Made by a program: the position numbers and the translations under genes. A stretch of 38,108 nt of DNA. Source: Polyangiaceae bacterium (GTDB taxonomy: Bacteria; Myxococcota_A; Polyangia; Polyangiales; Polyangiaceae). The DNA is taken from positions 1-38,108 of the forward strand of contig JAICQO010000066.1 in assembly GCA_025937835.1 (NCBI GenBank), in the 5' to 3' direction. This document shows, in pieces, positions 1-38,108 of the stretch. Below the pieces are notes generated by a model. That model worked only from the letters and a program-made list of their open reading frames with translations, made no database searches and was not told where the DNA came from. The first letter of the stretch is position 1, and each line of letters opens with the position of its first letter.

Positions 1-66
1 AAGCGCGTCGAGCGGAAACGACACGACGCGATCGACGCGCACAGAAAACTCTTCGCGAGTCTCCAT
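1..66 (-). CDS. Possible 5' end of a leftward gene running off the window edge
   Basis: A minus-strand ATG at 64-66 opens an uninterrupted frame to the left edge (22 codons, beginning METREEFSVRVDRVV). The acidic start followed by alternating hydrophobic residues resembles the first strand of a SRPBCC/START-like small protein, but 22 residues are too few to assign a family. No clear ribosome binding site is visible upstream of it. It would be divergent from the priming transferase at 855. The call rests only on the open frame and its protein-like composition, so it could be chance in G+C-rich DNA. Confidence 0.35.
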   Translation of the reverse strand, partial: METREEFSVRVDRVVSFPLDAL

Positions 67-854
67 ACGCTTGCGTCTTCGCGGCGAAGCGCCTCGCTCC
101 GCATCGCTCCAAGGACGAGGAGCGCAAAATCGTCACCACGCGCAGAGCGCGCGCCGCGAGACGCCCAAACAAGAATTCGCGGTGCACACGGGCGGATCCG
201 CGGGCTCCCGAGCGCGTGAATCACGGCACGTGCGCGCGCGATTCCAGCCTCGGAAGAGCGGCCGTTCGCCCGAAATTGCAGGGGGAAATCACCTGATGAT
301 CGCGCGACGAGATTCAGTTACGCGTGCCCTCGAGTTAACGGAAGATAGCGAGGGACGCATTCTCGCAACGTGTTCGCGACGGTAGCGGACACATTCCGTA
401 GCGCACGTGTCTCTTGCGTTTCGAGAGAGCACCGCGCTGCGTGGCATCGATGCACACGTGTGGCGTGAAAGACAAACGCGCAGCGCTCATCACGTCGACC
501 TTCACGTTTCAATTCTTCGTCGTCGCGCGTGTGGATTCACACAAGGCGGACTCGCGCGCGTTCGCGTCAGCGATGTGGCGCTCTTGCTCCTTGACACGTT
601 GCAACGTCCTGCAACATGCTGTGTCCGAATCACACAATGTAAGCAGTCGAGTTGTGCGAACCGCAGAGCTCGGCTGTTCACTCGACGTCTTGTGATCCGA
701 AACTTCGAGATCGCGCAAAACTACGCCTTCCTCTGCTCCGAGCTCGACGCGAAACGCCCGCTTTCGACCGCAAACGACGACCCTTCGATGGCGCGCCCAT
801 CCCACTGACCCCGTCGCGGCCGAGCTCGCTAAATAGCTTTTTTCAGGTGCATTC
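67..854. other. Gene-free region upstream of the first priming transferase
   Basis: There is no convincing coding sequence in these 788 bases. The open frames present are short, compositionally odd (Arg/Ser-rich) and overlap on both strands. The region holds a TTGACA hexamer at 591-596 immediately followed by a GTTGCA/TGCAAC inverted repeat, two copies of the 8-bp palindrome CGAGCTCG (739-746 and 821-828), and a small GCTA-AA-TAGC hairpin followed by six T (828-843) just before the GTG start. It probably carries the promoter and a 5' leader of the polysaccharide operon. No convincing -10 hexamer is visible at the right distance from 591. Confidence 0.5.
598..615. repeat. Inverted repeat GTTGCA-N6-TGCAAC, possible operator
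   Basis: GTTGCA at 598-603 and TGCAAC at 610-615 form a perfect 6-bp inverted repeat, and 598-605 is itself the palindrome GTTGCAAC. It abuts a TTGACA hexamer (591-596), and GACAC (593-597) pairs with GTGTC (621-625) around it. The position, about 240 bases before the first polysaccharide gene, suits a regulator site. Short palindromes are common in such DNA, so function is inferred. Confidence 0.3.
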
Positions 855-2267
855 GTGCTGAAGCGCTACCAACACACTTTCGGTCACATCTTCAGGCTGA
901 CCGACGCGACCGTGGTGGTCGGAGCGTGGCTCGCTTCTTACTGGGTTCGCTTCCACGTGCCGCCCGCATTCCACGTGCTGGCGGTGACCAAGGGCTTCCC
1001 CGAGTTCGCGACCTACGCGGCGCTCGCGCCGCTCGTCGCCGTGCTGTGGATGACGGTCTTCACGCTGCTGCACGTGTACGAGTCGAAGCGGCTACTGGCC
1101 CCTCTCAGCGAGCTCGGGGTAGTGCTGAAGGCGCACGCCGTCGCGCTGATGACGTTCGTGGCCGTCACGTTCATGTTCGAGGAGTACCACTACTCCCGGC
1201 TCGTCATCATTTACTTCGGCGCGCTGAGCGCCGTCGCGATGTTGGCCCTGCGCTTCACGCTGCTCGTGACCTTGCGCGCGCTGCGCAAGCGCGGCTTCCA
1301 CCTCCGGCACGCGATCGCCGTCGGCGAGGGCGCGGCCATTCGCGACCTGATCCGCCGGCTCGAGGCGTTTCCGGAGCTCGGACTGAGCGTGGCCGGGGTC
1401 ATCACGCGCGAGGGGCCAAACAGCGAGCGTAACTACAACAAGCCGTACCTCGGTGGTTTCGAGGACCTGCCCGAAGTCATCCGCACCCACCGCATCGACG
1501 AGGTCTTGATCGCGCTCCCGTCCTCCCAGGGCCGGGAGATGGATCGCCTGCTCGAGCTGCTGAAGGACGAGACGATCGACGTCCGCATCGTGCCGGACGT
1601 CCACCGCTTCGTGACGCTCGGCTGCGACATCGAGGACTTCGACGGCCTGCCGGTGGTTCGCATCAACGGCTCGCCGGTGATCGGCGGGGGCGCGTTCGCC
1701 AAGCGCGCGACGGATGCGGTGCTGTCGGCGGTCGCGCTGATCGTGCTGTCGCCGTTGCTCGCTCTGATCGCGCTTCTGGTCAAGCTGACCTCGCCGGGTC
1801 CCGTTCTCTACCGGCAAGAGCGGATGGGCCTCGATGGCCGCAGCTTCTCGATGTTGAAGTTCCGCTCGATGCGCGTGGACGCCGAGCAGCGCAGCGGCGC
1901 CGTTTGGTGTAGCGCCGGCGACGCGCGCCGAACCAAGTTCGGTACGCTGCTCCGGCGCACGAGCCTCGACGAGCTTCCGCAGCTCTGGAACGTGCTCCGG
2001 GGAGAGATGTCGCTGGTCGGTCCGCGTCCGGAGCGCCCGGTGTTCGTCGACGAGTTCCGCAAGCAAATCCCGCACTACATGCTGCGTCACAAGGTGCGCG
2101 CCGGCATCACGGGATGGGCGCAGGTGAACGGCTGGCGCGGCAACACCTCGCTCGATCGTCGCATCGAATGCGACCTCTTTTACATCCGCAACTGGTCTTA
2201 CGCCCTCGACCTGAAGATCCTCACCATGACGTTGTGGAAAGGCTTCATCGATAAAAATGCCTACTGA
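855..2267 (+). CDS. Polyprenyl-phosphate glycosyl-1-phosphate transferase (priming enzyme), copy 1
   Basis: This is the initiating enzyme of repeat-unit synthesis. It moves a sugar-1-phosphate from a nucleotide sugar to undecaprenyl phosphate at the inner membrane. The 470-residue product has the WcaJ/ExoE-type layout: hydrophobic segments in the first ~140 residues, a nucleotide-binding-like middle (about 145-260, with HAIAVGEG), one hydrophobic segment at 286-312, then the C-terminal Bac_transf domain. Conserved catalytic-domain blocks include KFRSMRVDAE (335-344), TSLDELPQLWNVLRG (369-383), VGPRPERP (388-395) and GITGWAQVNGWRG (417-429). The GTG start at 855 follows AGGTG (845-849) with good spacing and matches the MLKRY start of the copy at 34089. 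The sugar is probably glucose or galactose, but the sequence does not settle it. It opens the operon, 42 bases before the export gene. Confidence 0.93.
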   Translation: MLKRYQHTFGHIFRLTDATVVVGAWLASYWVRFHVPPAFHVLAVTKGFPEFATYAALAPLVAVLWMTVFTLLHVYESKRLLAPLSELGVVLKAHAVALMTFVAVTFMFEEYHYSRLVIIYFGALSAVAMLALRFTLLVTLRALRKRGFHLRHAIAVGEGAAIRDLIRRLEAFPELGLSVAGVITREGPNSERNYNKPYLGGFEDLPEVIRTHRIDEVLIALPSSQGREMDRLLELLKDETIDVRIVPDVHRFVTLGCDIEDFDGLPVVRINGSPVIGGGAFAKRATDAVLSAVALIVLSPLLALIALLVKLTSPGPVLYRQERMGLDGRSFSMLKFRSMRVDAEQRSGAVWCSAGDARRTKFGTLLRRTSLDELPQLWNVLRGEMSLVGPRPERPVFVDEFRKQIPHYMLRHKVRAGITGWAQVNGWRGNTSLDRRIECDLFYIRNWSYALDLKILTMTLWKGFIDKNAY

Positions 2268-2309
2268 TCGCCCACAGACGAAGGGTAGCGGTCCTCGGGA
2301 CTGCACTGC

Positions 2310-3422
2310 ATGACGGCCGCTAGCGAGAGCCTGCCACCACGAGGCGGCGCAGAGCGTAAAGCTCCGCGCAGGCCCGGTCGGTCGCGTCTCCTCGCGCTGG
2401 TTCTGAGCGCGGCGTGGCTTCCTGCGTGCAGCTCCACCCCGGTCGTGGTCAAGCAGCTGCCCTCCGCCGTGGTCGCACGCCGGCCGGAGCGGATCGATCC
2501 CCGCGTGCTCGATGCAGCCGTCGGGGGCCGAGAGGGCGATGCGTACCGGGTGGGTCCGGGTGATCGGTTGCTGGTGGCGGTCTACGGACACCCCGAGCTG
2601 TCCATCACCGGCTACGCCGGCACTTCGTTCAACGCCGTCGACGGTCTGCGCGTCGACAACGACGGGACGATTCAGTTTCCGCTGATCGGCTCGGTCAAGG
2701 TATCCGGAAAGACGACCGAGGACTTGCGCGTATTTTTGCAGGAGCGGCTCGCAGTCTACGTCAAGGACCCCAACGTCACCGTGCAGGTCGTGTTCACGGG
2801 CAGCATCCGCTACTACCTGCTCGGGCAATTCAGCGCGCCGGGGCTCAAGGAGAGCGACCGCCCGATGCGCCTGCTCGAGGCGCTCTCGCTCGGCGGCAGC
2901 GTGGTGCTCGAACGCGCGAGCCTCCGCAGCGCCTACGTGGCCCGGGAGGGCAAGCGGCTGCCGATCGATTTTCGCAGCCTGATTCTGGACGGCGATTTGC
3001 GCCAGAACATCAAGATGCGGCCGGGGGACATCATCCTCGTCCCCGACAAGAGCAGCGAGCAAGCGTTCGTGTTCGGAGGGGTGTCGGGCGGCACCTCGGT
3101 GCCGTTCGTCAACGGGCGGCTCACGCTGCTGCAAGCGCTCGCTCAGGCCGGGTTTTCGTATCGCGATCGCGCGCGGGGGCGCTTCGCCTCGACGCGCATC
3201 ATCCGCAGCGCCGGCGCGACCGGTGAGCTGTTCACGGTCGACGCGGAGATGATCCTGGACGGCGAGGCCGGCCCGTTCGAGCTCGAGCCGGGTGACGTGG
3301 TGTTCGTGCCGCCCACGGCGCTGACCTCCTGGAACGAAGCGATCCAACAACTGCTACCCACGCTGCAGACGGTGTCCAGCCTGCTCACGCCGTTCGTGCA
3401 GATCAAATACCTTTCGGAGTGA
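2310..3422 (+). CDS. Wza-like polysaccharide export outer-membrane lipoprotein
   Basis: This product would form or gate the outer-membrane exit channel for the finished polysaccharide. The 370-residue protein has a basic N-terminus, a hydrophobic stretch and a lipobox LPAC ending at Cys40, so it should be lipidated. The Poly_export domain starts near residue 79 (YRVGPGDRLLVAVYG). SLBB-type regions follow, each ending in a PGD(I/V)-(I/V)-(L/F)VP motif (MRPGDIILVP and LEPGDVVFVP). No transmembrane helix is obvious at the extreme C-terminus; it ends QIKYLSE. The stretch before the signal hydrophobic core is long (about 25 residues), so a later start is possible, but no better start codon with a binding site is evident. 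It is followed after 6 bases by the Wzc-like gene, its usual inner-membrane partner. Confidence 0.92.
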   Translation: MTAASESLPPRGGAERKAPRRPGRSRLLALVLSAAWLPACSSTPVVVKQLPSAVVARRPERIDPRVLDAAVGGREGDAYRVGPGDRLLVAVYGHPELSITGYAGTSFNAVDGLRVDNDGTIQFPLIGSVKVSGKTTEDLRVFLQERLAVYVKDPNVTVQVVFTGSIRYYLLGQFSAPGLKESDRPMRLLEALSLGGSVVLERASLRSAYVAREGKRLPIDFRSLILDGDLRQNIKMRPGDIILVPDKSSEQAFVFGGVSGGTSVPFVNGRLTLLQALAQAGFSYRDRARGRFASTRIIRSAGATGELFTVDAEMILDGEAGPFELEPGDVVFVPPTALTSWNEAIQQLLPTLQTVSSLLTPFVQIKYLSE

Positions 3423-3428
3423 GTCGAC

Positions 3429-6032
3429 ATGGCGATCAATGCACGTGACGACAGACCTTCCGGTGGCGTGGCCCGGCTGCCGCGCAGAGACAGCACGCCC
3501 AACTTCGCGGATCACTGGTCCGGGTCTCACGACGCAGTGGACCTGATGCAGTTGTGGTCCACCCTGTGCCGGAGCTACCGGCTGGTGCTGCTGGTTGCGC
3601 TGGTGGTGTTCTGCGCCGCCATGTACCGCACGCTCACCTCGCCGATGGAGTTTCAAGCCAGCGGCCGCCTCTACCTCGGCGAGCTCGACGGAAACGCGCA
3701 CCCGGCCCCGGCTCAGAACGCGATCGAGTTTTCGGGTACGGGTCAAGGCGAGCTCGGCAGCGAAATCGAAATCATCCACAGCCGCGCCCTCGTGTCGCGG
3801 GCGATCCTGGCCTCGGGCATGAACGTCTCGATCGAGCCGGCCGGGCAGGAACCGCCGGTGTTCTGGCGCTGGCTGCTGTCTCGGCGGGACTCGGCCCTTC
3901 TCGACAGAGGGCTGCGCGAGGTGCGCGCGGTGAACGCGATCCTGTCCGAGAAGGCCCGCGACGGCCTGTCGTTCGAGCTGCGTTTCAAGACGCCCGAGAC
4001 CTACGAGCTCTACTCGGAGAATCGGCTGGTCGCGGGTGGAAAGCTCGGCGAGCTTCTGAAGACGGACGAATTCGAGCTGACGCTCGTCCAGGGCGCGGAC
4101 GGCCTACCGAAAGCCGGCTCGCGCTACGAGATGAGCGTCCTGCCCCTCGAGGAGCTCACGGACGAAGCGGTCGGGATGCTCGACGTGTACGCCCCGAAGG
4201 GCACGAACGGGCCCGTGAACGTGTTGACGCTCGATTTCAGCAGCAGCTCGCCGCGCGCGGCGGCCGCCTTCCTCACTCACCTGATGGAAGCCTACCTGCA
4301 GGAGCGTCAGTCGTGGAAGACGGAGGACGCGACCGCAGCCGAGACCTTCGTCACCAGTCAGCTCCGCACGATCCGCGAATCTCTGGACAACGTGCAGAAG
4401 CAGCTCGCGACCTACCGCACGAACAACCGCGTCGTGGTCCTCGACAGCGAGGCCAAGGCGATGATCGAGCAGATCGCGAAGTACGAAGAGCAGCGGGTCG
4501 CCGCGCGCCTACAGGTCGCGGCGCTCGCGGACATGAAGCGCGCGCTCTCCTCCAAGGAGCCCCCGATGGGCGCCTACCTGGTCGGCGAGGCGAGGGATAC
4601 GGTCCTCGAGGGCATGTCGTCCTCGCTGTCTCAGGCGCGGCAGAAGCTCACCGAGCTCGAATCGCAATTCAACGACGTCGCGCCGCCGGTTCAGGAGCAG
4701 CGTGCACAGGTCAAGGCCCAGCTCGAAGCCGTGCAAAACTACGTCTCCAGCCGCCTCTCCCGCGCACAGGAGAGCCTGGGCACCTTGAGCGGGATCATCG
4801 GGCAGTTCGAGCAGAAGCTGAAGACGGTGCCTTCGGCGGAGTTCGGGCTCGCGCAGCTGTCGCGCGAATCCGAGGTCTACAGCCGCACGTATTCGTACCT
4901 GCTCGAGCGCCAGCAACAAGCGGCGATCGTGAAGGCCTCGACCCTCTCCAAGAACCGCATCCTGGACGTGCCGCGCGTCTCGGATCGTGAGGATTCACCG
5001 AAGCTCGCGCTCAGCGCCGCGAGCGGATTGGTCGGGCTCGCGCTCGGCGTCGCGCTGGTCTTGCTGCACAGCATCTTCGCCGGGACGCTCCAGAGCGAGA
5101 GCGACGTTCATCGCAGCATCGGCGCGAGCCCGATCTGGGCACGGATCCCGCGCCGGCGCCGGGCACGCACGCTCGGACCGGCTTTCGACGGGCAGAGCTT
5201 CGAGCTCCCCGCGGGGCACGCCGATAGCCGCTTCGTCGAAGCGTTCCGCGCGCTCCGCACGAGCGTCTATCACTGGGCTGCGTCGGCGCGCTCGACCGTC
5301 GTCCTGATCACGTCGCCGGCGCCGGGCGACGGGAAGACGACCTGCGCGCACTGGCTCGCCGCGGCGCTGGCTACGGACGGGCGGCGCGTGCTGGTGATCG
5401 ACGCCGATCTGCGCCGGCCGGTCCGGGAGGCGGAGGTCATCGCGGGGCGCGAGCAGAACCTGCGTAGCGCGCTGCTCGGAACCTGCGATTGGCACGAAGC
5501 CGTTCGCCGGGTCCCGCTTTCCTTCGGCGAGTTCTACCTGCTTCCCGCGGGCGGGATGGCGCGGGCCGAGCTCTTGTCCAGCGAGCGCATGAGCCAGCTC
5601 GTGTCCCAGGCCCGCCACGAGTTCGACTTCGTCCTGATCGATTCTCCGAGCTTTCCGTTCGTGTCCGACGGCCTGACGCTGGCCGCGCTGTCCGACATGG
5701 TGCTGAGCGTGATGCGCTTGCAGAACACGCCGCGCAAGGTCGCCGTCGAACACGCGCGGCGCATGTCGGCGAGCTCCTCGTTCGCCGTCGTGGTCAACGA
5801 CGCCGGCGCGACCTCTCGCTGGAGACACTCCTACCCCCGCTCCGAGGGTCCCTCGGCGGGTAGCTCGGACGGCGCCAACCAGTCCGTGACGCGGGGCCAC
5901 TGGCAACGCGCCGGCTTCGCAGCGGCGGGGCTCGTGACGCGGATGTCGAGCAGCGTGCCGTTCTCGGCCGCGACCGAAGACGATGCCGAGGGCGAGACCT
6001 TCCCCCTGCTCCGCTCCCGCATTCGAGGGTGA
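3429..6032 (+). CDS. Wzc-like polysaccharide co-polymerase fused to a BY-kinase-type ATPase
   Basis: This inner-membrane protein sets chain length and couples polymerisation to export. The 867-residue product has an N-terminal Wzz-type domain with a first membrane segment near 50-67, a long coiled-coil periplasmic region (about 300-480), a GNVR-like segment (SEVYSRTYSYLLERQQQAA), a second membrane segment near 525-552, and a cytoplasmic P-loop domain. Walker A is SPAPGDGKTT (629-638), Walker A' VLVIDADLRRP (654-664), Walker B VLIDSP (735-740). The single-chain fusion matches the proteobacterial Wzc arrangement rather than the split CpsC/CpsD pair. Unusually, the C-terminal tail after Walker B has one tyrosine (about residue 801) rather than the Tyr cluster these kinases autophosphorylate. 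The stop is 3 bases from the next start, so translation is probably coupled. Confidence 0.92.
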   Translation: MAINARDDRPSGGVARLPRRDSTPNFADHWSGSHDAVDLMQLWSTLCRSYRLVLLVALVVFCAAMYRTLTSPMEFQASGRLYLGELDGNAHPAPAQNAIEFSGTGQGELGSEIEIIHSRALVSRAILASGMNVSIEPAGQEPPVFWRWLLSRRDSALLDRGLREVRAVNAILSEKARDGLSFELRFKTPETYELYSENRLVAGGKLGELLKTDEFELTLVQGADGLPKAGSRYEMSVLPLEELTDEAVGMLDVYAPKGTNGPVNVLTLDFSSSSPRAAAAFLTHLMEAYLQERQSWKTEDATAAETFVTSQLRTIRESLDNVQKQLATYRTNNRVVVLDSEAKAMIEQIAKYEEQRVAARLQVAALADMKRALSSKEPPMGAYLVGEARDTVLEGMSSSLSQARQKLTELESQFNDVAPPVQEQRAQVKAQLEAVQNYVSSRLSRAQESLGTLSGIIGQFEQKLKTVPSAEFGLAQLSRESEVYSRTYSYLLERQQQAAIVKASTLSKNRILDVPRVSDREDSPKLALSAASGLVGLALGVALVLLHSIFAGTLQSESDVHRSIGASPIWARIPRRRRARTLGPAFDGQSFELPAGHADSRFVEAFRALRTSVYHWAASARSTVVLITSPAPGDGKTTCAHWLAAALATDGRRVLVIDADLRRPVREAEVIAGREQNLRSALLGTCDWHEAVRRVPLSFGEFYLLPAGGMARAELLSSERMSQLVSQARHEFDFVLIDSPSFPFVSDGLTLAALSDMVLSVMRLQNTPRKVAVEHARRMSASSSFAVVVNDAGATSRWRHSYPRSEGPSAGSSDGANQSVTRGHWQRAGFAAAGLVTRMSSSVPFSAATEDDAEGETFPLLRSRIRG

Positions 6033-6035
6033 TCC

Positions 6036-7190
6036 TTGGAACGGCCCACTCTCTACATCAACGGTCGGTTTCTCGGACAACGGCTGACCGGCGTTCAACG
6101 CTACGCGCTCGAAACGCTGCTGGCGCTCGACGAGGAGCTTTGCAAAGCGGGGGCGGCGCGGTCTTTCGACGCCGTGGTGCTCGCCCCTCCGGGTACGCCG
6201 GCGCCCGCGCTGCGCTCGCTCGCCTTTCGCTGCCAGGGTCCGTTCCGCGGTCAGCTCTGGGAGCAACTCACGCTGCCGGTGCTCACGCGGGGAGCCTGGC
6301 TTCTGAGCTTCTGCCCGACCGGACCACTGCTCAAGCACACGCAGGTGGTCACGATCCATGACGCTGCCGTTTATCGGGTTCCCGAGTCGTACGGGCGGTT
6401 GTTTCGCTCCTGGTACAAGTTCTTGCTGCCTCGGCTGGCCCGCCAGAGCGCGGTGGTCATGACCGTCTCGGAGTTCGCGAAGTCCGAGCTGGTCGCGACG
6501 CTCGACGTGACGGCCGAGCGCGTGCGCGTCTCTGGGGAGGGCTGGCAACACCTCGAGCGCATCGCGCCGCAACCGTCCGTGCTCGCCAAGCACGGCCTGA
6601 AGCCCGGAGGCTACGTGCTTTCCGTGAGCAGCCTGGCCCCGCACAAGAACTTTCGCGTGATCGCGCGCGCCCTCGAGCACCTGAAAGACTGCGGGCTGAC
6701 GATGGTCGTCGCGGGCTCCGTGGATGGACGCGTATTCGACGGCTCGAGCCAGGCCGCGCTCGAGTCCCTGAAGCTCGTCGGCTACGTCAGCGACGAAGAG
6801 CTCCGCGCGCTCTACGAGCACGCAGCCATGTTCATCCACCCCTCCTACTACGAGGGCTTCGGTATCCCTCCGCTCGAAGCCATGGCGTCGGGCTGTCCGG
6901 TGCTGGCTTCGAAGGCGGGGGCGCTGCCCGAGGTGTGTGGAGATGCGGCGCTCTATTTCCACCCCGACGACCCGCTCGAGCTCGCCTCGCTGATCCGGCG
7001 CCTGGCATCGGATCCAGCCGAGCGCACGGCTCTGGTCCAACGCGGCTACGATCGCTTACGCGCGCACAGCTGGACGGGCACGGCGCACTGCCACCTGGCC
7101 GTCGTCGAAGAGCTGCTCCGGCCTCGGAGCGAGAGCACCGCGGCCGCCTTCGCCGAGGTTGCGCCACGGCTCGAGGACGCGCGATGGTGA
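6036..7190 (+). CDS. GT4-family glycosyltransferase
   Basis: This is a retaining GT-B glycosyltransferase that would add one sugar to the lipid-linked repeat unit at the cytoplasmic face. The product begins MERPTLYINGRFLGQ and has a Rossmann-like N-terminal half (INGRFLGQRLTGVQRYALE) and the C-terminal Glycos_transf_1 signature EGFGIPPLEAMASGCPVLAS, whose E-x7-E pair binds the nucleotide sugar. The start is TTG at 6036, preceded by GAGGG (6025-6029) at good spacing and 3 bases after the previous stop; no ATG competes. The last 7 bases overlap the next gene. Donor and acceptor cannot be read from sequence. Confidence 0.9.
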   Translation: MERPTLYINGRFLGQRLTGVQRYALETLLALDEELCKAGAARSFDAVVLAPPGTPAPALRSLAFRCQGPFRGQLWEQLTLPVLTRGAWLLSFCPTGPLLKHTQVVTIHDAAVYRVPESYGRLFRSWYKFLLPRLARQSAVVMTVSEFAKSELVATLDVTAERVRVSGEGWQHLERIAPQPSVLAKHGLKPGGYVLSVSSLAPHKNFRVIARALEHLKDCGLTMVVAGSVDGRVFDGSSQAALESLKLVGYVSDEELRALYEHAAMFIHPSYYEGFGIPPLEAMASGCPVLASKAGALPEVCGDAALYFHPDDPLELASLIRRLASDPAERTALVQRGYDRLRAHSWTGTAHCHLAVVEELLRPRSESTAAAFAEVAPRLEDARW

Positions 7191-8461
7191 GGACCGCGCT
7201 GGTTCACGAGTGGTTCACGACGCTCGCTGGCTCCGAGAGCGTCGTGGAGCAGCTCTGCCACCTGTATCCGGAGGCGGATCTGTTCGCGATCTACGCCGAC
7301 CCGGCCGTGATCGCCGCCACCGAGTACTTGCGCGACCGGCGGCTCGAGACGTCGTTCATCAAGCACCTGCCGCTCGCTGCGCGCTCGTTCCGCTCTTATC
7401 TGCTGCTGATGCCGCTCGCCGTCGAGCAGTTCGATCTCTCGCACTACGATCTCGTGATCTCGAGCAATCATGCGGCCGCCAAGGGCGTATTGACCGGCCC
7501 GGATCAGCTTCACATCAGCTACGTCCATTCGCCGATCCGCTATGCGTGGGATTTGCAGCATCAGTATCTGCGGGAGGCGCGCCTCGACAAGGGGATGAAG
7601 GGCTGGCTCGCCAAGTGGATGCTCCACCGCATGCGCATCTGGGACTACCGAACCGCCGCCGGGGTCGACTACTTCGTCGCGAACTCTCGGTACGTGGCCC
7701 GGCGCATCTCCAAAGTGTACGGGCGCCACGCGGACGTGATCTACCCGCCGGTCGACGTCGCGCGCTTCGGCCTTACGGAGACGAAGGGAGATTTCTACCT
7801 CGCCGCCTCGAGGCTCGTCCCCTACAAGCGGATGGACCTGATCGTCGAAGCCTTCGCCGCCATGCCCGACAAGCGCCTGGTCGTGATCGGCGACGGGTCC
7901 GAGGCGGAGAAGGTCAAGGCCAAGGCCGCTCCCAACGTCGAGCTGTTGGGCTACCAGCCCGGCCACGTCCTTCGAGAAATGATGCAACAGGCGCGCGCGT
8001 TCGTGTTCGCCGCGGAGGAAGATTTCGGGATCATCCCGGTCGAGGCCCAGGCCTGCGGCACACCGGTGATCGCCTTCGGTAAGGGCGGTGTGCTCGAGAC
8101 GGTTCGCGGCCCGACGCACGCGCGGCCGACCGGGCTGTTCTTTCCACGTCAGGACGTCGCGAGCATCGTCGAAGCGGTCGAGCGGTTCGAGGCGGAGCGC
8201 GACCGCTTCGAGCCCAGCGCTTGCCGCGCAAACGCCGAGCGCTTCTCGACGGCGCGCTTCGCGGCGGAGTTCGGCGCCTACGCCGAGCGCTGTTGGAGCG
8301 AATTCAGGTCGAAGGCCGACGGCGAACGCCGCTTCGTGAGCTCCGCCGAGTCACTCGTGTCCGAGTATCCGGGATACGTTCCGCTCCGGTCCGGGATCCC
8401 GGGCGTGGACGACGAGGCCGCCCTCTACGAGGAGCATGAGCGTTTACATGCCAGCGGATGA
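7184..8461 (+). CDS. GT4-family glycosyltransferase (WbaZ/mannosyltransferase-like)
   Basis: This is a second GT-B enzyme, 425 residues from the ATG at 7184. The longer upstream frame is the shadow of the preceding gene. The product starts MVRTALVHEWFTTLAGSE, with the N-terminal pattern seen in WbaZ-type mannosyltransferases. It carries YVHSPIRYAWDL in the middle and the catalytic-loop motif EEDFGIIPVEAQACGTPVIAF near the C-terminus. GAGG at 7173-7176 is a plausible binding site and the ATG overlaps the previous stop by 7 bases, so the two GT4 genes are translationally coupled. Mannose as donor is a guess from the family resemblance. Confidence 0.88.
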   Translation: MVRTALVHEWFTTLAGSESVVEQLCHLYPEADLFAIYADPAVIAATEYLRDRRLETSFIKHLPLAARSFRSYLLLMPLAVEQFDLSHYDLVISSNHAAAKGVLTGPDQLHISYVHSPIRYAWDLQHQYLREARLDKGMKGWLAKWMLHRMRIWDYRTAAGVDYFVANSRYVARRISKVYGRHADVIYPPVDVARFGLTETKGDFYLAASRLVPYKRMDLIVEAFAAMPDKRLVVIGDGSEAEKVKAKAAPNVELLGYQPGHVLREMMQQARAFVFAAEEDFGIIPVEAQACGTPVIAFGKGGVLETVRGPTHARPTGLFFPRQDVASIVEAVERFEAERDRFEPSACRANAERFSTARFAAEFGAYAERCWSEFRSKADGERRFVSSAESLVSEYPGYVPLRSGIPGVDDEAALYEEHERLHASG

Positions 8462-9422
8462 CACCGTCATGAATCGGGTTCCAGGCGTGAGCACGACGTA
8501 CGACCCAGAGTGGGACCATGACGCCCGCGGGCGAGGACCGTGGCAACGCCGGCTCAAGGTCGCCCGCCTGATGGCGAGGATGCACTACTACGCCAGCGTC
8601 GAGACGGACACACCTGCGGTTTCTCCCTCGGGACCCGTGGTGTCTCTGACTTCGTACGGCTCTCGCATCAAGACGGTGCATTTGACCATCGAGTCGATTG
8701 CGCGCGGGCTGGCGCGGCCGTCGCGTCTGATCTTGTGGCTCGACGATCGAGCGGCGCTCGCAAACCTGCCGCGACCACTACGTCGACTGCAGCAGCGCGG
8801 GCTGGAGGTGCTGCCCACGGAAGACTTCGGGCCGCACAAGAAGTACTTTCCGTACGTCCGCTCGGAGGACATCGGCGTGCCCCTGGTCACCGCCGACGAC
8901 GACGTCCTGTATCCGGACTGGTGGCTCGCGGGTCTGGTGGCGGCCTACCGCACCAACACCGAGGCCGTGCATTGCTACCGAGCGCACGTCGCCAAGGTCG
9001 AGCACAGCGGCGCGCGTTTCGCGCCGTATGCCGACTGGTCGCCGTGCACCACGATGTCGCCGAGTCACCTCAACTTTTCGACCGGCTGCTCCGGCGTGCT
9101 CTTCCCACCCGCCGTGCTGTCGGCGCTGAAGAGCTCCGGCAGCGAGTTCGTCGGCCGCTGTGATTTTGCCGACGACATCTGGCTCAAGCTGCACGCGCTG
9201 CGCAGCGGCTGCCCCGTCGCGCAGATCACCGATGTTCCGATTCGCTTCCTGGGGTTGCTGCGTACCCAGCGGATCGGCCTGTTCCAGGCGAACCTGTTCG
9301 GGGGCGGCAACGACCGAGCCCTCGCGGCGACCTTCGAAACCACGGACTTGCGGCGGCTCGCCCAGATCGGCTCCGCACCCGTCGAATCATCAGGAGAAAT
9401 CCGTGCAAACGCACAGCCCTGA
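8436..9422 (+). CDS. DXD-containing glycosyltransferase-like protein of unassigned family
   Basis: The 328-residue product has VVSLTSYGSRIKTVHLTIES near residue 70 and a metal-binding-type acidic motif TADDDVLYP (about 152-160). It ends its core with GRCDFADDIWLKLHALRSG, a layout typical of GT-A glycosyltransferases in polysaccharide loci. It has no signal peptide or membrane segment, so it should act in the cytoplasm on the lipid-linked intermediate. I cannot place it in a CAZy family. The start is uncertain: ATG 8436 has GAGGAG only two bases upstream and overlaps the previous gene by 26 bases, while ATG 8469 (Met12) begins just after the previous stop. Confidence 0.75.
   Translation: MSVYMPADDTVMNRVPGVSTTYDPEWDHDARGRGPWQRRLKVARLMARMHYYASVETDTPAVSPSGPVVSLTSYGSRIKTVHLTIESIARGLARPSRLILWLDDRAALANLPRPLRRLQQRGLEVLPTEDFGPHKKYFPYVRSEDIGVPLVTADDDVLYPDWWLAGLVAAYRTNTEAVHCYRAHVAKVEHSGARFAPYADWSPCTTMSPSHLNFSTGCSGVLFPPAVLSALKSSGSEFVGRCDFADDIWLKLHALRSGCPVAQITDVPIRFLGLLRTQRIGLFQANLFGGGNDRALAATFETTDLRRLAQIGSAPVESSGEIRANAQP
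9392..9396 (+). promoter_or_regulatory. Ribosome binding site fixing the GTG start at 9403
   Basis: AGGAG lies six bases before GTG 9403, inside the end of the preceding gene. It decides the start of the GT2 gene, whose frame otherwise stays open far upstream. Confidence 0.7.
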
Positions 9423-10344
9423 GGCCCAAGCTGCGCCCGGTGTTCTGGGAGCGGAGCGCCGAACGCCCTCGGTGTACGTCGGCATCGCGACGGCTGGTAG
9501 GCGCGAGCAACTCGGCCGAACGCTGGAACAGCTCGCTCAGCAGTCGCGTCTCCCCGACAAGACCATCGTGTGCCCGGCGAGCGCGGAGGACTTCGACGGC
9601 GCACACGCCGTGAGCACGAAGATTTCGCTCGAGGTCGTCCGGGCACCGCGCGGGCTGTGCGCTCAGCGAAACGCCATCCTCGACGTCTCGAGTGGCGCCG
9701 ACATCCTCTTGTTCTTCGACGACGACTACTACCCCGCTCGAGACTACATCCAGAACACGCTGGCGTTGTTCGAGCGCTATCCGGACGTGACCGTGGCGAC
9801 CAGCTGGCCCAAGCACGACGGCGCGACCGGCCCGGGCATCGCTCACGACGAGGCAATCCGCGTGATCGACACTTACCCGAGCATCGACGGCGAGCTCCCG
9901 CTGCGGCGCGCTTACGGCGGCTACGGCTGCAACATGGCAATCCGCCTGGCCCCGGTCAGAGAACATCGGCTCCGGTTCGACGAGCGACTCCCCCTGTACG
10001 GCTGGCTCGAAGACGTGGACTTCACGCGCCAACTCGCGCCTTTCGGGCGCATCGTCGCGTGCGACGCCCTACGCGGCGTGCACCTCGGGACCAAGGCGGG
10101 GCGCGGACCGGGCCTGCGCTTCGGCTACTCCCAGATTGCGAATCCGCTCTACATCTGGCGCAAGGGCTCCGTCTCTCCGCGCTTCGTGGCGCGGCAGATT
10201 TTGCGAAACGTCGCCCGCAACGTGACGCGCTCCGTCCGGCCCGAACCCTGGGTCGACCGGCGCGGTCGGCTGCTCGGAAACGTGCTGGCGCTCAAGGACT
10301 TGCTGCGCGGAACGCTGGCGCCCGAGAACATCTTGAACTTGTAG
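9403..10344 (+). CDS. GT2-family glycosyltransferase
   Basis: This inverting GT-A glycosyltransferase has 313 residues from the GTG at 9403 (AGGAG six bases upstream). The opening strand VYVGIATAGRREQLGRTLEQL is typical of GT2, and the metal-binding motif is in FFDDDYYP (about 104-111). GWLEDVDFTRQLAPFG near residue 205 is the usual ED acceptor/catalytic motif. It overlaps the end of the previous gene by 20 bases, consistent with one transcript. It should be cytoplasmic and act on the growing repeat unit; the specific sugar is unknown. Confidence 0.87.
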   Translation: MQTHSPEAQAAPGVLGAERRTPSVYVGIATAGRREQLGRTLEQLAQQSRLPDKTIVCPASAEDFDGAHAVSTKISLEVVRAPRGLCAQRNAILDVSSGADILLFFDDDYYPARDYIQNTLALFERYPDVTVATSWPKHDGATGPGIAHDEAIRVIDTYPSIDGELPLRRAYGGYGCNMAIRLAPVREHRLRFDERLPLYGWLEDVDFTRQLAPFGRIVACDALRGVHLGTKAGRGPGLRFGYSQIANPLYIWRKGSVSPRFVARQILRNVARNVTRSVRPEPWVDRRGRLLGNVLALKDLLRGTLAPENILNL

Positions 10345-10363
10345 AGGCTCGACGAGCAATTCC

Positions 10364-11107
10364 ATGGCCATTCCTCGGATCATTCACCTGTGCTGGTTCG
10401 GCAACGGTAAGGCGACCAGCAAGATCGAGCGCTGCCTCGCGACCATACACAGGCTCGCGCCGCGCTACGAAATCCGCACCTGGAGCGAGTCGAACTACGA
10501 CGTGACCAAGTCGCCGTTGGTTGCGGAAGCCTACGAGAGAAAGCGCTGGTCGCTCGTCTCCAACTACGTTCGCCTGGACGTGCTCAAGCAACACGGCGGC
10601 ATCTATCTGGATACCGACGTCGAGGTCGTCAAGCCCTTCGACGATTTGCTGGACCGTCAGTTCTTCATCGGCTTCATGTGGGACTGCAACCTCGGCACCG
10701 CGGTCATTGGTGCAGTCCCCGAACACCCGATCGTGAGCGGCGTGCTCTGGACCTACGACAACGTGCCTGGAAGCTACCGCTCACCCAACAACGACACCTT
10801 CACCGAATACTTTCTGAAGCACGTGCCCGGGTTCCGCTTGAACGGCCAGGCCCAGACCTTGGAGGACGGTGTCGAAGTGTTCGACAAGTACGCTTTCGAG
10901 CACCCGTCTTGGCTCAAGCGCAGAAACTACTCCATTCACCACTTCGAGCAGAGCTGGAAGTCCCCGTCGAAGGTCAAGGCGGTGGCGAAAAAGGCACTCG
11001 TACGTTACGGCTCACTCTGGCTCTACCGCAAGTACATTTGCTATAAGTCACTCCGGATCTCGCCTTTCTACCAAACGTACGCGCAGGAGCTCGCGCGCGG
11101 CCGCTAG
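10364..11107 (+). CDS. GT32-like glycosyltransferase (Gly_transf_sug, DXD)
   Basis: The 247-residue protein matches the 'glycosyltransferase sugar-binding region containing DXD' group. It opens IPRIIHLCWFG, and SNYVRLDVLKQHGGIYLDTD places the DXD at about residues 83-85. Its length is normal for the family. Members act with capsule, O-antigen or Och1-type pathways and often add hexoses or aminosugars. It has no signal peptide. It sits 19 bases after the preceding GT2 gene and is very likely co-transcribed. Confidence 0.88.
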   Translation: MAIPRIIHLCWFGNGKATSKIERCLATIHRLAPRYEIRTWSESNYDVTKSPLVAEAYERKRWSLVSNYVRLDVLKQHGGIYLDTDVEVVKPFDDLLDRQFFIGFMWDCNLGTAVIGAVPEHPIVSGVLWTYDNVPGSYRSPNNDTFTEYFLKHVPGFRLNGQAQTLEDGVEVFDKYAFEHPSWLKRRNYSIHHFEQSWKSPSKVKAVAKKALVRYGSLWLYRKYICYKSLRISPFYQTYAQELARGR

Positions 11108-11165
11108 GTTGAACCGGCAGAGTCCGTGAAAACTGGCCTGAGGGGGATCGAAACCAGAATCAATT

Positions 11166-12239
11166 TTGCACCATCGTCGCGTGGCCGTGAGGCAAGTGGA
11201 ACTGTCGGCTCTGAACGAGCCGAGGGTCTCCGTCGTCATCTGCAACCACAACCACGGCGACTACCTGGACCGAGCGGTCAGCTCGGCGCTCGGTCAAACG
11301 TACCCGTGTGAAGTGATCGTGGTCGATGACGGCTCTACCGACGGCTCCCGCGAGAGCCTGCTCAAGTGGCGCGATCGCACCCGAGTCGTGCTGCAAGAGA
11401 ACGGCGGGCAGCGCTCGGCCTACAACGCCGGGTTCGAATACTGCACGGGCGAGGTCGTGATTTTCCTCGACTCGGACGACTACTTGAGCCCGGACGCCGT
11501 GGCCTCGATTGCCAAGGCCTTCGACGCGGGAGTCGTGAAGGTACACTACCGCATGCTGCTGGTAGACGAGCGGGATCGGCCGCTCGGCGTCGTCATTCCG
11601 ACGATCCTCGCCCACGGTGATCTCCTGCACGGCTTGGTTTCGAAGGGGACGCTGTACGGCTCGGCGCCGGGCTCCGGCAATGCCTATCGAGTCTCGGCGC
11701 TCCGCGCGCTGTTTCCGTTACCCGTGAATCCGGACGACCGCTACGCGGCCGATTTTTTCACGATCTACGGCTCCATCGCCTTCGGCCGAGTCGCAGCCAT
11801 CCAGCGCCCGCTCGCGGCCTACCGCGTCTCGCCCGAGACGCTCGTCGGGTTGGTGTTCGGCAATGCCGTTCAGCAGGTGAACGACCGTGAGCTGTTCAAG
11901 GTTCGCTCGCGCGAGTTCCGCGCCTGGCTGGCCGAGCGCACCCTGGGCACGGTCGTCCCGCCCGAGGAGCTCGTGGACTTCTCTCGCGCAAAATCGTTGT
12001 TTGCCACGACGATCTTCATGCGCCCCTACCTGGAGGGGGTGCGCGCGGGGTGCGCCGAGCTCCCGCGCCTCCTTCGCTCGGTGTGGAGCAACGACAGCTT
12101 CTCGCTGGTGTGGAAGTCGTTCCTCAGCTCCTGGGCCATGGTCGTTTTGTTCAGCCCTCGCGCATTCGGGTTGCCGCTGGCGCGTTACGTCTCGAACCCG
12201 GCCAGCCGCAGCTCCCAGAAAGCGGACCCGCCCTCGTGA
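11166..12239 (+). CDS. GT2-family glycosyltransferase
   Basis: The GT-A fold is clear: RVSVVICNHNHGDYLDRAVSS, then EVIVVDDGSTDGS, then FLDSDDY with the DXD near residues 102-104. The C-terminal part (about 280-350) is hydrophobic in stretches and may associate with the membrane. The start is not settled. TTG 11166 gives the longest product, and GTG 11181, 11187 or 11196 would remove 5-10 residues without touching the domain; none has a strong binding site. The stop overlaps the next gene's GTG (GTGA), so it is translationally coupled to the polymerase-like gene. Confidence 0.85.
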   Translation: MHHRRVAVRQVELSALNEPRVSVVICNHNHGDYLDRAVSSALGQTYPCEVIVVDDGSTDGSRESLLKWRDRTRVVLQENGGQRSAYNAGFEYCTGEVVIFLDSDDYLSPDAVASIAKAFDAGVVKVHYRMLLVDERDRPLGVVIPTILAHGDLLHGLVSKGTLYGSAPGSGNAYRVSALRALFPLPVNPDDRYAADFFTIYGSIAFGRVAAIQRPLAAYRVSPETLVGLVFGNAVQQVNDRELFKVRSREFRAWLAERTLGTVVPPEELVDFSRAKSLFATTIFMRPYLEGVRAGCAELPRLLRSVWSNDSFSLVWKSFLSSWAMVVLFSPRAFGLPLARYVSNPASRSSQKADPPS

Positions 12240-13606
12240 CGCTCACCGCCTTCGGAGCGCTGGTGTGCCTGCTCGGGCTGTTCGTCCCGCTCTCGGCGAT
12301 CCTGCACGTGCAGCTCGCGCTGTGCTTGTTCGGCGGCACGGCGGCCGTGTCCCTGCCGGCGCTCGGCGGAGCCACGATCACGCCGGCAGTGCTGTTTTTG
12401 CCCTTCTTCACCGCGCGCGTCCTGCTCGCGCGTCACGGCGTCGTCCCGCTCCGGACCGTCTCCAGGCCGACCTTTTGGCTGATGCTGGTCGCGGTCTGGG
12501 GTGTGCTCGGCGCCTTCAGCATCCCGCGCTTCCTCGAAGGCCAGGTCCAGATCCTCGCGATCGACCGGAGCGCGGCGAACACGCCCGGAGCCGGCTTGTT
12601 TCCACTGCACCCGGTCTCCGGCAACATCACGCAGTCGGGCTATGCGCTCGGCGGCTTCTGCGCATTTCTCGCGATTCGCTCCTTGCTGCGCCTGCAGCGC
12701 GGCCTGCACGTCTTCGCCGGAGCCGCCCTGCTGCTCACGGCCATGAGCTGCCTGGCTGCGATCATCAACCTCGGCGAGTTTTACCTGGGGTTCCCCCCGA
12801 TGCTCGCCTACGTGAGAACCGCGGCGTACCGAATGTTCGACGCCTACGAGGCCGGAGGCTTGATGCGCATCCAGGGCACGTTCCCCGAGGCCTCCGCGTT
12901 TGCGTCCTTCTCGCTGCCGCTGTTCGCCTTCTCCTTCAACCTCTGGCTGAGCAAGCTGCGCACGTTGCAGAGCGGCGTGCTCGCGCTCTTGTCGTTCGCG
13001 TTTCTGGCCTTTTCGACGTCCGGCACGGCCTACGCAGGCCTCGCTGCTTACTTCGGAGCGCTCGGCCTCGGGCTCGCGTGGAGGGCGTACCGCACGCATC
13101 GGCTCCCGCGCGCCCGAGTGCTGGCGACGCTCGGCATGTTCGCGATCGCCGCGGCGGGTGCGGCGGTGGTGCTCGAGATGCGGGTCGCCGCACGAGTCGG
13201 CACGTTCCTGAACAACATGGTGTTTGCGAAGCTCGATAGTCCTTCGGGGATCGAGCGTACGGCCTGGAGCATGCAAGCTTGGAGTAACTTCTTGGACACT
13301 TATGGGCTCGGCGTCGGGCTCGGCAGCGCCCGCGCGTCGAGCTTCGCCATGGTCCTCTTGTCCAACATCGGGATCATCGGCACCGCGTTGTTCGCGGCGT
13401 TCGTGCTGGAGGTGTGGCGCGGCGGTGAACACGTCTCGGCCACGGATCGAGCGGTCGCGCGGGCAGCGCGCCACGCCGTGCTGGCGACGCTGATCGCCGC
13501 GTGTCTGTCGGCGACGGTCTTCGACCTCGGGATCGCGTTCTACGGGTTCGCGGCGGCTGCCAGCCTCCGCCCCCGGGATTTGAAAGCCGAGGTTCGTCAT
13601 GCCTGA
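12236..13606 (+). CDS. Wzy-like polysaccharide polymerase / O-antigen ligase-type membrane protein
   Basis: The 456-residue product is almost entirely hydrophobic helices (roughly ten to twelve) with a larger periplasmic-type loop in the middle (about 95-130 and 170-215, including NLGEFYLGFPPMLAYVRTA). This is the profile of Wzy polymerases and O-antigen ligases, which are recognised more by topology than by sequence. The late LDTYGLGVGLGSARASS segment resembles the conserved region of that family. In this locus, with Wza, Wzc and Wzx partners, polymerase is the better reading. GTG 12236 shares GTGA with the upstream stop, and the longer open frame upstream is an artefact. Confidence 0.83.
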   Translation: MTLTAFGALVCLLGLFVPLSAILHVQLALCLFGGTAAVSLPALGGATITPAVLFLPFFTARVLLARHGVVPLRTVSRPTFWLMLVAVWGVLGAFSIPRFLEGQVQILAIDRSAANTPGAGLFPLHPVSGNITQSGYALGGFCAFLAIRSLLRLQRGLHVFAGAALLLTAMSCLAAIINLGEFYLGFPPMLAYVRTAAYRMFDAYEAGGLMRIQGTFPEASAFASFSLPLFAFSFNLWLSKLRTLQSGVLALLSFAFLAFSTSGTAYAGLAAYFGALGLGLAWRAYRTHRLPRARVLATLGMFAIAAAGAAVVLEMRVAARVGTFLNNMVFAKLDSPSGIERTAWSMQAWSNFLDTYGLGVGLGSARASSFAMVLLSNIGIIGTALFAAFVLEVWRGGEHVSATDRAVARAARHAVLATLIAACLSATVFDLGIAFYGFAAAASLRPRDLKAEVRHA

Positions 13607-14489
13607 AGCGGTGTTCACCGGCTGGTACTGCGTCGAGCCGCGCTCACAGCCCGGCTACGTCGTCCACGGCGACGAGGCGAACCGCGGCCTCGCGCTCCGG
13701 CCGCTGTGGTGGCAGTCCGTGAGCTCGTTCCTCGATCCCAAGACCGTGGTGATCGTCGATTCGGCTTCTCCCCTGGTGGCGCCCGACGAGCGCTACTTCT
13801 CGGGGCGCATCGAGCGCATCCGCTTGCAGGTGAACCCCGGACACGCGCAGGTGACGAGCTTCCACTACTGCGGGTGGATGGCCTCCGTCTTGCTCGGCGT
13901 CGAATACGCGCTGCTCAACGGCATGGACTACTTTCTGTACGTCGAGCAGGACGCGCTGCTGTTCGGCAAGCAGCTCTCGACGCTGATCGAGGACCAGCTC
14001 CGGCGCCACCGCTTCGTGTTCGGCGCCGGCACGGGCACGCCGTGGCCGTTGCAGCAAAGCCTGTTCGCGATACGCAAGGACGGATATCGCAAGTTCCTGT
14101 CCGGGATCCACGCGCTCGAGCAGGGCGACAAGGACCTGAGCCCCGAGCTCAAGTTCGCGATCGCCGCCACCGAATCACGCGCGGTCGCGGCGACAGCCAA
14201 GGGGCTGCTACGCTCGCTGCCGGAGCGCTACAAGATCCGCACGTTGCGCCACGGCCTGCGGCCGCTCCGCGACTACGCCACGCTGCCCTTCGGTTACGGC
14301 CGCACGCGCCCGATGCGGTTCGAAGACGAGTGCTTCTATTTCCAGCACGGCTCGCGCGCCGAGCTCGAGGCCTACGCCGAGAAGTTGGGGGCGCGCCCGT
14401 CGGAGGCTCAGCTGATCGAGCCGAGCGCGAGAGAAGCCGGCGTGTGGCGCACCGCACCCGCGAGCAGCCATTCGGTGACGTCCAAGTAG
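13599..14489 (+). CDS. Glycosyltransferase-like protein of unassigned family
   Basis: The 296-residue soluble protein has no family I recognise with certainty. It opens VFTGWYCVEP, and a central MDYFLYVEQDALLFG segment (about 110-124) resembles the nucleotide-sugar/metal site of GT-A-type enzymes. GAGTGTPWPLQQSLFAI and FEDECFYFQHG follow later, and Trp/Tyr content is high. The position inside an unbroken run of sugar-transfer genes supports a glycosyltransferase or modifying role. ATG 13599 overlaps the polymerase stop by 8 bases. It is the last rightward gene before a convergent neighbour 5 bases away. Confidence 0.7.
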   Translation: MPEAVFTGWYCVEPRSQPGYVVHGDEANRGLALRPLWWQSVSSFLDPKTVVIVDSASPLVAPDERYFSGRIERIRLQVNPGHAQVTSFHYCGWMASVLLGVEYALLNGMDYFLYVEQDALLFGKQLSTLIEDQLRRHRFVFGAGTGTPWPLQQSLFAIRKDGYRKFLSGIHALEQGDKDLSPELKFAIAATESRAVAATAKGLLRSLPERYKIRTLRHGLRPLRDYATLPFGYGRTRPMRFEDECFYFQHGSRAELEAYAEKLGARPSEAQLIEPSAREAGVWRTAPASSHSVTSK

Positions 14490-14494
14490 CGGCT

Positions 14495-15388
14495 TCAGTC
14501 GGTGAGGCTCAAGCCCTGGATCCCGCGCAGCGAGGTGTTGAAGACCGCGCGGATCTTGCCGTACGAGTTGTCGCGAAAGGTCACCTGCTTGCCCATCAAC
14601 GCACCGGCGATTCCCACGTGGAGCCGATTGGTGACGACGGCCGGGACGCCTTCGATGAAATCGAAGATGTCGCGGGACACGAAGTCGCACTCGTACCGCG
14701 AGCGAAACTTGGAGATGTAGTGCTTGCTGATGTCCCAACGCGGGTCGCCGCTGGCTCCAACCGGCGCTTCCGCGTCCGCGCGCAGCACGTACAGCGTTCC
14801 GGAACGCTCGTCCCTCAGTCGCCGCAGCGTGCGGCGCCAGCGGAAGTACCGGGCCGCCTGACCGTGAGCCACGAGATCCAGCGCAAAGCGCCGGCGCGCG
14901 CCGGGGTTCCGACAACGCTCGCGCAGGCGCTCGATGTCCAGGCACAGCGCCAGATCGGGCGCCATGATGATACGCGCCACGGTCCCAGAGGCGCGGACGC
15001 GCTCGAGCGACTCGATGTCTCGGCAGACCAGAGTGAACCGCTGGTCCAGTGAAGCCAGAAGCCGCTCGTGACCGCGAATCGTGTGCGGGAGGATCATCGC
15101 GCGATCGACGCCGACAGCCAGACAACGCTCGAGAAATTGGCGACAATCCGGGTATTCCGGCACCAGGTTTCCGCCGCCGCCGTAAATGGCGATATCGCCG
15201 CTCTGGACCTGGTTCGTCTTCGAGACGATCGGGTAGAACTTCAATCGATCGAACAGCTGCCAAGTGCCCGCAGCGATCAGGCCGTCGCCCGCGTTTCCCC
15301 GATTGATGACGAACCGGATCGAGCGCCTGCGCGCCATCAACTGCCGCAACTCCGACTCGAGCGCCTGCCAACTGTGGTTCGGAAGCAT
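14495..15388 (-). CDS. Polysaccharide pyruvyl transferase family protein
   Basis: Members transfer a ketal-linked pyruvate from phosphoenolpyruvate to a sugar of the repeat unit, adding negative charge. The 297-residue product shows the family pattern: FVINRGNAGDGLIAAG near the start, IAIYGGGGNLVPEY, ILPHTIRG, and the C-terminal block VVTNRLHVGIAGALMGK then DNSYGKIRAVF. ATG 15388 is used; a TTG two codons upstream (15394) is possible and neither has a good binding site. It is the only polysaccharide gene in the first block on the minus strand, convergent with the gene ending at 14489 and divergent from the flippase, so it is probably transcribed from its own promoter. Not all members of the family use pyruvate. 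Confidence 0.87.
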   Translation of the reverse strand: MLPNHSWQALESELRQLMARRRSIRFVINRGNAGDGLIAAGTWQLFDRLKFYPIVSKTNQVQSGDIAIYGGGGNLVPEYPDCRQFLERCLAVGVDRAMILPHTIRGHERLLASLDQRFTLVCRDIESLERVRASGTVARIIMAPDLALCLDIERLRERCRNPGARRRFALDLVAHGQAARYFRWRRTLRRLRDERSGTLYVLRADAEAPVGASGDPRWDISKHYISKFRSRYECDFVSRDIFDFIEGVPAVVTNRLHVGIAGALMGKQVTFRDNSYGKIRAVFNTSLRGIQGLSLTD

Positions 15389-15423
15389 GTTCAACGACTA
15401 TCACTTCGAAAGGAACGAGCCCA

Positions 15424-15465
15424 GCGTGCTCACGCTAACGCGCTCGCGTTTCGGCACGAGCACGC
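15424..15465. repeat. Nested inverted repeats in a divergent promoter region
   Basis: GCGTGCTC (15424-15431) pairs with GAGCACGC (15458-15465), a perfect 8-bp inverted repeat. Inside it, AACGCG (15437-15442) and CGCGTT (15445-15450) form a second perfect palindrome with a 2-base centre. It lies 36 bases before the pyruvyltransferase start and about 170 before the flippase start, where a shared operator would be expected. The function is inferred from position. Confidence 0.35.
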
Positions 15466-15631
15466 GTTCGTTTTCAGACGCCGTACACGTCGCGCCCGTC
15501 GTGCGCGCTGCGCCGAATTTCGCAGCCGTCAACGCGCGGAAGGGCTTGGTGCGATGCCGAGACCGAGCTAGCACTACGACCAGAGTCTTGTCTTTCCACG
15601 GCAGAAGCAGCGTCGTTCCGGGCGAGCATCC

Positions 15632-17074
15632 ATGGCGCTAGCCTCGAAGGTGGCGCGCGGCGCCGTTTGGTCCGCCGTGCGGATCGCCGGCAACCAGGTC
15701 ACGTCCTTCCTGGTTTTCATGACCCTGACGCGTCTGCTCGCGCCCGAGGAGATCGGCTTGATGGCGCTGGCCGCGGCCGTGATCGATTTGTCCGGTCCGC
15801 TGACGCGGGCGGGATTCCCCGAATCGCTGATTCAACGCGAAGACGCCAACGAGCTCCAGGCGGATACGTGCTTCTGGACGACGCTTTTGCTGTCCACCCT
15901 CATGGCCGGCCTGGTGGTCGCGCTGGCGCCGTTCGCCGCTTCGGCCTTCGACGCGCCCCTGCTCGCCCCGGTGCTGCAGGTTTCTTCCGTGATCCTGCCG
16001 CTCGTCGCCCTCGGCGCGACCCACGAAGCACGCCTGACCCGCGACTTCGGTCACAAGGCGCTGGCGATGCGCGGGCTCGTGGCAAACGTGTTCGGCGGCG
16101 CCGTCGGCCTCGGGATGGGGTTTTTGGGATACGGGGTCTGGAGCCTGGTCGGGCAGCGCATCGTGTCGACGATCGCGTCGGTCGTGTTCGCCTGGTGGTC
16201 GTACCGCTGGTTGCCGAAGTTGCGCTTCTCGCGGGTCGAGTTCTCTCGCATGACACGCTTCGGCGTCCACATGGTCGGGATCTCGTTCCTCGGCACGCTG
16301 AACGGGCGAATCCTGGACTTCCTGCTCGGCTACTTCGTGGGCGCGGCCGCGGTGGGTCACGTACGCGTCGCGTCGCGCTGCCTCGACATGGTGACGCAGT
16401 TCACGATCACGCCGCTGATGTCGGTCACCTTGCCGGCCTTCTCGCGATTGCAGGGCGATCCGCAGGCCTTCGAGCGCGGTTTCCGGCGGATGGTGCGCAC
16501 CTGCGCGCTGGTCACCTTTCCCGCGTACCTGGGCCTGGCCTCGGTCGCCGACGACTTGCTGCCGCTGTTGTTCGGAGCGCATTGGGCGATCAGCGCCACG
16601 GTTCTCAAGATCCTGTGCCTGGGGGTCGTTCCCGCCACTCTGCACGCCTTCACGTGGACCGGGATCGTGGCGGTCGGCAAATCCGATCGCGCCGCGCTGG
16701 GCTCGCTGATCAACGTGACTTTTGCGGCGCTGACCGTCGCGCTGGCTGCTCCGTTCGGCCCCCTCGCCGCCGTGGCCGCGAACGTCGCCCGCTCGTACGT
16801 GGGGCTTCCGATTGGTTTCCGATTCCTTCGCTTCCACACCGGCGTGAAGGCCTGGCCGCTCGTTACGAGCACGCTGTTACCGTTGGGGAGCGCCGTGGTG
16901 ATGGCGGCGAGCGTTTGGCTGGTGAAGGGCGCGACCGCAGAGTTTCCAGCGGTTCTCCGACTCGCCTGCATGATCGCCACGGGCGCGCTCGTGTACACGT
17001 CGGTGATGTGGACGCTCGGTCAGCGCATCGTGATTGAAATGCGCGACGTGTGGCAACGCGCAGCGGCCAAGTGA
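15632..17074 (+). CDS. Wzx-like oligosaccharide flippase (MOP superfamily)
   Basis: The 480-residue integral membrane protein has the number and spacing of hydrophobic helices expected for MOP-superfamily polysaccharide flippases (12-14). The typical N-terminal region reads ARGAVWSAVRIAGNQVTSFLVFMTLTRLLAPEEIGLMAL in overall pattern, and AGFPESLIQRED follows. It would move the undecaprenyl-linked repeat unit from the cytoplasmic to the periplasmic face for polymerisation. ATG 15632 begins 243 bases after the divergent pyruvyltransferase start, so the gene likely has its own promoter in that spacer. It completes the Wzx/Wzy set for this locus. The lipoprotein gene downstream starts 128 bases later. 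Confidence 0.9.
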   Translation: MALASKVARGAVWSAVRIAGNQVTSFLVFMTLTRLLAPEEIGLMALAAAVIDLSGPLTRAGFPESLIQREDANELQADTCFWTTLLLSTLMAGLVVALAPFAASAFDAPLLAPVLQVSSVILPLVALGATHEARLTRDFGHKALAMRGLVANVFGGAVGLGMGFLGYGVWSLVGQRIVSTIASVVFAWWSYRWLPKLRFSRVEFSRMTRFGVHMVGISFLGTLNGRILDFLLGYFVGAAAVGHVRVASRCLDMVTQFTITPLMSVTLPAFSRLQGDPQAFERGFRRMVRTCALVTFPAYLGLASVADDLLPLLFGAHWAISATVLKILCLGVVPATLHAFTWTGIVAVGKSDRAALGSLINVTFAALTVALAAPFGPLAAVAANVARSYVGLPIGFRFLRFHTGVKAWPLVTSTLLPLGSAVVMAASVWLVKGATAEFPAVLRLACMIATGALVYTSVMWTLGQRIVIEMRDVWQRAAAK

Positions 17075-17202
17075 GGAGTGCGCGTCGCCGCGCGCGAAAT
17101 TCCACGTCGCTTCGACGACTCACTCGCATGGTTGAAAGCGCGCTCGCGTCGGACACGCGTGTGCATGGCGGCGTGCGGTGCAGCCATGATAGCGTGCGTG
17201 TC

Positions 17203-20200
17203 ATGCAGCGGAATCGCGTGAGCGGTTACCTGGGCGCATCGAGTCTGATCCTCTTGCTCGCGTGTAGCGAGTCCGGCGATCCGAGCCTGGTGATGAGCGG
17301 GTCAGGCGGCTCCGGCGCCCAATCGGGATCGGGAGGTCAACCCGCGGTGGCGCTCGGTGGCACCGGCGTCGTGAATACCGCGGGAAACGCCGGAGCAAGC
17401 CAGGGCGGCGGAAACCCGGCAGATTCCTGCGATCTCTGCGGGCCCGGCCAGCGCTGTGAGACCACGTCGGGAAGCGTCGAATGCATCGACAACTCCTGTG
17501 ATGATCTGGCGTGCGGAGACACCGAGGAATGCCAGCCGGCCCCGGGCGGCGGCAACCGCTGTATCGACATCGGTTGCGAATCCGACGTGGACTGTCCGCA
17601 AGCGCGATTCTGTGACGGTTCGGTGTGCGTAGACGACACCTGCGAGGGCGGCACGCGGCGCTGCGACGGCGAGCAGGTGTTGATCTGCGACTCTTCCGGG
17701 GCCGCCGAGACGTCGCCTTACGAGTGTTCGGGGCTCGGGCCCGATCGCTATGCGAGCGAGTGCGTGGAGCACTCGGTCAGCTCGTCCGGCTGCACCTGCG
17801 AGGACGACTGGGACTGCCCTGCGTTCACGACCTGCGAGGCCGGGCTGTGCGCGGGCACGGGCAAGGAGCCGACATGCACCCTGAACGCGACGCCGTTCGA
17901 GGAGGTCTTGCCCGAACTCGAGTTTCGCTGGGGCGGCGAGAGCTCGAAGAACCAGGACGCCACGGGGAAGCCGTTCGCCTGGTCCGCTCAGGTCGGGAGC
18001 ACGCCTCTGGTGGTGAACCTGGACGACGACAACGGCGACGGCCGCATCAACGAGTTCGACTTCCCCGAGATCGTGTTCATCACCTACGCCAAGGACCGAG
18101 GGGGCATCGTGCGGGCGGTGCACGGCGGCGGGCCCGACAAGGGCCGCGATTTCTTCGCGCTCTGCGGCGAGCCGGAAGCGCCCGCGAGCGGAGGCGAGTC
18201 CTACAGCGACGCGAACGGAGCGTACTATCGAGAGGGCGGGGACGTTCCTCAGGACTGCAACGACGATCCGGCGACCAACAGCGTCGAGCTTTCCAGCGTC
18301 CGGCTCGGTAGCATCCTGGCCGCCGGGGACCTCGATCAGGACGGCGTGCCGGAGATCGTCGCGCTCACGCAGCAGGCGGCGGTGTTGATCTTGAGCAACC
18401 GGGGCGAGGTGATCGCGAAGAGCCCGGCCGGGCTCTGGCCGACCGACGTTTGGACGTCGCCGGCGGTGTCGATCGCCAACCTCGACTTCTCTGGCCGGCC
18501 CGAGCTCATCGTCGGCAACCGAGTGCTGACCCTTTCGACGACGGGCCCGCTCGAGTTCGATCAGGTGCTGACGGGGACGGCGCGCACGGGCACCACGCAT
18601 CTCAACCAAATCGAGGAGTACTACGGTCCGGTCGTGTGCGTGGCCGATCTGTACTCCGACCCCGGGCTCGAGCTCGTGGCCGGGACGAGCCTGTACGGGA
18701 TGCCGGAACGAACTCCGGACTGCGACGGCGCCAACGCGGAGAGCGACTACTGTCAGGGGCGACTGCTCACGCTCTGGAACGCGACGGACGTCGGCGCCAA
18801 CGCCGAGCTCTCCTATTATCCAGAGGGCTTTTGCGCAATCGCAGACGTCCTCGGTGAGGACACGGCCGAGCCCCCCGGGCCGGAAAATCCGCTCGACGGC
18901 GTTCCCGAGGCGATCCTCGTCGCGGACGGCCACGTGTTGATCTTGCAGGCGACCGACGCGGGTGAAGCCGAAGGCGGAACCATCTTGCGGGACGTCGCGA
19001 TCCCGGGCGGCGGAGTTCAGGGCGGCGCGCCCAACGTCGACGATTTCGACGGAGACGGGTATCCGGAGATCGGGACCGCCCTCGCGACGCGCTACGTGGT
19101 CGCCGATCTGCAAGCTCCCAATGACGAGCATTGCCCGGCGTGGGAGGAGCGAATCGCCGGCGATGTGTCACCGCCCGGCGCGAACCCTGCGCGCACCCCC
19201 GGCGGTTCGGGCGCTTCGGGCAGCTGTACGGAGGACGCGGATTGCAACCCGGGCGCCGTTTGCAACGCGCGCGCCGGCCGCTGCGTCTGCCTTCACAACG
19301 GTTGGATGCGCGGGACGGAGGACGACTCGAGCCGAGTGACCTCTTCCAGCGTGTTCGACTTCAATGACGACGGCGCGGCCGAGGTCATCTACAACGACGA
19401 GTGCTACTTTCACGTGTACGACGGCTTGTCCGGCGCCACGCACCTGCAGATCCCCTCGCTCAGCCGCACGATCATGGAAAATCCCGTGGTCGCGGACGTC
19501 GACAACGACGGCAACGCCGAGATCGTCTTCGTCCAGAACAACGAGAACATTCAATGCCAGGCCAGCCGCCTCGACAGCTGGCCCGACGGCGACGCCGACG
19601 TCAGCACCGCGGACCTGCCGAACGGCATCGAGGTCTGGGGAGATCCGACGGACACCTGGGTCTCGGCGCGGCGCATCTGGAACCAGCACGGGTACCACGT
19701 GACGAACGTGCTGGAGGACGGCGGCATCCCGATCCACGAACCGGAGAGCTGGTTGCCTTTGGGCGGCCGCGTCTACAACACCTACCGATCTCAGCCCCGC
19801 GTCTTCGGGATAGCGCCGAACCTCACGCTCACGGGGGTGCAGGTGTCGTCTCCCGATTCGGCGTGTGGGTCACTTTCGGACGAGATCCAGATCACGGTCG
19901 GCGTGCGCAACGCGGGGGACCTGCGCGTGGGACCCGGCATCGCGGTCCAGCTGTTCGGGACCTGGGACGGAGAAGAGAGCCCTCTGCTCGACGAGAACGG
20001 CGACGAGCTCACCGTCACCTTGACCGCCAGCCTGGAACCCGGCGATTCGACGCTCGTCACCGCCACTTACCGCGTCGGCAACAACCCCGAACCCTACGAT
20101 GCGGCGCTGCCGGAGACGGTTCGCGCGACCGTGGACGGTGGCAACGACGCCGCCGATGGCGCGGCGCGCGAGTGCGATGAACAGGACAATGAAATCGCCA

Positions 20201-20553
20201 AGATCGTCGAATCCGGCGCGCAGCTGGCAGACCTTTCTCTCGAGGTCAGCGACGCGACCTGCGGAGGCCAGTTCAGGGTGAACCTGTCCAACGTCGGCTC
20301 GAGCAACGCCGACGATATCCTGGTTCGGATCTACGCAGGCGACCCGAGAGCTCGGGGCGAGGTGATCGGAGAAGAGACGGTGGCCGGCCCGCTCGAGCCG
20401 GGAGAAACGCTGGAAGTGACGATCAGCACCCCGCCTATCTCGCGGGCAATAGCGGTCTGGGGTTCGGCGGATCCGCTGGACGCGATCGCGGAGTGCAACG
20501 ATGCCAACAACGTCGCTGAAGGCCCCCGCATCAACTGCTCCCTCCTGCAATGA
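17203..20553 (+). CDS. Large surface lipoprotein: Cys-rich, FG-GAP/VCBS-type and CARDB-like repeats
   Basis: The 1,116-residue product starts at ATG 17203 with a short signal peptide and lipobox LLAC (Cys21). Residues 31-72 form a Gly/Ser-rich linker. A Cys-rich stretch (about 75-230) has repeated short C-x(2-6)-C spacings of the kind seen in myxobacterial surface proteins. Acidic Ca-binding-type repeats follow: DDDNGDGRINEFDFPEIVF (~270), GDLDQDGVPEIVAL (~373), DDFDGDGYPEIG (~612), DFNDDGAAEVIY (~717) and DVDNDGNAEIVFVQ (~765), as in FG-GAP/VCBS propellers. Two CARDB-like Ig domains close the protein (about 870-995 and 1005-1116). An outer-membrane adhesin or matrix-attachment role is inferred from architecture and location. 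The longer frame upstream of 17203 lacks a signal peptide and overlaps the flippase gene. Confidence 0.85.
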   Translation: MQRNRVSGYLGASSLILLLACSESGDPSLVMSGSGGSGAQSGSGGQPAVALGGTGVVNTAGNAGASQGGGNPADSCDLCGPGQRCETTSGSVECIDNSCDDLACGDTEECQPAPGGGNRCIDIGCESDVDCPQARFCDGSVCVDDTCEGGTRRCDGEQVLICDSSGAAETSPYECSGLGPDRYASECVEHSVSSSGCTCEDDWDCPAFTTCEAGLCAGTGKEPTCTLNATPFEEVLPELEFRWGGESSKNQDATGKPFAWSAQVGSTPLVVNLDDDNGDGRINEFDFPEIVFITYAKDRGGIVRAVHGGGPDKGRDFFALCGEPEAPASGGESYSDANGAYYREGGDVPQDCNDDPATNSVELSSVRLGSILAAGDLDQDGVPEIVALTQQAAVLILSNRGEVIAKSPAGLWPTDVWTSPAVSIANLDFSGRPELIVGNRVLTLSTTGPLEFDQVLTGTARTGTTHLNQIEEYYGPVVCVADLYSDPGLELVAGTSLYGMPERTPDCDGANAESDYCQGRLLTLWNATDVGANAELSYYPEGFCAIADVLGEDTAEPPGPENPLDGVPEAILVADGHVLILQATDAGEAEGGTILRDVAIPGGGVQGGAPNVDDFDGDGYPEIGTALATRYVVADLQAPNDEHCPAWEERIAGDVSPPGANPARTPGGSGASGSCTEDADCNPGAVCNARAGRCVCLHNGWMRGTEDDSSRVTSSSVFDFNDDGAAEVIYNDECYFHVYDGLSGATHLQIPSLSRTIMENPVVADVDNDGNAEIVFVQNNENIQCQASRLDSWPDGDADVSTADLPNGIEVWGDPTDTWVSARRIWNQHGYHVTNVLEDGGIPIHEPESWLPLGGRVYNTYRSQPRVFGIAPNLTLTGVQVSSPDSACGSLSDEIQITVGVRNAGDLRVGPGIAVQLFGTWDGEESPLLDENGDELTVTLTASLEPGDSTLVTATYRVGNNPEPYDAALPETVRATVDGGNDAADGAARECDEQDNEIAKIVESGAQLADLSLEVSDATCGGQFRVNLSNVGSSNADDILVRIYAGDPRARGEVIGEETVAGPLEPGETLEVTISTPPISRAIAVWGSADPLDAIAECNDANNVAEGPRINCSLLQ

Positions 20554-20635
20554 GCACGAAATCCATGGCCGGAACTCGCGGAACTCGAGAGGTGCACCCT
20601 TGCGTCCCTCATCGGTACTGTTACGCTCGGACCCC

Positions 20636-21394
20636 ATGAGGGAGCACTCGACGCGCTACAGCGACGAGTTCTACGACGGTCAGCGAGATGGCTCGCGCCG
20701 TTCGGCGGAGCTCGCGGTTCCGTGGTTACTCTCGTTCCTACCGGCGAAGTCGGTGGTGGACGTGGGCTGCGGCGTCGGAACCTGGCTCAGCGTGTTCCGC
20801 AAACAGGGCGTGAGCGACGTCCTCGGACTCGACGGCAGCTACGTGGATCGGGAGCGCCTGCTGATCCCGAGCGATAGGTTCCTCCCGGCAGACTTGCGAG
20901 CGCCGCCATCCCCGGGTCGCACGTTCGACCTCGCCATCTCGCTCGAGGTCGCCGAGCACCTTCCACACGAGTCGTCGCGTCCGTTCGTGGAGTTCGTCAC
21001 GTCGCTTGCGCCGATCGTGGTCTTTTCGGCCGCCACGCCGGGCCAATCGGGCACCGGACACATCAACGAGCAGTGGCCCGATTACTGGGCGACGCGCTTC
21101 GAAGAGCGCGGCTATCGCGTCATCGACTGCATTCGACCGCACCTGTGGAGCGAACCGGCGGTGGAGTGGTGGTACGCGCAGAACACGCTGCTCTACGCCA
21201 CCGAGGCGGCGATCGCCTCGAATGAGCAGCTCGCGCGCTTCGCCGAGCGAACGGACAGAAACCGGCTGTCGATGGTGCACCCGCGAGGTTTCGCGGCAGC
21301 GCAGAGCAAGGCAGGCTGGGGCTACGTGCGCTACTTGATGCGCCGAGCCGGTACGTTGCCGTCGCGGCTCGGCCGCTTCGCCCGCCCGAGCTGA
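20636..21394 (+). CDS. Class I SAM-dependent methyltransferase
   Basis: The 252-residue protein has the Rossmann motif I SVVDVGCGVGTWLSVF (about 41-56), an acidic strand-2 end (LGLDGSYVD) and DLAISLEVAEHLPHE as motif IV region. Length and order fit class I methyltransferases that modify sugars or small molecules in polysaccharide loci; the substrate cannot be named. ATG 20636 is used. A TTG at 20600, with GAGAGG seven bases upstream, would add 12 residues and is a real alternative. The gene converges on the DUF1552 gene with only two bases between stop codons. Confidence 0.85.
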   Translation: MREHSTRYSDEFYDGQRDGSRRSAELAVPWLLSFLPAKSVVDVGCGVGTWLSVFRKQGVSDVLGLDGSYVDRERLLIPSDRFLPADLRAPPSPGRTFDLAISLEVAEHLPHESSRPFVEFVTSLAPIVVFSAATPGQSGTGHINEQWPDYWATRFEERGYRVIDCIRPHLWSEPAVEWWYAQNTLLYATEAAIASNEQLARFAERTDRNRLSMVHPRGFAAAQSKAGWGYVRYLMRRAGTLPSRLGRFARPS

Positions 21395-21396
21395 GT

Positions 21397-22740
21397 TCAG
21401 GCCTGGATCGCCGAGCAGGGCGTGCTGCTGAGGCCAGCGCCGCCGCCGACCGAGCTCACGTTACACCCGGCCGCGCGGAGCAGCGTCAGGAGCACATCGC
21501 TCGTGTTCTCTCCGTTGGAGCGGTAGTGCACGCCGGGGTGCACCAGGCTGCCTCCGGCCTTGCCGGCGATCAGGATCGGATAGTCGTTCAGCGAATGCGC
21601 CTTGCCGTCGGCGACGTCGCTAGACGCGAGGATCCCGACGTTGTCGAGGACGCTCTGTCCCGTCATACCGTCGGGCGCCTTCTTCAGCGCCGCGAGGAAG
21701 TACGCGAACTGCTCCATGATGAAGGTGGTGACCGCATGTACCTCGGGCTGATCGCCGGGCTCGTTGTGCGTGAGCGCGTGGTGTCCGGACGAGGCCTGGA
21801 CGGGCCAGTAGCTGGTGTTGCCGAAGGCACCCGAGAAGTGCACCGAGAAGACGCGGGTCAGGTCCATGGACAGCGCCGAGGCGACCAGGTCGCTCATGAC
21901 CTGATTTCTCTGCACGAGCTCTTCGCGGGCGACCTCGTCCACGATCGAGGCGGGCCGCGCGGGGGGCTTTCGGATCACCGAAGGCTCCGAGACGCGGCGT
22001 TCGATCGCCCGCAGGTTCTCGAAGTGTTGGTCCAGGCGCTGTCGATCGGACACGCCGACCCGAGCTCTCAGGGCCGTGAAGTCCTGCTTCACGGCGTCGA
22101 GCACGCTGAGGCGGAGCGCGCTCGAAGCGTCGAGCAACGGCTGGGCCTCGGCGCCCGAGAACAGCCGTTCGAAAACCTTCACCGGATCGTACTCGGCCGG
22201 GTTCGGGCTATCGGGCCCGTTGTGCGAGAGGAACTGCGTGGTCGTACCTTCGCCCTTTTCGACCTTCTTCGACACGCCGACCTCGACCGACTTGAAGCGC
22301 GTGGTCGTGCCGAGCTCGGCTGCCGCCAGCTGATCGATGCTCGGCTGCGAGAAGGTCGAACGGAAGTTCGAGTCCGGGTGGGGCTGGGACAGCAACGGTG
22401 CGCCGGACAGGATGCCGGTGCAGCCCGAGTGGTGTCCGCGGTGGTTTCCGGATTTGACGTTCATTCCGGAGACGACTGACACGTAGTCTTTCACCGAAGC
22501 GAGCGGCGCGAGCTCTTCGCTCGGCTGCCAACCGGGCCCGGTCAGCTCGGGCACCCAGCGATCGAGCTTCACGCCGTTGCCCCAGAACCAGATGCCGAGC
22601 CGCTTCGGCGCGGCGGCGCTCTGACCGAGGGCCGAGCTTCGCCCGAGCATCGCCTCGAGCGACGGGAGCGCCACGGCCACGCCCAGGCCGGCCAGGGCGC
22701 CGCGCAACACGGTGCGCCGGCTCAATCGTTCGCGTGACAT
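21397..22740 (-). CDS. DUF1552 protein with a Tat signal
   Basis: The 447-residue product from ATG 22740 begins MSRERLSRRTVLRGALAGLG, a twin-arginine signal (SRRTVLRG, residues 7-14), so it should be folded before export to the periplasm. The body matches the DUF1552 family: RLGIWFWGNGVKLDRWVP, HRGHHSGCTGILSGA, and late blocks such as FSVHFSGAFGNTSYWP. The family is common in Myxococcota and Planctomycetota and has no established biochemical function; it is normally encoded beside a DUF1592-type protein, as here. The start is two bases after the upstream DUF1592 stop, so they are co-translated. The longer upstream open frame overlaps that gene and is not used. Confidence 0.9.
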   Translation of the reverse strand: MSRERLSRRTVLRGALAGLGVAVALPSLEAMLGRSSALGQSAAAPKRLGIWFWGNGVKLDRWVPELTGPGWQPSEELAPLASVKDYVSVVSGMNVKSGNHRGHHSGCTGILSGAPLLSQPHPDSNFRSTFSQPSIDQLAAAELGTTTRFKSVEVGVSKKVEKGEGTTTQFLSHNGPDSPNPAEYDPVKVFERLFSGAEAQPLLDASSALRLSVLDAVKQDFTALRARVGVSDRQRLDQHFENLRAIERRVSEPSVIRKPPARPASIVDEVAREELVQRNQVMSDLVASALSMDLTRVFSVHFSGAFGNTSYWPVQASSGHHALTHNEPGDQPEVHAVTTFIMEQFAYFLAALKKAPDGMTGQSVLDNVGILASSDVADGKAHSLNDYPILIAGKAGGSLVHPGVHYRSNGENTSDVLLTLLRAAGCNVSSVGGGAGLSSTPCSAIQA

Positions 22741-22742
22741 GG

Positions 22743-24512
22743 CTATTCTGGTGCTCCAGTCATCCGGAAGGCGTCGCTGGTCGCGATCCGCGAAAGCAGC
22801 GGCCGAACTCGAAAGCTCTCCGCCGTGAAGGCAGCGGAGAGCTCGCCGATCGCGGGCTCGTCTCCGCCCTGTTCGAGGTGGCCGGTCGCGACCCGGTACA
22901 GATTTCGGACCAGGCACTCGGCCACGCGCGGATCCGCGCTCAGCACCTCACCGAGCTCCCGTGCGCCGTCGAAGGCAACGCCGTCGAGCTCTCCGCTCAC
23001 GTCGAGCGCGTTGCCGGCGTCGCTGTCTCGATAGGCGCCGATCGCGTCGAAGTTCTCCAGAGCGAGCCCGAGCGGATCCATCCGGCGGTGGCAGCCGGCG
23101 CAGCTCGCGTTTTCGGCGTGCTCCGCCAGGCGCTCGCGCATGGTGCGCGGCGTGGTGTCTCGGTTCATCACGTCCAGATCGACCTCGGGCGGCGGCGGCG
23201 GGACCGCCTCGCACAACAGCACTTCGCGGACGAACCTGCCGCGCAACGTCGGAGACGTGCTCGCGGCGTGGGCGTTCAGCGCCAAGAAGCTGGCCTGCCC
23301 GAGGAAGCCTGCGCGCGGGCCGTCCGGCAACGTGACGCGCTGAAAGCCCTGTGCAGCGCCGGGCGCGAGCCCGTAGAGCGCTCCGAGCTCGGAGTTGACG
23401 AAGGTGGTGCGCGTCGTCAAGAGCTCGCGATAGTCGCCGTTCTGCACGAGCAAGAGGTCGGACAGCGACCTCCGCGTTTCCTCGCGCATCGAAGCGGCCA
23501 GCGTGGGCGTGAGCAACGGGAACTTTTCGGGGGAGGGCTCGAGCTTCTCGAGGTCTTCGAGCCGCAGCATCTGCGAGAGTATGCCGAGCAGCCCGGCTTC
23601 GGCGCGCGGTGACGCGAGCAGGCGCTCGGTCTGGGCCCGGATGCCCTCGGACGCCGAAAGCGCGCCCGTCCGGGCCGCCTCGAGTAGCTCCGGGTCGGGC
23701 GTGCTGCCCCAGAGAAAGAACGACAGCCGCGAGGCCATCTCGTAAGCGTCGAGCATTCTGGGCCCTGCGGCGTCGGAGGGCTTGCCGAGCTCCGCGCGGT
23801 ACAGGAAATTCGGAGACTGGAGCAGCGCAGCCAGCGAGTACTCGATGCCCGCCCAGACGTCGTTCGACGTTTCGGCGGCGAGCAGCGCGACGCTCGTGTA
23901 CCGCTCCAGCTCGTCTTCCGCGACGGGCCGCCGGAACGCGCGCCCTCCGAACTCCGTCAAGAAGTCCCTGAAGCACGCCTCGTCCTTGGTCGAGCTCGGA
24001 GTGCAAGCCAGCAACCGGCGCCGGGTTTCTTCGTTTGCCACCGCAGCGTGAGCGAGCTCGAACGCGCTCTGCTCGAGCTGCTCCGTCGCGAGCCCGGACA
24101 ACGTCAAGCTCGCGGCAGCGAGCTCCGCGTAGCCGTTGATGCGCGCCTCCGACTCGAGATCGAGGTCGTCTTGAACCTCGACGTCCAGTAGGTCTCGGAG
24201 GCTCTCGCGATACTGCCGGGTCGTGAGCAGGCGAAGCCGCGCTGCGGCGGGAACGAACGGGCGCTCCGGCGAGGCGGTCGCGCCCCCGGTGCTCGGACTC
24301 GGCCCGGGAGAGCCACCGACGAAAGCTTCGGGCCCACCGCCGCTCCCAGCGGCGCTCGGCGCGCCCCCCGTCGCGACGGGCAGCGAACCCGACTCCGTCG
24401 AAGCGGGCGAGTTGCCGTCGGCCTCGGAGCAGCCGGTGAGCGCGAGTCCGGCCAGCGCGAAACTCGCGCCAGCGAGGAGCCGCGCGAGCGCGGTGTGTAG
24501 CGTCGTTCTCAA
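22743..24512 (-). CDS. DUF1592-family lipoprotein with PSD-type domains and a CXXCH motif
   Basis: The order of blocks fits the DUF1587-DUF1595-DUF1592-DUF1588-DUF1585 array of this family: RLLTTRQYRESLRDLL, FGGRAFRRPVAEDELERY, YSLAALLQSPNFLYRAELG, LDAYEMASRLSFFLWGSTPD, and MDPLGLALENFDAIGAYRD. A single CAGCH (about 471-475) is the c-type haem attachment pattern, so a cytochrome-like redox role is plausible but unproven. I place the start at TTG 24512. It gives a clean signal peptide with lipobox LTGC (Cys28, product 589 residues), while the frame open to 24617 puts 35 extra residues before it and overlaps a palindrome array. A Ser/Gly/Pro-rich linker follows the cysteine. It heads a two-gene unit with the DUF1552 gene. 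Confidence 0.88.
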   Translation of the reverse strand: MRTTLHTALARLLAGASFALAGLALTGCSEADGNSPASTESGSLPVATGGAPSAAGSGGGPEAFVGGSPGPSPSTGGATASPERPFVPAAARLRLLTTRQYRESLRDLLDVEVQDDLDLESEARINGYAELAAASLTLSGLATEQLEQSAFELAHAAVANEETRRRLLACTPSSTKDEACFRDFLTEFGGRAFRRPVAEDELERYTSVALLAAETSNDVWAGIEYSLAALLQSPNFLYRAELGKPSDAAGPRMLDAYEMASRLSFFLWGSTPDPELLEAARTGALSASEGIRAQTERLLASPRAEAGLLGILSQMLRLEDLEKLEPSPEKFPLLTPTLAASMREETRRSLSDLLLVQNGDYRELLTTRTTFVNSELGALYGLAPGAAQGFQRVTLPDGPRAGFLGQASFLALNAHAASTSPTLRGRFVREVLLCEAVPPPPPEVDLDVMNRDTTPRTMRERLAEHAENASCAGCHRRMDPLGLALENFDAIGAYRDSDAGNALDVSGELDGVAFDGARELGEVLSADPRVAECLVRNLYRVATGHLEQGGDEPAIGELSAAFTAESFRVRPLLSRIATSDAFRMTGAPE

Positions 24513-24593
24513 ACTTCTCGTTCCGTCTCGCAGCAGACGGACGCGATGGTCCGCCCTTAAGGCAAGCAAGTCGTGAGCGAAGAGACCCAGGTG

Positions 24594-24642
24594 TTGCGCA
24601 GTTCGCGAACCGCGCAAGCTTCACGGCACAACTTGCGCGGTT
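24594..24642. repeat. Three-part inverted-repeat array with competing pairings
   Basis: TTGCGC (24594-24599), the palindrome GTTCGCGAAC (24601-24610) and GCGCAA (24612-24617) make a 24-bp palindrome with one mismatched pair. The arm AACCGCGCAAG (24608-24618) is also perfectly complementary over 11 bp to CTTGCGCGGTT (24632-24642). The middle arm can therefore pair left or right, but not both. It lies in the 286-base gap between the leftward DUF1592 gene and the rightward ABC exporter gene. It may be a multi-site operator or, if transcribed, alternative hairpins. Confidence 0.5.
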
Positions 24643-24719
24643 GACGAGCTTCGACCCGAATCGCCGCCGCGAGCGGCGCGGATACATCGTGGAAACCCAC
24701 GCAAGCCGCGTTGTATGGA

Positions 24720-24742
24720 ATCAACTCGACTGGTAGGTTGAT
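24720..24742. repeat. Inverted repeat ATCAAC-N11-GTTGAT upstream of the ABC exporter
   Basis: ATCAAC (24720-24725) and GTTGAT (24737-24742) form a perfect 6-bp inverted repeat 57 bases before the GTG start of the exporter gene. The sequence around it is lower in G+C than its surroundings, which suits a regulator site or promoter, but no matched -35/-10 pair is evident. Confidence 0.3.
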
Positions 24743-24798
24743 GCCGCACACCGCTCGGCGGCATACTCGGCCGAGCCGCGCGACCCCGAGCATCCGAC

Positions 24799-26652
24799 GT
24801 GAAGCTCAAGCTCTCGAACAGCCCGCTCTGGCGGTGGTTCTTCACGGCGCTGCGCCGGCACCCCTGGCACTCCGCCGCGGTGGTCGTGCTCAGCGTGCTG
24901 AACTCGATCGCGGACGGGCTCAGCGTCAGTCTGTTGATCCCGTTTCTGATCATGCTCTTCGGAGGCGGCGGCCAGGCCCCGGAGCAGGGCACCTTCGAGA
25001 GCGCGCTGCTCGTGGTCACCGAGTTCGCGGGCAAGGGTCACGAAATCACGGTCGTCTCCGGGTTGATCGTGGCGCTGGTCGCGTTCCGCAGCGGCGTCGC
25101 CTACGTCGAGGGGCTGGTCTCCAACTGGATCAGCGGCAGGATCAGCTGCGACATCCGCTCCAAAATCCACGACAACCTGCTGCGCGTGAACTTCGAATAC
25201 GTGTGCGTCAACGACAACGGACGCTTGCTGAACGCGCTGGACGGCGAGGCCTGGTCGGCGACGGACGCCATCACCACCGTGTTCGGGCTGTTCACGAGCC
25301 TGTGCATGGCGCTCGTGTTCTCGACGATCCTGCTCCTGATCTCGTGGAAGCTGACGATCGTCGTGGTGCTCCTGGTCGTCGTCGTTTCGGCCGTGACGCT
25401 GGTCTTCGATCGCAGGCTGCGAGGCATGAGCGTCCAGTCGGTCACGGCCGCCGAAGATCTGTCCGAGCGCGCGGTGGAGCTCTTCAGCGCGATGCGCATG
25501 ACGCGCGCGTACGGCCGCGAGCAGTTCGCGCAACGCGCCTACGACCAGGCCTCGCGCCGGCTGTTCGAGATCTCGATGCGGCAATGCCGCGTGGCTGGCG
25601 GCGCGGACATGCTGCGCGACGTGCTCTACGCCGTGAACTTCGTGATCGTGATCTTCGTGGCGCTGGCCCTCGGTATCGGCGGCGCGACGATGATCGCCTT
25701 TCTCGCGCTGCTTCACCGGCTGCAACCGCACGTGCGGGCGATCGACGAGGCCCGGATGGAGCTCGTCTCGCTCGGCGGCTCGATCGACACGGTCGCCGCG
25801 CTGCTCGCGCTAGCGCCCTGGAGCCCGGGCTCGGGCCGGGAGCTCCAACCCGACGCCGTCGAGGCCGGCGTTCGCTTCGACCGCGTGAGCTTTGCCTACT
25901 CGGGTAAAGATCTGGAGCAGCGGAACGCGCTCGACGAGGTGTCTCTCGAGTTCCCGGTAGGAAAGATGACGGCGGTCGTCGGCTGGTCGGGCGCCGGCAA
26001 GACGACCTTGATAAACCTGTTGTTCCGCTTCTACGATCCGAGCTCCGGAAGCATCACGCTGAACGGTGTCCCGCTCCAGCGCCTGGACCTCGACTGGTGG
26101 CGGAGCCAGCTTTCGATAGCCGGTCAGGACGCGGAGCTGATCGGCGGGACCATCCGCGAGAACATCGCCTACGGTAAGGAAGGCGCGACGTTCGGGGAGA
26201 TCGTGGACGCCGCCAAGCGCGCCAGCGTCCACGATTTCGTCAGCTCGCTGCCGCTCGGCTACGAGACACGCGTCGGCAGCCGCGGCGTCCTGCTCTCCGG
26301 CGGCCAGCGCCAGCGCATCGGCCTGGCGCGCGCGCTGCTGCGCCGTCGGGGCATCCTCGTCCTCGACGAGGCCACGAACTCGCTCGACAGCATGACCGAG
26401 GCCGAGGTGCTGCGTTCGCTCGAAGAGCTGCGCAACCAGATGACGATCATCGTGATCGCACACCGCCTGAGCACGACGCGCACCGCCGATCAGGTGATCG
26501 CGCTCGCCGACGGCAAGGTGGCCGAGGCCGGCACCCCCGCCGAGCTGCTGCGGAGCGGCGGCCTCTATTCCAAAATGGTTCAGCTCCAGGACCTGGCGGA
26601 GCTTCGGGGGTTCGCCCTCAGACCGGTAGATCCCGAGCCGATGACCAACTGA
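24799..26652 (+). CDS. ABC exporter, fused permease and ATPase (MsbA/PglK-type)
   Basis: The 617-residue protein has a six-helix exporter membrane domain in the first ~330 residues and a C-terminal nucleotide-binding domain. Walker A is GWSGAGKTT (395-403), signature LSGGQRQRIGLARA begins at about 499, and Walker B with the catalytic Glu is ILVLDEATNSLD (519-530). A half-transporter of this kind works as a homodimer. In a sugar locus it could flip a lipid-linked oligosaccharide, as PglK does, or export a lipid or peptide. The start is GTG 24799 with a poor binding site. It converges on the GT2 gene at 26691 and probably has its own promoter in the upstream gap. Confidence 0.9.
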   Translation: MKLKLSNSPLWRWFFTALRRHPWHSAAVVVLSVLNSIADGLSVSLLIPFLIMLFGGGGQAPEQGTFESALLVVTEFAGKGHEITVVSGLIVALVAFRSGVAYVEGLVSNWISGRISCDIRSKIHDNLLRVNFEYVCVNDNGRLLNALDGEAWSATDAITTVFGLFTSLCMALVFSTILLLISWKLTIVVVLLVVVVSAVTLVFDRRLRGMSVQSVTAAEDLSERAVELFSAMRMTRAYGREQFAQRAYDQASRRLFEISMRQCRVAGGADMLRDVLYAVNFVIVIFVALALGIGGATMIAFLALLHRLQPHVRAIDEARMELVSLGGSIDTVAALLALAPWSPGSGRELQPDAVEAGVRFDRVSFAYSGKDLEQRNALDEVSLEFPVGKMTAVVGWSGAGKTTLINLLFRFYDPSSGSITLNGVPLQRLDLDWWRSQLSIAGQDAELIGGTIRENIAYGKEGATFGEIVDAAKRASVHDFVSSLPLGYETRVGSRGVLLSGGQRQRIGLARALLRRRGILVLDEATNSLDSMTEAEVLRSLEELRNQMTIIVIAHRLSTTRTADQVIALADGKVAEAGTPAELLRSGGLYSKMVQLQDLAELRGFALRPVDPEPMTN

Positions 26653-26690
26653 CCACCTCCACCTGCCAGAACCGTGACAGAACCGTCGCT

Positions 26691-27719
26691 TCAAAGCTCG
26701 AGCCGGCTCATTCGGGAGAGCCCCTGCCGGAGCATGCGCAGCGGCGGCCTCGTCCACGGCGGAGCGTACTGCCTCAGGGCATTTTTGGCCACGGACAGCG
26801 CCGCGCGCGGCGCCGGGTAGATGAGCTCGTTCACGCGCGAGCGGTAGGGCCACAGCTCTCGCTCGAGCGCTTGCAGTAGCTCGCGGTCGGCGACGCCTCG
26901 CTCTCGGCAATAGTCTTCGAGCCAGAGCAGGTAGCGCCGGCGAGCCGGATGCAACCCGTCGGGGTGATACTCCCCGGACGCGACGCCCTGGTGACAGCAA
27001 GAGCCCGCGTGCTGCCGGTAGTGGTCGAGGACCTCCGGGATCACCACAATCGACCGCGCGAGCGCGATCTTGGACAAGAACACCTGGTCCTCGTACAGGC
27101 CCCGAAACGAGGGCTCGAAGCCGCCGATCGCCTCGTACGCTTCGCGGCGGATGAGCAAGCTGCAGATGCCCGGCAAGCACGCGCCCCCCGAGACCAGCCA
27201 CTCCCGAAGCACCCGCGGCGGCTCGAGCAGCACGTGCGTCGGCAGCCGGAGCTCTCCCACGAAATCCTCGCTCGTATCGAGCTCTTCGTCACTGCCCACG
27301 GGCGGGCGTGGCGCCGCCCACGAGTGCCAATACAAGGTCGGGCCGTAGAGCATGCCCGCCCCGGGAAACAACGCCATTTCGTTGACGAAGCGGTGCAGCC
27401 GCTCGGGCAGCCAGATGTCATCGGCGTCGAGGAACGAGACCAGGCGCCCGCGCCCGCTGGCCACACCGTGGTTTCGCGACGCGCTCATGCCCAGATTGCA
27501 GTGCCCGGCGTGTTCCGTGTAGCGAACCAGGTTCGGAAGGCGCGCGGCGTAGCCCTTCGCGATGGCCGTGCTCTCGTCCGTCGAGCCGTCGTCCACCAGC
27601 ACGAGCTCGAAGTCGCGATACGTCTGGGCGAGCACGCTCTCGATGGCCTCCTCGATATAGGCCCGAGCGTTCAAGAAGATCATGACGACCGTGACGGCCG
27701 GACGATGCCCTGGGTTCAT
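26691..27719 (-). CDS. GT2-family glycosyltransferase
   Basis: The 342-residue product from ATG 27719 opens VTVVMIFLNARAYIEEAIES, followed by FELVLVDDGSTDES, the DXD motif in FLDADD (about 96-101) and the acceptor-loop YEDQVFLSK. It should be a cytoplasmic GT-A enzyme. ATG 27719 overlaps the upstream deacetylase stop by 4 bases (ATGA), so it is translationally coupled and is the last gene of the leftward run. The open frame beyond 27719 is a shadow of the deacetylase gene. Confidence 0.88.
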   Translation of the reverse strand: MNPGHRPAVTVVMIFLNARAYIEEAIESVLAQTYRDFELVLVDDGSTDESTAIAKGYAARLPNLVRYTEHAGHCNLGMSASRNHGVASGRGRLVSFLDADDIWLPERLHRFVNEMALFPGAGMLYGPTLYWHSWAAPRPPVGSDEELDTSEDFVGELRLPTHVLLEPPRVLREWLVSGGACLPGICSLLIRREAYEAIGGFEPSFRGLYEDQVFLSKIALARSIVVIPEVLDHYRQHAGSCCHQGVASGEYHPDGLHPARRRYLLWLEDYCRERGVADRELLQALERELWPYRSRVNELIYPAPRAALSVAKNALRQYAPPWTRPPLRMLRQGLSRMSRLEL

Positions 27720-28741
27720 GCGCTTGCGTGGCGGAGTTTGGGGAGGTAGGCGGAGAGCTCGCTCGCGAAGCGATCGCCGCTGCGATCGGTTACTTGCAAC
27801 CGAGGCAACCGCCAGCGGTTCGCGAGCGGCGTGACGGGTGCCGGGCGGCTCGAACACGCGAGCGCGAAGCCCGCGCGGCGCACGACCTGTTCGGCGGCCC
27901 GATCGACGCGGCCGTACGGATACGAGAACACCCGCAGGGGCCTAGCGGCGATGGCCTCGAGCGCCCTCTGGGCTTCGCCGATCTCGCGCTCGACTTCGAG
28001 GACGGGCAGGTCCGAAAGCGAGCGGTGGTTATTGGTGTGGCAGCCGATTCGAATCAAGGGATGCCTCGCGAGCTCCCGGACCTCGGCAGCCGTCAGCGGG
28101 CGTCGGTCCGGCGCTGACTCGGGGTCGACCGATGCCCAGGCCATCAACGCGGTGAGGACGGCATCCTGGCGCTCCGTGTCGAGCACGACGAGCGCGTTCC
28201 AGAGCTCGAGGAACAGGCGCTCGCGCGGGCCCCCGGGGGCCTCGCCATCCGCGCGCCACCCGGGATCGCTGCCTCTGGTAGCCCCGAGGCGCCACTCCCC
28301 GCGTAGCCCGGCGACGTCGAGCTCGAGCCGCTCGGGCAGGCGCGGCGGCCGCAGCAAACAGCGCTCGAGAGCATCCCACCAGAACTCCCGGCCGCGCCCG
28401 ATGGCCCCGCTCACGATGAATACGGTGGCGGGGATACGGTGGCGCTCGAGGATGGGCAGAGCGTGGCTCAGGTTGTCGCGATAACCGTCGTCGAAGGTCA
28501 GCGCGACGCGCACCTTGTCGGAGCGCGGCGCGAGCTCCGGCCTGCGTAGCTCGAGCAGGTCCACGCACTCCGCGAGCTTGCCGAGCGACGCCATCTGCTC
28601 GGCGAACCTTCGCGGCGACACACACAGGTCCCACGGATCGTGCGTCTCCTCGGCGACCCGGTGATACATCAGAATGCCGGCTGACGCGCCCGCTCGACTG
28701 AGCAGCCGCTCCGCGCGCGTCCTGAGCGACGACAGCGCCAT
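27716..28741 (-). CDS. Polysaccharide deacetylase family protein (CE4/NodB-like)
   Basis: The NodB motifs are present: LTFDDGYRDN (81-90, with the Asp-Asp pair of motif 1), GCHTNNHRSL (233-242, the H-x3-H zinc pair of motif 2) and SYPYGR (273-278, motif 3). Motifs 1 and 2 are separated by about 145 residues, a long insert seen in many polysaccharide-locus deacetylases. The start MALSSLRTRAERLLSR is basic and lacks a clear signal peptide, so it may act on cytoplasmic lipid-linked intermediates, or be exported by another route. Removing N-acetyl groups would leave positive charge on the polymer. It starts 5 bases after the upstream methyltransferase stop and overlaps the next gene. Confidence 0.88.
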   Translation of the reverse strand: MALSSLRTRAERLLSRAGASAGILMYHRVAEETHDPWDLCVSPRRFAEQMASLGKLAECVDLLELRRPELAPRSDKVRVALTFDDGYRDNLSHALPILERHRIPATVFIVSGAIGRGREFWWDALERCLLRPPRLPERLELDVAGLRGEWRLGATRGSDPGWRADGEAPGGPRERLFLELWNALVVLDTERQDAVLTALMAWASVDPESAPDRRPLTAAEVRELARHPLIRIGCHTNNHRSLSDLPVLEVEREIGEAQRALEAIAARPLRVFSYPYGRVDRAAEQVVRRAGFALACSSRPAPVTPLANRWRLPRLQVTDRSGDRFASELSAYLPKLRHASA

Positions 28742-28746
28742 CCCGG

Positions 28747-30069
28747 CTACTTCTCGACGTAAAAGATGGTTTCGGTTCGATACTCCGTGTTCGACTCGAT
28801 GGTCTCCGACGTCACCTTCATCCTCTCGAAGTACGTCATGATTTCCTCGCGATTCAGGCTCAGGTTCGGGATCCCGTTCTCGTCGAGGATCTTGAGCTCG
28901 CTCTCGCCGAACGGAGTGAACACGATCAAAACCATGCGGCGGCGGAAGGAGGTGACGGCATTCCGCAGGATCGAGCGCCAACCCCAGTTGTGCTCGAGCA
29001 CGTGGCGCATGAAGACGCAGTCCGTGTCCGACGTATAACGCTGCAGATCCGCGGTGACGTCGCAGTGGCGGCTGTGGCTCCCGTCGACTCCCACGTACTG
29101 GCTGTTCTCGACGAAGCGCTTGGCGAACGCCGTACCACAGCCCCAATCCTCGATTTTGCCGTGACCGTCCAGGAACGCCATGCCCTTTCGATAGCTGCTC
29201 TCGTCGTCGTACGGGAATGACTCCGTCGCTGCGTAGTTCCAGCGCCCGGCCATGTCGGCCCACACGCCCTCGTGGGCGGTCGCGGCCTTGATCGCGATCG
29301 TCACCGGATACTCGCGGTCGAAGTGATCGAGCTCCTCGGCCGTGAGCTCGCTGTCCGCCAAGCCGTGGAGGAAGCTCGTAGCCGAGAGCAGGTTGCCGTA
29401 GGCGCGGATCTCGACGGCAGCGGGCGGAAACACCTCCGCGAACACGCGCCGGGCGGCGTTCGTCGTCAGTGACCAGTACCAGGTATCGTTCCACTCTTCG
29501 TCACTCACCTGGGTGATCCCAGGTACGGTGCAGAGCAACACGCCGCCGGGCTTCAGGATCCGGTAGATGGTCGTGAGCGCGGCCTTCATGTCGTAGATCA
29601 GGTGCAACGTCTGCGTCAGGATCACGCAGTCGAAGCCGTTGCTCGGCAGCGTGGAGCCGTCGGTCAGATCGTCCACGTAGGTCGCCCCGGGGACGCCTTC
29701 CTTGACGTGCAGCATGTCGCTCTTCACGACACCGCTCCCGAATTTCAGCGTGTACGTGCTCTCGCCGATCTCGAGCACGTTGCCGCGGATGTGCCGGGAC
29801 TCGGCCTCCAAGAACTTCTCGATGTAGTAGCGGTCCACCGGGCGACCGCGGTCGAAGCCGTAGCAACGACTGAGCGGCTCGAGCCGCCGCAGATCTCCGA
29901 AGCGGACGGAGCCGACGGGCGGGCGATAGTTCTGGAGGTGGCGGGCGCGCCGCGCGAGCTCGAACAGCGGCTTGGGTAGGACGTTCCGCGCGAGAGTCTT
30001 CGTTGCGGATGCGACCGAGTCGAACAACCCGATAGCCTCGACATCATCCGCCATCATGTGCGGGACCAT
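28747..30069 (-). CDS. Two-domain methyltransferase (tandem SAM-binding domains)
   Basis: The 440-residue product contains two Rossmann methyltransferase-like units. The first has YYIEKFLEAESRHIRGNVLE before motif I IGESTYT (101-107), then DCVILTQTLHLIYDMKAA and RILKPGGVLLC. This is the type often found next to glycosyltransferases in polysaccharide loci. The second begins near 300 with KIEDWGCGTAFAKRF (305-319), VGVDGS, and VFMRHVLEHNW as motif IV-like. A family member usually has one unit, so this is a fusion, possibly for two methylations or a catalytic plus a structural domain. ATG 30069 is used; ATG 30057 or 30054 are alternatives. It is 142 bases after the upstream GT2 gene and 5 before the deacetylase. 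Confidence 0.82.
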   Translation of the reverse strand: MVPHMMADDVEAIGLFDSVASATKTLARNVLPKPLFELARRARHLQNYRPPVGSVRFGDLRRLEPLSRCYGFDRGRPVDRYYIEKFLEAESRHIRGNVLEIGESTYTLKFGSGVVKSDMLHVKEGVPGATYVDDLTDGSTLPSNGFDCVILTQTLHLIYDMKAALTTIYRILKPGGVLLCTVPGITQVSDEEWNDTWYWSLTTNAARRVFAEVFPPAAVEIRAYGNLLSATSFLHGLADSELTAEELDHFDREYPVTIAIKAATAHEGVWADMAGRWNYAATESFPYDDESSYRKGMAFLDGHGKIEDWGCGTAFAKRFVENSQYVGVDGSHSRHCDVTADLQRYTSDTDCVFMRHVLEHNWGWRSILRNAVTSFRRRMVLIVFTPFGESELKILDENGIPNLSLNREEIMTYFERMKVTSETIESNTEYRTETIFYVEK

Positions 30070-30211
30070 GGCATGCCCGGGTGTTTGATCGCAAGAGTGG
30101 TGAATTCGAGTTTCGCGACGGTGTCCGAGGCGTGGACTGCGGGGAATTTTGCTCGCTGCAAGAGCGTTCAGGGCGGGAGCGCGACGCAAAGTCGGTGTTT
30201 GGAATTCGCGG

Positions 30212-31273
30212 TCAGCGCCCGTCCAGTAACGCCATCTTCTCCAGCCGGCGCTCGACGAACCAGTCAGTCCCTTCGACTCGGCTCTCGGTCGGGTCGAAGT
30301 CGTAGAAGCGTCGAGCGCGGGAGCCCGAACCTTTCGCTGCGAGCGCGGCAGCTCCGACGCGGCGCAAGCGCTCGAACGCTCTGGACTTCGCGATCGACGC
30401 AGTCTGCGCGGCGGCTCCCAGAGCGTCACGCCCGAGGCCCAGCGCGAGCAGGGACGCCGCGCTCTGGACCTGGCCGCGCCAGGCTGCGCGCACCGCACAG
30501 GTCGCGAGGAAGGGCCCCGCCGCCCAGTCCAGGGCGCGCCGCGCGCTGGACGAAGGGTTCGGAGCCCGCTCGATCGCTGCCAGGAAAGAGCGTCCCATGA
30601 CCTCGTTGCGCTCGGACATCGTCCCCGCGCCGCGACGGTACCCGACGAGGTATTCGGGCACGACGTCGACGGCGTACCGACTCGCGAGGCGGAGCTGGAG
30701 CAAAAAGTCTTCCGTGCCCTCGAAGCCCGCGTCGCGGAGCGACGGATCGTAGCCACCGCACTCCATCACGGGCGCGCGGCGGAGCAGTAACGCGCTCCCG
30801 TTGCCGACGAAGTTCACGAGCGCGTGCCGGTGGAACACGCGCCCGCGCAGCCGGAACACGCTGGAGTGACCGAGCACGCGGTCGTCGTCGTCGATGGCCC
30901 GAAACGCGCAGTAGACGAAGGCCGTATCCGGTGTCGCGGCGCTCAAGACCGAAAGCTGCTTTTCGAGCTTGGTCGGATGCCACAGATCATCGGCGTCGAG
31001 CGGCGCCAGGTATTCGGCTCGCGCCTGCTCGATGGCGCGGTTCCGGGCGCGCGCCACGCCTCCGTTGGCTTGCGCGATGACACGGACCCGGCCGTCGCGC
31101 GCCGCAAACGCTCGGGCGAGCTCTGCCGTACCGTCGGTCGAGCCGTCGTCCACCACCAAGATTTCGAGCGCGCGGTGGGTCTGGTTCAGCGCGGACTCGA
31201 GCGTTCGCGCGAGCGTCCGGGCGGCGTTGTACGCCGGGACGATCACCGAGATCAGGGTTTCCGACGTGCTCAA
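30212..31273 (-). CDS. GT2-family glycosyltransferase
   Basis: This GT-A enzyme of 353 residues shows LISVIVPAYNAARTLARTLE, then EILVVDDGSTDGT, then PLDADDLWHP (DXD about 93-95) and DAGFEGTEDFLLQLRLA. The only start that fits is TTG 31273, which shares TTGA with the upstream gene's TGA, so translation is coupled. The Ala-rich C-terminal part (about 255-330) is helical and may contact the membrane. A 142-base gap separates it from the methyltransferase gene, the largest gap in this leftward run. Confidence 0.87.
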   Translation of the reverse strand: MSTSETLISVIVPAYNAARTLARTLESALNQTHRALEILVVDDGSTDGTAELARAFAARDGRVRVIAQANGGVARARNRAIEQARAEYLAPLDADDLWHPTKLEKQLSVLSAATPDTAFVYCAFRAIDDDDRVLGHSSVFRLRGRVFHRHALVNFVGNGSALLLRRAPVMECGGYDPSLRDAGFEGTEDFLLQLRLASRYAVDVVPEYLVGYRRGAGTMSERNEVMGRSFLAAIERAPNPSSSARRALDWAAGPFLATCAVRAAWRGQVQSAASLLALGLGRDALGAAAQTASIAKSRAFERLRRVGAAALAAKGSGSRARRFYDFDPTESRVEGTDWFVERRLEKMALLDGR

Positions 31274-32280
31274 GCCGACTGCTCGCGAGCGACGAGAAGG
31301 AGCTTGTTCCGCGCGACGCGCTGGAGCTTGGGCAGCACCTCCCCCGGGTGGCGCGCGAGGGTGCGGAGCGCGCGGGTCGCGCCACCGACCAGTCTCCCCT
31401 GCCGGAGCTCGGCCTTGGCAGCGTCCAGCATTTCGTCGAAATAGTGGGCCCGCCAGTAGCGCGCGCCTTCGAGCCAGGCCCGCTCGTGCTCGCGTCGCCG
31501 GCGCGCGAAGCCCTCCTGGCGCGCGTGCACGGCGAGCACGCCCCGCAACATCGCGGCGTGATCGAGCGACATGTTGGCCCCGTGCCAACGGTACTCGGCG
31601 ACCAGCGCCGGGTGCGAGGCCACGCCGTGCTGGCGCGAGAGGCGCAGGTATACGTCGTAGTCTTCACAGCGGCCGAGCGCCTCGTCGAAGCCGCCGGCCG
31701 CCAACAACGGCTCGCGGCGGTACATGACCGTCGCATGCATACCGATCGGGTTGCCACGCAGGAAGTCCGCGTACGGATCGGCACCCACGGGTCGGAGCGA
31801 CAGCGGGCCCCGAACGCCGTCCGCACCCCGAAAGCGCCGGTGCGCCCCGTACAGGAAAGCCGCCTCGCGAGCGCGCTCGAAGCCCTCGAGGCCCGCTGCG
31901 AGCGCACAGGGCTCGAGCCGATCGTCGGCGTCGAGGAACACGACGAACGGCGAGGTGGCCGCGCGGAGCCCGGTGTTCCGCGCGGCCGACAGACCCGCAT
32001 TGGCTTGCCGGATCAGGCGCACCCCGGGAAAGTCGCGCGTAACGAGCTCGGGCTGGTCGGCGGAGCCGTCGTCCACCACGATCAGCGCCGCCGGGCTCCG
32101 GGTTTGCCCGAGCACGCTCGCGAGTGCCTCGGCGAGGAAGCGGGCATGATCGTAGGTCGTGACGACCACGTCGACGGGGCAGGGCCCGGCCCCTGGGGCG
32201 CCATCCCCGGTATCTTTAGCTTCCACCACGCCCGGCGATTTTGGGTTTTGGCTTCGTTTTCGCTGCGCTCCGGTGCTCAC
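31270..32280 (-). CDS. GT2-family glycosyltransferase
   Basis: The GT-A core starts at about residue 33 with CPVDVVVTTYDHARFLAEAL, followed by IVVDDGSADQPE, VFLDADD (114-120) and the RCEDYDVYLRLSRQ acceptor motif. The first ~32 residues are not conserved-looking, and the start is unsettled: GTG 32280 is the longest, while GTG 32229 or 32226 would trim about 17 residues. The codons for residues 31-39 are part of a 28-bp repeat whose second copy lies upstream of the gene. It is 45 bases after the GH16 stop and coupled to the next gene by TTGA. Confidence 0.86.
   Translation of the reverse strand: MSTGAQRKRSQNPKSPGVVEAKDTGDGAPGAGPCPVDVVVTTYDHARFLAEALASVLGQTRSPAALIVVDDGSADQPELVTRDFPGVRLIRQANAGLSAARNTGLRAATSPFVVFLDADDRLEPCALAAGLEGFERAREAAFLYGAHRRFRGADGVRGPLSLRPVGADPYADFLRGNPIGMHATVMYRREPLLAAGGFDEALGRCEDYDVYLRLSRQHGVASHPALVAEYRWHGANMSLDHAAMLRGVLAVHARQEGFARRRREHERAWLEGARYWRAHYFDEMLDAAKAELRQGRLVGGATRALRTLARHPGEVLPKLQRVARNKLLLVAREQSA
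32164..32191. repeat. 28-bp direct repeat, copy 1 (inside the GT2 gene)
   Basis: These 28 bases, beginning GACCACGTCGACGGGG on the plus strand, are identical to 32285-32312. On the minus strand this copy encodes the AGPCPVDVV stretch at the start of the GT2 fold. Confidence 0.85.
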
Positions 32281-32284
32281 GTAG

Positions 32285-32312
32285 GACCACGTCGACGGGG
32301 CAGGGCCCGGCC
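32285..32312. repeat. 28-bp direct repeat, copy 2 (between GH16 and GT2 genes)
   Basis: This copy is identical to 32164-32191, with 121 bases between the two starts. It lies in the 45-base spacer between the GH16 stop and the GT2 start. Read on the minus strand it would again give GPCPVDVV, but the offset of 121 puts it out of frame with the gene. Flanking bases do not match, so this is not a simple tandem duplication. Confidence 0.85.
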
Positions 32313-32325
32313 TCGGGGAGCGCGC

Positions 32326-33300
32326 TCACGGGGCCGGCACCGCAGAGGACGTGGGAGCGCCGACCGATGCCGCGCCGTTCGTGTCGGCGTAAACGCGCAC
32401 GTAGTCGATGTACAGGAAGGAAGGGCTCGGTGCTTCCTCGATCGGCCAGCCCCCACCGAGCGCCAGGTTCACGAGCACGATCAGCGGATACTTGTGCTCG
32501 GCGGGCGTGGGCGTGTCCCAGACCGCGCGGCGATCGAAATAGAACGTGATCGTGCGTGGCTCGACCTTCACGCCGTAGCTGTGAAAACCGGAAGAGAGGG
32601 CGCCTTTCGGTACGGGGATCTTCCGGGTGATGGCCCGGTGCGGCTTGGGCGACCAGACGTGCACCGACGCATGGTAGGCCTTTTCGTTGTGCCCGTAGTG
32701 TTCGATCACGTCGATCTCGATGCGTCCGTCGGCTGCACCCTTCGGGTCCTTGAAGTCGCGCTGCGTGGCAAGCCAGAAGGCGGGCCACAGCCCGGCACCT
32801 CTCGGTAGCTTGGCGCGAACCTCGAAGTAACCGTACACCTGCCCGAAGCCGCGACCGCGCGTGTCGGCGGACGCGAGCAACCCGCTCGACCACGAGCGGA
32901 TGCCTGGGATCGCGGGTGCCGGGCTCTTGCGCGCTTCGATGCGGAGCGTGCCGCCCTCGAGCGTGAACGGAAAGCCCGCTCTCGGGTCCGCGAAGCGAGC
33001 CTCCCCGAAATCGCCGCTCCACGGCGTGTGCGCGATCCAGCGGCTCGGCCGCTTGCTCGGACCGGTTCCCCACGCAGTGACGTCGAGAGGCCCGTCGAAC
33101 TCCTCGGACCAGGTGAGCCGTAGCTTCGAGACGTCGAGCTGCGACGGACCCGCCGTCGCGCGCGCGTCCGCCGAGCCGAGCTGCTCGGCGCGTGCGGTCG
33201 AATTCCCGGCGATCGTCGCGGCCGTGATCAGAGGGCCGGCGACGCCGAACCAGGCCGGCAGCAGGGCACCTCGGGTTATGGCGAGTCGTTTGCCGGACAT
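32326..33300 (-). CDS. Secreted GH16-family beta-glycanase
   Basis: This would hydrolyse internal beta-1,3 or beta-1,4 bonds in glucan- or galactan-type chains. From ATG 33300 the 324-residue product has a signal-like N-terminus (KRLAITRGALLPAWFGVAG then a hydrophobic run to about 40). The GH16 blocks follow: LTWSEEFDG (62-70), GLWPAFWLATQ (170-180) and the catalytic motif EIDVIE (195-200), with nucleophile and acid/base Glu both present. It continues FHSYGVKVEPRTITFYFD and ends LYIDYVRVYA, as full-length members do. It heads the leftward run, so degradation or trimming is linked to synthesis. A hairpin lies 95-128 bases upstream. Longer upstream frames lack a signal. Confidence 0.9.
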   Translation of the reverse strand: MSGKRLAITRGALLPAWFGVAGPLITAATIAGNSTARAEQLGSADARATAGPSQLDVSKLRLTWSEEFDGPLDVTAWGTGPSKRPSRWIAHTPWSGDFGEARFADPRAGFPFTLEGGTLRIEARKSPAPAIPGIRSWSSGLLASADTRGRGFGQVYGYFEVRAKLPRGAGLWPAFWLATQRDFKDPKGAADGRIEIDVIEHYGHNEKAYHASVHVWSPKPHRAITRKIPVPKGALSSGFHSYGVKVEPRTITFYFDRRAVWDTPTPAEHKYPLIVLVNLALGGGWPIEEAPSPSFLYIDYVRVYADTNGAASVGAPTSSAVPAP

Positions 33301-33394
33301 CGACGCTCTCGCTCGGGCATTGCACCGTTCCGTATGCGAAGCAACCGACCCAGCTGGATTGAACGCTTGACGCGCGTGTAACCCCTGTGAAATG

Positions 33395-33428
33395 GCACGG
33401 TAACCAGTGACTTTTGCCACTGTCGTGC
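33395..33428. repeat. Hairpin with internal loop upstream of GH16
   Basis: GCACG (33395-33399) pairs with CGTGC (33424-33428), and inside it CAGTG (33405-33409) pairs with CACTG (33418-33422). This gives ten base pairs with a small asymmetric internal loop and an 8-base apical loop. It is 95-128 bases before the GH16 start. It could be an operator or an element of the GH16 leader RNA. Confidence 0.35.
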
Positions 33429-33615
33429 GCTGAGCACCAAAAACAAGATTGCCATTCTGCCCCATCCCCGATCCGGCCAGCTGACCATCCGCGCTCGCGC
33501 TGGCCGCCGGGATTTATAGGGATTTCAGGCGCTTTCCTCGATAGTCGCAACGCGCGAGAGAGCCGTCACTCAGCAACGCAATCGTGTTGTTCAGAGCGCG
33601 AAATAATTCGAACAC

Positions 33616-33654
33616 GCGCCGGGAACACCGGAATTGCTTCCGAAAACCCGGCGC
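33616..33654. repeat. Two-tier stem-loop in the gene-free leader
   Basis: GCGCCGGG (33616-33623) pairs perfectly with CCCGGCGC (33647-33654). Nested inside, CGGAA (33629-33633) pairs with TTCCG (33638-33642) around a TTGC loop. The two stems are separated by an A-rich internal loop (AACAC opposite AAAA). Thirteen base pairs with an adenine-rich internal loop look more like a folded RNA than an operator. It matches no riboswitch class that I recognise. Confidence 0.45.
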
Positions 33655-33753
33655 AACTCCACTCGAAGGCGTGCTTGGTCAGAACCCATTTACATCGCGG
33701 AAACATCGCCTGCCTGCGAGAAATCCCCCGCAGTTCGGCGCCTTTTTCCTGCT

Positions 33754-33778
33754 TGACACTTCTTGCCCGGGAGTGTCA
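33754..33778. repeat. Inverted repeat TGACACT-N11-AGTGTCA
   Basis: TGACACT (33754-33760) and AGTGTCA (33772-33778) form a perfect 7-bp inverted repeat overlapping a TTGACA hexamer (33753-33758). A related TTGACAC...GTGTC arrangement (591-597 and 621-625) lies upstream of the other priming gene. The shared pattern suggests a common regulator site, but the spacings differ (11 versus 23 between the arms). Confidence 0.4.
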
Positions 33779-33988
33779 GCTAGTAGCACACTGTGAGTGA
33801 GCAGGAGGCCATTGCACTTCGCACTGGCCTCGGCGGTCCCCGCCGAACCATCGAGTTCCTCGACGTCAATCACCGCTTTCGAACAGACGCAATACGCACC
33901 GAACACGCTTTTCGCTCCACAGCTCATCCGGCGCACTTTCGCTGTTTCCAGGCAATTCTGGGCTCGCGCGGGGGACACATCGTCCTCT

Positions 33989-34007
33989 CGGCCGCTCATT
34001 GCGGCCG
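33989..34007. repeat. GC-rich hairpin before the second priming gene
   Basis: CGGCCGC (33989-33995) and GCGGCCG (34001-34007) form a perfect 7-bp stem with a 5-base TCATT loop, about 80 bases before the start codon. No T-run follows, so it is not a standard intrinsic terminator; it may be a leader-RNA element. Confidence 0.35.
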
Positions 34008-34077
34008 CACTGACTCGAAGCCAGTAACTCGCTATTTCCAGCGCTGCACGGATTAGTTCTATCTGCGTTGTTTCAGA

Positions 34078-34083
34078 TGGAGG
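34078..34083 (+). promoter_or_regulatory. Ribosome binding site fixing the ATG at 34089
   Basis: TGGAGG ends five bases before ATG 34089. It settles the start against an in-frame codon at 34068, and gives a product that aligns from its first residue with the paralogue at 855. Confidence 0.8.
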
Positions 34084-34088
34084 TCCCC

Positions 34089-35501
34089 ATGCTGAAGCGA
34101 TATCACCATACCTTTGGCCATTTGTTCCGACTCTCCGACGCGACCGTCATCGTCGGCGCGTGGTTGGTCTCGTACTGGGTGCGCTTCTACCTGCCCCCGC
34201 CGATCCAGGCGCTCGCCGTTACCCGCGGTTTGCCCGAATTCGCGACCTATGCCGCGCTTTGCCCGCTGGTGGCGGTGCTCTGGATGACCGTGTTCAGCCT
34301 GATGCGGGTCTACGAGTCCAAGCGCCTGCTCGCGCCGGCTCCCGAGCTGCAAGAGGTGCTCAAGGCACACGGCGTCGCCTTGCTGCTGTTCGTGATGCTC
34401 ACGTTCATGTTCAAGGAGTACCGGTACTCGCGGCTGGTGCTGATCTACTTCGGGCTGATCGGCGGCGTCGCGATGTTGACCTTCCGGTTCTGGCTGCGCA
34501 CCCTGCTCCGCGAGCTGCGCGCGCGAGGCTACAACCTGCGGCACGCCGTCGCGGTCGGCGAGGGGGAGGCGCTCAAAGCTCTGATCCAGCGCCTCGATGC
34601 GTTTCCAGAGCTCGGGCTCCGCGTGCGCGGCGTCGTCACGGAAGAAGGCCCCGCCAGCACGCAGATTTACGGCAAACCCTACCTCGGAGATTTTCAGAGC
34701 CTGGTCGACGTGATCCGCCGCACCCGGGTAGACGAGGTGCTGATCGCGCTGCCCCCGGCCCAGGGCAACGAGCTCGACGGTCTGCTCGAGCTATTGAAAG
34801 ACGAGACGGTAGACGTGCGCGTGGTCCCCGACATCCACCGCTTCGTCACGCTGGGCTGCGAGATCGAGGACTTCGACGGCATGCCGGTGGTGCGCATCAA
34901 CGACTCGCCCGTGATGGGCTGGGGTGCGTTCGCCAAGCGCGCGACCGACGCGGCGCTCTCGGCGGCAGCGCTGGTGATCCTCTCGCCGCTGCTGCTGTTG
35001 ATCGCAGCCCTGGTGAAGCTGACCTCGCCCGGCCCGATCTTCTACGCGCAGGAGCGGATGGGGCTCGATGGTCGGAGCTTCAAGATGTTCAAGTTCCGTT
35101 CCATGCGCGTGGACGCCGAGCAGACCAGCGGCGCCGTCTGGTGCAAAGAGAACGACACGCGACGCACCAGGTTCGGCAGCTTCCTGCGCAAGACGAGCCT
35201 CGATGAGCTGCCCCAGCTCTGGAACGTGCTGCGCGGCGACATGGCGCTCGTGGGGCCGCGGCCGGAGCGTCCCGTGTTCGTGCACAAGTTCCGGACGGAG
35301 ATCCCCCACTACATGCTGCGCCACAAGGTGAGGGCCGGAATTACGGGCTGGGCCCAGGTCAACGGCTGGCGCGGCAACACCTCACTCGACCGCCGCATCG
35401 AGCACGACCTCTTCTACATCAAGAACTGGTCCTATGCGCTGGACGTGAAAATTCTGACCATGACGCTCTGGAAGGGGTTCATCGACAAGAACGCGTACTG
35501 A
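34089..35501 (+). CDS. Polyprenyl-phosphate glycosyl-1-phosphate transferase (priming enzyme), copy 2
   Basis: This is a second priming enzyme, also exactly 470 residues and alignable without gaps to the copy at 855. The C-terminal catalytic domain is nearly the same (KFRSMRVDAE, TSLDELPQLWNVLRG, VGPRPERPVFV, GITGWAQVNGWRG, WKGFIDKNAY). Differences concentrate in the N-terminal membrane region and the middle domain (for example 145-210). It would load the first sugar phosphate on undecaprenyl phosphate, either the same sugar under other conditions or a different one for a second polymer. The gene stands alone: a 788-base gene-free region precedes it, and a stem-loop plus an unrelated DoxX gene follow. 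No frameshift or lost motif suggests decay. Confidence 0.93.
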   Translation: MLKRYHHTFGHLFRLSDATVIVGAWLVSYWVRFYLPPPIQALAVTRGLPEFATYAALCPLVAVLWMTVFSLMRVYESKRLLAPAPELQEVLKAHGVALLLFVMLTFMFKEYRYSRLVLIYFGLIGGVAMLTFRFWLRTLLRELRARGYNLRHAVAVGEGEALKALIQRLDAFPELGLRVRGVVTEEGPASTQIYGKPYLGDFQSLVDVIRRTRVDEVLIALPPAQGNELDGLLELLKDETVDVRVVPDIHRFVTLGCEIEDFDGMPVVRINDSPVMGWGAFAKRATDAALSAAALVILSPLLLLIAALVKLTSPGPIFYAQERMGLDGRSFKMFKFRSMRVDAEQTSGAVWCKENDTRRTRFGSFLRKTSLDELPQLWNVLRGDMALVGPRPERPVFVHKFRTEIPHYMLRHKVRAGITGWAQVNGWRGNTSLDRRIEHDLFYIKNWSYALDVKILTMTLWKGFIDKNAY

Positions 35502-35521
35502 TCATCAGGGACAGCTGCGAG

Positions 35522-35561
35522 GCCGGCGGATTTCTGCGGGTTTCCCGCCAGATTCGCCGGC
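35522..35561 (+). terminator. Stem-loop after the second priming gene, possible terminator
   Basis: GCCGGCG (35522-35528) pairs with CGCCGGC (35555-35561), and inside GCGGG (35536-35540) pairs with CCCGC (35544-35548) around a TTT loop. It begins 20 bases after the stop codon. There is no T-run after it, so it is either a non-canonical terminator or an mRNA-end stabiliser. Confidence 0.35.
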
Positions 35562-35656
35562 GCTCGGCCGGCGTGGCAGACTCAGTGCTTCTCGACACGC
35601 TTCGCGCTGCGGCTCTTCGCGCGCGACCCGTGCCAGTCTGCTCAGGAGGGTTCGAT

Positions 35657-36133
35657 ATGTCTTTCGAAGATCTCGGGAAGCGACTGAATCGGCCGGCGCT
35701 CGGGCTCGACCTGTTGCGCATCTACATCGGCGTCGCTTTGATCGTGCGCGGCGCAGCCTTCGTCGCGCGCCCCGAAGCGTTGCTCGAGTACATGGAACAC
35801 TCGCGGCTGTGGGTGATGCCGATGATCGTCACCCACTACGTGGTCGCGGCGCACGTGTGCGGCGGGGCGATGCTCGCGCTCGGCTTGTGCACTCGCCTGG
35901 CGGCGTTCCTCCAGGTTCCGGTGCTGCTCGGCGCCGTGTTTCTAGTGCACTGGCGCGAAGGCCTGCTCGCCGCGAGCCAGTCGCTCGAGCTGTCGGCGCT
36001 GGTGCTGGCGATCGTGGCCGTGATCTCGGTCGTGGGCGCCGGCGAGCTCTCGCTGGATCGGCGCCTCACCAAGTCGTTCGAGCGCGAATCGCTGAGGCCC
36101 GGGGCCTCGATCGAACACGCGCACCAGCACTGA
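35657..36133 (+). CDS. DoxX-family membrane protein
   Basis: The 158-residue protein has four hydrophobic helices and the DoxX-family pattern: LDLLRIYIGVALIVRGAAF near the start, GGAMLALGLCTRLAAFLQVP in the middle and a last helix before a basic/acidic tail. DoxX-family members are small inner-membrane proteins whose biochemical roles are mostly unknown; some are linked to thiol or sulfur redox. ATG 35657 has an excellent AGGAGGG (35644-35650) six bases upstream. It converges on the esterase gene, with 15 bases between stops. Nothing in its context ties it to the polysaccharide genes. Confidence 0.83.
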   Translation: MSFEDLGKRLNRPALGLDLLRIYIGVALIVRGAAFVARPEALLEYMEHSRLWVMPMIVTHYVVAAHVCGGAMLALGLCTRLAAFLQVPVLLGAVFLVHWREGLLAASQSLELSALVLAIVAVISVVGAGELSLDRRLTKSFERESLRPGASIEHAHQH

Positions 36134-36148
36134 GCGGCGTCGCTTCGA

Positions 36149-37279
36149 CTACGGCGCGGTGGGCAACACGGACTCGATCGCGCCGTAGAAGGCCTTCCCG
36201 AGCTCGGTGTAGCCGGCGTTGTTGGGGTGCAGGTAGTCCCCCATCCAGGCGCTGGCGTAGTTGGGGTTCGCCGCAAAAAGCGCGTAGTTGTCGAGCAGCA
36301 CCACGTGCTTGCCGGCCGCGGCCCGCGTGCTCACGAGCTCGGGCAGCGCGTTGTTGTAGGCAATCACCTTCGGATTCGTTCCCGAGTTGGCGATCGGGAT
36401 GATGGTCGCGACCACCACCAGCGCGTTCGGGGCCCGCATCGTGATGTCGTCGACCAGCTTGCCGAGGCGCCCCGGAGCGCCGTTCAGGTCCACGTTGCCG
36501 TTGATGTCGTTGGTGCCGATCATCAACAGCACGATGTGGGCACCACCGGCTAGCGCCTGGGCCGTGATCTGACCCGAGATCCCGTTGTGGCCGCCACCGC
36601 TGTCGATGGTGTAGCCGCCGCGGCCCTCGTGCTTCCGCGGGAACGGCCGCCCGTCTACCTCGTTCGGCCCATTCTGCTGCGAGCCCACGAAGGTGATGTT
36701 CTTTCCGCCCGCGACCGCGCGCCGGAACAGCTCGACGCGATACCCGCCGCCGGACGACCCGAAGCCCTCGGTGATCGAGTCACCGAGCGGCAGCACCGCA
36801 CAGGGGGTCATCGGATCAGCCGGGCAGGGAGAGAAGCCCGCCTTGCCGCCGCCGCCACCAGCCGCGCCGCCCATTCCGGCAGCGCCCGCGCTGGCTCCGC
36901 CCGCGCCTGCTCCAGCGCTCGACTTGCCACCGGCGGGCGCGCCGCCGCCACCTGATCCGGCCTGCCCTCCGCCCGCCGCGCCGCCCAGGTTCGCGGCCCC
37001 GCCGCCCCCGGAACCAGCGCCCCCCGTCGGTTGCGCACCACCCGACGCCGTGACGCCGCCCGTGCTCGCACCGCCCGTCGAGCTCCCGCCCGTCGGCGCA
37101 CCGCCCGTCGAGCCGCCGACGGAGAGGCTGCCGCCGCTCGCTCGAACGCCACCGGTGCTGGTCGCTACGCCACCCGTGCCGGTGCCGCCCGTGCCGCCGG
37201 GATCACTTGGGTTCCCGGATTCCGACGAGCAAGCGGCCAGCGCCAGTAGGAGGAACCATCCCGGGCTACGCGTTCTCAT
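36149..37279 (-). CDS. SGNH/GDSL-type esterase lipoprotein with long Gly-rich linker
   Basis: The 376-residue product begins MRTRSPGWFLLLALAAC: a signal peptide with lipobox LAAC (Cys17), so it should be lipid-anchored. Residues 18 to about 148 are a Gly/Ser/Thr/Ala linker made of short (S/T)GG-type units. The catalytic domain follows: block I PLGDSITEGFG (165-174, nucleophile Ser168), block III MIGTNDIN (253-260) and block V GDYLHPN (347-353, Asp/His pair). The layout resembles carbohydrate esterases that remove acetyl groups from polysaccharides. A role on the polymer made here is inferred. It lies 84 bases downstream of the rRNA-operon terminator, on the same strand. Confidence 0.88.
   Translation of the reverse strand: MRTRSPGWFLLLALAACSSESGNPSDPGGTGGTGTGGVATSTGGVRASGGSLSVGGSTGGAPTGGSSTGGASTGGVTASGGAQPTGGAGSGGGGAANLGGAAGGGQAGSGGGGAPAGGKSSAGAGAGGASAGAAGMGGAAGGGGGKAGFSPCPADPMTPCAVLPLGDSITEGFGSSGGGYRVELFRRAVAGGKNITFVGSQQNGPNEVDGRPFPRKHEGRGGYTIDSGGGHNGISGQITAQALAGGAHIVLLMIGTNDINGNVDLNGAPGRLGKLVDDITMRAPNALVVVATIIPIANSGTNPKVIAYNNALPELVSTRAAAGKHVVLLDNYALFAANPNYASAWMGDYLHPNNAGYTELGKAFYGAIESVLPTAP
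36836..37228 (-). repeat. Low-complexity coding repeat (Gly-rich linker of the esterase)
   Basis: This segment encodes about 130 residues made almost wholly of Gly, Ser, Thr and Ala in degenerate (S/T)GG-x units. At the DNA level short words such as GCACCGCCCGTCGAG recur. Such a tract is prone to length change by slippage. Confidence 0.75.
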
Positions 37280-37362
37280 TGGCTCTGTTGCGCAGTGACC
37301 CTGAAGCTGCGATTCCGTCGCGAACGGCTGGACACGGCCGAACCGCCGGCCCGTTTCGCAGC

Positions 37363-37397
37363 AAAAAGAAAGGGCCCAGAGTTTCCTCTGGGCCCTT
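37363..37397 (-). terminator. Intrinsic terminator of the rRNA operon
   Basis: On the minus strand a perfect 12-bp stem (AAGGGCCCAGAG with CTCTGGGCCCTT, 37370-37397) closes a GAAA tetraloop and is followed by TCTTTTT. It lies about 10 bases after the 5S 3' end. This is the clearest terminator in the window. Confidence 0.93.
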
Positions 37398-37406
37398 GTT
37401 GGATTA

Positions 37407-37522
37407 GCCCGGCAGCGTCCTACTCTCCCACACGGTTGCCCGTGCAGTACCATCGGCTCCGAAAAGCTTGACTTCCGAGTTCGAGATGGGATCGGGTATG
37501 ACCTTTTCGATATTGCCACCGG
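37407..37522 (-). rRNA. rrf: 5S ribosomal RNA
   Basis: Read on the minus strand, the segment begins CCGGTGGCAATATCG and includes the conserved 5S core CCCGATCCCATCTCGAACTC, then GGGAGAGTAGG before the 3' CTGCCGGGC. The length of about 116 bases is normal. Ends are placed by eye and may be off by a few bases. It follows the 23S gene in the usual order. Confidence 0.93.
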
Positions 37523-37727
37523 AAATTCTTGGGCGTCCAAAGCTGCGCTGAGATCCAGCGCTGCTAGCAACTCGGTGCACACAGTGCGCAGAGTCCGCTC
37601 CGGCTCACGCGCGCTCCGCTCGTCGTTACCGACGCTCGAGGCTCGCGGACTCGGGAGCTCGTGGTGACTGCGAAACTTCGCAGTCCGCCCGGACTCCGGC
37701 CACCAACTTCAATGTTTGCCTTAGGTT
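37523..37727 (-). other. 23S-5S internal transcribed spacer
   Basis: This is a spacer of about 205 bases between the 23S and 5S genes. I see no tRNA in it. It should contain RNase processing stems flanking both rRNAs; nothing else stands out. Confidence 0.7.
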
Positions 37728-38108
37728 TAGGTCAAGCCGCACGGCCTATTAGTACCGGTTAGCTCCGTGCATTGCTGCACTTCCACACCCGGCCTATCAA
37801 CCTCGTAGTCTACGAGGGGCCTTTAGTGCCTTGCGGCAGGGACACCTGGTCTTGAGGCCAGCTTCCCGCTTATATGCTTTCAGCGGTTATCTGTTCCGCG
37901 CATGGCTACCCGGCGATGCCAGAGGCCTGACAACCGGATCACCAGAGGCACGTCCACCCAGGTCCTCTCGTACTATGGGTAGCTCCTCTCAAGTGTCCTA
38001 CGCCCACGGCAGATAGGGACCAAACTGTCTCACGACGTTTTAAACCCAGCTCGCGTACCGCTTTAATTGGCGAACAGCCAAACCCTTGGGACCTGCTCCA
38101 GCCCCAGG
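37728..38108 (-). rRNA. rrl: 23S ribosomal RNA, 3' portion (cut by the window edge)
   Basis: The minus strand ends with the conserved 23S 3' terminus (GGCCGTGCGGCTTGACC) after the helix-rich region containing TACTAATAGGCC. Further in are universally conserved stretches such as GAGAGGACCTGGGTGGACG and TGGCTGTTCGCCA. Only about 380 bases are inside the window; the 5' part and the 16S gene lie beyond the right edge. The precise 3' end is uncertain by a few bases. Confidence 0.95.

Follow-up and report, generated by a model that had tools for sequence, protein, structure and literature searches.

A putative operator-like dyad with an additional half-site between divergent DUF1592 lipoprotein and ABC exporter genes in a Polyangiaceae bacterium

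The gap between a DUF1592 lipoprotein gene and a divergently oriented ABC exporter gene of a Polyangiaceae bacterium contains a single-copy element composed of a 24-bp dyad (24594-24617) and an extra half-site (24633-24647). On its anatomy and on base rates, the element is most likely an ordinary operator-like dyad with a half-site, recognized as double-stranded DNA by a regulator dimer, a reading to which we assign a probability of roughly 0.48. All coordinates refer to the window, the whole 38,108-nucleotide stretch analyzed here, which belongs to a draft genome of 6.9 Mb and 227 contigs. A first-pass annotation had proposed either an operator or an attenuator-like switch in the leftward leader; the former stands as the likeliest reading, whereas the latter is weakly supported.

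The divergent gap and the anatomy of its repeats

The gap spans 286 bases, between the TTG start of the lipoprotein gene (first base 24512) and the GTG start of the exporter gene at 24799. The features relevant to this analysis are listed below.

22743-24512, reverse strand: lipoprotein-like gene with TTG start and domains DUF1592, DUF1588, DUF1595, DUF1585 and DUF1587 (Pfam scan)
24566-24575: segment complementary at 9 of 10 positions to 24627-24636, its partner in the lowest-energy structure predicted for the leftward leader
24594-24617: 24-bp near-perfect palindrome TTGCGCAGTTCGCGAACCGCGCAA, 11 of 12 pairs, with a perfect inner GTTCGCGAAC; proposed operator
24594-24608, forward strand: 15-mer copy A, TTGCGCAGTTCGCGA
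24603-24617, reverse strand: 15-mer copy B, TTGCGCGGTTCGCGA, carrying the shared arm
24608-24618: arm 1 of an 11-bp perfect inverted repeat
24632-24642: arm 2 of the same inverted repeat
24633-24647, forward strand: 15-mer copy C, TTGCGCGGTTGACGA, an isolated half-site with no palindromic partner of its own to the right
24799-26652, forward strand: ABC exporter gene (membrane domain and ATPase) with GTG start (Pfam scan)

Both pairings described in the first-pass annotation were recovered, with 24608-24618 complementary to 24632-24642 at 11 of 11 positions around a 13-nt loop, and 24594-24605 complementary to 24606-24617 at 11 of 12 positions with no loop. The inverted repeat and the palindrome have one arm in common, and the arrangement is described more clearly as one 15-mer, TTGCGCRGTTSRCGA, present in three copies, of which A and B together make up the palindrome. 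By simple arithmetic, the centers of the embedded hexamers are 21 bp apart between B and C (two helical turns) and 18 bp apart between A and B.

The DUF1592 open reading frame stays open as far up as a TTG at 24617. The product initiated at TTG 24512, on the other hand, carries a lipoprotein-like signal with a lipobox at its very start (TTLHTALARLLAGASFALAGLALTGC), a short signal of the same kind is discernible by eye at the N-terminus of several related proteins, and GC content at the three codon positions is 0.71/0.51/0.60 across the open extension (24513-24617) versus 0.70/0.54/0.86 in the gene. Together, these observations indicate that 24594-24642 is most probably non-coding, and that the element lies 82-130 bases before the start codon, as had been annotated. 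A dyad-symmetric site beside a gene start in such DNA is what would be expected of a dimeric transcription-factor operator. Lying 82-105 bases before the lipoprotein gene start and 182-205 bases before that of the exporter gene, the dyad would exert its effect chiefly on the leftward gene.

Within 24440-24860 we found no terminator-like site and no sigma-70-like promoter, and inspection by eye against the sigma-54 consensus yielded no convincing pair of elements; a scan of 24300-25000 against Rfam returned no match up to E = 1. A tiny open reading frame on the forward strand (24715-24741, ATG to TGA, MESTRLVG) shares the frame of the exporter gene and stops 57 bases before its GTG. The lipoprotein gene and a DUF1552 gene (together 21397-24512) sit amid a large polysaccharide gene cluster encoding glycosyltransferases, a flippase-type protein, a Wzz/kinase and an export protein, with a sugar transferase (CoA_binding_3 and Bac_transf domains) near each end of the window (855-2267 and 34068-35501). 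No paper in the literature searched contained both DUF1592 and DUF1552.

Base rates, further copies and relatives

The first-pass annotation had regarded three TTGCGC/GCGCAA half-sites in 49 bases as exceeding chance. This argument fails because hexamer triples within 50 bases are commonplace: the window contains 37 occurrences of TTGCGC/GCGCAA (19 and 18), and clusters in which any hexamer appears three times within 50 bases number 54 in the window versus 36 expected under a third-order Markov model, so that hexamer clustering was discarded as evidence for an operator. Triples of 15-mers with at most 2 mismatches to each of two partners are scarcer, with 2 in the window versus 0.09-0.13 expected (Markov). 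With summed mismatches limited to 3, 800 kb surveyed from the own genome yielded 34 comparable triples, 8 of them in the approximately 80 kb called non-coding, and the same count gives 1 in the window. A further tight GC-rich repeat, in which three exact copies of a 9-mer fall within 50 bases, is located at 37056-37140, inside a GDSL-lipase open reading frame (36149-37582).

The window has 5 perfect inverted repeats of at least 11 bp with loops no longer than 20 (merged), against a mean of 0.9 in shuffled windows (not merged), and 3 palindromes with 12-bp arms, at most 1 mismatch and loops no longer than 4 (merged), against 1.3 per shuffled window (not merged). The overlap of a perfect inverted repeat of at least 11 bp with a distinct 12-bp-arm palindrome, a test defined post hoc with the element already seen, occurs once in the window, is absent from the 1.2 Mb of the own genome surveyed and arises 5 times in Markov sequence totalling 24.7 Mb (an expectation of 0.006-0.009 per window), and on this post-hoc basis the combination is unusual. 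An earlier count of 17 overlaps in 40 shuffled windows had allowed one stem to count as both structures. Intergenic palindromes are in any case several-fold above chance in this genome: they occur at 0.129 per kb in divergent gaps (4 in 136 gaps), 0.169 in convergent and 0.188 in tandem ones, compared to 0.040 in coding and 0.030 in shuffled intergenic DNA, the intergenic densities being 4-6 times that of the shuffled DNA. The gene caller behind the 15-mer triple, palindrome density and leader surveys is a crude heuristic combining open reading frames with GC by position, which makes the lengths of non-coding DNA and the classes assigned to gaps approximate; in the window itself, the palindrome ended up within the overlong DUF1592 open reading frame.

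When 377 phylum genomes were scanned with up to 2 mismatches allowed, the 24-mer matched only its own genome, and the reversed control matched one other. Seven further sites in the own genome, versus 3 for the reversed control, all carry 3 mismatches and all fall inside coding-like open reading frames, and a regulon of the 24-mer was consequently rejected. Exact 15-mer matches in the own genome are, among the places listed, only copies B and C, and one mismatch adds copy A and 15 other places among those listed; allowing up to 2 mismatches gives totals (193 forward and 173 reverse) close to those of the reversed-pattern control (177 and 173), which led us to dismiss a genome-wide 15-mer family. 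The inverted-repeat pattern is found at this site only in the 6.9-Mb draft. Pfam assigned no regulator family to any of the 31 window open reading frames scanned out of a larger total, and 7 of the 31 matched no family at all. In the passages of PMC9455977 that contain it, the string GTTCGCGAAC/TTGCGCGGTT lies inside a deliberately altered site and oligonucleotides.

No orthologous gap emerged from searches with the exporter gene in genus genomes, family genomes and GTDB contigs or with the DUF1592 gene in genus and family genomes. Among 8 genus genomes the exporter had a match in 7, including its own, with the best other at 35% identity and partial matches of up to 41%; among 108 family genomes only its own matched at E ≤1e-85 (0 of the 107 others), and the best 80 of 543 matches in GTDB contigs show 27-46% identity in their best segment. 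The exporter (24799-26652) is without a close relative in the genomes searched. The own genome holds 24 matches to the DUF1592 protein, the protein itself among them; its best other match in the 8 genus genomes reaches 40% (42% by identity alone), and the matches listed for the 108 family genomes do not exceed 45%. At the DNA level, 21 matches of 20-69 bases are listed besides the locus itself, distributed over 14 of the 38 relatives. Two matches overlap copy C and continue into the GC-rich stretch beyond, and none of the 21 covers the palindrome.

Upstream regions of other DUF1592 genes were also surveyed. Of 29 loci taken by match coordinates, one was left out as too short, and none of the remaining 28 regions (3 from the own genome) contained an inverted repeat, such a palindrome or three hexamers. 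An earlier survey had used the 16 of 37 loci with a callable start, including the window's own, leaving out 21. With either structure present in 0 of 28 other regions, an element common to DUF1592 upstream regions was rejected.

Weighing the operator against other explanations

As an operator, the 24-bp dyad would bind a dimeric regulator whose gene lies elsewhere, 24633-24647 would provide a weaker or auxiliary site, and the main target would be the leftward DUF1592 lipoprotein gene; protein binding, the gene controlled and the sign of control are all points that we infer from sequence. The exact dyad with a third copy of the 15-mer, a divergent gap with no terminator-like site in the scanned region, the genomic excess of intergenic palindromes, the rarity of the combined inverted repeat and palindrome, the spacing of the hexamer centers and the layout precedent of the DigR site discussed below all argue for this reading, to which the Markov chance estimate adds a little and the 28-region upstream survey nothing. 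Weighing against it are the missing regulator family among the scanned open reading frames, the lack of a second good site in the own genome, the absence of either structure upstream of the 28 other DUF1592 genes and of a sigma-70-like promoter in the scanned region, and the finding that comparable 15-mer triples are not rare in the real genome. Further sites or an adjacent regulator gene are not obligatory for a single-site local operator.

The main rival to the operator is an origin by chance or by neutral mutation, in which the palindrome would be a random GC-rich one under no selection for function, and the third copy would have been acquired by chance or through local inverted duplication (template switching). 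We regard this as a serious possibility. The 34 comparable triples in 800 kb, the commonness of hexamer clusters, the frequency of shared-arm leaders (discussed below) and the lack of a regulon or demonstrated conservation are all compatible with it, but the zero overlaps of both structures in 1.2 Mb, with so few expected per window, and the 4-6 fold palindrome excess over the shuffled rate are not readily accommodated. A mobile-element remnant, REP-like repeat or recombination site is mostly refuted and is the least probable of the readings considered. Inverted repeats of such length can form element ends, but the pattern of this one is unique in the draft, the exact 15-mer is confined to B and C among the places listed with totals near those of the reversed control, and the multiple genome copies typical of such repeats were not found.

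An RNA reading, in which the leftward mRNA leader would alternate between a hairpin of 24642-24608 and a hairpin of 24617-24594 combined with pairing of 24636-24627 to 24575-24566, appears unlikely. The leftward strand turns the single mismatch of the palindrome into a G-U pair, and predicted hairpin energies are -20.8 (B:C) and -13.0 (A:B) kcal/mol leftward versus -16.9 and -9.0 on the other strand. When transcription is set to begin at 24642, the predicted state changes once the 3' end of the transcript advances from 24570 to 24540: the ensemble is B:C at 1.00 with 3' ends at 24594 or 24570 and mainly A:B, at 0.80 and 0.91, with 3' ends at 24540 and 24512, and the minimum-energy fold of the 139-nt leader contains the 24636-24627 pairing with 24575-24566. 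The predicted switch nevertheless depends on the start site, with a start at 24650 giving a mixture at longer lengths and starts at 24660, 24680 and 24700 keeping B:C at 0.93-1.00 at every end tested. Likewise, 71-base pieces around the hairpins beat their shuffles (z of -2.50 leftward and -3.05 rightward) but were cut to fit the hairpins, and the full 139-nt leader is unremarkable (z = -1.56, with 8 of 200 shuffles as good). Of 264 real 149-base leaders, 3 contain arm-sharing helices of at least 10 pairs each (G-U pairs counted), as do 10 of 600 shuffles of this leader. An attenuator is weakly supported on account of these frequencies and the leader z-score, together with the finding of neither an intrinsic terminator as output nor a match to a described RNA family in the scanned regions. 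A combined scheme, with a bistable leader sharing an arm whose 15-mer would also be a protein site in DNA, so that the DUF1592 lipoprotein gene would be controlled at both levels, is very improbable.

Should the operator reading hold, the element would provide a handle on the regulation of one member of an expanded set of DUF1592 lipoproteins. Otherwise, it serves as a calibration example in which tallying hexamer half-sites in GC-rich DNA provides no evidence of an operator.

Comparison with known systems

In two-state leader RNAs, such as attenuators and riboswitch expression platforms, one arm pairs with either of two partners, and the shared arm described here likewise has two alternative partners. 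Unlike in those systems, it is accompanied by no terminator or Rfam match in the regions scanned, and control leaders show the arrangement at roughly the rate seen in shuffles.

The putative operator has a counterpart in Myxococcus xanthus, where a 24-bp palindrome at +1 to +24 of fibA is the binding site of the response regulator DigR, backed by gel shift, footprint and regulon (PMC3509222). The fibA promoter also holds a variant resembling one half of the DigR palindrome, at which binding was not detected (PMC3509222), and this part of the precedent counts against the reading proposed here. The two sites also differ in sequence, the DigR site reading TAATC-N14-GATTA versus TTGCGC-N12-GCGCAA here, and the searches for further sites found no regulon for the putative operator. 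What the element putatively shares with the DigR/fibA operator is its architecture: a 24-bp palindrome for a presumed dimer and a half-palindrome within the same promoter region.
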